A DNA stretch of 64,000 bases from an uncultured Nitrosomonas sp. (GTDB lineage Bacteria; Pseudomonadota; Gammaproteobacteria; Burkholderiales; Nitrosomonadaceae), in contig CADEDO010000006.1 in NCBI GenBank assembly GCA_902826115.1, positions 1 through 64,000 on the forward strand, in the 5' to 3' direction. The position numbers and the translations under genes were made by a program. The notes under the pieces were generated by a model, which did no database searches, was not told the DNA's origin, and was given only the letters and a program-made list of their open reading frames with translations. Positions 1 through 64,000 of this stretch are shown here, in pieces; the stretch's first letter is position 1, and each line of letters opens with the position of its first letter.

Positions 1-323
1 CGATTCTTTGGGATTTAACCAATACGGCTTGGGTGAATGCGGTTAAGAAAGCAGGACTGGAAGATTTCCGTTTTCATGATTTGCGCCATACCTGGGCTTC
101 ATGGCATCGACAGGCTGGAACGAGCTGTGATGAATTGAAGGATCTGGGCGGCTGGAAGTCACGCAATATGGTAGATCGTTATGCCAAGTTTGCGACTGAG
201 AATTTAGCGTTTGCAGCGTCAAGAATTGAGACAGGGAAAGACAGAAAAGTTATTCCGCTGTCACGTTTCTGTCACGCTAAAGAAGCTAACCAGAGCTATA
301 AGCCAGCTAACTCATTGAGTTAA
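1..323 (+). CDS. Tyrosine-type site-specific recombinase (phage integrase), C-terminal part only
   Basis: The open frame enters from the left edge of the window, so the 5' part of the gene is missing; the GTG at 33 is probably internal because the frame is open upstream of it. The visible part is the end of the catalytic domain of the tyrosine recombinase family: a HDLRH box (His-x-x-Arg), the GGW that supplies the His/Trp position, and the nucleophile Tyr in the segment MVDRYAKF. These enzymes integrate and excise mobile DNA by strand exchange. The stop codon lies one base from the 3' end of a tRNA-Asn gene on the opposite strand, the usual place of an island integrase beside its attachment site. 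I therefore read bases 1-323 as the edge of an integrated element that extends to the left. Confidence 0.85.
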   Translation, partial: ILWDLTNTAWVNAVKKAGLEDFRFHDLRHTWASWHRQAGTSCDELKDLGGWKSRNMVDRYAKFATENLAFAASRIETGKDRKVIPLSRFCHAKEANQSYKPANSLS

Positions 324-324
324 T

Positions 325-400
325 TGGCTCCCCGACCAGGGCTCGAACCTGGGACCTGCGGATTAACAGTCCGTCGCTCTACCGACTGAGCTATCAGGGA
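325..400 (-). tRNA. tRNA-Asn (anticodon GTT)
   Basis: Read on the minus strand, the gene starts TCCCTGA at 400 and ends TCGGGGAGCCA at 325. It is 76 nt with an encoded CCA, a D-arm AGCTCAGTCGGTAGAGC, an anticodon arm with GTT inside a CGGACTGTTAATCCG hairpin, and a T-arm GGTTCGAGCC. The 7-bp acceptor stem closes with one G-U pair. The 3' end points toward the integrase fragment on its left, which makes it the likely attachment target of the neighbouring element. Confidence 0.95.
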
Positions 401-677
401 ATTGATAAGAAGCGCATGTTAACGTTTTGAAGCATTTTGGTCAACTGTCAGTTGGCTTTTCTCGTAAGAAAATCACCTTGCTCTGCTTTATTAAAATCAG
501 TTTTGTTTAAGAATTGTAATTTGCACAGATTGCTTTGTTGTTTTTTGATTGATTCATCTTAGAGGCCGCTTCATTCAAGAAGCTCCGCTTCCAAGTGCTT
601 ATATTGCATTGAATTTATTTAAAGTTTGATTTCAATCAGTCGTAAAAATATCAATACTAAAATACAAGCACATTTTT

Positions 678-2378
678 ATGTCAAAGAGCAACTTGAAAAT
701 ATTGACTGTTGGTTTTTCTGAGGAAGAATCAAGTTTATTGCGATCTGAGCTGGTTAATATTCAATTATTGAAGAATGTTTGCAATATGGCTGATATTGAA
801 TCAGCCTTAAATGAACGCGATTGGGATGTCATGCTATCTAATCATGACAGTCTCCTATTTAACTCTATTGATGCGTTTAATTTATTAATAGAGAGTAATA
901 AAGATATTCCATTCATCATTTATTCTAATGAATCTGATGACGATACAATCATCTCGGCGCTACACTGTGGGGTGAATGATTATGTGCAGAAGGACAGTAT
1001 CTTACGTTTAGCACATGTAATAGAAAAAGAAGTGAGGAATGTTGAAGTCCGCCGAGAAAGAAATAGAACTCAGAATCAAATATTTCGTTTAGCTTATTAT
1101 GATGAGTTAACCGGACTTCCAAAATGGAATCTGTTTTTTGAGGAATCATCGAGTCTTCTTGCAGAAATCGCTAAATCAAATGCTAATGCGGGATTTTATT
1201 TGGTTAATGTTGAGCGCATAACACATGTAAATGGAATCTATGATCCAAGTATTGGTGATCTATTAATCAAACAAATTTCTTCCCGATTATCTACGCTCGT
1301 TAATCACAATTGTTTACTCACTCGGATAAATGACTGTCAGTTTGCCTTCTTTAATGCCGAGGTAACTGATTCAGAGAGTGTGCAGAATTTTGCAAATCAA
1401 ATTATAAAATTAGCCATCTCCCCAATATTAATCAATAAATTAGAGTTTTATGTGACGTTAAATATTGGAGTTTGTGTTTATCCTGCGGATGGTAAGGATG
1501 TTGCTAAGCTTTTTACTAATGCTGAGAATACATTATTGAATACTCAATATTTGTGGAAAAACAGTTGCATGTACTATACAAAAGAAATAAGTAAAACTGT
1601 TGCTAGGCGTTTGGAATTAAAGGAATCTTTATTTTACGCAATTGAAGATAAAGAATTATTGCTGCATTATCAGCCTATTGTGGATCTTGAGTCTGGCAAT
1701 CTGACAGGAGTAGAGGCATTAGTGCGTTGGCATCATCCCAAATTCGGAATGCTCTTGCCAGAGAAATTTATTCCTTTAGCTAAGGAAACGGGACTAATTG
1801 TTGATCTGAGTAAATGGGTGCTCAAACAAGCATGCAAGCAAGCAAGAATGTGGCATGAAGCAGGTTTTAAATCCTTATCGATGACAATCAATATTTCTGC
1901 CATTGAATTTGATCAAGCAAAACTCATTGGGCATATTGAGGGAGTGCTTGCGGAAACGGGTATGCCACCTGAGCTATTAGAACTTGACATTGCTGAATCT
2001 GTTTTGATGCAAGATGCTGAAATGAGTGTCAAAATTTTGCAATCACTCAAGGAAATAGGTGTTAGGATTGCTATCGATGATTTTGGTATCGGTTACTCAT
2101 CAATGAGTTATTTGAAGCATTTTCCCATCGATATTCTGAAAATTGATCGTTCACTGACGCATGATATTATTTTTGATTCAAATAGCTCTGAGATTATTCT
2201 GGCAATTATTGGGTTAGCTAGAAGCCTTAACTATTCAGTTTTAGCTGAAGGAATTGAAACCAAGGAGCAATTTGATTTTTTATATAGCTTGAAGTGCAAT
2301 CGCGCGCAGGGGTATCTATTTAGCAAACCGATTCCTGCTGAAGAAATTTTACTTTTATTAGAACACCGGAATAGCTGA
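678..2378 (+). CDS. Cyclic di-GMP phosphodiesterase with degenerate receiver and GGDEF domains (REC-GGDEF-EAL)
   Basis: Three domains can be seen in 566 residues. Residues 5-125 fold as a response-regulator receiver but lack the N-terminal acidic pair and have Asn55 where the phosphorylated Asp should be. Residues 135-295 are a GGDEF domain whose signature is replaced by INDCQF, so it should not make c-di-GMP. Residues 320-560 form an EAL domain that keeps the key features: GVEAL with Glu346, NIS, a DDFG box, LKID and the AEGIET motif. Known biochemistry of the family predicts hydrolysis of c-di-GMP to pGpG. The gene sits 215 bp upstream of flhD in the same direction, so lowering c-di-GMP in favour of swimming is a reasonable guess. 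It starts at an ATG; no strong ribosome site is visible. Confidence 0.88.
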   Translation: MSKSNLKILTVGFSEEESSLLRSELVNIQLLKNVCNMADIESALNERDWDVMLSNHDSLLFNSIDAFNLLIESNKDIPFIIYSNESDDDTIISALHCGVNDYVQKDSILRLAHVIEKEVRNVEVRRERNRTQNQIFRLAYYDELTGLPKWNLFFEESSSLLAEIAKSNANAGFYLVNVERITHVNGIYDPSIGDLLIKQISSRLSTLVNHNCLLTRINDCQFAFFNAEVTDSESVQNFANQIIKLAISPILINKLEFYVTLNIGVCVYPADGKDVAKLFTNAENTLLNTQYLWKNSCMYYTKEISKTVARRLELKESLFYAIEDKELLLHYQPIVDLESGNLTGVEALVRWHHPKFGMLLPEKFIPLAKETGLIVDLSKWVLKQACKQARMWHEAGFKSLSMTINISAIEFDQAKLIGHIEGVLAETGMPPELLELDIAESVLMQDAEMSVKILQSLKEIGVRIAIDDFGIGYSSMSYLKHFPIDILKIDRSLTHDIIFDSNSSEIILAIIGLARSLNYSVLAEGIETKEQFDFLYSLKCNRAQGYLFSKPIPAEEILLLLEHRNS

Positions 2379-2441
2379 AATTTTCTGTAACATATTATGT
2401 AATAAGAGTCTTCTGATTCCATTGCAGCTACTTTTCTTTTT

Positions 2442-2460
2442 TGTAGGCAAAATTCCTACA
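2442..2460. promoter_or_regulatory. Inverted-repeat site TGTAGG-N7-CCTACA upstream of flhD
   Basis: A perfect 6-bp inverted repeat with a 7-base spacer (8-bp arms with one mismatch) lies about 130 bp before the flhD start codon. The symmetry and position suit a dimeric regulator's operator. A near copy occurs at 59677-59694. No regulator can be named from the sequence. Confidence 0.35.
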
Positions 2461-2593
2461 TGCCGATAAGAAATTTACCTAATCTTGTTTAAGGTTAACT
2501 TCCATTTACTTCCCCTGCATCTTGGTTGAAAATCTATCCATACGCTTTTTGTAATTTTGAATGAAAAATTTTCTAACCTGAAGGAGAGTTAGC

Positions 2594-2911
2594 ATGGAAT
2601 CGAATCAAATTCTCGATGAAATAAGAGATATTAATTTAGGCTATTTGTTGCTTGCTAAGCAGTTATTACAAGAAGATAAAGTAACTGCTATGTATCGATT
2701 AGGGATTAATCAAGATTTGGCTGAGATCTTAGATAAATTAACTTCTGCTCAGATGATTAAAATGGCAGCTTCAAATATGTTACTTTGTCGGTTCCGGTTT
2801 GATGATCGTTTAATTGCAGAAATGTTATCTAATGATAGTCGCGATCAAGCTGTCACAAAATCACATGCGGCCATTTTGTTAGCAGGAAAGCCAGCTGAAG
2901 CCGTAGTTTAA
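2594..2911 (+). CDS. flhD: Flagellar transcriptional activator FlhD
   Basis: This 105-residue protein matches FlhD in length and sequence, with the opening MESNQILDEIRDINLGYLLLA pattern and Cys65, the residue that forms the inter-subunit disulphide in the E. coli protein. FlhD joins FlhC in the FlhD4C2 complex that activates flagellar class II promoters together with sigma-70. A strong ribosome-binding site (AAGGAGAG) precedes the ATG. flhC follows 32 bp downstream, so the two are surely one operon. The 215-bp leader carries an inverted repeat at 2442-2460 that may be a regulator site. A c-di-GMP phosphodiesterase gene lies directly upstream. Confidence 0.95.
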   Translation: MESNQILDEIRDINLGYLLLAKQLLQEDKVTAMYRLGINQDLAEILDKLTSAQMIKMAASNMLLCRFRFDDRLIAEMLSNDSRDQAVTKSHAAILLAGKPAEAVV

Positions 2912-2943
2912 GATTTTATAAACAGACAAGAGGTATATACACC

Positions 2944-3480
2944 ATGCGCAATCGAAGCATTTTGACTGAGGCTAAACAAATTCAGCTCGCCACTGAATTA
3001 ATTACATTAGGTGCTCGGTTGCAGGTTTTAGAGATGAATACCGATCTTAGTCGTGAAAGACTTGTTAAATTATATAAAGAAATCAGAGGGGTATCTCCCC
3101 CTAAAGGAATGTTGCCTTACTCGGAAGATTGGTTCATGAGTTGGCAGCCTAATATGCATTCTTCATTATTTATCAATATATACAACTATATTACGTCAAA
3201 TGCTGAGATTGAAAGCATTGATGCCCTGATCAAGAGTTATAAACTGTACAAGGAGCATATTCAAGTGAATCAACTCGAGAAAGTGCTTAGTTTAACTCGC
3301 GCATGGACTTTGATTCGTTTTGTTGAAAGCGGTGTATTGTGTATTGCGCCTTGTGTCAGTTGTCATGGCAAATTTGTTGTGCACTCGTTAGAAATTCACT
3401 CTAATCATGTGTGTGGTCTATGTAATGTACCTTCGCGAGCTGGAAAAACCAAAAAAGCAGCGCTGGCTGAATTTCACTGA
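2944..3480 (+). CDS. flhC: Flagellar transcriptional activator FlhC
   Basis: The 178-residue product is FlhC, partner of FlhD in the flagellar master regulator. The four cysteines that bind the structural zinc are present: Cys137 and Cys140 in CVSCHGKF, and Cys157 and Cys160 in HVCGLC. FlhC supplies much of the promoter recognition in the complex. It is the second gene of the flhDC operon. It ends 28 bp before the 3' end of the convergently transcribed aminotransferase gene. No structural flagellar genes are in the window, so the regulon lies elsewhere on the chromosome. Confidence 0.95.
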   Translation: MRNRSILTEAKQIQLATELITLGARLQVLEMNTDLSRERLVKLYKEIRGVSPPKGMLPYSEDWFMSWQPNMHSSLFINIYNYITSNAEIESIDALIKSYKLYKEHIQVNQLEKVLSLTRAWTLIRFVESGVLCIAPCVSCHGKFVVHSLEIHSNHVCGLCNVPSRAGKTKKAALAEFH

Positions 3481-3508
3481 GCAAGTAAGATAAAAGACAT
3501 GTGTATCG

Positions 3509-4705
3509 TTATTTGTTGAGCAGATTGTTAATTCGGCTTAACGCCTGTTTTAAATTGTCTAACGAAGTCGCAAAGGATAAGCGCATATATCCTTCACATC
3601 CGAATGCTGAGCCTGGGACGACGGCTACACCAGCATTCTCCAACAGATATTCGCTAAATGCGATATCGTTTTTTACACTGATCAATTTTCTTTGATAAAG
3701 ATCATCCATGGATTGACGGATATCTGCAAATGCATAAAACGCGCCCTCCGAAGATAAGCAATGTACGCCATTGATTTTATTTAATGTTTCAGTAACAAAA
3801 GTATTGCGTTCTTTGAAAGCAGATATCATTGGAATCATGCACGATTGATCACCATTTAATGCAGCTTCAGCAGCAGCCTGAGAAATAGAGCTGGGGTTCG
3901 ACGTGCTCTGTGATTGAATATTTTCCATGGCGGTGATGATATGCGCAGGTCCGCCACAATAACCAATCCGCCATCCCGTCATTGAGTAAGCTTTAGATAC
4001 ACCATTTAAAACGACGGTCTGTTGAAGTAAATCGGGACATGCATTGGCAATGTTGATGAATTTCTGGTTCGATAACAGAATATGTTCGTACATGTCATCC
4101 GTTGCGATGAGAATTCCGGGATGTTTACGTAAAACTTCACCTAGCGCCTTGAGCTCATCGAAGGTATAAACTGCTCCAGAGGGATTACTGGGGCTATTGA
4201 TGACAAACATCTTGGTCTTGGGGGTAATCGCAGCTTCGAGCTGTTGCGGTGATATCTTAAAATTCTGTTCGATGCCAGTATTGATAAAAACAGGCTTGCC
4301 TTCCGCAATCAATACAATGTCAGGGTAAGAAACCCAATATGGAGCGGGGATAATGACTTCATCACCGGCATTGATCACTGACAACGTTAAATTAAAGAAG
4401 CTTTGCTTACCGCCACATGACACCAGAATTTGTTTGGCTTCAAAGTCAAAATTATTTTCACGCTTAAACTTCGCCACAATGGCATTTTTTAAACCAGGTG
4501 TTCCACCTACTGCCGTATATTTGGTTTGACCTTTATTAATGGCTGCGATGGCAGCTTCTTTGATATGCTGTGGCGTATCAAAATCAGGCTCGCCGGCACC
4601 TAATCCGATAATATCTTTGCCTTCGGCTTTTAGCTTGGCCGCCCGGGCGGTAACAGCAAGGGTAGGGGACGGTTTGATAGTTTGAACGCGGTTAGAAAGT
4701 TCCAC
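3509..4705 (-). CDS. aspC: Pyridoxal-phosphate aspartate aminotransferase, class I (AatA/AspC type)
   Basis: About 398 residues of a fold-type I aminotransferase of the subgroup common in non-enteric bacteria (start LSNRVQTIKPSPTLAV, then GAGEPDFDTP). The substrate-binding SPSNPSGAVY segment and the PLP-lysine motif SKAYSMTGWRIGY (Lys near residue 238) are both present. It transfers the amino group between aspartate and 2-oxoglutarate; related enzymes also act on prephenate, which I cannot exclude. I chose the GTG at 4705 because GAGGA lies 7 bases before it; the frame is open to another GTG at 4720, which has no ribosome site. It is divergent from uvrB and shares an 80-bp promoter region with it. 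Confidence 0.9.
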   Translation of the reverse strand: MELSNRVQTIKPSPTLAVTARAAKLKAEGKDIIGLGAGEPDFDTPQHIKEAAIAAINKGQTKYTAVGGTPGLKNAIVAKFKRENNFDFEAKQILVSCGGKQSFFNLTLSVINAGDEVIIPAPYWVSYPDIVLIAEGKPVFINTGIEQNFKISPQQLEAAITPKTKMFVINSPSNPSGAVYTFDELKALGEVLRKHPGILIATDDMYEHILLSNQKFINIANACPDLLQQTVVLNGVSKAYSMTGWRIGYCGGPAHIITAMENIQSQSTSNPSSISQAAAEAALNGDQSCMIPMISAFKERNTFVTETLNKINGVHCLSSEGAFYAFADIRQSMDDLYQRKLISVKNDIAFSEYLLENAGVAVVPGSAFGCEGYMRLSFATSLDNLKQALSRINNLLNK

Positions 4706-4736
4706 AAAAAATCCTCGCACTAAAATAGGTAGTTCA

Positions 4737-4749
4737 GCATGTTAAAATG
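4737..4749 (+). promoter_or_regulatory. Extended -10 promoter of uvrB
   Basis: The sequence GCATGTTAAAATG contains an extended -10 element (TGT followed by TAAAAT at 4743-4748) about 37 bases before the uvrB start codon. No good -35 hexamer is visible at the expected distance, which is common for extended -10 promoters. The same 13 bases stand before purB at 33525-33537. Confidence 0.45.
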
Positions 4750-4784
4750 ACCTGAAGAAACAATTCAATGATGGAATTATACCT

Positions 4785-6815
4785 GTGATCGCAACCTTCC
4801 CCAATAGCCCTTTTAAATTACATCAATCATTTGAGCCCGCGGGCGATCAGCCTGTGGCTATCAAGCAATTAGTCGAGGGTATTAACGATGGCTTGGCATT
4901 TCAAACGTTGCTAGGAGTTACCGGTTCCGGCAAGACTTATACGATTGCCAATATGATCGCTCGCTTGGGGCGTCCTGCCATTTTAATGGCACCGAATAAA
5001 ACCTTGGCTGCTCAGCTATATGCTGAAATGCGCGAGTTTTTTCCTGAAAATGCAATTGAATACTTTGTTTCTTATTATGATTACTATCAACCTGAAGCCT
5101 ATGTGCCATCACGGGATCTGTTTATCGAAAAAGATTCCAGCATTAATGAGCATATTGAGCAAATGCGTTTGTCAGCGACCAAATCGCTGCTCGAGCGCGA
5201 TGATGCTATTATCGTAGCCTCCGTTTCGTGCATATACGGTATCGGAGATCCTGTTGATTATCATGGCATGATTCTTCATTTGCGCAGCGGCGAGAAAGTA
5301 ACTCAACGCGACATCATCAAACGCCTGACTGAAATGCAATATGATCGAAATGAATTGGAATTCAAGCGGGGCGTATTTCGAGTAAGGGGGGATGTCGTTG
5401 ATGTTTTTCCGGCGGAAAGTGCTGAAGCCGCGGTTCGAATTTCATTATTTGATGATGAAGTCGATAATTTGTCGTTATTTGATCCCCTGACGGGGCGGTT
5501 ATTACAAAAACTCTCGCGCTACACGATTTATCCTTCCAGTCATTACGTTACGCCTAGAAGTACAACGTTGCGAGCCATTGAAACCATTAAAACTGAGTTG
5601 CGCGAGCGTCTGGAGTATTTCTATCAAGAACAGCGATTGGTGGAAGCCCAGCGCATAGAGCAACGCACACGCTTTGATCTGGAAATGTTGAATGAATTGG
5701 GATTCTGTAAAGGCATCGAAAATTATTCACGCCATTTGTCTGGCAAGAAACCGGGGGAACCACCGCCAACCCTGTTAGATTATTTGCCTCGTAACGCATT
5801 GATGATCATTGATGAGAGCCATGTCACCGTGCCTCAGATCGGCGGTATGTATAAAGGTGATCGCGCGCGTAAAGAAAATCTGGTGAATTACGGATTCCGA
5901 TTGCCATCGGCTTTGGATAATCGTCCTTTGCGATTTGAGGAATTTGAAAGAAGGATGCCGCAGACTGTGTTTGTGTCGGCAACACCCGCCGACTATGAAA
6001 AGCAAAATAGCGGTCAGGTGGTCGAGCAAGTGGTTCGTCCAACCGGTTTGATTGATCCTGTTATTGAGGTGCGTCCAGTCATGACACAAGTTGATGATTT
6101 GATGTCTGAAGTAAGATTGCGCACAGCCAAACAAGAAAGAGTGCTGGTGACTACGCTGACAAAGCGCATGGCGGAAGATCTCACTGATTATTTTTCCGAG
6201 CATCAAATCAAAGTGCGCTATCTTCATTCTGACATCGATACCGTTGAGCGCGTTGAAATTATTCGTGATCTGCGTCTGGGGCAATTCGATGTTTTAGTGG
6301 GAATTAACTTATTACGTGAGGGACTGGATATTCCGGAAGTTTCGCTGGTGGCCATACTGGATGCCGATAAAGAAGGTTTCTTGCGTTCTGAGAGATCGTT
6401 GATTCAAACCATTGGCCGTGCTGCACGCCACATTAATGGCACTGCTATTCTGTATGCAGACAGAATCACTAAATCCATGCGCTTTGCGATCGACGAAACC
6501 AAACGCCGGCGCGACAAGCAGACACAACACAATTTGGAGCATCAGATTACGCCGCGGTCTGTGCACAAGCGAATCAAAGACTTGATCGATGGTGTTTATA
6601 ACCACGAATCCGCCCAGCAGAACCTCAAAGCCGCACAATCACAAGCGCGTTATGATGCTATGAGCGAATCTCAATTAACTAAGGAAATTCAACGCGTTGA
6701 GAAGAAAATGTTGAGTGCTGCCAAGAATCTTGAATTTGAACAAGCAGCACTACTGCGTGATGAGTTAAAAAGTCTGAAGAATAAGCTGCTTATCGGCTTT
6801 ACCGATATCACGTAA
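4785..6815 (+). CDS. uvrB: Excinuclease ABC subunit B (UvrB)
   Basis: The 676-residue protein is full-length UvrB, the damage-verifying helicase-like subunit of nucleotide excision repair. Visible features are the opening [13 protein letters not shown], Walker A GVTGSGKT at 44-51, the beta-hairpin region [12 protein letters not shown] near 97, the DESHV Walker B, helicase motifs VSATP and QTIGRAARH, and a C-terminal UVR motif (residues about 635-670) that contacts UvrC. It starts with GTG; the only nearby upstream ATG (4771) runs into a stop after five codons. The gene ends 2 bp from the convergent NrfJ-like gene. Confidence 0.97.
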
Positions 6816-6817
6816 CG

Positions 6818-7171
6818 TTATTTCTTGATTTCCGTGGAAGTGACAAAAATCAGTGTGCCAAACGTGCGGTTCAATGTCTTACTGGTGAAATTCGTCATGG
6901 TCATGTTTTCAACGAAACGGATATGATCGCCTTTGCTTACCTTAGTCGTCGGTGCGGCAATCCAGAAAGTATTGCCGCCATTTTCCAATTCCATATAGGT
7001 ATAGCCGGTAGTGTCGATGACTGAGACAACCTTGCCTTCATTATTAGATAATTGACCACTGGCTGTCGTTGCTTGTGCATTTTGTTCTTCATGGTGCAGT
7101 GCCATGACATTGGCAGAACTCAATAATAGGCATCCAACTAATGCTATGAGAGATAGGGGTGAGATTTTCAT
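6818..7171 (-). CDS. NrfJ-like small periplasmic protein
   Basis: The mature part has the pattern GKVVSVIDTTGYTYMEL...WIAAPTTKVSKGDHIRF...NFTSKTLNRTFGTLIFV, which I recognise from small secreted proteins named after NrfJ and found widely in proteobacteria. Their biochemical role is not settled. The first 25 or so residues (KISPLSLIALVGCLLLSSA) form a signal peptide, so the product should be periplasmic. I set the start at the ATG at 7171 because TTGGAG precedes it by 6 bases; the frame is open nine codons further up without such a site. It is 117 residues long and 51 bp downstream of the methyltransferase gene on the same strand. Confidence 0.75.
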   Translation of the reverse strand: MKISPLSLIALVGCLLLSSANVMALHHEEQNAQATTASGQLSNNEGKVVSVIDTTGYTYMELENGGNTFWIAAPTTKVSKGDHIRFVENMTMTNFTSKTLNRTFGTLIFVTSTEIKK

Positions 7172-7222
7172 TAACGCTCCAAAGGGTCGATTTAACAAGT
7201 GGCGGTATGATACACCGCTGCA

Positions 7223-8050
7223 TTATTTAGTTCCATTATTCGAGTGAGCTCTCGCTTCTCTGTCTTGACGCACTTTTTCAAAAAAGCAAATGGCAGCCGC
7301 GGCTGCGGCATTCAATGATTCAGTTTTTCCGGGCATGGGAATAGAAATATTTTCATCCGCCTCGTGAATCATTTCTTTGGATAAGCCAGCGCCTTCGTTA
7401 CCGAACACAAAAGCAGTCGGACCTGCTAATGAAATCTCGAACAGATTCTTGGAAGCCTGTATGGAGGTGGCGATGACAGTGCCATTGAATTGCCGTGCAA
7501 TTTTCAGCAAGTCGCAATTTTCATGGATACGCAAAAGAAAATGCGCTCCCATCGCAGCTCGCAGTGTTTTGGGTGACCAAGCGTCTGTACATTGCTTCGA
7601 AAGATAAACATCTCTGACATTGGCTGCAGCTGCCGAACGTAAGATAGAGCCAAGGTTTCCGGGATCTTGGATGGCTTCAAGCAATACATTGAAGATTTCT
7701 TTTCCACTATCCGGTCCTTTCTTCAATTCAGGAATGGCAATAAGCGCAAGAATTCCGGTGGGTGTTTTTACCGGAGAAATTTCACGCAATAAGGCATTGC
7801 TGATGACGGTTATTTTGGGTGGTGCATGATTGCCAAATAGAATATTGAGGAAGCGCTTATTTTCGGCGTCTTCTAAATACGCCTGACTGACGATCAAATT
7901 CTTGGGCATGCCTAGCATTGAGCAGTAGATTTGGATCAAATGGATGCCGTCCAGCAATGTTAGTCCTGTTCTTTTTCGATATTGCGGTGATCCTTCTAAT
8001 TTGATCAGTTGTTTGATAAGTGGATGACTGTGTGAAGTAATAACCGTCAT
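7223..8050 (-). CDS. SpoU/TrmH-family RNA 2'-O-methyltransferase
   Basis: The protein (275 residues) has a small N-terminal RNA-binding part starting SHSHPLIKQLIKL and a C-terminal SPOUT (knotted) methyltransferase domain. Family motifs are LLEAIQDPGNLGSILRSA (motif 1), FVFGNEGAGLS (motif 2) and IPMPGKTESLNAAAAAAI (motif 3). Such enzymes methylate the 2'-OH of ribose in rRNA or tRNA using S-adenosylmethionine; which RNA is the target cannot be told from sequence alone. It starts 51 bp downstream of hisD on the same strand and may be read through from it. Confidence 0.88.
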   Translation of the reverse strand: MTVITSHSHPLIKQLIKLEGSPQYRKRTGLTLLDGIHLIQIYCSMLGMPKNLIVSQAYLEDAENKRFLNILFGNHAPPKITVISNALLREISPVKTPTGILALIAIPELKKGPDSGKEIFNVLLEAIQDPGNLGSILRSAAAANVRDVYLSKQCTDAWSPKTLRAAMGAHFLLRIHENCDLLKIARQFNGTVIATSIQASKNLFEISLAGPTAFVFGNEGAGLSKEMIHEADENISIPMPGKTESLNAAAAAAICFFEKVRQDREARAHSNNGTK

Positions 8051-8101
8051 CGTTTAATCCCGCAATTACCGAAAATTATCACGGCACAGATAATCTCAAG
8101 C

Positions 8102-9406
8102 TTATTTATTTTTGAAGCGATATTCTGCTGATAGTGCGTGGGCTTGTAGTCCTTCTCCATGAGCAAGAACCGAAGCGATGGCTCCCAATTTCGCGGCGCC
8201 TTGTTGAGAAACCTGAATGAGGCTGCTGCGTTTCTGAAAGTCATATACGCCTAAAGGAGATGAAAATCGCGCTGTGCGAGAAGTAGGCAAAACATGGTTA
8301 GGGCCGGCACAGTAGTCACCTAAGGCTTCGCAAGCATTACGGCCGAGAAAAATAGCACCGGCATGGCGGATTTTATTCGCCAAAATGTCAGGTTGATCGA
8401 CCGATAATTCCAAGTGTTCAGGAGCGATCTTATTTGCAAGCGTGCAAGCTTCATCCAGATTTTGTACCTGGATCAACGCGCCACGATGTTCCAGTGAAGC
8501 TTGGATAACCGCTTTACGTGGCATATCGGATAATAAACGATTGATGCTGTGTGCAACTTGATCGAGGAAATTTGCATCAGGTGATAACAAAATGGCTTGC
8601 GCTAATTCATCGTGCTCCGCTTGAGAAAAAAGATCCATAGCAATCCAATCGGGATCTGTTTTACCGTCGCAGATGACGAGGATTTCCGAAGGACCGGCAA
8701 CCATGTCAATACCGACAATGCCGAAAACCCGCCGCTTGGCGGCAGCGACATAGGCATTTCCAGGGCCTACGATCTTATCAACCTGAGGGATTGTTTCTGT
8801 GCCATAAGCCAATGCGCCGATAGCTTGGGCACCACCAATGGTAAACACCCGGTCCACTTTGCTGATTGCAGCTGCTGCCAGAACCATGTCGTTTCTTTCA
8901 CCATCCGGGGTGGGGACAACCATGATCAATTCTTGCACACCGGCTACTTTAGCAGGAATGGCATTCATCAAAACAGATGAAGGATAGGATGCTTTGCCGC
9001 CTGGCACGTAGAGGCCGACACGATCCAGTGGCGTTATTTTCTGACCGAGCAGTGTGCCGTCAGAGTCCGTATATTGCCATGAGTGCAGTTGTTGTTTCTC
9101 GTGGTAGCTTCGAACGCGTTCTGCTGCCTGCTCAAGCGCATTGCGCTGAATAGCCGGCAAGCTCGTTAAGGATTGTTGCAAATGATCCTGTGTGAGCTCA
9201 AGTTCTTGTCCAGAAGTCGCCGAGAGTCTGTCAAACTGATTGGTATACTCGATTAAAGCAATATTTTTGCGGATTTTAATATCGGCCAGAATTTTGGCTA
9301 CCGTTGCGTCGACGGCATCATCCTGTGCGCTTTCAAACGCCAACAGTTTCTCAATATTCGAATTAAAATCAGCATCGGTTGAATTGAATCGTTTTATTTT
9401 GATCAT
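8102..9406 (-). CDS. hisD: Histidinol dehydrogenase
   Basis: This 434-residue enzyme carries out the last two steps of histidine synthesis, oxidising L-histidinol to histidine with two NAD+ and a bound zinc. Diagnostic segments are [18 protein letters not shown], the long family signature around [19 protein letters not shown], and [14 protein letters not shown] with the catalytic His. Length and order match the family from end to end. hisG precedes it by 40 bp on the same strand, the usual order hisG-hisD in betaproteobacteria. Confidence 0.97.
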
Positions 9407-9446
9407 GATAGGCAGTCAATTCCTGATGGAAGGGCAACGGGTTGAT

Positions 9447-10091
9447 TTATTTTTTTATCGCTGCAGAAAAAGCATCCAGCACGGGCTGAATGGTATCTCT
9501 TTTTAATTTCAGTGCAGCCTGATTAATAACAAGCCTCGCTGAGATAGGCATGATCTCTTCCACGGCTTTAAGGTGATTGGCTCTGAGTGTATTGCCGCTG
9601 GAGACCAGATCCACGATTGCATCCGCCAGGCCGACCAATGGAGCCAGTTCCATCGATCCATACAGTTTAATGAGATCGACATGGACACCTTTGTCAGCAA
9701 AATGCTCACGAGCGGTTTGCACATACTTGGTTGCAATACGCAAACGCGCACCTTGGCGCACGGCGGAATCATAATCAAAACCTTCAGGTACCGCCACCAT
9801 CATGCGACAACAGGCAATATTCAGGTCTAGCGGCTGATACAGTCCGGCGCCGCCATGTTCTTGCAGCACATCTTTTCCGGCAATGCCGAGATCGGCCGCG
9901 CCATACTGAACATAGGTCGGTACGTCTGATGCGCGCACGATGATCAAACGCACATTGGCGCGATTGGTGGAAAGAATAAGTTTGCGCGACGATTCAGGAT
10001 CATCTAGCGCAGTGATGCCTGCCGCTTTTAACAGCGGCGCGGTATCCTCAAAAATTCGCCCTTTTGAAAGGGCGATAGTAATATCATTCAT
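9447..10091 (-). CDS. hisG: ATP phosphoribosyltransferase, short form (HisG)
   Basis: HisG joins ATP and PRPP in the first committed step of histidine synthesis. At 214 residues it is the short form, lacking the C-terminal regulatory domain; such enzymes work in a complex with the HisRS-like subunit HisZ, which is not in this window. Typical pieces are [26 protein letters not shown] and the PRPP loop [14 protein letters not shown]. The start codon lies 11 bp after the sodB stop on the same strand, and the upstream sequence has no clear ribosome site, so translation may be coupled to sodB. Confidence 0.95.
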
Positions 10092-10102
10092 AAATCAGGA
10101 AA

Positions 10103-10744
10103 TTATCCCAGATTGGCTTCGGCGAAATCCCAATTGATCAGCTTGTCCAGTATGGTGTTCACATAGTCTGCACGACGATTTTGGAAATCCAGATAGTAAG
10201 CATGTTCCCATACGTCGATGGTCAATAATGGACGGACATTTTTTGTGATGGGTGTTTCTGCATTGCCGGTTTTAGCAACGGCGATCTTATCCCCGTCGAG
10301 TACCAACCACGCCCAGCCACTACCGAATTGTGTCATGGCTGCTTGCGCAAATTCTTTTTTGCAAGCGTCTAAACTGCCAAATGAAGTCTCAATTTTTTGC
10401 TTGAGCGCCGCTGATGGTTCGCCGCCGCCATTGGGTTTCAGGCTGTGCCAATAAAACATGTGATTCCAGACTTGCGCTGCATTATTGAAAATGGCAGCTT
10501 TGTCAGCTTGTCCTGCGGTTGCTTTGATAATTTGTTCCAATGATTGACCCGCAAGCTCACTGTTTGCCAATAGGTTATTCAGATTATCCACGTAGGTTTT
10601 GTGGTGCTTGCCATAATGGAAGCTAAGGGTATGCGCTGATATTACCGGTTCCAATGCATTATCCGCATAGGGTAGGGGGGCTAATACATATTGTGAACCC
10701 GATTGAGCGGCTTGGGAAAAGTTATCGAGATTGCAATTGGACAT
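10103..10744 (-). CDS. sodB: Iron superoxide dismutase
   Basis: The enzyme disproportionates superoxide. The four metal ligands can be placed at His43, His95, Asp177 and His181 (segments [15 protein letters not shown] and DVWEHAYY). The surrounding residues look like the Fe type rather than Mn, a prediction from sequence only. It has an extra stretch of roughly 17 residues at the N terminus compared with E. coli SodB, not hydrophobic enough to be an export signal. AAGGAG sits 6 bases before the ATG. hisG follows after only 11 bp, so sodB may head a sodB-hisG-hisD transcript. Confidence 0.95.
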
Positions 10745-10852
10745 TATTTTCTCCTTAAAAGAATTATTTTTATAGTATTGAGTGACGAAATACTCTGATT
10801 ATAAGGTGTCGCAAGACTTAGTGAATCAAATTATGCATTGAATTGACGATTG

Positions 10853-11284
10853 CTATTGAGTGTTTTTCGTTTCAGTGGTGAAAGTGATTTTATTGTATCC
10901 CGCCAAACGCGCTGCTTCCATGATGGTAATGACCGATTGGTGCGTCGCTTTGGCATCAGCGTTGATAATGATAAATGGATCTGATGCGTTTTTGGCGGCA
11001 GCTTGCAAGGCATCGCGCAAACTTTCTATGCTCGAGGATTTAATAGGCTCACGGTTGATTGTATAATCACCCATGGCACTGACAGTGATATCGATGCTAT
11101 TGGGTTTTTCGATATTTTTGTCCACTTCTTCTGTGCTGGCCTGAGGCAAGCTGATTTCAAGCTCGGCAAACTTTGAATAAGTGGTGGTGACCACCAGAAA
11201 TATCAGTATCACTAACAGTACATCAATCATCGGAACCAGATTGATTTCTGGCTCATCATTTTGTTTTCCTCGTTGAAAATTCAT
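10853..11284 (-). CDS. exbD: ExbD/TolR-family biopolymer transport protein
   Basis: The protein has the ExbD layout: a short cytoplasmic start, one membrane helix with the conserved Asp (INLVPMIDVLLVILIFLVV), and a periplasmic domain with FIIINADAKATHQ. In ExbB-ExbD complexes the helix Asp helps carry protons that energise TonB. I prefer the ATG at 11284 (MNFQRGKQ), which gives about 143 residues; the frame continues 15 codons up to a GTG that would add an unlikely leader. exbB normally sits directly upstream, but here there are only about 150 bases and then the divergent purE gene, so the partner must be encoded elsewhere. Confidence 0.88.
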   Translation of the reverse strand: MNFQRGKQNDEPEINLVPMIDVLLVILIFLVVTTTYSKFAELEISLPQASTEEVDKNIEKPNSIDITVSAMGDYTINREPIKSSSIESLRDALQAAAKNASDPFIIINADAKATHQSVITIMEAARLAGYNKITFTTETKNTQ

Positions 11285-11434
11285 AACGTAATAGCTCGCT
11301 TTTACTGAAATTAACGAAATAGATGACACAATTATTGCACAGACTTATAAAATAGACAGTCGTATTTTTAGCGCCAAATAACGCAACATGATATTTAATT
11401 ACATATTTTCAAATTTTTAACCAATTCAAGTCAA

Positions 11435-11923
11435 ATGATTAAACCATTGGTCAGCGTAGTGATGGGTAGTAAAAGTGATTGGGATGTTATGCAGCATGCA
11501 ATTGCGATTCTCGATGAATTTCAAATAGCTTATGAGGCGAAAGTCGTTTCTGCCCACCGCACGCCTGACTTGATGTTTAAATTTGCTGAAGAAGCAAGAG
11601 CACGGGGTATTCAATGCATCATCGCTGGCGCAGGTGGAGCGGCTCATCTTCCCGGCATGATTGCTGCAAAAACGACGCTGCCTGTTTTGGGGGTGCCGGT
11701 TAATTCCAAGCATTTGCAAGGACTGGATTCCCTGCTCTCCATTGTGCAGATGCCCAAAGGCATTCCTGTGGCTACTTTCGCCATTGGACAAGCCGGTGCT
11801 GCCAATGCAGGATTATTCGCTGTTCAATTACTGGCGATAAATAATAGTGAATTAAGTGCACAACTGAGCGAGTATCGCCGGAAACAGACCGATGCTGTCA
11901 TGTCCGCGGAGTTGCCTAAATAA
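11435..11923 (+). CDS. purE: N5-carboxyaminoimidazole ribonucleotide mutase
   Basis: PurE moves the carboxyl group of N5-CAIR to give CAIR in purine synthesis. The 162-residue protein shows the class I signature: [12 protein letters not shown] at the start, SAHRTPD, and the [11 protein letters not shown] loop. It opens a three-gene purE-purK-purC operon: the last base of its TAA is the first base of the purK ATG. It is divergent from exbD. Confidence 0.97.
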
Positions 11924-13071
11924 TGCGTATCATGCCTGGAGCTATGCTGGGTGTTATCGGAGGCGGCCAGCTGGGACGCATGTTCGTCATGGCTGCTCAG
12001 CAAATGGGTTATCCAGTGACCGTATTGGATCCTTCTGTCGACAGTCCTGCTGGGCGCATCGCGGAGCATTTTATTTGTGCGGATTATGCGGATCACTCTG
12101 CTCTGAAAGCACTGAGTATGCAGTGTGCTGCAATTACGACGGAATTTGAAAATATACCGGCAGAATCGCTAAGGCTACTTGCACTATCGAGTGTGGTGAG
12201 TCCTGATGCTGACAGTGTTTCAATTGCGCAAAACAGGGTTTCAGAAAAACAGTTTCTTGGCACCAATGGTTTTGCCGTCGCGCCTTACGCTATCATCGAG
12301 AGACACGCTGATCTTACCGCTCAAGACATTGTTGATTTACTACCGGGCATTCTGAAAGTCAGTCAGTTTGGTTATGATGGTAAAGGTCAAAAGTCGGTGG
12401 CGAATAAGACAGAATTAATTGCCGCTTATACGGAACTGAATCATTCGGTTTGCGTGTTGGAAAAATTCATGCCCCTCGTGAGTGAAATATCCGTGGTGGT
12501 GGCTCGCAGCAGAGTAGGGGAATTAAAAACTTTCCCTGTTTCCGAGAATCAACATGTCAATGGAATTCTGGACGTCAGTATCGTGCCGGCCAGAGTCTCA
12601 GCGGCTTTGGCCGAGCAAGCGCAAAGCATGGCCAGTCAGGTTGCTGAAAAGCTGAATTATCAGGGCGTGTTGTGTGTAGAGTTTTTTGTGCTGAATAATG
12701 ATAAGTTATTAATCAATGAAATAGCACCACGTCCACACAATAGCGGGCATTATACGATTAATGCATGCGTCACATCGCAATTTGAGCAGCAAGTGCGTGC
12801 TTTGTGCGGAATGACACTGGGAGAAACGACTCAACACAGCGCAGCTGTGATGATCAATTTGCTGGGGGATTTGTGGCAAAACGGCAAACCCGATTGGAAT
12901 CTGATTCTGCAACACCCGTCGACCAAATTACATTTATACGGCAAAACTGAGGCACGCCCAGGTCGCAAAATGGGGCACTACACCGTACTCAGTACGGATA
13001 CTGAAACGGCATTACGAGAAGCTATCGCTATTAAAAAACAACTTGAACAAAATTTAATCAGGAATCCATGA
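11923..13071 (+). CDS. purK: N5-carboxyaminoimidazole ribonucleotide synthase
   Basis: PurK is an ATP-grasp enzyme that carboxylates AIR with bicarbonate and ATP, making the substrate of PurE. The 382-residue product has [14 protein letters not shown] near the start, [11 protein letters not shown], the ATP-grasp [10 protein letters not shown] loop, and [14 protein letters not shown] late in the fold. It overlaps purE by one base and purC by four, so the three reading frames are translationally coupled. A start at the second Met (MPGAML, 11932) is also possible. Confidence 0.97.
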
Positions 13072-13958
13072 CGCATTCATCTGCCTTGTTTGAAAGCCAT
13101 ATCAAGAGCCTGCCTCTTTTACATCGTGGCAAGGTTAGGGATATCTATACCGTTGACACCGATAAGTTATTGATCATTCAAACCGATCGCTTATCCGCAT
13201 TTGACGTCATTTTACCGACGGCCGTACCGGGAAAGGGAAAGCTGCTCACAGCTCTATCTGATTTTTGGTTTAAAAAACTGGCGCATATCATTCCCAATCA
13301 CTTGACTGGCATTCCACCGGAATCCGTCGTTGCTGAAAACGAGCGCGAACAAGTGCGTGATCGTGCATTTGTCATCCGGCGCTTACGACCTTTGCCGATC
13401 GAAGCGATTGTGCGCGGCTATGTGGTCGGATCAGGCTGGAAGGATTATCAGCAAACTGGCGCTATTTGCGGAATCAAACTGCCGGCTGGATTAAAATTGG
13501 CCGAGAAGTTGCCAAACGGTGCAATTTTTACTCCCTCTACCAAAGCTGTGACAGGCGCCCATGATGAGAACATTCCATTATCTGAAGTAGAAAACCAGTT
13601 AGGCAAGGCATTGACTGCAAAAGTGAGTGAGAAAGCTATTCAGCTGTATGTTGAAGCAGCCAAATACGCAGAGCAACGCGGCATCATCATCGCTGATACC
13701 AAATTTGAATTTGGACTTGATAATACAGAAAGGTTGTATCTGATTGATGAAGTGCTGACGCCGGATTCATCAAGATTCTGGCCTGCTGATCAATATCAGG
13801 TCGGGAAAAATCCGCCTAGTTTCGATAAACAATTCGTGCGCGATTGGCTGGAAAAGCAAAATTGGAACAAACAAGCACCAGCCCCTGAATTGCCGGAAGA
13901 GATTTTGACGCAAACTATGCAAAAATACCAAGAAGCTTTAAGATTGTTAATTGCTTGA
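13068..13958 (+). CDS. purC: SAICAR synthase
   Basis: PurC joins CAIR and aspartate with ATP to give SAICAR. The 296-residue length fits the longer form found in many proteobacteria. Motifs are [22 protein letters not shown], the [16 protein letters not shown] segment and [14 protein letters not shown]. It begins inside the last four bases of purK (ATGA overlap). After its stop, 47 AT-rich bases separate it from the convergent response-regulator gene. Confidence 0.97.
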
Positions 13959-14005
13959 AATTAAATTCTATAAATTCTCTGGATCGATTGACTACGATAT
14001 ATGGA

Positions 14006-15145
14006 TTATATATCCGAGTTATGAAAATGCTGTTTAGCGTAAGCAAAAAGACCGAATCGGTTTTTTATTCCCAGTTTGCTAAAAATAGAAGTTAAGTGAT
14101 TACGTAATGTATGTTCACTCATGCACAATTTAGCCGCGATTTGTTTGTTTTGCTCTCCGCCAGTTCCATCTGAGAATGCCTTAAGAATCAAGCATTCTTT
14201 TCGAGTAAGTGTTGTGATTTTGTCTGCATCGATATCACGGGGTCTCTTTCCTTGGGTGCGTGAATTTTGCAGGAAAATTCGACCAGTCGTTATCCGATCA
14301 AGCCAAAGCTCTCCGTCATGAATTTTCACAATGGCTCTCAATATTGTCTGCATTGATTCTGTTTTGTGTATTACACCCCTTGCACCATTGAGTATCGCTT
14401 GGTCAATGATTTCCTTATCGTTTTTCTCAGTAAATATAATAATGCGCATATTTGCGTTATTGGCAAATTCTGGGATCAGATTTACACAATCGATATCATT
14501 TAGATAGATGTTGAGTATCATGATATCAGGCAGTTGCTCTTGAGCAATGCGTTTGGCGTCAGAAATATTTGTTGCAGTACCTACAACTTTCATCCGTGGT
14601 TTTTCGCTATTTATCAGCTTTTCGAGCCCCCAGAGTACAATTTGCTGATCATCAACTATTAAAACCTGTATGGGTTTTTGAGGTAGCGGATTTATGAAGC
14701 TTTCAATTTGATTGATACCGTAGTGATGGCAGAGGCTAGATTCAAAATTACTGTGAAGTTTATGAGTATTAGATTTATTGATACTACAACCTAAAGTAGT
14801 GGCAATATTCATTGTACGTTGCACGATTAATTCAGTGGCATAGGCTGTGAAATAAATACACAAATTAGAATTATCAGTTTGTGTATTTAATGGTTGCGCC
14901 AAATAGATCCCATCACAATCATTCAGTTCCATATCGGTTAAAACCAAATCTGGCTTGTCTTTTCTTACTCTGATTAAAGCTTCTTGACTGGAAGTACATA
15001 CTCCAATGATATTGTATTCCCACTCCTCCAATATTTTCTTCAGCGTTTTTCCAGAAACATATTTGTCTACAACAACCAAAACTTTCGTATCACCTGCTTT
15101 TTTATGCGATATTCTCGCAAGAATGCGTTCTGTTTTGCTGGCCAT
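14006..15145 (-). CDS. Two-receiver response regulator with LuxR-type DNA-binding domain
   Basis: The 379-residue protein has two receiver domains in tandem and a C-terminal LuxR/NarL helix-turn-helix. The first receiver (residues 20-130) keeps a phosphoacceptor-like Asp71 (DLVLTDMEL) but only one acidic residue (Asp27) at the metal site. The second (158-275) has the acidic pair Asp165-Asp166 and Lys261, yet Asn212 replaces the phosphoacceptor in DIMILNIYL. The HTH (about 310-375) reads LTRKECLILKAFSDG...KQIAAKLCMSEHTLRNHLTSIFSKL. It should bind DNA as a transcription factor. No sensor kinase gene is adjacent, so its input is unknown; a 500-bp AT-rich gap separates it from corA. Confidence 0.85.
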   Translation of the reverse strand: MASKTERILARISHKKAGDTKVLVVVDKYVSGKTLKKILEEWEYNIIGVCTSSQEALIRVRKDKPDLVLTDMELNDCDGIYLAQPLNTQTDNSNLCIYFTAYATELIVQRTMNIATTLGCSINKSNTHKLHSNFESSLCHHYGINQIESFINPLPQKPIQVLIVDDQQIVLWGLEKLINSEKPRMKVVGTATNISDAKRIAQEQLPDIMILNIYLNDIDCVNLIPEFANNANMRIIIFTEKNDKEIIDQAILNGARGVIHKTESMQTILRAIVKIHDGELWLDRITTGRIFLQNSRTQGKRPRDIDADKITTLTRKECLILKAFSDGTGGEQNKQIAAKLCMSEHTLRNHLTSIFSKLGIKNRFGLFAYAKQHFHNSDI

Positions 15146-15643
15146 TTAATTTTACCTTTAAACAGTTTTACTACATTTTAGTATTGACTTGTTTCTGTTT
15201 ATGCATAGGCAATTAATCAATAATTTAATCATTTTGTTATGTCTATCTAAGGTTGTTATAGATTTCATAGTCATCTAGTTGTTATCTAAATTTATAAATT
15301 CAAATTTATTGACTTATCATTTGCAGTGAATTCATTTCGGCGGTAGTGAAAAATTATTTTACTAAATAACATTTTCGGATCTCATCTTGTAATCTTTAAA
15401 ACTTTTTAAATTTTTTAAATAACCAATTGTTTGCGGACAAAGGCTGTCAGAGGGCTGTGTCAACCTGAAGAACCAAAGCTAGAATGTAAGGAAACTTACG
15501 ATGAAGAATCGAAAGACTGCACATGAGTAGCAAATGATCACATTCCTGAGTACAACTATTTAAATACTCAACACTGATACTCTTTTCACTTGACAATCAT
15601 CCTGGCAACAAAATAAACCATTAGAATAAACACCTTATAAATC
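15146..15643. other. 498-bp AT-rich intergenic region between divergent regulator and corA genes
   Basis: No open frame of convincing length is present. A small perfect hairpin GTAAG-GAAA-CTTAC lies at 15486-15499, with a GAAA tetraloop. It is about 145 bases before corA, so it could belong to the corA leader, but I cannot assign it to a known magnesium-sensing RNA. The rest is A/T-rich promoter-like sequence for both genes. Confidence 0.4.
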
Positions 15644-16771
15644 ATGAGTAAATTGACTATGGGCTTTTCGATTCCCACATCGCAGCAACTGCATTCACAG
15701 ACAAGCAAAACCAGCCTAAGCAGCGCTGCGGATAAGTCAGGACTTCCTCCTGGCACCTTAATACACATTGGAGAAAAGCACGCATCGGAATGTAAAATTT
15801 CAGTTACCCAATACAATGTAGATACTCTGATTAAGCATGAAATTACTTCGATCTCAGAATTGAAACAATTGCAAAATAATGAGCTGATTACCTGGGTTAA
15901 CGTGGATGGGTTAAGCGATATACATATCGTGGAAGGAATCGGTCAGGAGTTAAATATCCACCCGCTGGTACTGGAAGATATCTTAAGCACCCATCAGCGT
16001 CCCAAATTGGAGGAATACGAGGATTTTCTTTATCTGGTCATCAAAGGCATCAGCATTAATGAGAAAAAAGATTTTAGTCTGCAATATGAGCAAATTAGTA
16101 TCCTGTTATTAGCCAATCATGTCATTACTTTTAAGGAAAAGACTGATGATACATTTGATCCTATCTACAACCACTTGCAGAATCACAATGGCCGATTGAG
16201 ACAGTTGGGTAGCGATTACCTGGCCTATGTCATTCTCGATACGATTGTCGATGAATATTTCATTGTAGAGGACGGTTTGGATGAGATTATTGATCCATTG
16301 GAAGACAATATCTTATTCAACTCAAACAAAGAAATGCTACAAACCGTTCAGCAAATACGACGTGGTTTGATTTCCATGAAACGCAATATTTCCCCTTTAC
16401 GCGAGTTGTTGGCAACCATCCAGCGCGCAGACACACCCTTATTAAAGGAAAAAACACTGCGCTATTATGGAGATGTTTATGATCACGTGCTACGTGTTAC
16501 GGATGCACTGGAGTCATATCGAGAGAGGATTTCTGCTATGCATGATATCTATCTTTCCAGCATTAGCAACAAAATGAACGAAACGATGAAGATTCTGACT
16601 ATCTTTGCATCCATTTTTATTCCCTTGACTTTTATTGCTGGTATTTACGGAATGAATTTTGAATATATGCCAGAACTTAAATGGCGCTGGGCTTACCCAA
16701 CGCTATGGGTGATTTTTATTTCAATTGGCGTAGGTTTGTTGGTTTTCTTTAAGAAAAAGAAGTGGATGTAG
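15644..16771 (+). CDS. corA: CorA-type magnesium/cobalt channel
   Basis: CorA forms a pentameric inner-membrane channel for Mg2+. The product (375 residues) has a large cytoplasmic domain with HPLVLEDIL and the helical arm around YRERISAMHDIYLS, then two C-terminal membrane helices; the selectivity motif YGMNF is at 334-338, followed by an acidic loop (EYMPEL). The C terminus is basic (FFKKKKW), as expected in the cytoplasm. The first 35 residues look unstructured. The ATG at 15644 has only a weak ribosome site, so a slightly later start such as 15659 is possible. Confidence 0.95.
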   Translation: MSKLTMGFSIPTSQQLHSQTSKTSLSSAADKSGLPPGTLIHIGEKHASECKISVTQYNVDTLIKHEITSISELKQLQNNELITWVNVDGLSDIHIVEGIGQELNIHPLVLEDILSTHQRPKLEEYEDFLYLVIKGISINEKKDFSLQYEQISILLLANHVITFKEKTDDTFDPIYNHLQNHNGRLRQLGSDYLAYVILDTIVDEYFIVEDGLDEIIDPLEDNILFNSNKEMLQTVQQIRRGLISMKRNISPLRELLATIQRADTPLLKEKTLRYYGDVYDHVLRVTDALESYRERISAMHDIYLSSISNKMNETMKILTIFASIFIPLTFIAGIYGMNFEYMPELKWRWAYPTLWVIFISIGVGLLVFFKKKKWM

Positions 16772-16862
16772 ACGCCTGTTGATATCTTACTTTTATCTAA
16801 ATATATAATGTGCTGACATATTCGGGATCTATGCCAATATCGCAAGAATCTTCTATTGATTT

Positions 16863-17060
16863 CTAGAAGATATTGCATTCAGGCATACTTGATTGACCAA
16901 GATAATCAGTTTGATTAGATGCTTTGTTATTATGTAGCGAAGACCAGGCATGCCAGACTTCACGGGCTTCTTCTACATTACTGAACGTCCAGAGTACCAC
17001 ACCATCTTCGGTCATCAGGGTTGCCATTTTATTTGGCCATTCTTTTATCAAGCAATACAT
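16863..17060 (-). CDS. Small conserved-looking protein of unknown function
   Basis: A 65-residue frame with a very good ribosome-binding site (AAGGAG, 6 bases before the ATG), which is the main reason to accept it. The product is soluble, rich in Trp and Asn, with a central segment VVLWTFSNVEEAREVWHAW that suggests a compact alpha-beta or helical fold. I do not recognise the family. An 8-bp inverted repeat (ATCTTCTA...TAGAAGAT, 16848-16871) overlaps its stop codon and may help end transcription between it and the convergent corA gene. Confidence 0.6.
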   Translation of the reverse strand: MYCLIKEWPNKMATLMTEDGVVLWTFSNVEEAREVWHAWSSLHNNKASNQTDYLGQSSMPECNIF

Positions 17061-17334
17061 CGATTTCTCCTTATATGAATTTACATGAGAAATCTTAACG
17101 GCTTAATGTGAAGAATTTATGACAGAAACCTAAATTTGTATCTATTTTCCGTCTCGATAAAAAAGGATTTACCTCCGATCTTGCTCAGATGAACAAATTT
17201 TTTGTTTCGAAGACGCGCCGATGCCAGCGCGATGGTCATCATGCAAGCAATGTACAGTACATTGATCAGTGTGCTCCAGCTAAGATATAGCGAGCTGAGC
17301 ACAGAAAGTTTTTTAAATATATGCAGTCAATTAT

Positions 17335-18531
17335 TCAAAGGAAAGGTGCTTCGTTATAGATAACATTGATGGTTCGGCGCTCTATTGAACTCATCAGGGT
17401 TTCGTCGTTATCGTCCAGAATACGGGATGTGCGCGCAATTCGATCGATTCTGAACAAAAGAGACTCATCGCTGAAACCTTCAGTGTCATAGAGTTGCATG
17501 ACTGAATCGGAAGCGATGCATAAAGCTCTGGAAGCCGCCATTTTGGCAACATTGATAGCGATCGTATTCGGATTTTGTGCATCAATGCTCTTCGCCGCGA
17601 TGCGAATTAATTCACGTGCACTGAGAATTTCCTGATATGCATTAAGGATATGGCGATGTATTCGTTGTTTACTAGCCAATCGATTCGCCGTATCACTCAA
17701 TGAATTTGTCTGAGCTGCCATTAAATCCAGGCATCTTTGAGCGAGTCCAACCCAATTCATGGCGCTTAGTAAGCGATCCAAATTGAGTCGATTTTTGACT
17801 AATTGAATACCGCTACCGCAAGTTCCGAGTAAATTTTGTTCAGGCACTTGCACTTCATTCAGAGAAATTTCTCCTTGACTGGAAGAATGTCCCATTACCG
17901 TTAGTTGGCGCTCAATCTTAAATCCTGGGGTGTTGGTCGGAACAATAATCATCGATAGCGCTTTGTCAATGGGTACGTCTTCTCCAGCTGTGCGCACTAG
18001 AATTGTCATAAAAGTTGCTCGGTCTGTGTTGGAAACAAACCATTTCCTGCCATTGATATGCCATTTACCATTGGACAGGCGTGCCGAAGCTTTGATCAGG
18101 CTTGGAATCGATCTGTTCTGACCGGGTTCCGTTATGCTATAACCTGGAATGGCATTTCCATTGATCATCGGTTGGAGAAATTGCTGGCAGACGGGATCAT
18201 TACCATACTTTACTAACATATGGGCATCCAATGCCATGTGGTTGCCAAAGATGGTTTGAGCAAATTCTGTGCGTCCTGCTTGTTCAGCAACGACCAAATA
18301 ATCTTCGAGTGAGGTTATTTTTCCGCCCTGAGAGAGTGGATAATACAAACCATATAATCCGACTAAACGCGCCTTATTCGCTAAATCGAATTGTAAGCGC
18401 AGTGATAAATCGCCTTCCTGGGCTAGTAGCGGTTCGTTCGGGATAATCAGTTGATCGACGAATGTATTCACTTGGATTGCAAGCGATCTGGCTATTTCTG
18501 GAGGGTTAAGCTTCCTATTGAATGAGTGCAT
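17335..18531 (-). CDS. Acyl-CoA dehydrogenase family protein
   Basis: The 398-residue protein has the acyl-CoA dehydrogenase fold: an N-terminal helical domain, a beta domain with GYSITEPGQNRSIPSLIKASA and WHINGRKWFVSNTDRA (FAD and substrate contacts), and a C-terminal helical domain. Its end reads RILDDNDETLMSSIERRTI, resembling the ADGPDEVH pattern of the ACAD10/11-like subgroup, in which an Asp takes the place of the usual catalytic Glu. It probably oxidises an acyl-CoA or related thioester with FAD. No other fatty-acid oxidation gene is near, so the substrate is open. Confidence 0.85.
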   Translation of the reverse strand: MHSFNRKLNPPEIARSLAIQVNTFVDQLIIPNEPLLAQEGDLSLRLQFDLANKARLVGLYGLYYPLSQGGKITSLEDYLVVAEQAGRTEFAQTIFGNHMALDAHMLVKYGNDPVCQQFLQPMINGNAIPGYSITEPGQNRSIPSLIKASARLSNGKWHINGRKWFVSNTDRATFMTILVRTAGEDVPIDKALSMIIVPTNTPGFKIERQLTVMGHSSSQGEISLNEVQVPEQNLLGTCGSGIQLVKNRLNLDRLLSAMNWVGLAQRCLDLMAAQTNSLSDTANRLASKQRIHRHILNAYQEILSARELIRIAAKSIDAQNPNTIAINVAKMAASRALCIASDSVMQLYDTEGFSDESLLFRIDRIARTSRILDDNDETLMSSIERRTINVIYNEAPFL

Positions 18532-18804
18532 GAGTGAATCCTTTAAAAGTGCGCAACTGAACAGGGGAATTGCTATTGCAATATATGAATTTCTAGTCCG
18601 GCTGTTAATTGCTTCTTGTTTATTTTCCTATCTGACTTCAATGTTTTAGGGCCTGCCATGACAAAATCATTGAATGGTTGATTCATAGTTATCGTTGTTA
18701 TGTGCGAATCAAAAATTGAATGAGCTTAATCTTCAGTCATAGCAGGTAAAATAGTTAGTTGCTCGTTATCCTGTTGATTTTCTGGGAGTCTAAGGCAGTC
18801 AGTA

Positions 18805-19248
18805 CTAAGCGACCATTTGTAATTCCAACTCAGGTTGATATTGATGGACTATGCGCACTCTTTCTTCAATCACCATCTGATCGACAATGCGAAAGCTACG
18901 AATCTCCTCAGGATAAACATGTGTGGTTGGAATAATCACGTAATGCGATTGCGGTTCAGTGGCAAATTCAACATCAGTGCGACTCGGGTAGGCTTGACTA
19001 CTCGTATGCGAGTGATAAATGACGATTGGCTCCTCCCTGCGTGCATCCATTTCTTTCCAAACTTGCATTTGTTGTTGCGGATCAAACATGAAGAATGTTT
19101 CCGATTGCGCCACATTTTGCATCGGGATAAGGCGCAGAGGAAGATTGGAGCCCACCGGGCCGGCAATGATTCCACAGGTTTCAACAGGGTGATCGTTCAG
19201 TGCTTGAGTGATCAATGCATCGATTAGTCTAGTATGTATTGTCAGCAT
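18805..19248 (-). CDS. JAMM-type metalloprotease (JAB1/MPN/Mov34, peptidase M67 family)
   Basis: The product (147 residues from the chosen start) carries the full JAMM zinc motif: Glu23 in PVETCG, His79 and His81 in YHSHT, and Asp92 exactly ten residues later (HxH-x10-D). Bacterial members release sulphur-carrier proteins or ubiquitin-like proteins from thiol products by cutting after a Gly-Gly tail. Here no ThiS, MoaD, MoeB or CysM gene is adjacent, so the partner is unknown. I start at the ATG at 19248, which AGGAGAT precedes by 8 bases; the frame is open 14 codons further but without a site. Confidence 0.85.
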   Translation of the reverse strand: MLTIHTRLIDALITQALNDHPVETCGIIAGPVGSNLPLRLIPMQNVAQSETFFMFDPQQQMQVWKEMDARREEPIVIYHSHTSSQAYPSRTDVEFATEPQSHYVIIPTTHVYPEEIRSFRIVDQMVIEERVRIVHQYQPELELQMVA

Positions 19249-19777
19249 AATTCCTGATCTCCTAATGATTAAAAGATTACTAACTGGCAAAGGAAACTCA
19301 TCTTATTAACTTCGCAAAAACAGGATGATGGATAATTGATAAGCTTGATTGATAATATATTTTTTGCCAGAAACGCTATGAAAACTTTGGTTTTTCTGGA
19401 ATTTATTTCATGTAAAAAATACATTTTTGCGCAATGAAAATCAGTTATTTATGGTTAAATTTAAATGAAACTGACAATGATGGGAATGTGACAAATTGAC
19501 GCATGGTATTTCTGCGTGTCCTGAGTACGTCAATTAAAGGGCAGGATCATCAATTCCGTGATGCAGACCTAATAGGTTGTAAAGAATAGTCTATTTTTGC
19601 TATTTAGTTTTATTTTAGCGATAGTTCTGTCTACCCAATTGATGAACTTTTCTTTTTTATTTTTTGCTTATCAGGTTCTATGTAATACTAATTGCTTGCT
19701 GATACGTTCTTTCGCTTGAGTCACCATTTTTTTGATGAACAAGTTGTTTAGTTTTTCAATTCTTAAAAGGAATCGCT
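19249..19777. other. 529-bp intergenic region upstream of a lipoprotein gene
   Basis: No open frame with coding character was seen on either strand. The sequence is A/T-rich. It separates two divergent genes and probably holds both promoters, but I could not fix a -35/-10 pair with confidence. Confidence 0.3.
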
Positions 19778-20353
19778 ATGAGAAAAATCAATTATATTCA
19801 ATCAGGCATTTTGTTGGTTACGCTATCGTTGGCAGGCTGTGCGGCCAATAATGCAGGTAACAATCCGTTAGCTACAGCCGATCGCAGCTTGGCAGCGGTC
19901 GGCGGAGCTGCGCAAAGTGGTCAGCAAATTCTGAATGCGGGTGCCGCCATTGCAAATCCTGCGGCTACTCAGCAAATTGGCTTGGTCGATATTTTGGTGC
20001 GCCAGCTGGGTGTGTCTCCTCAACAGGCAATGGGTGGTGCTGGCGCTATTTTCCAGATGGCACAGGGAAATATGAATCCGCAAGCTTTTAGCTCACTGTC
20101 GCAATCCGTTCCCGGAATGAGTACGATGTTAGGTGCTGCTCCTGCTATGCCGGCAGCTGGCGGTCTGACTTCCCTGATGGGAAATTCGGGTAGTTCGCTG
20201 GGTAGTGTGGCCGCACTGGCCGGTTCATTTCAGCAATTGAATCTCTCGCCTAACATGGTGAGTCAATTCATTCCGGTCGTCACGAATTACGTTAAACAAA
20301 CCGGCGGTCAAGCAACTGCTGATCTTTTGCAATCCGCATTGGGCGTGCGCTGA
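19778..20353 (+). CDS. Lipoprotein with DUF2780-like (VcgC/VcgE) domain
   Basis: The 191-residue product begins with a lipoprotein signal peptide whose lipobox is LAGC (Cys21), so it should be anchored in the envelope. The mature part is rich in Ala, Gly, Gln and Ser, with a repeated theme of short helices (LVDILVRQLGVSPQQAMGGA and LNLSPNMVSQFIPVVTNYVK) that resembles DUF2780 proteins; their function is unknown. AAAAGGAA lies before the ATG. A strong rho-independent terminator follows at 20389-20424, so the gene is a single transcription unit. Confidence 0.75.
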   Translation: MRKINYIQSGILLVTLSLAGCAANNAGNNPLATADRSLAAVGGAAQSGQQILNAGAAIANPAATQQIGLVDILVRQLGVSPQQAMGGAGAIFQMAQGNMNPQAFSSLSQSVPGMSTMLGAAPAMPAAGGLTSLMGNSGSSLGSVAALAGSFQQLNLSPNMVSQFIPVVTNYVKQTGGQATADLLQSALGVR

Positions 20354-20388
20354 GCTTGATTAGTAGTTAGTAAACAAAGAACAAAACT

Positions 20389-20424
20389 AAGGCACAAGCA
20401 ATAGTCGTTTATTGCTTGTGCCTT
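20389..20424 (+). terminator. Rho-independent terminator after the DUF2780-like lipoprotein gene
   Basis: A perfect 15-bp stem (AAGGCACAAGCAATA and its complement) with a 6-base loop (GTCGTT) begins 36 bases after the stop codon. The outer A/T pairs supply the short T run. It is the strongest hairpin I saw in the window. Confidence 0.85.
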
Positions 20425-20837
20425 TGATCATCTTGGATCTGGCCTTCAAATGATTCAATTCACAAAAAGTCTGTTTAAAGACAATAAGTAATATTTTCAA
20501 GAATAGTTACATTGCTCGCTGATTGCGTCGTGTAATTGTCACTTTCTGCCTGGTTTATCCTGCACTGTAATTTTTTCTCAGCATCAAGCGTATTGATTAC
20601 AGCAATCCTTTTTACACGCGATTGATATTTTTCACGCACACAGTTTTCTCAGTCAATTTGTGAGCTTAGTTTGTAGGAAAAAGTAATTCCAATCAATCAA
20701 TAATTTACGTTGGCAAGTGTCAATAGTACATAAAATCATTATAGATTTTTATGGATCGACCGTTTATTAATGATATTAATTCAAACATTAATCATAGTCG
20801 TGCAATAAAAGCACTGTCAGAAAATTCTTTAATTATC
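20425..20837. other. 413-bp A/T-rich region before the pseudopilin gene
   Basis: No other gene is evident. The pseudopilin frame is open back to an ATG at 20751 and could start there. A half-site TGTAGGAA (20672-20679) resembles one arm of the inverted repeat upstream of flhD but lacks a matching second arm. Confidence 0.3.
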
Positions 20838-21323
20838 ATGATGATTAAACCAATTAACATACAGCAGCAACATGCCTTCTCTTTAATCGAACTGATGGTG
20901 GCCGTCGCTATTGTTGGGGTTTCTGCAACCATTGCTGTGCCTGCTTATAGTAGTTATATGGAACGTATTAGAACTGAGCAGGCGATAATAGATATCAATC
21001 AGATCGCCATGCGCATTGAAAGTTACAACCCGGTTGGCAGTGCGAATCTGTATCCGGTATCGCTCGCAGATATTGGCATGGACAATATGCGCGATCCGTG
21101 GGGAAATCCTTATCAATATTTGAATCTTACGGATGGCAATATACCTGGTGCCAAAGGAAAAGCGCGCAAGGATCATAGCTTGGTGCCGATCAATTCAGAT
21201 TATGATTTGTATAGCATGGGTAAAGATGGCGGTAGTCAACCTCCCTTAACCTCGAAAGCAAGTCGCGATGATATTGTGCGGGCCAACAACGGTCGTTTTG
21301 TTGGCTTGGCATCGAAATATTGA
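20838..21323 (+). CDS. Type II secretion GspG-like pseudopilin / type IV pilin-like protein
   Basis: A class III (prepilin) leader precedes the hydrophobic helix FSLIELMVAVAIVGVSATIAV, with Glu at position 5 of the mature protein. The residue before the cut is Ala where Gly is almost always found. The C-terminal part has DPWGNPYQYL and YDLYSMGKDG, hallmarks of the GspG major pseudopilin with its calcium site. The frame is open to an ATG at 20751, but the double ATG at 20838/20841 gives a normal 13-residue leader and I prefer it. No other secretion or pilus gene is adjacent. The GGDEF-EAL gene starts a few bases after its stop. Confidence 0.78.
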   Translation: MMIKPINIQQQHAFSLIELMVAVAIVGVSATIAVPAYSSYMERIRTEQAIIDINQIAMRIESYNPVGSANLYPVSLADIGMDNMRDPWGNPYQYLNLTDGNIPGAKGKARKDHSLVPINSDYDLYSMGKDGGSQPPLTSKASRDDIVRANNGRFVGLASKY

Positions 21324-21329
21324 TTGAAT

Positions 21330-24203
21330 ATGAAGCTAGAAAAAAAAGTTCTTCGTAGCAAAGTCGCCCGCAGGATGTTGATGTTTTTTGTGCTATCAAC
21401 CTGCATCCCGGTTTTCTTCCTGGCGCTGCTTTCCTATTCGGAATCCAATGAAATGCTGCTTAAAAAGGCGCGCCATCAATTGGATGCGGCCAGCGATAAC
21501 TATAACAAAGCGATCTATGATCGTTTGTTATTAGTGGATCAACTGCTCAATGATACGGTATCACGGTTGGCCAGTAAGAATGATCTTCAGCAACTGGATA
21601 GTCAAATAGGCCAGAGAATACGCCATCTGACGCTTTTTCTATTCAACCAGGAGTCAGTTCCCGTTTATGGCCAAGTCTTGGAGATTGGTGACCTCAGTTC
21701 TGCTGAACTCAGACATCTGTCATTAAAACGCAGTTTGCTAAAGACTCAAGTTCAGGAAACAGAAACCAAGATTCTGATCGTGCGCGCACTGGATGCCAAT
21801 GTGCCGGAAAAAGGCCTGCTAATCGCTGAAATCATGCCGGAATATCTGTGGGGAGATCCCAGCACGTTTTCTCTTGATTTAGAACACTGCATTTTAAACG
21901 AAAATCATGTGACGCTATTTTGCTCGCATCAACCACAAGACGATGCGATGCAGCAATCCTTGCAGCAACATACGCGGCAAATCAAGGGTGAATTGAGTTG
22001 GCAAAGCAATGACATCGCTTATATTGCCAATTATCACGAAATCTTTTTGCAACCCCAATTCCTCACTCCCCGTTGGCTGGTAGTTGCCATGCAGCCCGAA
22101 ACTGAAGCATTGGGTAATCTGTCCAATTTCAATACCATTTTTTGGGGTAGCGCGATTTTGTCGGTACTTCTGATCATGTTATTCAGCATGATACAGATCC
22201 GGCGTGTTCTGGTGCCTTTGGAGAAACTGATCGATGGCACACGTCGACTGGGTAAACATGATTTCAGCACTCAAGTTGATGTCATCAGCGCCGACGAGTT
22301 TGGCGAACTGGCTATTTCCTTCAATGAAATGACGGCCAAATTGGGCAATCAGTTTGAAACACTGATCGCGCTCTCACGTATCGATCAGGAAATATTATCC
22401 GGGTTGGATATCAATAAAATCACCCAAAATGCATTAATTCATCTGCATAAAATGATTGAAGCCGAGTTTATCAGTATTGTCGTATTTGATCATGATGTAC
22501 CAGAAAAGGCATCAATCCATATACTGGACATCACGGGGCAGCGGCTTCTGGTTCAGGATTATGAGGTTTCTCAGCGCATTCAGGCATTATTAGGAAAAAC
22601 CCCCACAGGAATTTGGATAGACGATCCACTGACGCTTCAATGGGTTCAAGTTGAGCAGACTGAATTATCACCACCGCACTTAGCACGTCTATTCCTGCTG
22701 CCGCTCAACTGGAAAGATCAAATGGTAGGGTATATTTCTCTGGGTTTCGGGTATTCAATTACTTGGAGTTCAGAAAACACGCAACGCATTCAGGATTACG
22801 CTGACAGGATAGCCGTCGCGCTATTTACCAAAAATCGCGAAGAATTACTATTGCGACAAGCACGCATCGATGCGTTGACAGAATTGCCCAATCGCTTTCT
22901 TTTTATGGAACAGCTGCATAAGGAAATTGCCCAGAATCAGCGCAATGAGCGTAAATTAGCCGTGCTGTATATCGACCTGGATCGATTTAAACTCGTCAAT
23001 GACAGTTACGGCCATTCCATGGGCGATGAATTATTACGCGAAGCAGGGCAGCGCTTACAGGCCTGTGTTTATGCGGGAGATACTGTGGCGAGATTGGGGG
23101 GAGATGAGTTCGCAGTGATCATTAGTGAGTTGGAATCTGAAAATGATGCCAAATTGGTTGCTGAAAAAATCATTGGCGCATTAGCCAAGCCTTTTATTAT
23201 CCATAGCGATAAAAATATCATCGCGGCCAGTATCGGCATCGCTATTTACCCGCACGATGGCACTAATATTTCTGATCTAATGAGAAATTCGGATATTGCC
23301 ATGTATCGCGCCAAGGAAAAAGGTGGCAATCAGTGTATTTTCTTTGAAGAAAGCATGAATGCTGAAATCAGCAAGCGAGCAAGCCTCGAACGGGGATTGC
23401 GCGAAGCTATTACCGAACAACAATTCGTTCTGCATTACCAGCCACAAGTCGATCCCAAATCCGGTATGGTGCGTGGTGTTGAAACCCTGGTGCGCTGGAA
23501 TCATCCTGAGCTGGGCTTTATTTCACCGGGTACTTTTATACCCATTGCGGAAGATACTGGATTGATTATCGACATTGGGCGCATTGTCCTGCATGAGGCA
23601 TGCGCGCAATACCGTCAATGGGCTGATCAGGGCATTGATCTGGAGTATGTTGCGGTCAATGTTTCCGTCAAACAATTTCGTCAGCCTGATTTTTTTCAGA
23701 TGGTGGAAAACGTACTGAAAATTAATAATTTACATCCCCATTGTTTAGAGCTCGAAATTACTGAGAGTGTGTTGATGGATGATATGGATGTGGTGATGGT
23801 CATGCTCGAGAAACTAAAGAATCTGGGCATTCAATTATCCATCGATGATTTTGGTACTGGTTATTCTTCCATGTCGTATCTGGAGCAATTACCGTTTGAC
23901 ACGATAAAGATCGATATATCTTTCGTGCGCAAAATCCAGAGCAATGGCGAGGGCGGTACTATTGCTGCGACCATTGCTGCCATGGCGCATACCTTGAATA
24001 AGAGAATTGTAGCTGAAGGAGTCGAAGTACAATCGCAATTGGATTTTCTGATAAAATGCGATTGCGAACTGATCCAAGGTTATTTTTTCAGCCGCCCATT
24101 ACCTGCGGATGAACTTGCCGTGTATGTAAAAAGTAATCATGCCGCAGCGCACTGCGCTATCCCGATCGAATCTTATCTGCTGAAGCAATCCAGTGCAGGT
24201 TGA
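21330..24203 (+). CDS. Membrane-bound bifunctional-type c-di-GMP enzyme (sensor-HAMP-GAF-GGDEF-EAL)
   Basis: About 957 residues. Two membrane helices (near 14-34 and 265-290) flank a roughly 230-residue periplasmic sensor region; then come a HAMP domain (about 290-345, RRVLVPLEKLIDGTRRL), a GAF-like segment (360-510), a GGDEF domain with intact RLGGDEF near 588, and an EAL domain starting GVETLVRW near 716 with LEITES, DDFGTGYSS, IKID and AEGVE. Both c-di-GMP synthesis and breakdown look possible by motif; which dominates cannot be told. The ATG at 21330 lies just after the pseudopilin stop, so the two genes are probably co-transcribed. Confidence 0.92.
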   Translation: MKLEKKVLRSKVARRMLMFFVLSTCIPVFFLALLSYSESNEMLLKKARHQLDAASDNYNKAIYDRLLLVDQLLNDTVSRLASKNDLQQLDSQIGQRIRHLTLFLFNQESVPVYGQVLEIGDLSSAELRHLSLKRSLLKTQVQETETKILIVRALDANVPEKGLLIAEIMPEYLWGDPSTFSLDLEHCILNENHVTLFCSHQPQDDAMQQSLQQHTRQIKGELSWQSNDIAYIANYHEIFLQPQFLTPRWLVVAMQPETEALGNLSNFNTIFWGSAILSVLLIMLFSMIQIRRVLVPLEKLIDGTRRLGKHDFSTQVDVISADEFGELAISFNEMTAKLGNQFETLIALSRIDQEILSGLDINKITQNALIHLHKMIEAEFISIVVFDHDVPEKASIHILDITGQRLLVQDYEVSQRIQALLGKTPTGIWIDDPLTLQWVQVEQTELSPPHLARLFLLPLNWKDQMVGYISLGFGYSITWSSENTQRIQDYADRIAVALFTKNREELLLRQARIDALTELPNRFLFMEQLHKEIAQNQRNERKLAVLYIDLDRFKLVNDSYGHSMGDELLREAGQRLQACVYAGDTVARLGGDEFAVIISELESENDAKLVAEKIIGALAKPFIIHSDKNIIAASIGIAIYPHDGTNISDLMRNSDIAMYRAKEKGGNQCIFFEESMNAEISKRASLERGLREAITEQQFVLHYQPQVDPKSGMVRGVETLVRWNHPELGFISPGTFIPIAEDTGLIIDIGRIVLHEACAQYRQWADQGIDLEYVAVNVSVKQFRQPDFFQMVENVLKINNLHPHCLELEITESVLMDDMDVVMVMLEKLKNLGIQLSIDDFGTGYSSMSYLEQLPFDTIKIDISFVRKIQSNGEGGTIAATIAAMAHTLNKRIVAEGVEVQSQLDFLIKCDCELIQGYFFSRPLPADELAVYVKSNHAAAHCAIPIESYLLKQSSAG

Positions 24204-24221
24204 TGAGTTGATGTAAAAAAT

Positions 24222-25217
24222 CTATAGCGTCATCACTAGCTTGCCAGCAGGATGATTTTGTTCAAGATAGCGCTGTGCGGCGGCGGCATTGGATAGATCA
24301 AAAGTTTGCGCGATTTCTACAGTCAAACAACCCTGCTCAAAGAGTGCCGCGCATTGTCGCAATATGTCAGCCTGGTGGCATTTTGCATCGTCCAACTCCA
24401 TCAATACCGGCGATAGCATCAATTCAAGGCTGAAGCGCACATTGCGTTTGCGTGCTTCGCCCCAGTCAGTATCTTTGGTAGGCTGTAAAATCGTCACGAC
24501 ATCACCATAAGGCTTGATGCAACTGAAGCAGCTTTGCAGAACATCCGCACCCACTGTATCGAGCGCAATATCCACGCCTTTGCCGTCTGTATATTGCAAT
24601 ACTTCCGCAATCACGTCTTGTGTTGGGTAATGGATGATTTGGTCAGCTCCCAGCCGTTTTACAAAATTGGCTTTTTCCGCATTACTCACCGTTGTGATTA
24701 CTCTGGCACCGGCCAGTTTTGCTAATTGAATGGCGACATGGCCTACGCCGCCTGCACCGGCGTGAATCAATACTGTTTGACCGTCGGTAATGCGCGCACG
24801 GTCATATAAAGCCTCCCAGGCGGTAATCAGCACCAATGGGGCTGCGGCAGCTTGCTCAAAAGATAAGGAATGTGGCTTTAGCGCCAGCAAACTGGCATCT
24901 ACCATGACATATTCTGCATAAGTGCCTTGGCGCTGATTAAATCCCGGTTGTGAAAAATAAACCGCGTCTCCGGGTTTGAAGTTTTTTACCTGATTGCCAA
25001 CAGCTTGCACAATGCCAGCGCCATCACAGCCCGGTATGACCGGAAAAGAGACAGGAAATCGCTCGGGGGCCGCTCTAATCTTGGTGTCAATCGGATTGAT
25101 GCCGATGGCTTTGACATGCACTAGAGCCTGAGTGCTGCCGCACTCACCGGGTGCTTTCATATCGCCATATTGCAACACATCAATCGTTCCACCGGCTTCA
25201 AAATAGACTGCTTTCAT
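24222..25217 (-). CDS. Zinc-independent alcohol dehydrogenase / NADPH:quinone oxidoreductase family (MDR superfamily)
   Basis: The 331-residue protein is a medium-chain dehydrogenase/reductase: a GroES-like start with GINPIDTKIR and PGCDGAGIVQAVG, then a Rossmann fold with IHAGAGGVGHVAIQLAKLAGARVI. The zinc-ligand pattern of true alcohol dehydrogenases is not evident, which points to a quinone reductase-like or enoyl reductase-like enzyme using NADPH. I start at the ATG at 25217, 6 bases after GGAG. Its 3' end faces that of the GGDEF-EAL gene. Confidence 0.88.
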   Translation of the reverse strand: MKAVYFEAGGTIDVLQYGDMKAPGECGSTQALVHVKAIGINPIDTKIRAAPERFPVSFPVIPGCDGAGIVQAVGNQVKNFKPGDAVYFSQPGFNQRQGTYAEYVMVDASLLALKPHSLSFEQAAAAPLVLITAWEALYDRARITDGQTVLIHAGAGGVGHVAIQLAKLAGARVITTVSNAEKANFVKRLGADQIIHYPTQDVIAEVLQYTDGKGVDIALDTVGADVLQSCFSCIKPYGDVVTILQPTKDTDWGEARKRNVRFSLELMLSPVLMELDDAKCHQADILRQCAALFEQGCLTVEIAQTFDLSNAAAAQRYLEQNHPAGKLVMTL

Positions 25218-25393
25218 GATTGGCTCCAAATAGGATCGTTAAAAAATTGTTCCAATGTTACTTTAATCATCGCTGAGTTTGTTTGTCCAATTTCTGGAAC
25301 ACATACTTCATTAAACTCTATGCCATCAGCTTTTCATCAATTAATGATTCATGCGTATGCTATGATGCTTAGTTTCCCAATGTTTTACACACT

Positions 25394-26947
25394 GTGCCTA
25401 CGCTGATTGAGAAGGAAATACTGTTGCTACATTTTAAACTTGCTCACCGGAGTGCTGCCACTGGATCGAACCTCGTCATGCATTGGTTTGATGCCATGAA
25501 GTTATTATTGGTTGAAATTGCTGCTGTGACAGTGTTTATTCAATCATTTGCCAGCAAGCGTTATCAATACTGGATTCGTTGCTCATCATTGTTGCCCATT
25601 ATGCTAGTAGCCGGTTGTGCCATGGGGCCCGATTATTTGCGACCGCAAATCGAAACCGCCGAGCGCTTCCGCATCAGCCATGCGGAAGGTCAGTCTATTG
25701 CGAATCTAAATTGGTGGGAATTGCTGCATGATGAAGAGCTACAGCGGCTGATTAATCAAGCTTTAGTGGAAAATAAAGACCTCAAACAGGCAATCGCCAG
25801 TGTTGAAGAACTACAGGCTCGCCTGAATATAGTGCGCATGGATTTCCTTCCCCAAATGGACATTAGCGCCAATGCGCCTGCTTTTGGTACGCTGGGTGGC
25901 TTCTTGCGGCCTGGATTTGCCACCCCTTTCAATTATTATGGACAGACAACCTTGAATTGGGAGCTGGACATCTGGGGCAGGTTGCGCCGCTCTAATGAAG
26001 CTGCCCGGGCGGATTTGTTGGCGCGTGAGGAAAATCGCCGCGCGATCATTCTGACGCTCATCAGTGCAGTTGCGCAGTCATATTTTGATCTTTTGCAATA
26101 TGACAAGCAATTGAATATCGCCCATCGCGCATTGGCATCCTGGGATGAATCGGTCACTATTTCCCGGGCGCAATTACAAGGGGGGGTCATTTCCCGTCTT
26201 GATTTGGATCAGTTTGAAGCGGAACGAGCCAATGCAGCCACCCGGGTTGCTGAGCTTGAGCGCAAAAGAGTGCAGGAAGAAAATAGGCTCAGCGTATTGA
26301 TCGGGAAGAATCCGGTTTCCATTTCACGCGGGCGGCAGTTAACCGATCAGCTGGTTTTGACTGAAGTACCGGCAGGGCTGCCTTCCGAATTACTACAACG
26401 GCGTCCTGATATTCTCCAGGCCGAGCAACAACTGGCTGCTGCTACTGCCCGGATTGGTGCCACCAAAGCGGCGCGGTTTCCTAAGCTCACCCTGACGGGG
26501 TTTCTGGGTGTGGCCAGTCCGGCTTTATCCAATCTGCTGACGTCAGGTAGCGAATTCGGCGTAGGCGGACTCGGTTTGGCAGGGCCTTTGCTGAATGCAA
26601 AAAGTCTTGGGTTTGAACAACGCGCAGCAGAAGCGCAAGCAAGACAGGCGCTGGCGCAATACGAACAGACCATTCTGGTTGCCTTCAAGGAAGTGGAAGA
26701 TGCGCTGATAGCTATCCGTACTGTCAACGATCAGTTGGCAGCGCAGCAAAAACAAGTCGAGGCGCTGCATTCAGCATTGCGTGTTGCCAATCTGCGTTAC
26801 CAGGGCGGGATTACCAGCTATGTCGATGTGCTGCTTGCCAAGCGCAATCTGTTTGATGCTGAATCTGCTCTGAGCGCAACGCAGCGTTTGCATCTGGTAT
26901 CGGTTGTCCAACTCTACAAAGCTTTGGGAGGAGGGTGGGTGCCATGA
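25394..26947 (+). CDS. RND efflux outer-membrane lipoprotein (NodT/OprM family)
   Basis: The product forms the outer-membrane channel of a three-part efflux pump. A lipobox (LVAGC, followed by AMGPDYLRP) shows it is a lipoprotein; WWELLHDEELQRLI and the two repeated coiled segments with LPSELLQRRPDILQAEQQLAAA are typical of the family. The frame starts at a GTG at 25394, which puts about 75 residues before the lipidated Cys, too long for a signal peptide; ATGs at 25478 or 25496 would shorten this, but none has a clear ribosome site. It overlaps the adaptor gene's likely ATG by four bases. Confidence 0.9.
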   Translation: MPTLIEKEILLLHFKLAHRSAATGSNLVMHWFDAMKLLLVEIAAVTVFIQSFASKRYQYWIRCSSLLPIMLVAGCAMGPDYLRPQIETAERFRISHAEGQSIANLNWWELLHDEELQRLINQALVENKDLKQAIASVEELQARLNIVRMDFLPQMDISANAPAFGTLGGFLRPGFATPFNYYGQTTLNWELDIWGRLRRSNEAARADLLAREENRRAIILTLISAVAQSYFDLLQYDKQLNIAHRALASWDESVTISRAQLQGGVISRLDLDQFEAERANAATRVAELERKRVQEENRLSVLIGKNPVSISRGRQLTDQLVLTEVPAGLPSELLQRRPDILQAEQQLAAATARIGATKAARFPKLTLTGFLGVASPALSNLLTSGSEFGVGGLGLAGPLLNAKSLGFEQRAAEAQARQALAQYEQTILVAFKEVEDALIAIRTVNDQLAAQQKQVEALHSALRVANLRYQGGITSYVDVLLAKRNLFDAESALSATQRLHLVSVVQLYKALGGGWVP

Positions 26948-28257
26948 GATTAACATTTCACTATGATTTCTTTTTATGCTGTTTGCGCCTTTTTAGGATA
27001 ACCAAGAGTCGAATTATGTACCCAATTATCCAGTGGATTACCGCTTCTAACGATCGAATGGTCACTGTCATGACTACCAGCCTTTTCGCCTTTTTTCTAC
27101 TGCTGCTAGCGGGTTGTTCCGGTGAGCCACCGATAGCGCCGCTGCCACCGCCCCCCCAGGTCGAGGTGATCACGGTGACGACCCAAACCATTCAGGACGA
27201 ACCCGAATTCATTGGCCAAACGGAGGCTTTTCGTCCGGTAGAAATTCGCTCGCAGGTGAGTGGCATTATTAAGAAAATCTACTTCACGGAAGGGCGCAAC
27301 ATTAAAAAGGGCGATCAGCTATATCTGATTGATCCTGTGCCTTTTAAAGCGATCTACCAGAGCAATAAAGCGAAGGTGGCCCAGGCCCAGGCCCGGCTTG
27401 ACCAGGCCAAGCAAGATTTGGCGCGCGTGCAGCCGTTATTGGAACAGCAAGCGGTCAGTAAAAAGAACGTGGATGATGCCGTGGCCGAGATGTTGGGAGC
27501 GAAAGCAACTCTGGAGGCTGCGCAGAATGATTTGATCAAAGCCAAATTTGATCTCGATAACACATTGATCACTGCGCCTGTGAATGGCCGCATCGGTCGC
27601 AGCCATTTCTATGAAGGCCGATTAATTTCTGCGCAGGCAAGTCTGTTGTCTACCATTGATCAATTGGATCCGATGTATGTCAACGTAAGCGTGCCTGAAA
27701 GTTATTTGCTTCGCCGTCGCCGTGAACTTGCCGATCAAAAGGTTCAGAGGCCGGATATTTTTCAGTTGCGGGGTGTGATGACTTTCTCGGATGGCAGCGT
27801 GTATCCGCAGGAGGGGGTGTTGGATTTTGCCGATGTGGCTTTGCGACCTGAAACCGGTACGCTGCAAGGGCGCTTTGTATTTCCCAACCCTGAAGGAGGA
27901 TTATCGCCCGGGCAATCCTATTTCTATCCCGGACAATTCGTCAAGATTCGCATCAAAGGATATACCCGCACCGGTGCAATATTGATACCCCAGCGTGCGG
28001 TTCAGCAAAGCCCCAGCGGTTCATTTGTGTTTGTCATTGATCAGGAAGAAAAGGCCGAGCTTCGCTCGGTTCGAGCCAGTTCGTGGCGTGGAAAAGAGTG
28101 GTTGATCGAGGAAGGACTCAATCCGGGCGAGCGCGTGGTAGTGGAAGGATTCTTCCGAGTACTACCCGGTATTCAAGTCAACGCCGTTCCGTATCAGAAA
28201 GAAATAACTTCTGCGGTGAATGCTGCTGAGAAACCAGATACTCGGAACACGCCATGA
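26944..28257 (+). CDS. RND efflux periplasmic adaptor (AcrA/MexA type, lipoprotein)
   Basis: The adaptor links the inner-membrane pump to the outer channel. A lipobox LLLAGC is followed by a proline-rich linker, then beta-barrel, lipoyl (EIRSQVSGIIKKIYFTEGRNIKKGDQLY) and a long coiled coil with QARLDQAKQDLARVQPLLEQQ. ATG at 26944 overlaps the upstream stop as ATGA; ATGs at 27016 or 27058 give more normal signal peptides and may be the true start. The gene ends in a four-base overlap with the permease gene, so all three pump genes are one coupled operon. Confidence 0.92.
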   Translation: MRLTFHYDFFLCCLRLFRITKSRIMYPIIQWITASNDRMVTVMTTSLFAFFLLLLAGCSGEPPIAPLPPPPQVEVITVTTQTIQDEPEFIGQTEAFRPVEIRSQVSGIIKKIYFTEGRNIKKGDQLYLIDPVPFKAIYQSNKAKVAQAQARLDQAKQDLARVQPLLEQQAVSKKNVDDAVAEMLGAKATLEAAQNDLIKAKFDLDNTLITAPVNGRIGRSHFYEGRLISAQASLLSTIDQLDPMYVNVSVPESYLLRRRRELADQKVQRPDIFQLRGVMTFSDGSVYPQEGVLDFADVALRPETGTLQGRFVFPNPEGGLSPGQSYFYPGQFVKIRIKGYTRTGAILIPQRAVQQSPSGSFVFVIDQEEKAELRSVRASSWRGKEWLIEEGLNPGERVVVEGFFRVLPGIQVNAVPYQKEITSAVNAAEKPDTRNTP

Positions 28258-31200
28258 AATCCCATTTCTTTATTGATCGACCTATTTTTGCATCGGTCCT
28301 GTCCATCATCATCGTAGTGATCGGATTGGTGGCTTTACAGAAGCTACCGGTGGCGCAGTTTCCGCAAATTACTCCGCCCATGATACAGATTGATGCTGAT
28401 TATCCGGGTGCTAGCGCAGAAGTCGTGGCGGAAGCGGTTGCACGCCCCATCGAAGTGCAGCTTCCGGGTATCGATAACTTGATGTACTACGAATCGACCA
28501 GCACGAACGACGGGCATATGACCATGAAGCTTACGTTCGAGATTGGCACTGATGTGGATATCGCGCAAGTTCAGACACAGAACCGGCAGCGGCTTGCAGA
28601 GCCACAGTTGCCTGATGAGGTGATTCGACAAGGTATTACGGTCAAGAAGACTTCGCCGGATTTGCTGGCTGTGGTTGCGTTGAGCTCCACCGATCCCAAG
28701 CATGATACGGTCTTTCTTTCCAACTATGCGCTGCTACGAATTCTCGATAGCATCAAACGGCTTCCTGGCGTTGGTGATGCGATCATTTTTGGCGGGCAGA
28801 ATTATTCCATGCGTTTGATCCTCGATCCTGTGCGTATGGCGCAACTCAATTTGACGCCGACTGAAATTGCCGCCGTGGTTCGAGAGCAGAATCGGGATTT
28901 TCCGGCCGGTAGAATCGGTCGGGAACCCACGCCGAATGGCACGGAGATGACTATTCCGGTGATTACTCGTGGTCGCATGAGCGAAGTCAAGGAATTTGAA
29001 GACATGATTGTGCGTGCCTATCCGGATGGCTCCATGGTGCGATTGCGTGATGTTGCGCGAGTGGAATTGGGCGCTCAATCGTATGATCTGCAGGGGCGAT
29101 GGAATGGAAAGCCGAATACGTTTCTGTTGACTTTTTTGGCACCGGGTGCAAATGCGCTGGATACGGTTCGGCGCGTGCGTGAAGAAGTGGACCAATTGTC
29201 CAAAAGCTTTCCGGCTGGCGTATCTGCCGATATTCCTTACGACACCACCACATTCATTGATGTCTCTATTCGTGAAGTGGTCAAAACTCTCGGCGAAGCC
29301 ACATTGTTGGTGATACTGGTTGTTTTCCTGTTTTTGCAGAGTTGGCGTGCAACGCTCATTCCGGCGATTGCTGTGCCTATTTCCCTGATAGGTACCCTGG
29401 CGGGTATGGAAGCATTAGGGTTTTCGATTAATACCTTAACCCTGTTCGGCATGGTGCTGGCTATCGGAATCGTGGTGGATGACGCGATCGTGGTGGTGGA
29501 AAATGTGGAGCGGCACATGACTCAGGGAGGATTATCGCCCAGGGATGCCGCCAAGAAAGCGATGGACGAGGTAACCGGGCCAGTCATTGCCATTGTTCTG
29601 GTGTTGGCCGCCGTGTTTGTGCCGGTTGCCTTCTTGGGAGGAATTACCGGCGAATTGTATAAACAGTTTGCCATTACCATTGCATTGTCGGTAGCGATTT
29701 CCGGATTCGTGGCATTGACGCTCAGCCCTGCTCTCTGCGCGCTGGTGCTTAAACCCGGCCATGGTACTCCGAAAGGATTTTGGCGAATGTTCAATCAATC
29801 GTTTGATTGGATGCAAGCGCGCTATGTCGGAACAGTGGGTGTCATTATTAAACGCTCAGTCATGGCGATGGCTATTTTCTTGATATTGATAGTCACTATC
29901 CTGGGCTTATTCAGAACCATTCCGGGTAGTTTCCTGCCGGAAGAAGATCAAGGCTATTTTATTACCATCATTCAATTGCCTGATGGTGCTTCGATGACAC
30001 GTACCATTGACGTATTGAATAAGGTGGAAAGTTATTTTCAATCGATTCCGGCCGTGCATTCAACCGATACGCTGGCTGGTCAGAATTTTGTGTTCGGCAC
30101 GCGCGGGACGAATCAGGCAACCATGTTCATTCCATTGAATCATTGGGATACCCGTCCGAATGCCAATGAACAAGTTCAAGGCCTGATTGCGGCAGCGTTT
30201 CAGGAGTTCGCTAAAATCCCTGAAGCATTGATTTTGGCTTTTAATGCGCCCTCGATCAGCGGATTAGGTTCCACCGGAGGATTTTCAGCACACTTGCAGG
30301 ATCCCAGTGGAGGCGATTTTGCAGAGTTTGCCGCAGTAGCCCAGCAATTTGTCGCCAAAGCAACGGAACATCCGGCAATTGCCGTGGCTAACACCAATTT
30401 TCGCATCAGCGCTCCCAGGTTATTTGCGCAGGTCGACCGGGAGCGAGCCAAGGCTTTGGGTGTGCCCATTTCTGAGGTTTTTGATACCATGCAGGCTTAT
30501 TTCGGAAATTTGTATGTGAATGATTTCGTTAAGTTTGGCCGCATTTATCGAGTGCAGACTGAAGCCTTGCCCGAATACCGCTCCAATCCGGAAGATATCA
30601 GCAAAATCTATGTGCGTGCGCAGTCCGGTACGACACAAACCATGATTCCATTGGATTCTGTCGTAACCACCGAATTTAACAGCGGACCTGATCCCGTGAC
30701 GCATTTCAACGGATTCAATTCGGCGTTGATACTGGGCGGCGCCGCGCCAGGCTATAGTTCAGGACAAGCTCTGGAAGCATTACAGCAAGTCGCTGATGAA
30801 ATCTTGGTTCCTAAAGGCTATACCATTGACTGGAGCGGAATTTCCTTGCAAGAACGCAAAGCGAGCGGGCAATCTTCGCTGGTATTCGCGTTTGCATTAT
30901 TGATGGTATTTTTGGTGCTGGCTGCCCTGTATGAAAGCTGGTCGATTCCTTTCGCAGTGATTCTGGCAATTCCTTTTGGAATTCTGGGTGCTTTCTTGGC
31001 CATTTGGACGCGCGATATGACCAATGATATTTATTTTCAGATTGGATTAGTGACATTGATTGGACTGGCCGCCAAGAATGCAATCTTGATCGTTGAATTT
31101 GCCAATCAGCGACTGGCAGCAGGCATGTCGCTGGCCGATGCGGCACTGGATGCAGCACGCTTGCGTTTCCGACCTATCATCATGACATCATTGGCCTTTA

Positions 31201-31430
31201 TTCTGGGTGTATTGCCTTTGGTGGTGGCTTCGGGAGCAGGTGCAGCGAGCCGGAATTCCATCGGCACCGGTGTATTTGGAGGGATGCTGGCGGCTACATT
31301 TTTGGCTATCTTTTTCGTGCCGCTCTTTTTTGTGCTGGTTGGCAAAATTGCACAGCGCACTCAGCGTCGAGCAAAACCAGAACACCCGATAGAAACGCAG
31401 AATAGTTCTTCCAACGAAGAAAAACAGTGA
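28254..31430 (+). CDS. RND efflux inner-membrane permease (AcrB/MexB type, HAE1 family)
   Basis: The 1058-residue proton-driven exporter has two matching halves, each with a membrane bundle and a large periplasmic part. The family start FIDRPIFASVLSIIIVVIGL, the paired Asp residues of helix 4 (GIVVDDAIVVVENVERHM) and the helix 10 Lys (LAAKNAILIVEFANQR) of the proton relay are all present. The HAE1 group expels hydrophobic compounds such as drugs, dyes and detergents; the true substrates are unknown. No TetR or other regulator gene is adjacent, so control of the pump is not evident here. Confidence 0.96.
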   Translation: MKSHFFIDRPIFASVLSIIIVVIGLVALQKLPVAQFPQITPPMIQIDADYPGASAEVVAEAVARPIEVQLPGIDNLMYYESTSTNDGHMTMKLTFEIGTDVDIAQVQTQNRQRLAEPQLPDEVIRQGITVKKTSPDLLAVVALSSTDPKHDTVFLSNYALLRILDSIKRLPGVGDAIIFGGQNYSMRLILDPVRMAQLNLTPTEIAAVVREQNRDFPAGRIGREPTPNGTEMTIPVITRGRMSEVKEFEDMIVRAYPDGSMVRLRDVARVELGAQSYDLQGRWNGKPNTFLLTFLAPGANALDTVRRVREEVDQLSKSFPAGVSADIPYDTTTFIDVSIREVVKTLGEATLLVILVVFLFLQSWRATLIPAIAVPISLIGTLAGMEALGFSINTLTLFGMVLAIGIVVDDAIVVVENVERHMTQGGLSPRDAAKKAMDEVTGPVIAIVLVLAAVFVPVAFLGGITGELYKQFAITIALSVAISGFVALTLSPALCALVLKPGHGTPKGFWRMFNQSFDWMQARYVGTVGVIIKRSVMAMAIFLILIVTILGLFRTIPGSFLPEEDQGYFITIIQLPDGASMTRTIDVLNKVESYFQSIPAVHSTDTLAGQNFVFGTRGTNQATMFIPLNHWDTRPNANEQVQGLIAAAFQEFAKIPEALILAFNAPSISGLGSTGGFSAHLQDPSGGDFAEFAAVAQQFVAKATEHPAIAVANTNFRISAPRLFAQVDRERAKALGVPISEVFDTMQAYFGNLYVNDFVKFGRIYRVQTEALPEYRSNPEDISKIYVRAQSGTTQTMIPLDSVVTTEFNSGPDPVTHFNGFNSALILGGAAPGYSSGQALEALQQVADEILVPKGYTIDWSGISLQERKASGQSSLVFAFALLMVFLVLAALYESWSIPFAVILAIPFGILGAFLAIWTRDMTNDIYFQIGLVTLIGLAAKNAILIVEFANQRLAAGMSLADAALDAARLRFRPIIMTSLAFILGVLPLVVASGAGAASRNSIGTGVFGGMLAATFLAIFFVPLFFVLVGKIAQRTQRRAKPEHPIETQNSSSNEEKQ

Positions 31431-31645
31431 TCATATCGATAAGAATTTCCGGCGCTGTTTTTAGCATTCAGCCTTCATTCAGCCTGAAACTATACAATAT
31501 TTTATGTTGATGAAGTTTCCGCTCTATTGATCTGACAAGAAATATATCTCAACAAAGTAACTAATTTGGATTCTGGACTGTCAAAAGAATGAGCAAGGGA
31601 AATTATAGATCTTGTATTGCATTTCTGATACGGAATGAAACTCAC

Positions 31646-32083
31646 ATGAAACATATCAAATGGATGTTCACAATCGCTTTAATGGCACTCGCATGCAATC
31701 ATGCCGCCTGGGCGCATGGTAGCCGTGGCCATAGTCGCTTAAACCTAGGGATCAGTGTGGGTGGATATTATAATCCCGGTTTTTATGGCTCTGGTTTCTA
31801 TGGGTCTAATTTTTATGGCTCAGGGTTTTATGGCCCTGGTTATTATGGGTATCGCTCCTATGGGTATCCGGGTCCTTACTTCAATGCGCCTATTTATAAC
31901 TATCCACCCACTGTGATCGTTCCAGTAACCCCGCCTGTGTATATTCAGCAGGAACAATCTGGATCAGTTCAAAAACAAACCAATTATTGGTATTACTGCC
32001 AGAAATCGGATGGTTATTATCCGTATGTCAAAGAATGTCCAGGCGGATGGTTGCAAGTTGCTCCTCAACCACCTGCTCAATAA
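31646..32083 (+). CDS. Secreted Gly/Tyr-rich repeat protein
   Basis: A signal peptide (MKHIKWMFTIALMALACNHAAWA) is followed by a stretch of short Gly-Phe/Tyr-Tyr-Gly repeats (GFYGSGFYGSNFYGSGFYGP and variants, mature residues about 20-55) and a proline-rich spacer. The end has YYCQKSDGYYPYVKECPGGW, a pattern with two cysteines that I know from small envelope proteins of many proteobacteria, of unknown function. I start at ATG 31646; the frame is open from 31589 but the extra 19 residues would bury the signal peptide. The glycine-zipper lipoprotein gene follows after 15 bp, so the two are likely co-expressed. Confidence 0.75.
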   Translation: MKHIKWMFTIALMALACNHAAWAHGSRGHSRLNLGISVGGYYNPGFYGSGFYGSNFYGSGFYGPGYYGYRSYGYPGPYFNAPIYNYPPTVIVPVTPPVYIQQEQSGSVQKQTNYWYYCQKSDGYYPYVKECPGGWLQVAPQPPAQ

Positions 32084-32098
32084 CGCAACGAGGTAAAC

Positions 32099-32650
32099 AT
32101 GCAAATCACAAGAAATCTCTCTATGGTACTAATTGTCTGTTTGACAACGGCTTGTGTGCATATTCCGTCAGGTCCTAGTGTCATGACGCTGCCTGGTTCT
32201 GGTAAAAGCTTTGATCAGTTTCGTTCGGACGATTATGAATGCAGACGTTATGCTTATGAGCAAGTGGATGGCAGCACACCGCAACAAGCTTCCCGGACCA
32301 GTGGCGTAGAAAGCGCTGCTATCGCAGCAGGGTTGGGTGCGGCTGCGGGGGCCGCTTTGGGCGGGGGGCGTGGCGCTGCGATAGGCGCCGGTACAGGTTT
32401 GTTAATGGGCGGATTGATTGGGTCCGGTACCGCTACTTCATCAGGGTATGCCATTCAACAACGCTTTGACATGAGCTATATTCAATGCATGTATGCCAAA
32501 GGCCATCGCGTTCCTATCGATGGGAGAATCACCAGTGATCCCGCATATAGTGGCAATAGCATTCGGAGAAATTCTGCGCCTACGCCCAGCTTTATTCCGC
32601 CTCCACCCCCTCCAGGCAATCCACCGCCACCCCCACCCCCACCGCGATAA
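32099..32650 (+). CDS. Glycine-zipper lipoprotein with poly-proline tail
   Basis: The 183-residue product starts with a lipoprotein signal (lipobox LTTAC, Cys19). A motif SDDYECRRYAYEQV precedes a glycine-zipper segment (GLGAAAGAALGGGRGAAIGAGTGLLMGGLIG, about residues 77-110, quoted here only as a pattern of small residues), which can insert in or span membranes. A second Cys-containing helix (FDMSYIQCMYAKGH) follows, and the last 20 residues are nearly all proline. Function is unknown; related proteins are outer-membrane lipoproteins. It sits 15 bp after the Gly/Tyr-rich gene. Confidence 0.75.
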   Translation: MQITRNLSMVLIVCLTTACVHIPSGPSVMTLPGSGKSFDQFRSDDYECRRYAYEQVDGSTPQQASRTSGVESAAIAAGLGAAAGAALGGGRGAAIGAGTGLLMGGLIGSGTATSSGYAIQQRFDMSYIQCMYAKGHRVPIDGRITSDPAYSGNSIRRNSAPTPSFIPPPPPPGNPPPPPPPPR

Positions 32651-32799
32651 TCCTTTCAGTAGTGGTTGATGAAGTGATGTATCTGACTCACAGAATGCCT
32701 GGACCGGCATCCGATGATGGGATCAAAAAGCAAGCTGAAGATGTAGAACGAAACTTTATGCCTTATGTTGGTGTTTTGCTGCTAAGAAATTAAATGGAT

Positions 32800-33159
32800 T
32801 CAAACACTAAAATGGCTGCCACGTTCGCCCAATATGCTGAGGATTTTAAGAAACTCGGTACGAATTGTGGCCGGAGAGCGTTTTAAGTAGTTGGCAAGCA
32901 CTTTGGTACTGGTTGTCTGCAAGGTGAGACTTGCTTCCAGTAGTTCACGCAAGGCAGGGGTCAATGCGCTTTTGATGTTCAGATCATCAATCAAGCAGGA
33001 GATGTGCATTTTTGCACGTCTTAATTGACCGATTTCACGCACTCTGAGGTTGGTTTTCTGAGCGAGTAATAAGATATTGTTTTGTGTTTCAGGCGTAACA
33101 ACAAAATCAACGCACGATTCATCGTCTTCTGCGAAGGTAGGTAAGCATTCTAATTTCAT
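32800..33159 (-). CDS. Small protein with possible helix-turn-helix end
   Basis: This 119-residue protein is cytoplasmic by composition, with GAGGG 8 bases before its ATG. The N-terminal 25 residues are acidic. The last 45 residues (TSTKVLANYLKRSPATIRTEFLKILSILG) look like a helix-turn-helix with a recognition helix of the SPATIRTEF kind, so a DNA-binding role is possible. I cannot name a family. It is transcribed alone; purB lies upstream in the opposite direction beyond a 400-bp gap. Confidence 0.6.
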   Translation of the reverse strand: MKLECLPTFAEDDESCVDFVVTPETQNNILLLAQKTNLRVREIGQLRRAKMHISCLIDDLNIKSALTPALRELLEASLTLQTTSTKVLANYLKRSPATIRTEFLKILSILGERGSHFSV

Positions 33160-34940
<1,781 letters not shown>

Positions 34941-35025
34941 TCAAGCAGCCAAGTCATAACCAATTGATTTAAATGATTACTAGATTTGATTCGGGTCAAT
35001 GGCAAAAATTTCTTTTAGTAAAGTG

Positions 35026-35054
35026 CTTGAAATTTAAATAGGCAGCCCCAATGT
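35026..35054 (+). promoter_or_regulatory. Sigma-32 (RpoH) heat-shock promoter of grpE-dnaK-dnaJ
   Basis: CTTGAAA (35026-35032), a 13-base spacer, and CCCCAATGT (35046-35054) match the RpoH consensus CTTGAAA-N13-CCCCATnT nearly perfectly. It ends 26 bases before the grpE start codon. The position and the identity of the downstream genes make this a confident call. Confidence 0.88.
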
Positions 35055-35080
35055 CAGCCCAATAGTTATTAGGAGGTACG

Positions 35081-35674
35081 ATGCAGAGTCCAGAAAATAC
35101 AAAAAATCCTGAGGTTAATGAATCAGAAGTCGCGGCTGCTAACGATGATGCCAAAATACCGGGGATCAGCAGCGATGCGACTATCCAAACAGAAGGAAAA
35201 TTAGATCCGCAACCCAACCTGGAACATTTATTGAAAGAAGCTGAAATAAAAGCAGCCGAACATCATGATGCCTGGATTCGGGCTAAAGCTGAAACCGAGA
35301 ATATTCGCAAGCGTGCGCAGATGGATATTGCAAATGCACATAAATATGCCATTGAAAATTTTTCTAGTGAATTATTGACCGTAATCGACAGTCTGGATGC
35401 AGCGTTGGCAGTTGAAAATGCCAGTGTAGAGAATTTCAAAAATGGAATGGAATTAACACAAAAGCAACTGCTGAATGTATTTGATAAATTTGGTGTTAAG
35501 GCGATTGATCCGAAAGGAGAGAAGTTCGATCCGCACCAGCACCAAGCAATGTGCATGGTCGATTCTGAACAGGCCCCGAACACGGTGGTGCAGGTGATGC
35601 AAAAAGGCTACAAATTGCATGAGCGCGTTATTCGTCCGGCACTGGTGTCGGTCTCGAAAGCACAGAGCACTTGA
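35081..35674 (+). CDS. grpE: Nucleotide exchange factor GrpE
   Basis: GrpE releases ADP from DnaK in the chaperone cycle and acts as a heat sensor. The 197-residue protein has an acidic, disordered start (about 45 residues), a long dimerisation helix, and the conserved C-terminal part with FDPHQHQAM and VVQVMQKGYKLHERVIRPALVSVS. AGGAGG is placed 5 bases before the ATG. It opens the grpE-dnaK-dnaJ cluster behind a sigma-32 promoter. Confidence 0.97.
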   Translation: MQSPENTKNPEVNESEVAAANDDAKIPGISSDATIQTEGKLDPQPNLEHLLKEAEIKAAEHHDAWIRAKAETENIRKRAQMDIANAHKYAIENFSSELLTVIDSLDAALAVENASVENFKNGMELTQKQLLNVFDKFGVKAIDPKGEKFDPHQHQAMCMVDSEQAPNTVVQVMQKGYKLHERVIRPALVSVSKAQST

Positions 35675-35742
35675 ATTTTTCCTAAGTATCTCCATTTTCA
35701 GCTTAGTTGATTGACAGAATTAATCATTAAAAGGATCTAAAT

Positions 35743-37680
35743 ATGGCAAAAATTATCGGTATCGATCTGGGTACCACCAACTCTTGCGTATCCGTTATGG
35801 AAAACGGAAAACCTAAAGTCATTGAAAATTTGGAAGGTACACGGACGACACCTTCCATTGTTGCCTATACTGAAGACAACGAAGTGCTAGTTGGTGCTTC
35901 GGCCAAGCGCCAGGCGATCACTAATCCCAAGAATACCCTGTTTGCAGTGAAGCGCTTGATTGGGCGCCGCTTCGATGAAGACATGGTGCAGCGCGATATC
36001 AAGATGGTGCCCTATAGCATTATCAAGGCGGATAATAACGATGCATGGGTGGAAGTGCGGGGTAAGAAAATTGCTCCACCGGAAGTGTCTGCACAAGTGC
36101 TGATGAAAATGAAGAAAACAGCCGAGGATTATCTGGGTGAACCCGTGACTGAAGCAGTGATTACCGTACCTGCCTATTTCAACGATTCACAACGTCAAGC
36201 AACCAAGGACGCCGGACGAATCGCTGGGTTGGAAGTGAAACGGATCATTAATGAACCAACGGCAGCGGCTTTGGCTTTTGGTATGGACAAAAAAGAAGGC
36301 GATCGCAAAATCGCCGTGTATGACTTAGGTGGCGGAACTTTCGATATTTCCATCATTGAAATTGCCGAGATTGAAGGCGAGCATCAATTTGAAGTGCTGG
36401 CAACCAATGGCGACACATTCCTCGGCGGTGAGGATTTTGACTCGCGTGTGATCGAATACCTGGTTGATGAATTCAAGAAAGAAACCGGTATTGATCTGAA
36501 GAAAGATATGCTGGCACTGCAGCGTTTAAAAGATGCCGCAGAAAAAACCAAAATCGAACTGTCGTCCAGTCAACAAACAGAAGTAAATTTGCCCTATATC
36601 ACTGCGGATGCATCCGGGCCTAAACACTTGGCCGTCAAGATTACCCGTGCAAAACTGGAAAGTTTGGTAGAAGAATTGATTGAACGCACGGTTGGACCAT
36701 GCCGCACGGCGATTAAAGATGCTGGATTAACCGCTTCTGACATTGATGACGTGATCCTGGTCGGCGGACAAACACGGATGCCTAAAGTACAGGAGAAAGT
36801 TAAAGAGATATTCGGCAAGGAACCACGTAAGGATGTGAATCCAGACGAAGCCGTGGCAGTAGGCGCAGCTATTCAAGGTGGCGTGTTGCAAGGCGATGTG
36901 AAAGACGTGCTGTTGCTGGATGTAACACCGTTGTCCTTGGGTATCGAAACGCTGGGTGGTGTAATGACCAAACTGATCCAGAAAAATACTACAATTCCAA
37001 CCAAGGCGCAGCAGGTATTTTCTACTGCCGAAGAGAATCAAACAGCGGTAACCATTCATGTGTTGCAAGGTGAACGTGAAATGGCATCGGGCAATAAAAG
37101 CCTTGGGCAATTTAATTTGAGCGATATTCCTCCTGCTCCACGGGGAATGCCGCAAATTGAAGTAACCTTTGACATTGATGCGAATGGTATCTTGCATGTG
37201 TCAGCCAAAGACAAAGCGACCGGCAAGGAAAACAAGATCAAAATCCAGGCAAGTTCGGGATTGTCTGACGAAGAAGTCGATCGTATGGTGAAAGATGCGG
37301 AAGCGCATGCGGAAGAAGATCATAAGGCATTGGAATTAATTTCCAGTCGTAATCAGTGTGATGCGATGATTCATTCGGTCAAGAAATCCCTGAAAGAGCA
37401 TGGTGATCAGTTGGATGGCGATGAAAAATCCAAGATTGAGGCTGCTTTGAAAGATGCTGAGGATGTTCTCAAAACAGATAAAAAAGAGGATATTGACGCC
37501 AAAACTCAGGCACTGACGGAAGCTGCCCATAAATTGGCTGAAAAAATGTATCAGCAAAAGGATCAGCCGGATCAACAAGCGCAGCCGGGTGCGGCAGGAT
37601 CTTCATCCAGCCAGCATGAAAAGCCAGTTGAAGGCGAAGTTGTTGATGCAGAGTTTGAAGAAGTCAAAAACAAGAAATAA
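35743..37680 (+). CDS. dnaK: Hsp70 chaperone DnaK
   Basis: The ATP-driven chaperone binds unfolded proteins. All landmarks are there in 645 residues: [11 protein letters not shown] at 6-16, the [13 protein letters not shown] and [13 protein letters not shown] nucleotide-binding strands, [13 protein letters not shown], the [16 protein letters not shown] linker, the peptide-binding domain, and the C-terminal [14 protein letters not shown] tail that contacts client proteins. AAAAGGA precedes the ATG. A compound hairpin separates it from dnaJ (37694-37756). Confidence 0.98.
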
Positions 37681-37693
37681 TTATTTGTAGAGC

Positions 37694-37756
37694 CACTAAA
37701 ACGCAGAGGCGTAAGAAGAGAATCTCACTTCTCTTCAACGGCTCTGCGTTTTAGTG
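37694..37756. repeat. Two-tier inverted repeat between dnaK and dnaJ
   Basis: Outer arms CACTAAAACGCAGAG (37694-37708) and its perfect complement (37742-37756) enclose a second perfect hairpin, AAGAGAA-TCTCAC-TTCTCTT (37716-37735). There is no T run, so it is not a classic terminator. It could trim dnaJ levels relative to dnaK by attenuation or mRNA processing, or be a copy of an intergenic repeat. Confidence 0.75.
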
Positions 37757-37822
37757 TGTTCTGAATTTAAAAACTATTTTTACAAAGCATCATCAATTTT
37801 ATCCCGGTAGCAGGAAATCAAT

Positions 37823-38935
37823 ATGAGTAAGCGCGATTACTATGAAGTGCTCGGTGTCAGCCGCGATGCCGATGAAAGTACCATCAAGAAAGCCTATCGC
37901 AAGTTGGCTATGAAATATCACCCTGATCGGAATGCGGGTGATGTTAAATCGGAGGAGATGTTTAAAGAAGCCAAAGAGGCCTACGAAATCTTGACGGATG
38001 CGCATAAACGCGCTGCCTACGATCAATTTGGCCATGCCGGTGTGGATGGAAATGCAGGCGGCGCTGGTGCACAAGGATTTAGTGACGCTTTCAGTGATAT
38101 TTTTGGAGATATTTTTGGTGGCGGAGGGCGTGGCGGGCGTGCCAATATGCATCGTGGCTCTGATTTGCGCTACAACCTCGAAATTACGCTGGAACAGGCT
38201 GCACACGGAACTGAAACGAAAATCCGCATTCCTACGATGGTGAAATGTGAAACCTGTCATGGTGATGGTGCCAAACCTGGGACTTCGCCTAAAACCTGTA
38301 CGACCTGCAATGGTCACGGGCAGGTTAGGATGCAGCAGGGCTTCTTCTCAATTCAGCAAACTTGCCCTAAATGCCAAGGCAGCGGCAAAGTGATTGCACA
38401 TCCATGTGGCACTTGCCATGGAGTCGGATTAGTAAAACAACATAAGACACTGAATGTAAAAATTCCCATGGGAGTCGATGATGGTGATCGTATTCGTGTT
38501 TCAGGCGAAGGAGAGGCGGGGGTAAATGGTGGACCACCCGGCGATCTGTATGTGGTGATTCATTTAGCGGCGCATTCTGTTTTCCGTCGTGAAGGCGACC
38601 ATTTGCATTGTGAAATACCGATTAGTTTTACAGTGGCGGCACTGGGCGGAGAAATTGAAGTCCCTACACTGGAAGGGCATGCCAAAATCAAGGTACCTGC
38701 AGAAACACAGACTGGTAAAATTTTTCGCTTGCGAAGTAAGGGTGTTAAAGGGGTGCGCAGTCGAGAGAAAGGCGATTTACTGTGTCACGTCGTAGTAGAA
38801 ACTCCGGTCAAACTGACTGCGCGTCAAAAAGAATTGCTAGAAGAACTGGAATCCATTAGCCTGACTGATGGTCCACGTCATAGTCCTCGCGCCAAATCAT
38901 GGATGGATAAAGCACGCGAATTCTTTTCAGAGTAA
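37823..38935 (+). CDS. dnaJ: Hsp40 co-chaperone DnaJ
   Basis: DnaJ delivers clients to DnaK and stimulates its ATPase. The 370-residue type I protein has a J domain with His33-Pro34-Asp35, a Gly/Phe-rich linker ([21 protein letters not shown]), four CxxCxGxG zinc repeats ([32 protein letters not shown]) and the C-terminal client-binding domain. It lies 142 bp after dnaK, beyond a compound hairpin. A bidirectional hairpin at 38975-38994 closes the cluster. Confidence 0.98.
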
Positions 38936-38974
38936 CAAAGCCTAAAAAGATTGCTGTCCCACTACATTCGATAA

Positions 38975-38994
38975 CCCCGTCATACGCGACGGGG
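38975..38994. terminator. Terminator hairpin between convergent dnaJ and ydcH-like genes
   Basis: A 7-bp GC-rich stem CCCCGTC / GACGGGG with a 6-base loop (ATACGC) lies midway between the two converging genes. No long T run follows, but the position suits transcription stop from both sides. Confidence 0.6.
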
Positions 38995-39013
38995 AACGAT
39001 TGTTTATGAGCGC

Positions 39014-39250
39014 TTATGAATTGACAATCATGCCATACAGCTTATCCTTATGTGCAAGCCGCTTCTTTTTTAATTCTTCCAAATAATCATCGGACGTATT
39101 CTCAACCCCTTCCTCGATTCTCAGTATTTCGCGATTGATGTCATGATATTCTTCAAACAGGCGAGCGAAATGACTATTGCTCGCTTTCAGTTCGTGGATG
39201 CGATCGTAATATTCTGGAAATTCATGGTGTAAATCATGCTTATCTAACAT
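39014..39250 (-). CDS. YdcH/DUF465-family small coiled-coil protein
   Basis: The 78-residue product is mostly helical and charged, with the family's FPEYYDRIHELKASNSHFARL opening and the EELKKKRLAHKDKLYGMI end. YdcH proteins resemble the trimerisation hook of SlyX-like coiled coils; their function is unknown. I start at the ATG at 39250, with GGGAG 7 bases upstream. A longer frame reaches back into priA but that extension has no coding character. It follows priA on the same strand by about 80 bases. Confidence 0.8.
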   Translation of the reverse strand: MLDKHDLHHEFPEYYDRIHELKASNSHFARLFEEYHDINREILRIEEGVENTSDDYLEELKKKRLAHKDKLYGMIVNS

Positions 39251-39329
39251 TTCACAGCTCCCTAATTTATTATTCTTCTGAATAGGCAATTCATTCTGAG
39301 CTTGCAGCAAAAATAAGTGCTGATTCAGA

Positions 39330-41516
39330 TCAAAACTCAAGTGGATCCACATCAATTACCCAGCGAATTTTATGTGTGGGCAGAGAATTGATTTGTTTAT
39401 ACCATTGAGCGAGAAATTCCTGTAACTGCCTGCGTGAAGAAGATTGTACCAGCAAGTGTGCCCGCTCCAAACCTTTTAAGCGCAGCATCGGCGCTGGTAC
39501 CGGATCAAATATTTCCACTGTTGGAAGCGGCTGAGCAAGTTTTGCCGCCTGTGCGAGAAAATCAAGCACAAGCTCAATGTTGTGGGCCTCCGCGCGCAAA
39601 AGGGCTTGATACACGTAAGGCGGGAATCCGGCTGTTTTTCTCTCTGCCAATAGCGACTTTGCCAGTGCATCATAATCGTGTTGTTGCAATGCACGGTAAA
39701 GTGGGTGATCGGGAAATTCAGTTTGAATAAGCACGTATCCTGCGACCGCAGCCCGACCTGCCCGGCCTGCGACTTGCATCAATTGTGCAAACAAGCGTTC
39801 ACTGGCACGAAAATCAGTACTGTAGAGCGAAACATCCGAATTCAGGATGCCGACCAGTGACAAGTTGGGAAAATCATGCCCTTTAGCAAGCAATTGTGTG
39901 CCAACCAATATATCCACCTCTTGCGCATGGATAGTCTGCAGAATATTCTGCCATGCATTTTTGCGCCGAATACTGTCACGATCGATGCGAAGAATACGCG
40001 CTTCTGGAAATCGTGCTGCTAGAGTGTCTTCGATACGCTGTGTGCCCTGTCCAAAAGGGGCGATATCCTGATTCCCGCATTGCGGACAAGCTCGTGGAAA
40101 ATTCTCCTGATGTCCGCAATGGTGACAGCATAGCTTTTTGTCGCGTAAATGAACCACCAAACGACTGGAGCAGCGTTGACATGTCGCAGACCAGGCGCAA
40201 GATTTGCATAGCAGCACAGGTGCATAACCACGGCGATTGATAAAAATGAGGCTTTGATGTTTTTTTGCGAGACACCGTACCAGAGCTTGGGTGAGCGGCT
40301 CGGACAAACCTTCCTGAGTTTTATGGGTGCGAATATCGATGCACTGAATCAATGGTAATGCGGCATTTTCGACGGCACGCGATTGTAGGCGCAAACTTCG
40401 ATAACGCCCGTTCAGGGCATTGTAATAACTCTCCAGCGAGGGAGTGGCTGTTCCCAGCACAACGGGTATATTCGCTTGCCGGGCGCGGAAAATAGCCAGA
40501 TCACGCGCGGAATAGCGCAATCCATCTTGCTGCTTGAAAGAACCGTCCTGCTCTTCATCGACAATAACGAGCCCTAAATTGGGCAACGGGGTGAACACAG
40601 CGAGACGCGTACCTAAAATGATCCTGGCTATGCCTTGCTGTGCCTGTAACCAACCCAAGAGTCGCTGCGTGTCATTCAAACCACTATGCAAACTAACCAA
40701 ATGAGTAGCTGGAAAGCGTGCCCGAAAAATGGCTTCCAATTGCGGTGTTAAATTGATTTCAGGAATGAGCACCAGTGTTTGCTTGTCTAGTGCCAGGGCT
40801 TGTTCGATGATGTGCAGATACACTTCAGTTTTGCCACTGCCGGTAATGCCATGCAACAGCCAAGTATTGAATTGATTGATCTCGCTTGTAATCGCATTGA
40901 CGGCTTTTTCCTGCTCTTGAGTCAATGCAGGCTTATTACTCGGCTTGAGTGTTGATGTTGCAGGAATCGCCATGGCAGAAACCCACCCTAACTCAACCCA
41001 AGCTTTTAATAACTTAATGGCCGTTGGTGAAATTAGTTTGGCTGCCTCGCTGGTCAGTCCATCTGATTGATTGAGCTCAGTCAATAAACGGCGAGCTATG
41101 CGCTGACGAGCCGGGATACTGGTTAGACCAACCTGTTTTCCAGTCGTGGTTAAATGAAATTGGTGATCATTTGAAGGTGCGGATAATTTCACAGGTTTGT
41201 TACCACGCAATTTACCTGGCAGGCCATTCATGATGACCATACCGAGTGGATGATGATAGTAATCACTACAAAATTGGAATAAATCGAGCAAAGCTGTTGG
41301 CAGTGGCGCAATGTCCCTAAAGATGATTTGTGCTGTTTTTAGTTTCTCAACAGCAATCCGGGTATCAGAATTGACCGCGACGATAATACCCGTCAACAGT
41401 TTCTTCCCAAAAGGGACGTTTACGCGCAGGCCAACATCCTGTGGATGAGCGTCTACGGCTTGATAGTCGAATAACGTGTCGACATGAACATTCAATGCGA
41501 CACGGATGATGGGCAT
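39330..41516 (-). CDS. priA: Primosomal protein N' (PriA helicase)
   Basis: PriA reloads the replication machinery at stalled forks. The 728-residue protein has a DNA-binding start (ALNVHVDTLFDYQ), Walker A GITGSGKTEVYL near 225-236, a DEEQDGSFKQQ Walker B, and the set of eight zinc-binding cysteines from CKSCAWSATCQRC to CPQCGNQD inserted in the helicase core. GRAGRAAVAGYVLIQT is helicase motif VI. Length and order are complete. Confidence 0.97.
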   Translation of the reverse strand: MPIIRVALNVHVDTLFDYQAVDAHPQDVGLRVNVPFGKKLLTGIIVAVNSDTRIAVEKLKTAQIIFRDIAPLPTALLDLFQFCSDYYHHPLGMVIMNGLPGKLRGNKPVKLSAPSNDHQFHLTTTGKQVGLTSIPARQRIARRLLTELNQSDGLTSEAAKLISPTAIKLLKAWVELGWVSAMAIPATSTLKPSNKPALTQEQEKAVNAITSEINQFNTWLLHGITGSGKTEVYLHIIEQALALDKQTLVLIPEINLTPQLEAIFRARFPATHLVSLHSGLNDTQRLLGWLQAQQGIARIILGTRLAVFTPLPNLGLVIVDEEQDGSFKQQDGLRYSARDLAIFRARQANIPVVLGTATPSLESYYNALNGRYRSLRLQSRAVENAALPLIQCIDIRTHKTQEGLSEPLTQALVRCLAKKHQSLIFINRRGYAPVLLCKSCAWSATCQRCSSRLVVHLRDKKLCCHHCGHQENFPRACPQCGNQDIAPFGQGTQRIEDTLAARFPEARILRIDRDSIRRKNAWQNILQTIHAQEVDILVGTQLLAKGHDFPNLSLVGILNSDVSLYSTDFRASERLFAQLMQVAGRAGRAAVAGYVLIQTEFPDHPLYRALQQHDYDALAKSLLAERKTAGFPPYVYQALLRAEAHNIELVLDFLAQAAKLAQPLPTVEIFDPVPAPMLRLKGLERAHLLVQSSSRRQLQEFLAQWYKQINSLPTHKIRWVIDVDPLEF

Positions 41517-41591
41517 AGGTAGAAGAGGGGATGATAGTTGGATTGATTTGCTAAGATTATTGCGGTGAATTCACTGTGTCAACAATGAATG

Positions 41592-41647
41592 CTCACCGAA
41601 AGCATCGATCTTTCGGTGAGTAACGAGCGATTATTGATAGCTCGTTA
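41592..41647 (-). terminator. Tandem hairpins downstream of the 41651-43069 lipoprotein gene
   Basis: Two perfect hairpins lie back to back: TAACGAGC / GCTCGTTA (41621-41628 with 41640-41647) and CTCACCGAAAG / CTTTCGGTGAG (41592-41602 with 41610-41620). They follow the lipoprotein stop codon at once and precede priA. On the plus strand the first is followed by a T run, so the pair could stop transcription from either side. Confidence 0.65.
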
Positions 41648-41650
41648 TTT

Positions 41651-43069
41651 TTATCGGGAAATTCGATGAAGGGTTACCGATTCTTCACCTGGTTTGTCAA
41701 GTTTGGCAGTATTGCCATCCGCATTGATACTGAATCCAATCGGCGTGTTGTTATCCAGATCCGAGAAACCGGAACAACCGTTAGTATTGTAAGTAAAACT
41801 GGATAAATTCAGTTTGCTAGCGCCTTTGTCATAAGCGTACGATGAAAACTCGATGCCGGGTTTGCCGCATTTTGCCTGATCGGCTCTCTGGGTAGCACCT
41901 GTTGGATCAATCACCATGAATTTGCCATTTGGAAAGAATACCAGGGTTTGTGTTTTGATCGTATTGGCATCATATGCCCATGCGCCGACGATGCCGGAAG
42001 GATCATTATCAATTTTTGAATAGCGGGTTTCTTTCACTTCCGTCGGAGCGACTTCATTCTCATCGCTAAGCTCGATCGGTTTGGCAATGTGGAAGAGTTC
42101 TCCGAAAACGCTGCTTTCTGCGCGTGCTCTTTGTACCGTGACGATATCTGAGTTTATCAATTCAAAACCATTGGTACGAATGCGACGGGTTGGTCCGGGA
42201 TTTGACAAGCCGGCTTTCAGATTAGTATCGACCGATGGTTTTCCGATCAGATTGAATCCTCGGGAATCAAATCCAATGGCATCGGCAACGCCATATTCAA
42301 CGCCTGCCTGGAAAATGGTACGGCCACCGCAAACACGGTTTTCGTCACAGGAATCATCAGGTCTGGCATCACCTTGCAAGTACTCGTGGCTGTTATCGTT
42401 AGCAACGCGTAAGACACTGGCCGTTTGATTGTTGTAGCTAACCCAGATTTGAGCGCTGAGGAGCGCGACGCTTTGTGAGAGAAAGTGTGCAGTGGCTTCT
42501 TCTGTGGTTTTAACATCGCCACTGATCCCACTTGCATCCATGATGTTCTTCAAATTGGCGGAATCGGCGAAGGTATCAGGATTGCTGTCCAGATTAATGG
42601 ATGATTTCACTGCGGCGGCTGTTTCGCTGGAAATGGTAATTCCATTGGTCGCATCGCCATCTGAATCCAGTGATTGAAGCAGAACTAATAAATTTTGAGC
42701 TTTATTTGCGTTATCTCCTGCTAATTCAATGGGTGTCACAATTTGTGAACCTGGGATATTACCCAGTGTCAAATCGCCCAGCTTGAATTCAATTTTGTCG
42801 CCATGATTAAAATTAAAAATACCTTTGTCATTGGTTACGCCCGATTTGCCGGAAGAAGCAGCATAGGTGATGCCGGAAACGGGGGAATCGACCAGAATTC
42901 CGGTTGCAGGGCCTGTCGGCATGCTTCTGGCTGCCGTTGCTGCTGACGAATTTGATGATGTTGTGGATGATTGTTCCGTACCGCTGTCGCAAGCAGTAAG
43001 GCCAACCATAGCGACTGTGGATATTAAATGTACCCATGAATTTTTTCTTAACTGTTGTTTAGATTTCAT
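41651..43069 (-). CDS. Large lipoprotein with Ig/carboxypeptidase-regulatory-like start, unknown function
   Basis: The 472-residue product has a lipoprotein signal (lipobox GLTAC) followed by a Ser/Thr/Ala-rich linker. Next comes a segment GILVDSPVSGITYAASSGKSG...TNDKGIFNFNHGDKIEFKLGDLTLG, which looks like a small beta domain of surface lipoproteins in several proteobacteria. Later parts include a Cys pair (SCDENRVCGG) and FFPNGKFMVIDPTG. I cannot name a function; surface exposure is likely. The ATG at 43069 gives a normal signal peptide; the frame is open further up, but that stretch has no coding features. Confidence 0.7.
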   Translation of the reverse strand: MKSKQQLRKNSWVHLISTVAMVGLTACDSGTEQSSTTSSNSSAATAARSMPTGPATGILVDSPVSGITYAASSGKSGVTNDKGIFNFNHGDKIEFKLGDLTLGNIPGSQIVTPIELAGDNANKAQNLLVLLQSLDSDGDATNGITISSETAAAVKSSINLDSNPDTFADSANLKNIMDASGISGDVKTTEEATAHFLSQSVALLSAQIWVSYNNQTASVLRVANDNSHEYLQGDARPDDSCDENRVCGGRTIFQAGVEYGVADAIGFDSRGFNLIGKPSVDTNLKAGLSNPGPTRRIRTNGFELINSDIVTVQRARAESSVFGELFHIAKPIELSDENEVAPTEVKETRYSKIDNDPSGIVGAWAYDANTIKTQTLVFFPNGKFMVIDPTGATQRADQAKCGKPGIEFSSYAYDKGASKLNLSSFTYNTNGCSGFSDLDNNTPIGFSINADGNTAKLDKPGEESVTLHRISR

Positions 43070-43290
43070 TAAGCTATTCTCTTTTTGATTAATTAAATAA
43101 TTCAATCTTGTACAATTTACATTTTTGGATGAATAACGCGTAAATGGATACTGATATTTTACTACCAACATTGCTATTATAGCCATGCAATCTATTTTTC
43201 GTTCTTAACTTGTTTAAATGGGTTTTAAATTTTTGTCTTTTCGTGTATTTTCGCCGCTAATTTTTTATTTGGGGGATATAAGGTATTTAT

Positions 43291-44397
43291 ATGTCTAACA
43301 TGGCTGAAATCTCACAACTGACTGAGATGTCAGTGCAGCTTCCCGTTGACTGGTACTTGGATTCTAAGATTCTTGAGATTGAAAAACACATTTTGTTTGA
43401 TCAAGGGCCCGGTTACGTAGGTCATGAGCTAATGGTGCCGACTGTTGGGGATTACTACGTACCAGAAGGGATGAATAATGCCAAGGTGTTGGTGCGCAAT
43501 GAAAATGGCATTGAACTACTATCCAATATTTGCCGCCACCGACAAGCGCTGTTGTTAAAAGGGAGAAGTAATACCAAGAATATTGTATGTCCCATCCATC
43601 GCTGGACCTATGCATTGGATGGTAAATTGCTTGGTGCTCCTCATTTCACGCAGAATCCTTGCCTTAATCTGGATAAAACACCGCTGCAAAACTGGAATGG
43701 ATTGCTGTTTAATGGCCGCCGCAAGGTCGTCCAAGATATGGCCAAATTGAGTGTGCTGAAAGATTTTGATTTTTCTAACTATATGTTGGATCGCATTCAA
43801 GTTGACCAGTACCGCTGTAACTGGAAAACGTTTGTTGAGGTTTATCTGGAAGATTATCATGTGGAACCCTATCATCCTGGTTTAAGTCGCTTTGTTAATA
43901 CTGACAAGCTCGAATGGGAGTTTGGGGATTGGTATAGCGTACAAACCGTAGCGATTGATAATACTCGTTTTCAGCGCCCTGGTAGTTCGGTGTACGCCAA
44001 ATGGCATGAGCAAGTTTTACAGCAAAATGAGGGGAAAATGCCACCATATGGTGCCATATGGTTGCTGTACTACCCCAATATCATGCTGGAATGGTATCCA
44101 CACACGCTAGTGATCAGCACTTTGTTGCCGACCGGAGTGGAAAGCTGCACCAATGTGGTTGAGTTTTATTATCCGGAGGAAATTGCTTTATTTGAACGCG
44201 AGTTTGTCGAAGCGGAACAGGCTGCTTATAAAGAAACTGCCTTAGAAGATGATGAAATCTGTCAATTGATGACCGCCGGCCGGCGCGCATTGTATGAACA
44301 AAATCGCAATGAGATAGGGCCTTACCAAATGCCTATGGAAGCGGGAATGGAGCATTTTCATCAGTTCTTGCAGCGCCAAATCGGACCTCATGTCTGA
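43291..44397 (+). CDS. Rieske-type (2Fe-2S) ring-hydroxylating oxygenase, large-subunit-like
   Basis: The 368-residue protein has an N-terminal Rieske cluster site, Cys81-x-His83 (NICRHRQ) and Cys100-x2-His103 (VCPIHRW), and a C-terminal catalytic domain with a mononuclear-iron site around Asp188, His190 and His195 (LEDYHVEPYHPGL). Such enzymes hydroxylate aromatic or other C-H bonds with electrons from a reductase. No reductase, ferredoxin or small-subunit gene is adjacent, so it belongs to the stand-alone kind, and the substrate is unknown. AAGG lies 7 bases before the ATG. An EamA exporter gene follows after 42 bp. Confidence 0.88.
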   Translation: MSNMAEISQLTEMSVQLPVDWYLDSKILEIEKHILFDQGPGYVGHELMVPTVGDYYVPEGMNNAKVLVRNENGIELLSNICRHRQALLLKGRSNTKNIVCPIHRWTYALDGKLLGAPHFTQNPCLNLDKTPLQNWNGLLFNGRRKVVQDMAKLSVLKDFDFSNYMLDRIQVDQYRCNWKTFVEVYLEDYHVEPYHPGLSRFVNTDKLEWEFGDWYSVQTVAIDNTRFQRPGSSVYAKWHEQVLQQNEGKMPPYGAIWLLYYPNIMLEWYPHTLVISTLLPTGVESCTNVVEFYYPEEIALFEREFVEAEQAAYKETALEDDEICQLMTAGRRALYEQNRNEIGPYQMPMEAGMEHFHQFLQRQIGPHV

Positions 44398-44439
44398 CGA
44401 TTTTTAATTAAAAATTCTTTATCATAGGATATTCGGCTA

Positions 44440-45300
44440 GTGCGCTCGATGTGGATGCTGGTGGCCGCGTTTATGTTTGCTTGCATGGGTGTGCTGGTCA
44501 AACTGGGGGCGGCTCATTTTTCCAGTACTGAACTGGTGTTTTACCGTTCATTATTTGGTGTATGGATGACTTACTGGGTTATCCGACACTACCGACTCTC
44601 GGTGCGCACGCCTCATTGGCGGATTCATTGCTGGCGTGGGATTACGGGACTTGTCAGTCTATTGATGTTTTTTTATTGCTTGACGCAATTGCCTCTGGCA
44701 ACCGCTATTTCATTGAATTACACATGGCCGCTTTTTGTCGCTTTGTTTTCGATTCTGATTCTCAAAGAACAATTGCATTGGCCTCTAATCTGCACAGTAT
44801 TACTCGGTTTTGTCGGTGTTGTGCTTTTGCTGCGCCCCTCACTGCCTGAAGATCACTGGATTACCGGTTTAATAGGAATAGCTTCAGGTTTCTTTGCGGC
44901 GTTGGCTTATATCAATGTCAAGCAATTGGGTAATTTGGGCGAATCGGAGTGGCACGTGGTATTTTATTTTACGCTGATCAGCACGCTGATTACCGGTGCA
45001 TGGCTAGTGTTTACAACCTTCAGTCCCATCACCGGAAATGGCTTGCTATTGTTGCTGGGAATTGGCATGACGGCTACATTGGCACAATTGGCGATGACGC
45101 GTGCTTATCATAGGGGGGTTACGTTGGTGGTGACTTCATTGGGCTATAGTAATGTGCTGTTTGCCAGTCTTTGGGGAATTTTACTGTGGAATGAAATGTT
45201 GCCGCCGCTTGCGTGGGTGGGAATGGGATTGATCATTTTGGGCGGATCTCTTAGCGGTATTATGAGTTTTAAATCGACGACGGCTGTAGCACAAAAATGA
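44440..45300 (+). CDS. EamA-family (DMT superfamily) inner-membrane transporter
   Basis: The 286-residue product shows ten hydrophobic segments arranged as two repeats of the EamA domain, with the usual FYRSLFGVWMTYW and SLNYTWPLFVALFSILILKEQ segments in the first half and SLGYSNVLFASLWGILLWNE in the second. Members export amino acids or other small metabolites. It starts with GTG at 44440 (AGGATA upstream) or ATG at 44449. Being 42 bp behind the Rieske oxygenase gene, it could be co-transcribed with it. Confidence 0.88.
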   Translation: MRSMWMLVAAFMFACMGVLVKLGAAHFSSTELVFYRSLFGVWMTYWVIRHYRLSVRTPHWRIHCWRGITGLVSLLMFFYCLTQLPLATAISLNYTWPLFVALFSILILKEQLHWPLICTVLLGFVGVVLLLRPSLPEDHWITGLIGIASGFFAALAYINVKQLGNLGESEWHVVFYFTLISTLITGAWLVFTTFSPITGNGLLLLLGIGMTATLAQLAMTRAYHRGVTLVVTSLGYSNVLFASLWGILLWNEMLPPLAWVGMGLIILGGSLSGIMSFKSTTAVAQK

Positions 45301-45386
45301 CTTTACTGCGCATTGCTGAATAGCAAAATTTGCACCATCTGCTTTATTTGCCTATGATGAAGCTTGTTATCATTTGAGGTGAAGCC

Positions 45387-45746
45387 ATGATTACTATTCA
45401 AAAGAAAGACAATCTAGTCATTGTCGCAATAATTGGTGAATTTACGTTAACTGACTATAAGGAATTTGAGCAGAAGGTGCTTTATCAGTCACATTTTGAT
45501 GGTAAAGCAAACCTTTTGTTTGATTGGCGTGACATGTTGGATTACACCGTGGATGTTGCCTGGGAAGAGATAAAATTTATGCGCGCGCATGGCAGCGAGT
45601 TTAATCGGGTGGCTGTGGTCACTGACGACGAGTGGCAAGCCTGGGGAGCCTGGGTTTCCAATCTTTTCATCAATGCCAACGTAGCGGTGTTCCATGATTA
45701 TGAGGAAGCGGAAGAGTGGGCTGCCGATAGTGTCAGTGCTGATTGA
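45387..45746 (+). CDS. SpoIIAA-like (STAS-related) small protein
   Basis: The 119-residue protein has the alternating strands and helices of the SpoIIAA-like/STAS fold (VIVAIIGEFTLTDYKEFEQKV, LLFDWRDM, RVAVVTDDEWQAW, AVFHDYEEAEEWA). Members of this group are found widely in proteobacteria; some bind lipids or hydrophobic ligands, and a regulatory role is suggested for others. TGAGG precedes the ATG. It is flanked by membrane-protein genes on the same strand but with gaps near 90-110 bp. Confidence 0.75.
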   Translation: MITIQKKDNLVIVAIIGEFTLTDYKEFEQKVLYQSHFDGKANLLFDWRDMLDYTVDVAWEEIKFMRAHGSEFNRVAVVTDDEWQAWGAWVSNLFINANVAVFHDYEEAEEWAADSVSAD

Positions 45747-45854
45747 TTCTCTTTTTATCGTCAAAAAATAATTGATGAGAGTGTGTCATGAATCAAAACA
45801 TTACACACTCAACTTAATCATTGTCTTGTTTTATTAATCAGTCAAAGAAATCTT

Positions 45855-46340
45855 ATGGATGAACTAGTTTTCGCCAGAGTACTTCATGTGCTGGGTGTCG
45901 TGTTGTGGATTGGCGGTGTTGCGATGGTGACTACGGTATTGCTACCCACTCTGGCGCGTATGCCATCAGCCATTGAAGCGATGGCTTTTTTTGAGCAATT
46001 CCGGCGGCGGTTTGCTGCACAAGCGCGCATTTCTACCCTATTTGTAGGCGTGACCGGATTTTACATGGTGTACGTATTGGATGCCTGGCAACGTTTTACG
46101 CAGTGGCAATATTGGTGGATGCACACTATGGTGTTTATCTGGCTGTTATTTAGTTTCATGCTATTTGTCATGGAGCCGCGTGGCCGCCGCCAGCAAGCAC
46201 AAGCACCTGCACAGACAAACATTTCTGCAGACACCTTTGCCATCATTCAGCGCAAGCATCTGAAGCTGTTACTACTGAGTCTGCTGACGATTGCGGGCGC
46301 TGTGGCAGGAAGTCATGGTTGGTTGATATCCGGGAATTAA
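45855..46340 (+). CDS. Four-helix membrane protein, CopD-like
   Basis: The 161-residue protein has four hydrophobic helices. The first carries ARVLHVLGVVLWIGGVAMVT with a His suited to heme or copper, as in the CopD/YeaQ-like group of small membrane proteins. The third includes YWWMHTMVFIWLLFSFMLFV. I suggest a heme- or metal-binding inner-membrane role, with little certainty. A SirB-like membrane protein gene starts directly after its stop codon (2-bp gap), so the two are coupled. Confidence 0.65.
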   Translation: MDELVFARVLHVLGVVLWIGGVAMVTTVLLPTLARMPSAIEAMAFFEQFRRRFAAQARISTLFVGVTGFYMVYVLDAWQRFTQWQYWWMHTMVFIWLLFSFMLFVMEPRGRRQQAQAPAQTNISADTFAIIQRKHLKLLLLSLLTIAGAVAGSHGWLISGN

Positions 46341-46342
46341 GC

Positions 46343-46726
46343 ATGAGTTACGCTTTACTGAAAATGATACATGTCGGCAGCATCGTTGTGAGCTATCTGT
46401 TGTTTTTTGTGCGTGGTATCTGGTTGATGCAAGATTCGGAGAAATTGCATCAACGTTGGGTGAAAATCCTGCCGCATATGGTCGATACGCTACTACTGGC
46501 CAGTGCCATCGCATTGGCGATCACCATTCAACAAAGCCCACTCAACGATGCCTGGTTGACGGCCAAGGTGACCGGGTTAATCATCTATATCGGCCTTGGC
46601 ATGGTGGCGATGCGGTTTGGCAAAACGCGCCGAACCAAAATTGTTGCCTGGGTTGCGGCGGAATGCGTGTTTATCTATATCGTTCTGGTGGCGTTAACCA
46701 AAAGCCCCGTATTGGGTTTGTTCTGA
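46343..46726 (+). CDS. SirB2-family membrane protein
   Basis: The 127-residue protein starts MSYALLKMIHVGSIVVSYLLFFVRG and has four hydrophobic segments, matching the SirB2 (invasion-gene regulator-like) family in length and in the LLKxIHxxx-S opening. Its biochemical role is unknown; related proteins are common next to CopD-like genes. I start at ATG 46343 because GGAA lies before it and the family begins at this point. It is directly behind the CopD-like gene. Confidence 0.8.
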   Translation: MSYALLKMIHVGSIVVSYLLFFVRGIWLMQDSEKLHQRWVKILPHMVDTLLLASAIALAITIQQSPLNDAWLTAKVTGLIIYIGLGMVAMRFGKTRRTKIVAWVAAECVFIYIVLVALTKSPVLGLF

Positions 46727-46766
46727 CGGAAAATTTGCTTAAACCCGGAAGCGACAACTTAAACCA

Positions 46767-47285
46767 ATGGATGTATCTCGGTTCCGTCTTGAAGAAGCGC
46801 ATGAAGACCAATGGCAAGCCATTGCTGATCTGGTAAATCTGACTTATCGTGGAGATCAAGGTTGGACTCGAGAAACACATATTATTCAGGGTGACAGAAC
46901 AAATCGGCAAGCAATTGAGAGTGCCTTATCCAAACCGGATGCTTATTTCTTTGTAGTCAATCAACCCAAATTACTAGCCGCTTGTATCTATATCGTCAAA
47001 GAAAATGAGCATGCTTATATTGGCTTCTTTTCAGTTCATCCCAGCTTGCAAGGACAAGGATTGGGTAAATATGTACTCGAACAGACGGAAGCTTATGCCC
47101 TGAAAACCATGAACATACGAAAATTTGTGATGTTTGTGGTGTCACAACGCTCGGAATTGATTCAATTTTATGAGCGCAGAGGTTATGTTCATACCGGCAA
47201 GGTCGAATCTTATCCCCTGCATCTGAATATCGGCGTGCCTAAGGTTTCTGGTTTAACAATCGAATATCTCGAGAAAATTGTTTAA
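46767..47285 (+). CDS. GNAT-family N-acetyltransferase
   Basis: The 172-residue protein has the GNAT core: a beta strand AYIGFFSVHPSLQ, the acetyl-CoA loop QGQGLGKYVLEQ, and the late FYERRGYVHTGKVE segment. It transfers acetyl groups from acetyl-CoA to an amine; the acceptor cannot be predicted. The start lacks a visible ribosome site. It lies 40 bp behind the SirB2 gene and may belong to the same transcript. Confidence 0.85.
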   Translation: MDVSRFRLEEAHEDQWQAIADLVNLTYRGDQGWTRETHIIQGDRTNRQAIESALSKPDAYFFVVNQPKLLAACIYIVKENEHAYIGFFSVHPSLQGQGLGKYVLEQTEAYALKTMNIRKFVMFVVSQRSELIQFYERRGYVHTGKVESYPLHLNIGVPKVSGLTIEYLEKIV

Positions 47286-47431
47286 CTGAACACGCATTTC
47301 TTCGCAACAGGGTATAGTCCTATTCCTATATCGATTTCTATCTTTTTTTACTACAATTCCCGGGCCGTTAGGCTAATGGCTGTTTGAATAAGAAAGGCTC
47401 TATCAATCTTTTTTTAATCGATGAGGAAACT

Positions 47432-47656
47432 ATGCTTATAAAAATCGTTTTGGTTGCAGTATTAAGTTTTAGTGTTTCATGCTTTGCCGAATCAGGCGCA
47501 GATAAGTCAAAACCGCCTGCTGATTCCAAATCACCCGCACAAGCTTCATCAGTAGCAGGCCCAGCAACAAAAGAAAATGCCAAATCTTCGACTCAAAATT
47601 CAAGTACGCATAAGAAGCCATCCATGGTGGATTTTTGTAAAAAAAATCCTTGCTGA
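47432..47656 (+). CDS. Small secreted protein preceding the carbonic anhydrase gene
   Basis: The 74-residue product begins with a signal peptide (MLIKIVLVAVLSFSVSCFA, cut likely after FA) followed by a low-complexity, Ser/Lys/Pro/Ala-rich body. The end, MVDFCKKNPC, has two cysteines that could bind metal or form a disulphide. The ATG follows GAGGAAACT, a good ribosome site. I do not recognise the family. It sits 32 bp before the carbonic anhydrase gene on the same strand, so co-expression is likely. Confidence 0.55.
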   Translation: MLIKIVLVAVLSFSVSCFAESGADKSKPPADSKSPAQASSVAGPATKENAKSSTQNSSTHKKPSMVDFCKKNPC

Positions 47657-47688
47657 CCAGATTATTAATTTTGAATCGGAATTGACTC

Positions 47689-48474
47689 ATGAAAATAAAA
47701 ATTTTAAAAAAACTGTCCGCTACCATTTTTACATGCTACGCAACCATCGCTATGGCTGGTCCGCATTGGAGTCATGATGAGCAGGCCGAATGGGGAGCGA
47801 TTCGGGATCATTCGCAAACAATCGAACCTTTTACATTGCCTTATGCAACCTGCAGTCTCGGCAATCATCAGTCACCTGTCAACTTGTCAGAAGAAAGCCA
47901 TAAAGCGCGCCTCAATAAATTAAGGTTCAAATATTATGTTGATAGACCCGTGTTCTTTAACAGTGGGCACGGCATACAGGTCAATATGTCTGACGACTAT
48001 GACGGTCATTTGAAAATTGGCAGGGAAATTTATCCGCTCATACAATTTCATTTGCATGAACCCAGTGAGCACATGATCGGAAACAGACAATTCCCTGCAG
48101 AATTACATTTTGTGCATGTCAGGGAAGACGGAAAAATTGCTGTATTGGGAATTCTGATTAAACTGGGAGAATATAATGTAGCCCTTCAAACCGTCCTGGA
48201 TAACATGCCATCCGAGGAGGGGGCGCAAAGCACTGATGCAAACGTTGCACTGAATCCACTCGTGCTGTTGCCGGAACATCGCTGGAGCTACTATACGCTT
48301 GCAGGTTCTCTAACGACGCCGCCTTGCAGCGAAGGAGTCAATTGGTTGATCTTGGCAGAACCGATTACCATTTCATCTGCTCAACTTGCGCAACTGAAAA
48401 GCTTCTATTCAGATAACGCGAGACAAGTTCAGGATCTGAACGGTCGTTCTGTTTCGCATAGAGTCAAGTATTGA
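47689..48474 (+). CDS. cah: Periplasmic alpha-class carbonic anhydrase
   Basis: The enzyme interconverts CO2 and bicarbonate in the periplasm. The 261-residue precursor has a signal peptide (cut likely after AMA, residue 23) and the alpha-class zinc ligands His121, His123 and His140 in QFHLHEPSEH and AELHFVH. LTTPPCSEGVNW and Cys55 should form the usual disulphide. The length and motifs are complete. In an autotroph it may help supply inorganic carbon. GGAA lies before the ATG, and a terminator follows at 48514-48545. Confidence 0.95.
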   Translation: MKIKILKKLSATIFTCYATIAMAGPHWSHDEQAEWGAIRDHSQTIEPFTLPYATCSLGNHQSPVNLSEESHKARLNKLRFKYYVDRPVFFNSGHGIQVNMSDDYDGHLKIGREIYPLIQFHLHEPSEHMIGNRQFPAELHFVHVREDGKIAVLGILIKLGEYNVALQTVLDNMPSEEGAQSTDANVALNPLVLLPEHRWSYYTLAGSLTTPPCSEGVNWLILAEPITISSAQLAQLKSFYSDNARQVQDLNGRSVSHRVKY

Positions 48475-48513
48475 TATTTTATTTTTTGAAACAAGCTGAA
48501 CATCGGGATGTGT

Positions 48514-48545
48514 CGAGGGATTTGAATTTTTATTTAAATCCCTCG
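48514..48545 (+). terminator. Terminator after the carbonic anhydrase gene
   Basis: A perfect 10-bp stem CGAGGGATTT / AAATCCCTCG with a 12-base A/T-rich loop lies 40 bases after the stop codon. It also faces the 3' end of the convergent GGDEF-EAL gene. Confidence 0.75.
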
Positions 48546-48634
48546 TTTGAATTGAACATCTTCCATCTTTCCACAGCGACCAAGTCATTTTCCAGTAATC
48601 CAAACTGGTGTATCTATATTAAACGCAGTCGCAC

Positions 48635-50761
48635 TTAATGTGTTTTTCCCAGTGGTGTTGTGTTTGAATGAAAGGGGTGCGGTTCAGCAAGCTCGAAGCC
48701 TTGTACATAATCGATACCTATTTTCTCGAGTAATTGTAAGGTTTGCGCATCCTCTACCCATTCGGCAATCATTTTGAATCCCAATACATGCCCGATACGA
48801 TTCATCGATTCAATCACTGCCTGATCAACAGGATCTTTGGTCATATTCTTGATCAGCCGCCCATCGATTTTAAGGTAATCCAGTGGAATATCTTTTAAAT
48901 ACCCGAAAGATGACAAGCCGCTACCAAAGCGATCCATGGAAAAGCGGCACCCCAGTTCTTTCAGGGTTGCGATGAATTGCGTGACATGAGTCAGATCGGT
49001 GAGTGCAATGTTTTCAGTAATTTCAAAGCAAATATTGGACGAAATCTTTTGATAGGTTTTAAGATTATCGACTACAAAGTCGAGAAAATCCTCGCTTCCC
49101 AACGCTTGCGCCGATAAATTGATGGCGTAGACCACTTTGGATGGTTGCTGAAAACGCTCTTTCAGTAACATGAGCGATTGCTCCACAACCCAGCGATCGA
49201 TCATCAACATCTGATCGTGACGTTCCGCGGAAGAGAGAAATGAGCCGGGGAGAATCAATTGATTCTGCTCATCGCGGAGCCGTAAAAGAAATTCGCCATG
49301 CTCTTCCAGTTCGTTTTTGTTTGATAATGCGATAATCGGTTGAAAATATAGACATAGTCGCTTGTCTGCGATAGCTTGCTGAATGCGCGACAACCATTCC
49401 ATTCCACTGGATTTCTTTTGTAATTCATTATCGTTTGCCTGGTATATGTGAACTCGGTTACGACCTTCATTTTTGGCGGTGTAACAGGCACTATCCGCAG
49501 CACTCATGACATGAGCGAGTCCTTCATTATCTTGGCGAATGGAATACAACCCGATGCTGACGCCGATGGTGAAAGTTTTATCCAACCACTGAAAACGAAA
49601 ATTTTGTACTAATTCACGTAGGCTATTGGCTACCTGCATGGCTTCATTTTGCGGACAATGTTCTAATACCACGCCGAATTCATCTCCTCCCAGGCGCGCC
49701 AAGGTATCCCGTGCACGTAATTTAGAGTGTAAGAGTGCTGTCACCTGGCGCAGTAATTCATCGCCTGCGCCATGTCCGCAGGTATCGTTGATGATTTTGA
49801 ACTGATCCAAGTCAAGATATAGAAGCGCATGTGTGTCATTCTTCCTGGTTGATGCGAGAATTTTGCGCAAACGTTCTTCGAATTCATCACGATTTAACAA
49901 GCCGGTCAAAGAATCGTGCGCTGCTTGGTAGGCGAGTTTTTGCGTCAGCTTGCTTTGTTCGGTTACATCGCGAAAGGTTAATACCGCACCCACGGTCTTT
50001 TTGTTGTTCTGAATCGGTGCGATTGAATAATCAATGATACATTCCTGCTTATTTCTACGAATCAGGCGGCATTCTTGATTGTGGCTCGATTTCCCCGACT
50101 GATTCAAACAGTCTGCGAGTGGGTCTCCAATGGGCTCTTGTGTATGGATATTCTTAATCTGAAAGATATGTCTTAATGGAGCTCCCGCTACTTCGCTATT
50201 TTTCCAACCGATGAATGATTCCGCGATGGGATTTAAATAAGTGATTTTTCCCAACGAATCTGTGGTGATAACGGCGTCCCCGATACTGGCTAATGTCACT
50301 TGAAACAACTCTTTTTCCTGATGCAGAATATCATTGGTCAGGGCCAGTGCTTCTGTGCGTTCGACTACACGTTGCTCCAGTTGCGCTTTGGCATTTTGCA
50401 GCGCTCTTTGCGTGAGGTCTTTTTCTGCAATCTGCGCCTGCAATTCCAAATTAATTGCATTTTGATGGTCTTTTGCTTGCAGCAAACGGTGTAGCAAGTC
50501 AGAGTTATCGAATCGCAACTTGAGGGAATGGGTAATCGTCTGGTGCAAACGGTGCGAAATAACTCCCATCAGTAACAAGAAAAGGAGATAGGTAAAAGCA
50601 ATTGCAATATTGGTATCAGTGTCGTGCAGGATGGCCTGATAGGTAAAGGGAATGATTGTGGGGACTGCAAAGACTAGAAAAGCATTTCGATAAGAAGATA
50701 ACGTCGCCATTGCGCCGGCGATGATTCCTCCCAGCAAATAAGCAAGAAATAACTGATGCAT
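48635..50761 (-). CDS. Membrane PAS-GGDEF-EAL c-di-GMP protein, downstream frame of a frameshifted gene
   Basis: This 708-residue frame holds the last three membrane helices of a sensor domain, a coiled coil, a PAS domain (LASIGDAVITTDSLGKITYLNP, near 155-265), a GGDEF domain with intact RLGGDEF (near 355), and an EAL-like domain. The EAL part is degenerate: EFL replaces EAL and DRFG replaces DDFG, so phosphodiesterase activity is doubtful and synthesis of c-di-GMP is more likely. The first half of the sensor region lies in another frame just upstream (50794-51123), the two joined by restoring one base in a run of five G at 50800-50804. As read, the frame would need its own start at 50761. 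Confidence 0.85.
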   Translation of the reverse strand: MHQLFLAYLLGGIIAGAMATLSSYRNAFLVFAVPTIIPFTYQAILHDTDTNIAIAFTYLLFLLLMGVISHRLHQTITHSLKLRFDNSDLLHRLLQAKDHQNAINLELQAQIAEKDLTQRALQNAKAQLEQRVVERTEALALTNDILHQEKELFQVTLASIGDAVITTDSLGKITYLNPIAESFIGWKNSEVAGAPLRHIFQIKNIHTQEPIGDPLADCLNQSGKSSHNQECRLIRRNKQECIIDYSIAPIQNNKKTVGAVLTFRDVTEQSKLTQKLAYQAAHDSLTGLLNRDEFEERLRKILASTRKNDTHALLYLDLDQFKIINDTCGHGAGDELLRQVTALLHSKLRARDTLARLGGDEFGVVLEHCPQNEAMQVANSLRELVQNFRFQWLDKTFTIGVSIGLYSIRQDNEGLAHVMSAADSACYTAKNEGRNRVHIYQANDNELQKKSSGMEWLSRIQQAIADKRLCLYFQPIIALSNKNELEEHGEFLLRLRDEQNQLILPGSFLSSAERHDQMLMIDRWVVEQSLMLLKERFQQPSKVVYAINLSAQALGSEDFLDFVVDNLKTYQKISSNICFEITENIALTDLTHVTQFIATLKELGCRFSMDRFGSGLSSFGYLKDIPLDYLKIDGRLIKNMTKDPVDQAVIESMNRIGHVLGFKMIAEWVEDAQTLQLLEKIGIDYVQGFELAEPHPFHSNTTPLGKTH

Positions 50762-50793
50762 TGCACTGTGAGCAAGAAAAAAAGCGCCTCCTG

Positions 50794-51123
50794 CTAGAGC
50801 CCCCAGAATGCTCCGGATAACAGCACACCTATGATAAAAAATCGACCCCAGGCGATTGATTCTTCAATAGAAGGATTGTTGCGAAAATAGGACTTGATCA
50901 AAAAAAATCGACAGACAGTCAACAGATAGATCCCTGCGAGCCAACTCAAGAGCCATTGTTCAGGAACATAACCCCAAAATACGAAAGCAAGTACCGTCGA
51001 AAGAATGACAGTAGCCAGAAGTGCTTTATTTGCTTGCTGATAAAGTAGCTTGATCTGCTCAGCCAGAATCGCTGTAGGCAAATTAGGTTGCTGATAGTCA
51101 GAATTTCTGGACTGACTATTCAA
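50794..51123 (-). pseudogene. N-terminal fragment of the frameshifted PAS-GGDEF-EAL gene
   Basis: The 109-residue frame encodes an N-terminal cytoplasmic stretch and two and a half membrane helices (ALLATVILSTVLAFVFWGYV, WLLSWLAGIYLLTVCRFFLI, FFIIGVLLSGAFWG) and then stops. Adding one G to the G5 run at 50800-50804 (minus-strand reading) changes the end to SGAFWGALAGGAFFLAHSAM, which flows straight into MHQLFLAY, the start of the downstream frame. So it is the beginning of one 830-residue protein with a six-helix sensor domain, broken in the third helix. A sequencing error or slip in a homopolymer could also explain it. Confidence 0.85.
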
Positions 51124-51481
51124 TTTGATTCCTTGTTGTCATTTTGCATAGCTGATGAATCATAGAAACGATTAGCGCTAAATTCACTGGATTAAAAAGC
51201 ACTCTATAACCTGCATCTTCATTCAAATCAATTAGGTATACGTAGATATATCTTCAATGCATAATACATTTAGTCACGCATGCGCTTGCACCATCATTTC
51301 TGGTTTTAATAAACCATTTTAGCTGAAAGTGTATGAAGTACCCATATTAAACTGTCGGATAGATCCGATTGACAGCAGAAAATTTATACTCAATTATTAG
51401 AATAATTCGCAGAATCATTAAATTATATTGAAAAAGCTTATATAACATATTCATCAACGGCTGTTTATTAATAGTCAAACT
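51124..51481. other. 358-bp intergenic region before the FadL-like gene
   Basis: The sequence is A/T-rich and carries no convincing gene. It lies between two divergent genes and should hold both promoters; I could not assign boxes. Confidence 0.3.
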
Positions 51482-52861
51482 ATGAGGAGAGCCATCATCG
51501 AACCGAATCGTGCCATTAGTTATTCTCAGCACAGAATGGGTTGTTTCATAAGTATTTTTTTGCTTCTTTTTCCGACTCAAATGATGGCTGCCGGTATAGC
51601 CGTGATGGAGCAGAGCGTTAAAGAGTTAGGACAGGCATTTTCGGGAGCACCAACCAATATCGAAGATGGAAGCATGGTTTATTTTAATCCGGGAGCGATG
51701 AGTCAGGTTCGTGGTCGGTTGTTATCATTGTCGGGCTATGTAATAGTACCTTCAGCCACTTTCCAAGACCATTCTTCTCAATTAAGCCCTGCGCTTGGCG
51801 GTGCAGCACTTAGAGGAAATAATGGCGGTGAATCAGCAGGCCCCATTCTTATCCCCAACATCTATTATGTGCATGAATTGACCCGCCGGATTGCTGTTGG
51901 CTTTGGATTTAATGTTCCTTTTGGCACACACAATAGCTATCATGCCGATTGGAAAGGACGCTATCAGGCAATTGATTCAGAGATCATGACTTTAAACTTC
52001 AATCCGTCTATGTCATTCAAAGTGAATGAGCAATTCTCACTGGGAGCCGGCTTCAATGTGCAATATCTGCAATCCAAACTCACGAATGCAATTGACTTGG
52101 GAACAATTTGTCTTCAGGCCTTAGGTCCTGCGCCTTGCACCAGTCAAGGACTCTTGCCGCAGACAGCGGATGGGCATGTTTCTCTCAAAGGGGATAGCGT
52201 AGGATTTGGATACAACTTTGGCGCCTTCTATGCGCCCACTCAGGATACCCGTCTAGGGGTCAGTTACCGATCGCGGGTTGTCCATGATGTGCAGGGTGAT
52301 GCGAATTTTTCTTTGCCTAGTCATGCCCAAGCATTGACTCGGGGCGGCGCTTTCGTCGATACCCATTCCCGTACTTCGGTGACTTTGCCAGATAATGTTT
52401 TATTTGGATTTTCTCATCGCATCAATCCGCGTTGGGGAATTTCTGCCGATGCATTATGGACGCATTGGAGTCTGGTACGCGAACTCAGGACAGATTTTTC
52501 TTCTGCACAACGCGATGATGTGCTCGATTTGAAGTGGCAGGATACTTGGCGTTATGCTTTTGGAGTCAATTATTCTTCCGAATCCAATCGATGGACGCTG
52601 AGATCAGGCTTTGCTTATGATCAAACACCGATTCCAAACGCACAACTCAGATCACCGCGCATCCCTGATACGAGCCGTTATTGGCTGACCGCAGGCTTAA
52701 CTTATGCCCTGTTGAAGAATATGCATATCCATGCTGCTTATGCTCATTTGTTTATGGATGATCCTTCCATCAATCGACAGGGAGCGACGTCAGATATTCT
52801 CATCGGGCAATATTCAGAGCAAATTAACCTTGGTGGTTTACAACTGGATTGGCGTTTCTGA
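51482..52861 (+). CDS. FadL/OmpP1/TodX-family outer-membrane channel
   Basis: The product is a 14-strand-barrel type transporter for long-chain fatty acids or other hydrophobic compounds. It has a signal peptide ending near MMAAG, the mature start GIAVMEQSVKELGQAFSGAP...NPGAMS (the hatch domain with its NPA-like motif), and a barrel that ends with GGLQLDWRF, an aromatic C terminus as needed for outer-membrane insertion. The ATG at 51482 gives a long signal region; ATG 51536 (MGCFISIFLLLF) is a good alternative. No catabolic genes are adjacent. Confidence 0.88.
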   Translation: MRRAIIEPNRAISYSQHRMGCFISIFLLLFPTQMMAAGIAVMEQSVKELGQAFSGAPTNIEDGSMVYFNPGAMSQVRGRLLSLSGYVIVPSATFQDHSSQLSPALGGAALRGNNGGESAGPILIPNIYYVHELTRRIAVGFGFNVPFGTHNSYHADWKGRYQAIDSEIMTLNFNPSMSFKVNEQFSLGAGFNVQYLQSKLTNAIDLGTICLQALGPAPCTSQGLLPQTADGHVSLKGDSVGFGYNFGAFYAPTQDTRLGVSYRSRVVHDVQGDANFSLPSHAQALTRGGAFVDTHSRTSVTLPDNVLFGFSHRINPRWGISADALWTHWSLVRELRTDFSSAQRDDVLDLKWQDTWRYAFGVNYSSESNRWTLRSGFAYDQTPIPNAQLRSPRIPDTSRYWLTAGLTYALLKNMHIHAAYAHLFMDDPSINRQGATSDILIGQYSEQINLGGLQLDWRF

Positions 52862-52950
52862 TTAGTTGTCCTGTATTGCACTGAAATTGAATTTTATGAA
52901 TTCGTGTGCTCAATATTCAAGAATATCGGGGCTGATTGCTTAAACTAAGG

Positions 52951-53089
52951 AAGCACTGATTAATTGACTGCACGAGCGAATTGCTTCGTTGCGCGGTACT
53001 CACTCCCTCGCCTATCAGATTGATATGTCTCGGTTGTTGCGTTCCGTGCGCCTCGCCCTTCATCACGTTCGTTGAATTAATCAGCGCTT
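52951..53089. repeat. MITE-like element with terminal inverted repeats
   Basis: Terminal repeats AAGCACTGATTAATT (52951-52965) and AATTAATCAGCGCTT (53075-53089) match in 14 of 15 positions as inverted copies, and the similarity continues a few bases outward. The 139-bp body codes for nothing credible. This size and structure fit a non-autonomous miniature transposable element. I recall similar units in Nitrosomonas-like genomes, but have not compared them. Confidence 0.65.
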
Positions 53090-53154
53090 CTCTAATGATA
53101 TTTACTTCAATCAATACCGCCCCTCATTCCTTTTACATCCGGTTTGAATCGATG

Positions 53155-53183
53155 ACACCATTGAGATCTCACCTTAATGGTGT
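53155..53183. terminator. Possible terminator hairpin downstream of the MCP gene
   Basis: An 8-bp perfect stem ACACCATT / AATGGTGT encloses a 13-base loop, 14 bases beyond the MCP stop codon on the minus strand. No long T run follows. Confidence 0.45.
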
Positions 53184-53196
53184 GCTTTCATAACGA

Positions 53197-54927
53197 TTAA
53201 AATTCTTCCCAATCATCGCCACCCACGGCTGAAACCTTGCGAGGTTGGGTTGATAGGGGGGTTACGGCAGGGTTCGTATTGGTACTGACTACAGGCTTGC
53301 GAGCAATCGATCCGCGCTTAGGAATCTTGATGACACCCGCTGGACGATTACTTCTTTTCACGGGAGTCGGGGCTGTTGCATGACCACCTGATAGCTTGAA
53401 TAGGGTCACTGCTTGGGTCAGGGATTGTGCCTGTTCCTGCATGGATTCAGCCGCTGCGGCAGCTTCTTCTACCAACGCTGCATTTTGCTGTGTTACTTCA
53501 TCCATCTGTGTCACGGCTTGATTCACTTGTTCTATGCCAGAGCTTTGTTCATCGGAAGCTGCTGAAATTTCACTCATGATGTCCGTCACTCGCTTAACTG
53601 CACTGACTATTTCGTCCATGGTTGCGCCAGCTTCATCTACCAGACGAGTGCCATCTTCCACTTTTCTTACAGAATCGTTGATCAATTCTTTGATTTCTTT
53701 GGCAGCAGCGGCAGAACGTTGCGCCAATGTGCGAACCTCGGTAGCTACCACCGCAAAACCACGCCCTTGTTCACCAGCTCGGGCAGCCTCCACGGCTGCA
53801 TTCAATGCCAGAATGTTAGTTTGAAAAGCAATGCCATCAATGACACTGATAATGTCGACAATTTTCTTGGAGCTTTCGTTGATGGAGCTCATGGTTTGTA
53901 CTACTTGACCAACGACTGAGCCACCTTTAACCGCAATCTCGGAAGCTCCTGATGCGAGCTGATTGGCCTGGCGAGCATTATCTGCATTTTGCTTCACGGT
54001 AGATGTGAGTTCTTCCATGGAGGAGGCCGTTTCTTCGAGGCTGGATGCTTGTTCTTCAGTGCGCTGACTCAAATCAGAATTACCAGTAGCGATTTCACTT
54101 GATGCGGTTGCAATAGAATCAGTACTCATGCGCACTTTTCCTACCAAATCGACGAGATTATCATTCATTGTTTTCAACGCTTGCAATAAACGGCCGGTTT
54201 CATTGGTTGAAGTCACTTCGATACGACTGGTTAGATCGCCTGAAGCAACTGCATTGGCAATGTTAACCGCTTCAGTTAAGGGTGCAACTATCGCGCGTAT
54301 TAATAAAAATCCGATAATGATAGCTAAAAAAATCCCCAGTGCTATCACAACCGATGATATCAGAAGGATATTCTCGTACTGTTTCTGGGCTTCCGCATAT
54401 TCTTTCGCGCTTTCGTCACGTTGCAATGTCAGTAATTTAAGGGCAATTTCATGTGCTGCAGTAAATTTTGCACCGGCATCTCCAGTCATGTTCGCAACCG
54501 CAGCATCATAATCGCCCGCAGCAGCCAACGACATTGTCCGATTACGAGATTCTGTATAGGCTTTCCAGCGCTGAGTAAAATTCTCCGCCAGAGTCGCTTC
54601 TTCAGGGGTCAAGTTGGTGGCCGTAAATTTTTGCCAAAAGTTGGCTATCTCGGCATCGCGCTGATCAGTCATCGTTTGCCGTTCCTTGACCAGTTCAGCA
54701 TTTCTTCCATATGCAGATATGGCAGCATTCAGTCGTACACGTTGCATACGATCCACGATCAAACCTAAATCACCCAAAGGAATTGTGCGATCTTCATAAA
54801 CACTCTTAAAAGCGCCATTGGTTTGATTAAGACCGTACACCCCTAAACTGCCTACGCCTACCAGCAATAGAGATAACAAACTAATAACAAATACCAATCG
54901 CGATTTTATTGTCAGATTTTCAAACAT
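53197..54927 (-). CDS. Methyl-accepting chemotaxis protein (Tsr/Tar-like, four-helix-bundle sensor)
   Basis: The 576-residue chemoreceptor has a first membrane helix ([22 protein letters not shown]), a periplasmic four-helix bundle (about 30-185), a second membrane helix, a HAMP domain, and a full signalling domain with its hairpin tip [22 protein letters not shown]. The last residues, DDWEEF, form a tethering pentapeptide like NWETF that recruits CheR. It signals to the kinase CheA through CheW, whose gene lies 48 bp upstream on the same strand. Start at ATG 54927, with GGGAG 6 bases before it. Confidence 0.95.
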
Positions 54928-54978
54928 CAAAGTCTCCCTTATTATTTAGATTTTTTATTCAAGAAATTGCCGTTTTCG

Positions 54979-55491
54979 TTAATTAATGCTGTGCTCGATT
55001 AAACCCATATCACTGCTGCTCATTAGTTTCTCGATATCGATAAGTATCAACATACGCTGATCAACAGTTCCCAATCCCATGATGTATTCGGTATCAATCA
55101 CTGAACCGAATCCCGGTGTCGGCCGCATTTGATCTGCGCCTAGACTGATGACATCCGATACACCATCCACCACGATTCCCATGACACGTCCGGCTACATT
55201 TAGAATAATCACCACAGTAAATTGATCATAATCTGCATTTCCTAATCTGAATTTGATTCTCATATCGATAATCGGAACAATGATGCCACGCAGATTGACT
55301 ACTCCTTTGATGAACTCCGGTGCATTAGCTATTTGTGTGACTGAGTCGTATCCACGTATCTCTTGAACCTTGAGAATTTCGATTCCATACTCTTCTTTTC
55401 CCAATCGAAAAGTTAAAAATTCATTGGCCATGCAATTACCCACTGAACCTGATGCCTCTTTAGGCAAAGTGACTACTTGCTTCTGTATCAT
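54979..55491 (-). CDS. cheW: Chemotaxis coupling protein CheW
   Basis: CheW joins chemoreceptors to the kinase CheA. The 170-residue protein contains the whole CheW fold: [40 protein letters not shown] and [12 protein letters not shown]. About 20 residues precede the core; an internal ATG at 55431 (MANEF) is an alternative start and neither has a strong ribosome site. The MCP gene follows, so the pair forms a small chemotaxis operon separate from the main che cluster, which is not in the window. Confidence 0.95.
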
Positions 55492-55971
55492 GATTAATGT
55501 ACCCCGCTTAATAAAATTAGCCGCTACAGATAACAGAGAATATTAATTACACTCTGTAATTTTCTGATTCTAAATTGATTATTATTTTTATAAATAGATA
55601 ATGAATCCAATGAAAAAACCAAATGGCAATCTATGAATAGATGATAAATTGCCATTTCTTTGTTTGAGCTTGATAAGTTCATGGAATCATTGAACTATCA
55701 TTACGGGATATGTGTAGCTATATTTTGTCGGTCGCTTCTTATTGTTTACTCGGTTATTTCTGTAATTTGCGTAGGAAATAGCTTACATGTATTGCATGCA
55801 AGCTATTGACAAATATCAATTACCCAGTTGAATGAGATTGCAACGATTTGTTATGCCATATAATGACTACTCTAGAACTCTAGCGAGAATTTTTGATCAG
55901 TAGTACTGAAAAAAGTCGTAATGGGTTAAAACTAAATAAAGTGATTCTTTAAATTTGTGTTGAGGCTATCC
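55492..55971. other. 480-bp region between divergent cheW and ftsH-like genes
   Basis: No protein-coding frame stands out. A terminator-like hairpin at 55621-55657 is described separately. An imperfect inverted repeat GTAGGAAATAGCTTAC lies at 55771-55786, and a TCAGT-AGT-ACTGA palindrome lies at about 55899-55911. Promoters for both genes must be here. Confidence 0.4.
55621..55657 (-). terminator. Orphan terminator-like hairpin between divergent genes
   Basis: Arms AAATGGCAAT and ATTGCCATTT (10 bp, perfect) enclose a 17-base loop. On the minus strand the stem is followed by GGTTTTTTC, a good terminator tail. No annotated gene ends here, as both flanking genes point away, so an unrecognised short transcript is possible. 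Confidence 0.5.
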
Positions 55972-57795
55972 ATGGATAAAAAAGCAAAAATCAACTTCTG
56001 GTTTGTCATCATAGCGATATCGAGCTTGCTGTTAGTACAAAATCTTTATGTGCGATACACACAGGTTAAACCCATTCCATATAGTCGTTTCCAGCATTTT
56101 CTGGAGGAGGGGCGCATTGCTGAGATTGCCATTACAGAGAACCAGATCTTCGGCACGCTCAAAGAAGAACATGCCGATGGATTTAAAGATTTTGTCACCA
56201 CGCGAGTAGAACCTGAATTGGCGGAAATACTGGATAAACACAATGTCGTTTATACCGGTGTCGTACAAAGTACTTGGTTGCGAGATGTGCTGTCTTGGAT
56301 TCTGCCGACGGCGCTATTCATTGGGATCTGGTTATTCATCATCCGTCGCATGGGCAGCAATATGGGGAGCGGATTGATGTCGATTGGCAAAAGCCATGCC
56401 AAAGTATTTGTGGAAAAAGAAACCAAAGTTACCTTTGATGACGTAGCGGGCGTGGATGAGGCCAAAGAAGAGCTGCTGGAAATTATCAATTTTCTCAAGA
56501 ATCCGGTTGATTATGGTCGATTGGGTGGCCGTGCGCCTAAAGGTATTTTACTGGTTGGCCCCCCCGGTACCGGCAAAACATTACTGGCACGCGCCGTGGC
56601 AGGTGAGGCTGGAGTGCCGTTTTTCTCAATTTCAGGCTCGGAATTTGTAGAAATGTTCGTTGGTGTAGGCGCTGCCAGAGTGCGCGATTTGTTCGAACAG
56701 GCACGGCAAATGGCGCCTGCCATTATCTTTATTGATGAATTGGATGCGCTGGGTCGGGCGCGTGGTGCTTATGGACTGGGGGGAGGGCATGACGAAAAAG
56801 AGCAGACACTGAATCAATTATTGGCTGAGTTGGATGGATTTGATCCCAGTAGCGGGATTGTACTGTTGGCAGCAACCAACCGGCCGGAAATTCTCGATCC
56901 GGCATTGCTGCGTGCCGGCCGGTTTGATCGTCAAGTGCTGGTGGATCGCCCCGACAAAATCGGCCGCGAACAAATCCTTGCCGTGCATGTGAAAAAAGTA
57001 AAGCTGAATACGGATGTCAAAATCGAACAGATTGCCGCTTTAACCCCCGGATTTACCGGCGCAGATCTGGCAAACCTGATCAATGAAGCTACTCTGCTGG
57101 CTACACGCCGCAATGCCACATCCGTCACGATGGATGATATCAACAATGCGATCGAACGCATTGTTGCCGGTTTGGAAAAACGCAATCGCCTGCTGAATCC
57201 CAATGAACGGCGCGTGGTTGCCTTTCATGAACTGGGACATGCGATGGTAGCGCTGGCATTACCAGGGACTGATGAAGTCCACAAAGTTTCGATTATTCCA
57301 CGCGGTGTCGGTGCGTTGGGATACACCATCCAACGTCCAACAGAAGACCGTTTCCTGATGACCCGCGTGGAGTTGCAAAATAAAATGGCAGTGTTGTTGG
57401 GTGGGCGTGCGGCTGAGCAAGTCGTATTTAATGAGGTGTCCACTGGTGCGTCGGATGATCTGGTGCGTGCCACTGATATTGCTCGTGCCATGGTGCTGCG
57501 TTACGGAATGAGCGAAGCTTTGGGCAATGTGGCCTATGACAGAGAACAATCGGCATTTCTGCAACCCAATGTTCCATTGCCACAAAATCGCAATTACAGT
57601 GAAGAAACCGCCAATAAGGTGGATCTCTCTGTCCGCACGCTGGTTGATCAGGCGCTGGAACGTGCAGTCAATATTCTCCAGACCAATCGCGCCTTGTTGG
57701 ATCAAACCGCTGAGGCATTGCTAAAGACTGAGACACTCAATCAGCCGGAAATCATTAAACTCAAGCAAGCGATTGTTTCGTATTCATCGCATTAA
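55972..57795 (+). CDS. ftsH: ATP-dependent zinc metalloprotease, FtsH paralogue
   Basis: The 607-residue membrane protease degrades membrane and soluble proteins. Two membrane helices (about 8-25 and 100-120) flank a short periplasmic domain; then an AAA domain with Walker A GPPGTGKT near 195, Walker [12 protein letters not shown] near 250 and the second region of homology [17 protein letters not shown]; then the protease with zinc site HELGH near 419 in place of the common HEAGH. This and other differences suggest it is an accessory FtsH rather than the housekeeping one, which usually neighbours rrmJ/ftsJ and folP. Start at ATG 55972 with GAGG 6 bases upstream. Confidence 0.93.
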
Positions 57796-57920
57796 ATGAT
57801 CACTGTGTATCGGGGCAGGGTCGGTTGAAAAAACGGTCACTTGATCGATGCCAGCTCACATAATGAATAAAGTCTGCATGGCAATTCGATCAATTTTGAC
57901 ATATGGCGATCATTTCAACG

Positions 57921-59504
57921 CTATGCAAACTTATGTAGCTTTGCTGGGATTTGATCAACGATAACTTCGTTGATCAGTTTCTCTGTAAAGTGATGCTCGC
58001 GTGAGGAAGCGGAAGAAATTTCGGACACAATGGCAATCACACTGCGAATGGAAGCAGCAATTTCTTCCATCGTTTCCCCTGCATGCGAAACAAGTTTATT
58101 ACCAGCCGCAATTTTATTTTCAGAATCACTGACTAATTCTTTGATTTCGCTGGCTGCTGCAGCCACTCGCTGCGAGAGTGTACGTACTTCGCCGGCTACC
58201 ACAGCAAAGCCGCGACCTTGACTGCCAGCACGAGCAGCCTCAACTGCAGCATTAAGGGCAAGAATATTTGTCTGAAAAGTAATCTCGTCGATGATGAAAA
58301 TAATCTCTGAAATTTTATTTGAAGATTCCTTGATGGAATCCATTGTAGTCATCACCTGTCCTACCACATCCACACCTTTATTAGTGACCGGAGACATTCC
58401 GTTGGCAACACGTAAGATATCATTCAGATTGTTCTCTATAAAAATGGAAAGCTGATTAAAGGATTCGGCGAGCGATCGATTGAAACCCTGCTTATCATGG
58501 ATATCCATTTTGAGATTGAAGCCATTTTTATTGTTAGCCGCTGCATCGACGATGCCTTGGATTTCGCTGACGATCTTGGTGAGGGAATCGACCGTATTGT
58601 TCACGCCATTTTTGGTTTCACCGAATACACCAGGGTAATCTTTGGTTATTTTTTGACTTAAATCTCCGGCAGCCAAAGCGCTGGTTACACGCATCACATC
58701 ATTTAAGCCTACTTCGGTGGTTTCAGAGAGTTGGTTCAGTAATCCACAGATTTTATTGCCAAAACCATTTTTATTAGACAAATCTATTTTTTTGCTGAAA
58801 TCTCCTTGCACAGCAGCATCTACGATGACCTCAATTTCTGTTACCAAGTGCGATAAATGCTTCTGCATGGCGATCATAGAAGCCAGCATGCCACTAGATT
58901 CGCTTTGATGATCCACCTCGATGTGATAATTCAAATCTCCCTGGGTTATTCTTTCTGCCATGAGCGCCACCTTTGCAGATTCAATCCCTTCCATACGTAA
59001 CTGAACGGCTAAATAAACCAATATAACTGATTCAAATACGACATAAGCGGCATGCAACAAGACAATGCCAAAACTTTCACCGTGGTGGAAAATCCAAACA
59101 TCAAGTTGAGACGCTTGTAAAAAATTTCCAACCAAATGCTGTGTGGCAATGAGTGCTGCACCAAATACAATCGGTCGCCAATCCCGATAGGCCAATAAGA
59201 ATGCCAGCACTACAAACAGGCCAAAGTGCATTTCTATCAATCCGTGACTGATTTGGATTTGAATAGCGATCTGAATGATTAAAGCACTTGCCATCGACAA
59301 TCTGGAAACCAGCGTTCCTTTCAGCGCACGCCAGACTAAAAAGGGGATGATTAAAGCAGGAATGCCAATCGCCAAACTTAAGCTTAATTGATCATAGAAT
59401 AATCCAAGTACAACTGTTACCAAAAACAAAAAAACAACCGTTGCCATCATTACTGCATCGACTCGGGTGCGAATTGGTTTGAGTAAAACTTCATTATTAT
59501 CCAT
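57921..59504 (-). CDS. Chemoreceptor-like protein with multi-helix membrane sensor and trimmed signalling domain
   Basis: The 527-residue protein starts with about six membrane helices (residues 15-175), then a chain of HAMP-like units (repeated DYPGVFGETKNGVNNTVDSL and LNDVMRVTSALAAGDLSQKITK patterns), and a signalling domain with its tip [22 protein letters not shown] intact. Two parts are missing compared with the neighbour at 53197: the ascending helix is cut short, with NDILRVANGMSP joined directly to VDVVGQVMTTMDSI, and the end after EISSAS is replaced by an unrelated 25-residue tail (REHHFTEKLINEVIVDQ and on). Usual methylation segments and a CheR-binding tail are absent. It may act in a signalling array without normal adaptation, or be decaying. 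Confidence 0.82.
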   Translation of the reverse strand: MDNNEVLLKPIRTRVDAVMMATVVFLFLVTVVLGLFYDQLSLSLAIGIPALIIPFLVWRALKGTLVSRLSMASALIIQIAIQIQISHGLIEMHFGLFVVLAFLLAYRDWRPIVFGAALIATQHLVGNFLQASQLDVWIFHHGESFGIVLLHAAYVVFESVILVYLAVQLRMEGIESAKVALMAERITQGDLNYHIEVDHQSESSGMLASMIAMQKHLSHLVTEIEVIVDAAVQGDFSKKIDLSNKNGFGNKICGLLNQLSETTEVGLNDVMRVTSALAAGDLSQKITKDYPGVFGETKNGVNNTVDSLTKIVSEIQGIVDAAANNKNGFNLKMDIHDKQGFNRSLAESFNQLSIFIENNLNDILRVANGMSPVTNKGVDVVGQVMTTMDSIKESSNKISEIIFIIDEITFQTNILALNAAVEAARAGSQGRGFAVVAGEVRTLSQRVAAAASEIKELVSDSENKIAAGNKLVSHAGETMEEIAASIRSVIAIVSEISSASSREHHFTEKLINEVIVDQIPAKLHKFA

Positions 59505-59921
59505 TCTACGTCTCTCAGTTTGATTGATAGTTGTGCTGTAACAGCCAGTTATTTTTCCGATACAGCCAAGTCAAGCAAAATAGGCTATTAGCCAACCAAA
59601 CAATATTTGCGATCGTTATCTTGCAGACTCGGAGTATTTAGAAAGTCTGTGTACAGCGGCAATAGATTGATTACACTTTAGGAAAAATCCTACAAACAAT
59701 GCTGAAGTAGTGAATTGGGTAGGTTTGGATGCTTATATCTACAAATTCAATCGGATATTAGTCAGTTTATAGTAGCCATGGTTTGGCTACCATAATTAGC
59801 AATGATCAAAACATTGAGTATTTACCTATTGATATCGATAATTTCCTTGCAGTCTTTGAAGCGCTAAAAAGCCTCTCATGTAAGAAAAATTACCAATAAT
59901 CTGCTCGCTGTTAAGTGCTGT
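59505..59921. other. 417-bp intergenic region between the second chemoreceptor and the lipid-kinase gene
   Basis: No coding frame stands out. Two small inverted repeats lie in it: TTTAGG-N6-CCTACA (59677-59694) and GTAGCCA-TGGTT-TGGCTAC (59772-59790). Both are on the upstream side of the chemoreceptor gene, and the first resembles the flhD upstream site. Confidence 0.4.
59677..59694. promoter_or_regulatory. Inverted-repeat site TTTAGG-N6-CCTACA upstream of the second chemoreceptor gene
   Basis: The core TAGGA-AAAA-TCCTA is a perfect inverted repeat about 170 bp before the chemoreceptor start codon. It differs from the flhD upstream site (2442-2460) by one base in the left arm and one base of spacing. 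Confidence 0.3.
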
Positions 59922-60923
59922 TTAATGATTGGCTGCCTGCAAGACAGAGGTATTCAAATACGGTGGAATCAGTACCCGAATGGGTCGCGGACTGATGCTA
60001 AATTCGACCGTACTTTCAGCTTCGATATCGCGATTGCGGAAGTAATCACCATCAACCTGCAATGGATAAGATTTTTCATGCAGGGTACAAGCGATGTTTT
60101 TTCCTGAGAAAAACTGCATAGGCAGGTTTGCGGGCTTGCGTTGCAAGATTTTCATGGCTTTGATCAGTTCGTGTTGATGCCGTGCACCGGGTAAGAATCC
60201 CAGTACCAGCTCGTTTTTGGAGGGATTAGCCGCAGGTACGAGTTGCAAGTTTCTGGCATAAGCTGAATTGTTAGCGATAATGATATATCCGGAGCCATGA
60301 TCGATCACTGGTTCGCCGTCAATACTGACGGATACTGTTGGATGATGCAACGCACACAAGGCTTTGAGTCCATGCCAGACATAGATTGAATCATTCAAAG
60401 GGCCTTTTCTTTTACCAATATTTTTAACCGTGAGCGAATCCAGGCCCATGGATGCCATATTGAAAAATGGTTTTTCCCCTTGAATACCTTTACCACTGAT
60501 CAAACCGTAAAATTGTTGCAGACAAGTGCCTGAGGTGATCGATTGCAACAGATCTTCCGCGCTGGCGCTCATTTCATAAAACCGCGCAAATAGCGATTCA
60601 TTTCCACCTGGAATCGCGTAAATGGGCGTGGCTGTCTTATTGATGATATCTAAAAGCTTGCGTATGGTCCCATCGCCACCGACTACCACAACAAGATCGC
60701 TGGCAGCAATGTCATCAGAGATACGCATGTAACCTTTCATTTTTTTCTCAGATGTGCGCACTTCAACGGTTTTTCCATGGAACATCAACTCCGTTTCCAG
60801 CTTGCAAGCCATGGCTTCAGTGTTTCCTGCGCTGGATATTGGATTGTAAATAATCAGGATCTTTTGTGGAGAGGGTATTTTGATGACCATCGGGTTGTGT
60901 TGGAATAAAAGATTGTCTTTCAT
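59922..60923 (-). CDS. Diacylglycerol kinase-fold lipid kinase (YegS/DagK family)
   Basis: The 333-residue protein has the lipid-kinase catalytic fold: IIYNPISSAGNTEAM near the start, the nucleotide-binding GGDGT motif at 82-86, and PGGNESLFARF where the family usually has a PxGTxNxFA pattern. Members phosphorylate lipids such as diacylglycerol, ceramide or sphingosine; the lipid here is unknown. Two further genes on the same strand upstream encode a glycosyltransferase and an LpxH-like phosphatase, suggesting one pathway for an envelope lipid. The ATG at 60923 lacks a strong ribosome site. Confidence 0.85.
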   Translation of the reverse strand: MKDNLLFQHNPMVIKIPSPQKILIIYNPISSAGNTEAMACKLETELMFHGKTVEVRTSEKKMKGYMRISDDIAASDLVVVVGGDGTIRKLLDIINKTATPIYAIPGGNESLFARFYEMSASAEDLLQSITSGTCLQQFYGLISGKGIQGEKPFFNMASMGLDSLTVKNIGKRKGPLNDSIYVWHGLKALCALHHPTVSVSIDGEPVIDHGSGYIIIANNSAYARNLQLVPAANPSKNELVLGFLPGARHQHELIKAMKILQRKPANLPMQFFSGKNIACTLHEKSYPLQVDGDYFRNRDIEAESTVEFSISPRPIRVLIPPYLNTSVLQAANH

Positions 60924-61011
60924 ATCTGAGTTTAAAAATTTCTCTAATGGTTAGAATAAATCACTGGTGAATCAAAATGATAGTTCTGCTGATAAAATTT
61001 CAGTGACAGTA

Positions 61012-62049
61012 TCAATCAACCGGGATTACCTTAACATCCGACCATATCTGACGACACCAGGATGGATCAATGGGCAGCATACCGTCCTTGATCCATTGCA
61101 CTAGATATTTTGCCGTGTTGGGGTAAGTCACTTGTATAGCCTTGGATTCATACAGCCATTGCTCAATTATTTTCGCATCGACGCTGTGCATCATTTTTCC
61201 GTATCCTAATAGTTGAAGAGCCGCTGCATTGGAAGTTTGTTCCATTTGTGCATGCACAGGTTTTACCAGGATTTTTTTGCCCAGTTGCAATGATTCGCTG
61301 GCCAGCTCAAAACCAGCATTGCAAATGATACCGGTACAATCCGACAAATCTTTTTGGAACCCGTGTAGAGACAATGGCTTGCAATGAATATGCGCATAAG
61401 GCGAAGTCACATTCTCTGGAGAATAAATAAAGAATTCAAATTCCTTGAAGGGCGATAACAGTTTCATCACCTGTTGCTGATCTTCAAAGGGCAGATAGAT
61501 CACTACTTTATTTCTCTGTATCTGCTGAGCAATGATCGGAGTTTCAATCACAGGTGGCAAAATAGGTTGATCGAAATGATGCCAATGCAAACCGATGCCA
61601 ATATCAACCGGAGCAAAATTTCTCATCACCGCTTCGGAAACCGGATCAGTGCCTGCGCGGGGAATGTGGTATTGGAATGCATATTGATGACTGATACCTA
61701 TGGTTTTTTTGTTCTGTTGGCGCGCTGCCCAGGCAGTGATGGGTTCGTAATCACAAATCACCACATCGTAACCGCTTAAATCCAACTGTTTGATGTCTTT
61801 TAGAAAACGTAGTGGCTTGGATTGCAATACTGTTTGCAGATGATTGATTTTGCCATTCTGAGTGCTGAACGTCAGACCATTGCGCCATTGATAGCCGTTA
61901 AACACTTCCATATCGAAAAATTTATCTTGCGGCCTGCCAGTAAATTGATAAGTGACTTCAAGATTAGCAGCTTGTAGTTCTCTGGCCATGATGCGACCGC
62001 GAGTGATATGACCATTACCGGTTCCTTGGATGCCATAAAATATCTTCAT
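61012..62049 (-). CDS. MJ1255/VC2487-family glycosyltransferase
   Basis: The 345-residue protein has the GT-B look of the MJ1255-type family, remotely related to MurG: FYGIQGTGNGHITRGRIMARELQ at the start, VVICDYEPITAWAARQQ mid-way in the first domain, and CTGIICNAGFELASESLQLGKKILVKP, the nucleotide-sugar-binding turn, in the second. Such enzymes transfer a sugar onto a lipid or other acceptor; neither donor nor acceptor can be assigned. AGGA lies before the ATG. It sits between the lipid-kinase and LpxH-like genes. Confidence 0.85.
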   Translation of the reverse strand: MKIFYGIQGTGNGHITRGRIMARELQAANLEVTYQFTGRPQDKFFDMEVFNGYQWRNGLTFSTQNGKINHLQTVLQSKPLRFLKDIKQLDLSGYDVVICDYEPITAWAARQQNKKTIGISHQYAFQYHIPRAGTDPVSEAVMRNFAPVDIGIGLHWHHFDQPILPPVIETPIIAQQIQRNKVVIYLPFEDQQQVMKLLSPFKEFEFFIYSPENVTSPYAHIHCKPLSLHGFQKDLSDCTGIICNAGFELASESLQLGKKILVKPVHAQMEQTSNAAALQLLGYGKMMHSVDAKIIEQWLYESKAIQVTYPNTAKYLVQWIKDGMLPIDPSWCRQIWSDVKVIPVD

Positions 62050-62220
62050 TTCAATGTGTTCCTAAGGTTCTGAAAGCGACGCGCATACATGAGTACGATG
62101 AATTGATACCATTCAGCAAAGCTTTTGATGTGTTATTGGAAGTTGGTTTGCATGAGATCCGCGAAGGGTAATGATCTGCTATGAGAAAGCAGCGGCCATT
62201 TTTTGGCTTTATATTCATAT

Positions 62221-63030
62221 TCAGGCGGCTTTCTTACTGGCAAGTAACTCTTCCTGAATCTGGTTCTTGTATTGTTCAAAGCGTTCAGACCAGAAAACCA
62301 GCTCCAGCGATCCGTCGGTGTGTTCCAGCAAGGTCGAGCAGCTCTCCACCCAATCGCCATCATTGCAGTACAAAACGGAATTAATTTCTCTTAATTCGGC
62401 ATGATGGATATGCCCACAGACAACACCATCAACACCACGCTCATGCGCCAGATGTGCCAATGCATCTTCAAAACTGCTGATATAACTGACTGCATTCTTG
62501 ACCTTCAATTTTAGATAAGCAGCCAGTGACCAGTAGGAGAAACCGAAGAATTTGCGCAGGCTATTGATATAGTGATTGAGGTCCAACAAAGTGTCGTAGG
62601 CGACATTTCCCAATTTAGCAAGCCAGCGGCTATTTTTGACGATGACATCAAATTCATCGCCATGCATTATCAGCAATTTTTTTCCTTCGGCTGATGTGTG
62701 CACATAATCTTGATGAATCTCGATGTTGCCGAATACATGACTGACACAATCCCGCAACGCTTCATCATGATTGCCGGGAATATAAATGACTTTAGTGCCA
62801 TGCTTAGCTTTGCCTAAAATAGACCGAATTACATTAGTGTGTTCTTGCGGCCAGTAAGGATTCTTTTTGATGCTCCAAAAATCGACAATGTCGCCGACCA
62901 GAAAAAGATAATCCGTTTCGACAGAATGCAGAAAATGCAAGAGTGCATCGGCTTGGCAACCGCGAAATCCGAGATGAACATCTGAGATCCAAACACTTCT
63001 GACTTTGATAGGAGCTGTATTCTTCACCAT
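62221..63030 (-). CDS. LpxH-like metallophosphoesterase (UDP-2,3-diacylglucosamine diphosphatase family)
   Basis: The 269-residue calcineurin-fold enzyme has all metal-binding motifs: Asp17-x-His19 (SDVHLGFRG), Gly-Asp at 46-47 (VGDIVDFW), Gly-Asn-His-Asp-Glu at 86-90 and a late GHIHHAE. The family relates to LpxH, which cuts UDP-diacylglucosamine in lipid A synthesis, but this longer branch is a separate group often next to a lipid kinase and a glycosyltransferase, as here. A phosphatase acting on a glycolipid precursor is my inference. The ATG at 63030 lies after AAAAGGC. Confidence 0.82.
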   Translation of the reverse strand: MVKNTAPIKVRSVWISDVHLGFRGCQADALLHFLHSVETDYLFLVGDIVDFWSIKKNPYWPQEHTNVIRSILGKAKHGTKVIYIPGNHDEALRDCVSHVFGNIEIHQDYVHTSAEGKKLLIMHGDEFDVIVKNSRWLAKLGNVAYDTLLDLNHYINSLRKFFGFSYWSLAAYLKLKVKNAVSYISSFEDALAHLAHERGVDGVVCGHIHHAELREINSVLYCNDGDWVESCSTLLEHTDGSLELVFWSERFEQYKNQIQEELLASKKAA

Positions 63031-63379
63031 AAATGCCTTTTTTAATTGGGTTATTCATGGCATCACAGCATAAAGAGGGTTTATGAAGCTACGTTGAAGT
63101 ATTTATTAAATATTCATGAAATGTTTATTAAAAGGAGGGGAGGGTAAGGTTGTCATGATACTTTGCTGTGAATATACAGATTCAACAAAATCAGAATTTT
63201 AAGGATAGCCGCGTTGCAAAATTCAATGGAAGTATTCATCCTGTGTCGATGCTTTATTCTGTTACCTATCCATACCATGCAAGAAAATACATCATCATCA
63301 TGTATTTAAAATCATATTCAAACGATTATGTAAAAACGGAATTAAGCAGAGAGCGTCAGGCGTTATCTCTATGGAAGTT
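63031..63379. other. 349-bp intergenic region upstream of the LpxH-like gene
   Basis: A G-rich patch GGAGGGGAGGG lies near 63136-63146 in an otherwise A/T-rich stretch. The short frame 63168-63440 on the plus strand lacks a ribosome site and overlaps the end of the GGDEF gene, so I did not accept it. Confidence 0.3.
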
Positions 63380-64000
63380 TCAGTTATCGTGTGCAACCAC
63401 CGTATTGCCGCCACATGCTTTTGCTTGGCATACAGCTTGATTGGCTGCTTTGGATAGCTCGGGAAAACCTTCCGTTGAATCTTGGCTTATTTCAGCGACA
63501 CCAAAGCTTGCGGTTACACTCAAATTAGTTGGCTTTAGATTTTCAATCGATTTGCGAATCTTTTCTGCAATGATCGCTGCATTTGAAATATCGCAGTGTG
63601 ACAATAGCAACACAAATTCCTCTCCTTCCTGTCGAGCAGCGACATCCTCTTTTCGAATGGATTGAGAAAGTATCGAAGCGATTTCTTTCAATACGCAATC
63701 GCCTGTTTTTTGGCCATATGTTTCATTAATTTGTTTGAATTGATCGATGCTAACGCTAATTAGACTGTAGGGAATGCTGTGTCGTGTTGCTTCACGCAGC
63801 CTGGATGGTGCGGTTTCCATGAGAAAATCATAGTTGTACAAACCTGTTACCGGATCTTTCATGGCTGAAATGAATGAGTCACTTGTGCTGCATTTCTGCA
63901 CGCGCGCCTTGTCTAATAATTTCTTGTTAATAATCAAGTTGCTGACTCTTGCAAGCAATTCTTCTTCAACTAACGGTTTGGTGACGTAATCATTGGCACC
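63380..64000 (-). CDS. Response regulator with GGDEF domain (PleD-like), C-terminal part
   Basis: The frame runs off the right edge. The visible start GANDYVTKPLVEEELLARV is the end of a receiver domain, including the conserved Lys-Pro. It is followed by a GGDEF domain (DPVTGLYNYDFLMETAPSR, then SVSIDQFKQINETYGQKTGD) with the signature RQEGEEF, where the first Gly of GGEEF is Glu. That change may weaken or remove diguanylate cyclase activity. The C terminus is complete. An apparent TTG start at 63958 is internal. Confidence 0.85.
   Translation of the reverse strand, partial: GANDYVTKPLVEEELLARVSNLIINKKLLDKARVQKCSTSDSFISAMKDPVTGLYNYDFLMETAPSRLREATRHSIPYSLISVSIDQFKQINETYGQKTGDCVLKEIASILSQSIRKEDVAARQEGEEFVLLLSHCDISNAAIIAEKIRKSIENLKPTNLSVTASFGVAEISQDSTEGFPELSKAANQAVCQAKACGGNTVVAHDN

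Follow-up and report, generated by a model that had tools for sequence, protein, structure and literature searches.

When phosphate is low, lipid replacement takes place in marine heterotrophs, Pseudomonas, rhizobia and one methanotroph. PlcP-Agt remodelling, in which Agt is the known glycosyltransferase, has been recognized in P. aeruginosa (PA3219/PA3218), Phaeobacter, Pelagibacter and Methylosinus trichosporium. Lipid remodelling by PlcP and a glycosyltransferase under phosphate starvation has already been described in two papers (PMC4796936, PMC8528852), in one of which the P. aeruginosa pair PA3219/PA3218 is reported as PlcP/Agt1 and the glycolipids of this type as protective against an antibiotic (PMC8528852). 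Our literature search returned no paper on lipid remodelling in Nitrosomonas.

The window analysed here is a stretch of 64,000 nucleotides from an uncultured Nitrosomonas sp., which contains a PlcP-like metallophosphoesterase gene (MPE), a glycosyltransferase gene (GT) and a lipid kinase gene (KIN) on one strand (Table 1). An earlier note on this DNA had placed the three open reading frames and their intergenic gaps of 88 and 171 bp correctly, while listing kinase, glycosyltransferase and phosphatase in the reverse of the order of transcription, in which MPE comes first and is followed by GT and then by KIN. The locus resembles the PlcP-Agt systems in that a PlcP-family phosphoesterase gene is co-directional with a glycosyltransferase gene, in operators of putative Pho type and in its lipid-acting partners, and the classical olsB-plcP-agt operon occurs within Nitrosomonas too. 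It differs from them in that GT belongs to TIGR00661/PF13528 and no GT4-type Agt lies beside the plcP-like gene, in the addition of a lipid kinase, joined in relatives by a patatin-like acyl hydrolase and, in a subset of them, by a PAP2 phosphatase, and in that separate promoters are possible for MPE, patatin and GT. At its promoters, the window locus shows no canonical Pho box of the kind found in the PlcP-Agt systems; it carries five 11-bp repeats before MPE, and canonical boxes stand before GT in relatives.

Table 1. Position of the three genes and of the promoter array in the window
Feature	Position	Strand	Description
MPE (PlcP-like metallophosphoesterase)	62221..63030	-	269 aa, complete ATG-started ORF
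GT (MJ1255/VC2487-family glycosyltransferase)	61012..62049	-	345 aa, complete ATG-started ORF
KIN (diacylglycerol/acylglycerol kinase family)	59922..60923	-	333 aa, complete ATG-started ORF
Promoter array, five tandem 11-bp units	63078..63132	-	5' of MPE; 11-bp periodicity and conservation

Proposed role of the locus

We consider it likely that MPE, GT and KIN form a phosphate-starvation membrane-remodelling set, in which an MJ1255-type glycosyltransferase takes the place of Agt and a lipid kinase has been added. The observations behind this reading are the gene families, their linkage and co-occurrence, the exchange with Agt and the promoter motifs, and from them we infer all catalytic activities, the regulator of MPE, the sugar and the purpose of the kinase. 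Phosphate shortage, presumably through PhoB, would turn on MPE, GT and KIN. MPE would strip the phosphate-bearing head group from phospholipids to leave diacylglycerol, to which GT would transfer a sugar from a nucleotide sugar, yielding a phosphorus-free glycolipid, a step that other bacteria, and four further Nitrosomonas, leave to the GT4-type Agt. KIN may in turn phosphorylate diacylglycerol (or monoacylglycerol) to phosphatidic acid, thereby curbing the diacylglycerol pool. The set matches neither a lipid A operon nor a standard phospholipid operon, as had been noted earlier, and its product is likely a glycolipid; since the set fits the described physiology of phosphate starvation, this product is likelier to be a glycosyl-diacylglycerol than the uncharacterised envelope glycolipid first suggested.

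Linkage and exchange in Nitrosomonas

Across 61 Nitrosomonas genomes, GT was found in 35, KIN in 41 (counting the 36-residue remnant of G078, the contig-end piece of G005 and the split gene of G025) and MPE in 38 (including four 50-52% relatives). All 35 genomes with GT also carry KIN, and 33 of them carry MPE. GT and KIN are adjacent and on the same strand in 29/29 Nitrosomonas loci examined with a full-length GT; of these loci, 22 also have MPE in the stretch with the same orientation, 1 has it there inverted and 6 lack it there. The grouping of MPE, GT and KIN is not due to chance.

Four genomes (G009, G011, G018 and G075) have KIN and lack GT. In its stead they carry olsB, plcP and agt as an operon of overlapping genes, the glycolipid set already known from phosphate starvation, with an agt that shares 44-47% identity with its P. 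aeruginosa counterpart. GT and this Agt occur together in 0/61 Nitrosomonas genomes, an exclusion that is weak when taken alone (p = 0.029, uncorrected for kinship), and the genome studied here has no Agt orthologue (best E 1.3e-6).

Promoters and regulation

The array upstream of MPE consists of the units TTTAATAAACA, TTTCATGAATA, TTTAATAAATA, CTTCAACGTAG and CTTCATAAACC, and has the strongest 11-bp periodicity among all 55-bp stretches of the window. Genome-wide, its motif (at most one mismatch) occurs here and before a patatin gene on contig C83, and nowhere else. The array is kept at about -100 in 30 of the 34 MPE promoters scanned, the remaining four being those of the olsB-plcP-agt loci, and is a putative site of an OmpR-family regulator, probably PhoB. 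For the canonical Pho box, the window holds 6 matches at three mismatches or fewer, against 6.4 expected, and none at the set; at least 11 of 14 positions are reached by only 5/34 MPE promoters, and a box of its own at 12 or more is rare for KIN (1/42 rows), some genomes being counted twice in the 34 and 42 rows of these scans through the named loci L093-L099. Upstream of GT in relatives, at least 12/14 positions are matched in 17/29 cases, compared with 10/306 other genes of the same loci and 1/1160 shuffles, and at least 13/14 in 9/29 compared with 0/306, in a duplicate-free count over 29 of the 35 genomes with GT.

Neither the GT of the window nor that of the sister G027 has a Pho box at a distance of up to 300 bp (best matches 8 and 9 of 14 positions). 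In the window the box of GT has been lost and the gene lies after the MPE promoter, so that here its expression would require transcription from MPE to run through the 171-bp gap. No terminator was found on the coding strand in either gap, and the total is not above that of shuffles; one weak minus-strand candidate lies inside MPE. A patatin remnant was also sought in the MPE-GT gap and none was found, the gap matching the sister genome only.

For comparison of operators, the sequence upstream of pstS in this genome reads TTGTCATCATTCTGTCAT, and in the olsB-plcP-agt operators CCGTCAT/CTGACAT half-sites share an 11-bp register with units such as ATTTCATAAAA and ACTTCATAAAA, a mixture that links the MPE array to Pho boxes. 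The array nevertheless departs from the Pho consensus and is like the sites of other OmpR-family regulators, so that PhoB control of MPE is something we infer. PmrA sites read CTTAAT-N5-CTTAAT, and the array units, YTTMAYNAA, are also like them. The remodelling set might thus be run by another OmpR-family regulator, PmrA/ColR-like and tied to metal or antimicrobial stress, with which the small share of MPE promoters close to a Pho box would agree; such control appears unlikely in view of the canonical boxes at the GT promoters of relatives and of the olsB-plcP-agt operators that combine both unit types in register.

The glycosyltransferase and its acceptor

By the curated cut-off, GT is a member of the TIGR00661 family (227.5 bits vs 195.9, residues 2-309 of 345), in agreement with the original MJ1255-type call, and it also matches PF13528. 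Its predicted structure has a GT-B fold (pLDDT 93.5) and matches UDP-dependent glycosyltransferases over the full length, including MurG (3s2u, Z 22.1, rmsd 3.6, 284 aligned). Searches of solved structures by sequence gave no match for the single GT and weak ones for a GT profile. A literature search on MJ1255, VC2487 and PF13528 found no described function for the family; one paper describes VC2487 as a putative glycosyltransferase and places a ChiS ChIP peak upstream of it (PMC11856585). We propose that GT is a diacylglycerol glycosyltransferase, an acceptor that the fold match itself does not give.

Outside Nitrosomonas, the company of GT changes. A PAP2 gene lies directly 5' of GT in 67/80 of all named loci, MPE is within the stretch in only 6/73 non-Nitrosomonas named loci, and KIN was not found beside GT in the loci examined. 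The co-occurrence survey that had been set beforehand as the refuting check has two outcomes: the three genes are not independent in the 61 Nitrosomonas genomes, and beyond the genus KIN is missing beside GT. The functional unit of three lipid-acting enzymes put forward earlier is supported; outside Nitrosomonas the neighbourhood is without KIN and the partner of GT is usually PAP2. At the PAP2-linked loci, Pho boxes are moderately enriched (12/32 at 11 or more of 14 positions vs 14/436 controls), in a count restricted to one locus per genus, with PAP2 called next to GT and at least 250 bp of upstream sequence. Over-long GT frames had suggested a PAP2-GT fusion; they are frames that overlap a separate PAP2 gene.

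PAP2 includes undecaprenyl pyrophosphate phosphatases. Together with the match of the GT model to MurG, the adjacency of GT and PAP2 could therefore indicate that GT acts on an undecaprenyl or polyprenyl carrier, with polyprenyl pyrophosphate as the substrate of PAP2 and undecaprenol as that of KIN, so that the set would make a surface glycan under phosphate stress. This is improbable, as the PlcP partner would give diacylglycerol, GT is swapped for an Agt of the diacylglycerol glycosyltransferase type with KIN retained, KIN resembles diacylglycerol and acylglycerol kinases, and the scanned neighbours of the set yielded no gene for a flippase, ligase or polymerase.

With diacylglycerol as the acceptor, we favour, with moderate confidence, the view that in the MJ1255/VC2487 family the phosphate-starvation response has a second diacylglycerol glycosyltransferase, of separate evolutionary origin. 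This enzyme would replace Agt in most Nitrosomonas that carry either; in methanotrophs, Vibrio, Shewanella, Aeromonas and many other Gammaproteobacteria its partner would be a PAP2 phosphatidate phosphatase, and glycolipids would arise there by a PAP2-GT route without a neighbouring plcP, Nitrosomonas having added a diacylglycerol kinase as a brake. If so, ammonia oxidisers, gammaproteobacterial methanotrophs and many Gammaproteobacteria escape surveys that use agt as a marker, and for a large orphan family of glycosyltransferases a substrate, a product and an inducing condition could be put to the test. The antibiotic protection reported for the P. aeruginosa glycolipids raises the same question for ammonia oxidisers, gammaproteobacterial methanotrophs and other Gammaproteobacteria.

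The phosphoesterase

MPE carries a Metallophos domain (PF00149, 39.3 bits vs cut-off 21.5), and the metal-binding motifs of metallophosphoesterases are intact in its sequence (SDVHLG, VGDIVD, PGNHDE, MHGDE, CGHIHH). It clusters among PlcP proteins, well away from E. coli LpxH, and is 56.4% identical over 90% to a P. aeruginosa protein (locus L052; 57% over 236 aa in a second comparison), whose gene overlaps a glycosyltransferase gene and adjoins a cyclase. From this gene order and from PA3217, we take the gene pair at L052 to be PA3219/PA3218. MPE is thus proposed, on sequence grounds, to be a PlcP-type phospholipase C yielding diacylglycerol. A PlcP-like enzyme would release diacylglycerol from phospholipids rather than trim a glycolipid; the earlier note had given it the role of trimming a lipid.

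The label LpxH-like likewise gives way. LpxH, the UDP-2,3-diacylglucosamine diphosphatase, shares with MPE the metallophosphoesterase superfamily and a database name, close relatives of MPE being called UDP-2,3-diacylglucosamine diphosphatase in public annotation; furthermore, 12/12 Nitrosomonas genomes searched with profiles have no TIGR01854 match above cut-off, which leaves the lipid A pyrophosphatase of the genus without a candidate here. A role of MPE as LpxH of the lipid A pathway, in a set acting on lipid A precursors or on some other envelope glycolipid, is nonetheless very improbable. Indeed, its identity to E. coli LpxH is 27% over just 119 aa, the curated LpxH models score far below cut-off (TIGR01854 33.2 vs 190.35; PRK05340 38.5 vs 134), its nearest relatives are PlcP proteins, and its distribution is patchy, with absence from 23/61 Nitrosomonas genomes, many of them 99-100% complete, which does not suit an essential lipid A enzyme.

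The lipid kinase

Ceramide kinases belong to the same superfamily as KIN. A sphingolipid pathway, with KIN as ceramide kinase and GT as ceramide glycosyltransferase on the pattern of the Caulobacter phosphosphingolipid pathways, would draw on this kinship and on the glycosphingolipid that Caulobacter is reported to make under phosphate starvation (PMC6445935), and is very improbable, as no sphingolipid gene such as serine palmitoyltransferase was seen in the neighbourhood of the set and PlcP, PAP2, the Agt exchange and olsB all indicate glycerolipids.

The call of a lipid kinase itself was borne out by DAGK_cat (PF00781, 51.2 bits vs cut-off 23.6). KIN falls under the NCBIfam cut-offs of all the named kinases listed, among them the YegS/Rv2252/BmrU model (TIGR00147, 50.7 vs 118.65), and its full-length structural model is poor (pLDDT 55) and not usable for structure search. 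KIN is proposed to return diacylglycerol to phosphatidic acid, an activity and a purpose suggested by its family. With the DgkB/YegS/BmrU and acylglycerol kinases it has in common the DAGK_cat domain, GGDGT (residues 82-86) and a profile match, its own profile finding acylglycerol kinase, BmrU and diacylglycerol kinase structures (7cgp, 3t5p, 3s40; E 2e-4 to 3e-3). It differs from these kinases at the position of the GTxND-type motif, typical of kinases related to KIN, where it reads IPGGNESLFAR.

Identity of the three enzymes

In the 3.09 Mb Nitrosomonas genome studied here (G000), the three genes lie, as the earlier note had placed them, intact on one strand, and are read in the order metallophosphoesterase (MPE), MJ1255/VC2487-type glycosyltransferase (GT) and DAGK_cat lipid kinase (KIN). 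Among the named relatives of GT are Nitrosomonas species, in accord with the genus of G000.

Features of the lipid gene set and of related loci (G, genomes; C, contigs of G000; L, fetched loci)
Feature	Location	Strand	Description
MPE	window 62221-63030	-	first gene read; intact; over Metallophos
GT	window 61012-62049	-	second gene read; intact; over TIGR00661 curated cut-off
KIN	window 59922-60923	-	third gene read; intact; over DAGK_cat
Scar locus	G000 contig C83, L062 about 335-1660		MPE promoter, then MPE remnant, then intact patatin; M14 peptidase gene adjacent
olsB-plcP-agt loci (as read here)	L173, L174, L176, L178		genomes G009, G011, G018, G075

The MPE had been labelled LpxH-like, a name that has to give way since the protein falls far under the cut-off of both LpxH models and is, on sequence grounds, PlcP-like. 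Indeed, a Pseudomonas aeruginosa protein found in plasmid records matches it with 56.4% identity over 90% (tblastn), and the gene of that protein overlaps a glycosyltransferase gene, which is followed by an adenylate cyclase gene; we take the pair for PA3219 and PA3218, and the cyclase gene is presumably PA3217. In a tree of 24 proteins the MPE is placed among PlcP proteins, with E. coli LpxH on a very long branch, owing to which the gross separation alone is trustworthy. In the relevant passages of PMC8528852, PA3219 is PlcP, whose operon with PA3218 leads to glucosyl- and glucuronosyl-diacylglycerol under phosphate stress. As 23 of 61 Nitrosomonas genomes are devoid of the MPE, it is not the enzyme that serves lipid A synthesis in this genus; no TIGR01854 (LpxH) match over the cut-off was found in the 12 Nitrosomonas genomes searched.

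A model of the GT built from 38 sequences (pLDDT 93.5) is GT-B over its whole length and matches YojK (Z 23.7, rmsd 3.3, 305 aligned), yeast sterol glucosyltransferase (Z 22.2, rmsd 3.3, 305 aligned) and MurG (Z 22.1, rmsd 3.6, 284 aligned). Because non-hydrolysing epimerases score like glycosyltransferases against it, the match shows the fold and a UDP-type donor site but says nothing on the acceptor. For KIN, profile matches to acylglycerol kinase and diacylglycerol kinase structures are weak. A second DAGK_cat protein of G000, with a very long open frame (contig C36, 12121; L002), is a different lipid kinase, its gene coming right after one that resembles CDP-alcohol phosphatidyltransferase genes (class assigned by eye). 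Elsewhere in the window, a chemoreceptor-like ORF (57921-59504) ends, by eye, off the usual C-terminal pattern (SREHHFTEKLINEV...), possibly a frameshift or truncation.

Co-occurrence and exchange with Agt

The earlier note suggested that the three enzymes may jointly make an uncharacterised envelope glycolipid, and their co-occurrence stood inside Nitrosomonas but not outside it. After a first comparison set of 36 genomes of the genus, GT was found in 35, KIN in 41 and MPE in 38 of 61 genomes; KIN accompanies GT in 35/35 (Fisher 4e-11) and MPE in 33/35 (Fisher 1e-9), both values being without kinship correction, and in all 29 fetched full-length Nitrosomonas GT loci KIN directly follows GT without a change of strand. 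By contrast, among the 73 non-Nitrosomonas loci within the top 80 named GT loci out of at least 553, the fetched stretch holds MPE in six and KIN in none. A patatin-like gene lies directly behind MPE in most relatives, and a PAP2 gene directly before GT in some. In one relative (G020, L025:10837-12635), sulfatase-like and sulfotransferase genes directly behind KIN perhaps represent more lipid head-group chemistry.

KIN occurs without GT in six genomes: G005, where it sits at a contig end, G078, where it is a 36-residue remnant, and G009, G011, G018 and G075, which alone of the 61 have a close orthologue (E < 1e-150) of Agt, the GT4-type glycosyltransferase of phosphate-starvation lipid remodelling. 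In these four, agt overlaps a plcP relative (50-52% to MPE) that itself lies behind an Acetyltransf_5 gene (by Pfam in one, by position in three); we read the latter as olsB, giving the classical olsB-plcP-agt set. This distribution argues that GT and Agt replace each other while KIN remains, and the exchange is the best evidence for the predicted function of GT, that of doing Agt's job. It is likewise the best evidence that KIN would act on something common to both, most simply diacylglycerol. Those Nitrosomonas that have the olsB-plcP-agt operon provide a ready reference point when lipid remodelling of ammonia oxidisers is studied.

Promoters and regulation

A Pho box of at least 12/14 lies upstream of GT in 17 of 29 relatives (three perfect), as against 10/306 other genes of the same stretches and 1/1160 shuffles. 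GTs behind PAP2 have weaker boxes (10-11), placed before PAP2, and pstS of G000 has two clear half-sites upstream. The window GT reaches 8/14 at best, and its lineage has lost GT's own Pho box, with GT now behind MPE.

In the MPE promoter, units of 11 bp form an array instead; the window has five of them (63132-63078), and nowhere else in it is an 11-bp periodicity as strong. The array motif (at most one mismatch) occurs in G000 only there and on contig C83; in 18 other genomes most matches precede MPE and one a patatin gene, those in L074, L086, L088 and L089 lying elsewhere. Lone patatin promoters in G018 and G077 score 20 and 19 of 22 against this motif (controls at most 19). Another OmpR-family regulator could bind this array; PhoB is favoured, since ATTTCATAAAA/ACTTCATAAAA units share a register with CCGTCAT/CTGACAT half-sites in the olsB operators.

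At the C83 locus, the MPE remnant comprises 55 C-terminal residues (40/55 identical to MPE). Promoter, remnant and patatin together indicate that a rearrangement or duplication parted patatin from MPE, both keeping the promoter, at what is likely the ancestral site of MPE.

Proposed mechanism

Judging every enzymatic step from family and gene partners, low phosphate would act through PhoB on MPE, which would release diacylglycerol along with the phosphorylated head group; GT would cap diacylglycerol with a sugar, while KIN would convert the surplus back to phosphatidate. In other lineages, PAP2 may supply diacylglycerol from phosphatidate. Compared with the classical PlcP-Agt system, as described in section 13 of PMC4796936 and in parts of PMC8528852, the Nitrosomonas set has another glycosyltransferase family and a lipid kinase.

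The GT family beyond Nitrosomonas

PAP2 lies directly 5' of GT in 67 of the top 80 named loci out of at least 553 (62 called, five more by tblastn), a pairing that among these spans methanotrophs to Vibrio, Shewanella and Aeromonas. With one locus per genus, PAP2 promoters reach at least 11/14 Pho-box positions in 12/32 against 14/436 controls, and at least 12/14 in 3/32 against 4/436. In the literature found, VC2487 is described, in the pertinent passages of PMC11856585, only as a putative glycosyltransferase that has a ChIP peak of ChiS upstream, and thus chitin-linked control may exist for the family as well. Two records filed as plasmids, NZ_AP026896.1 (Aeromonas caviae, 4.94 Mb) and CP090106.1 (Sinorhizobium meliloti pSymB, 3.72 Mb), are chromosome-like in size.
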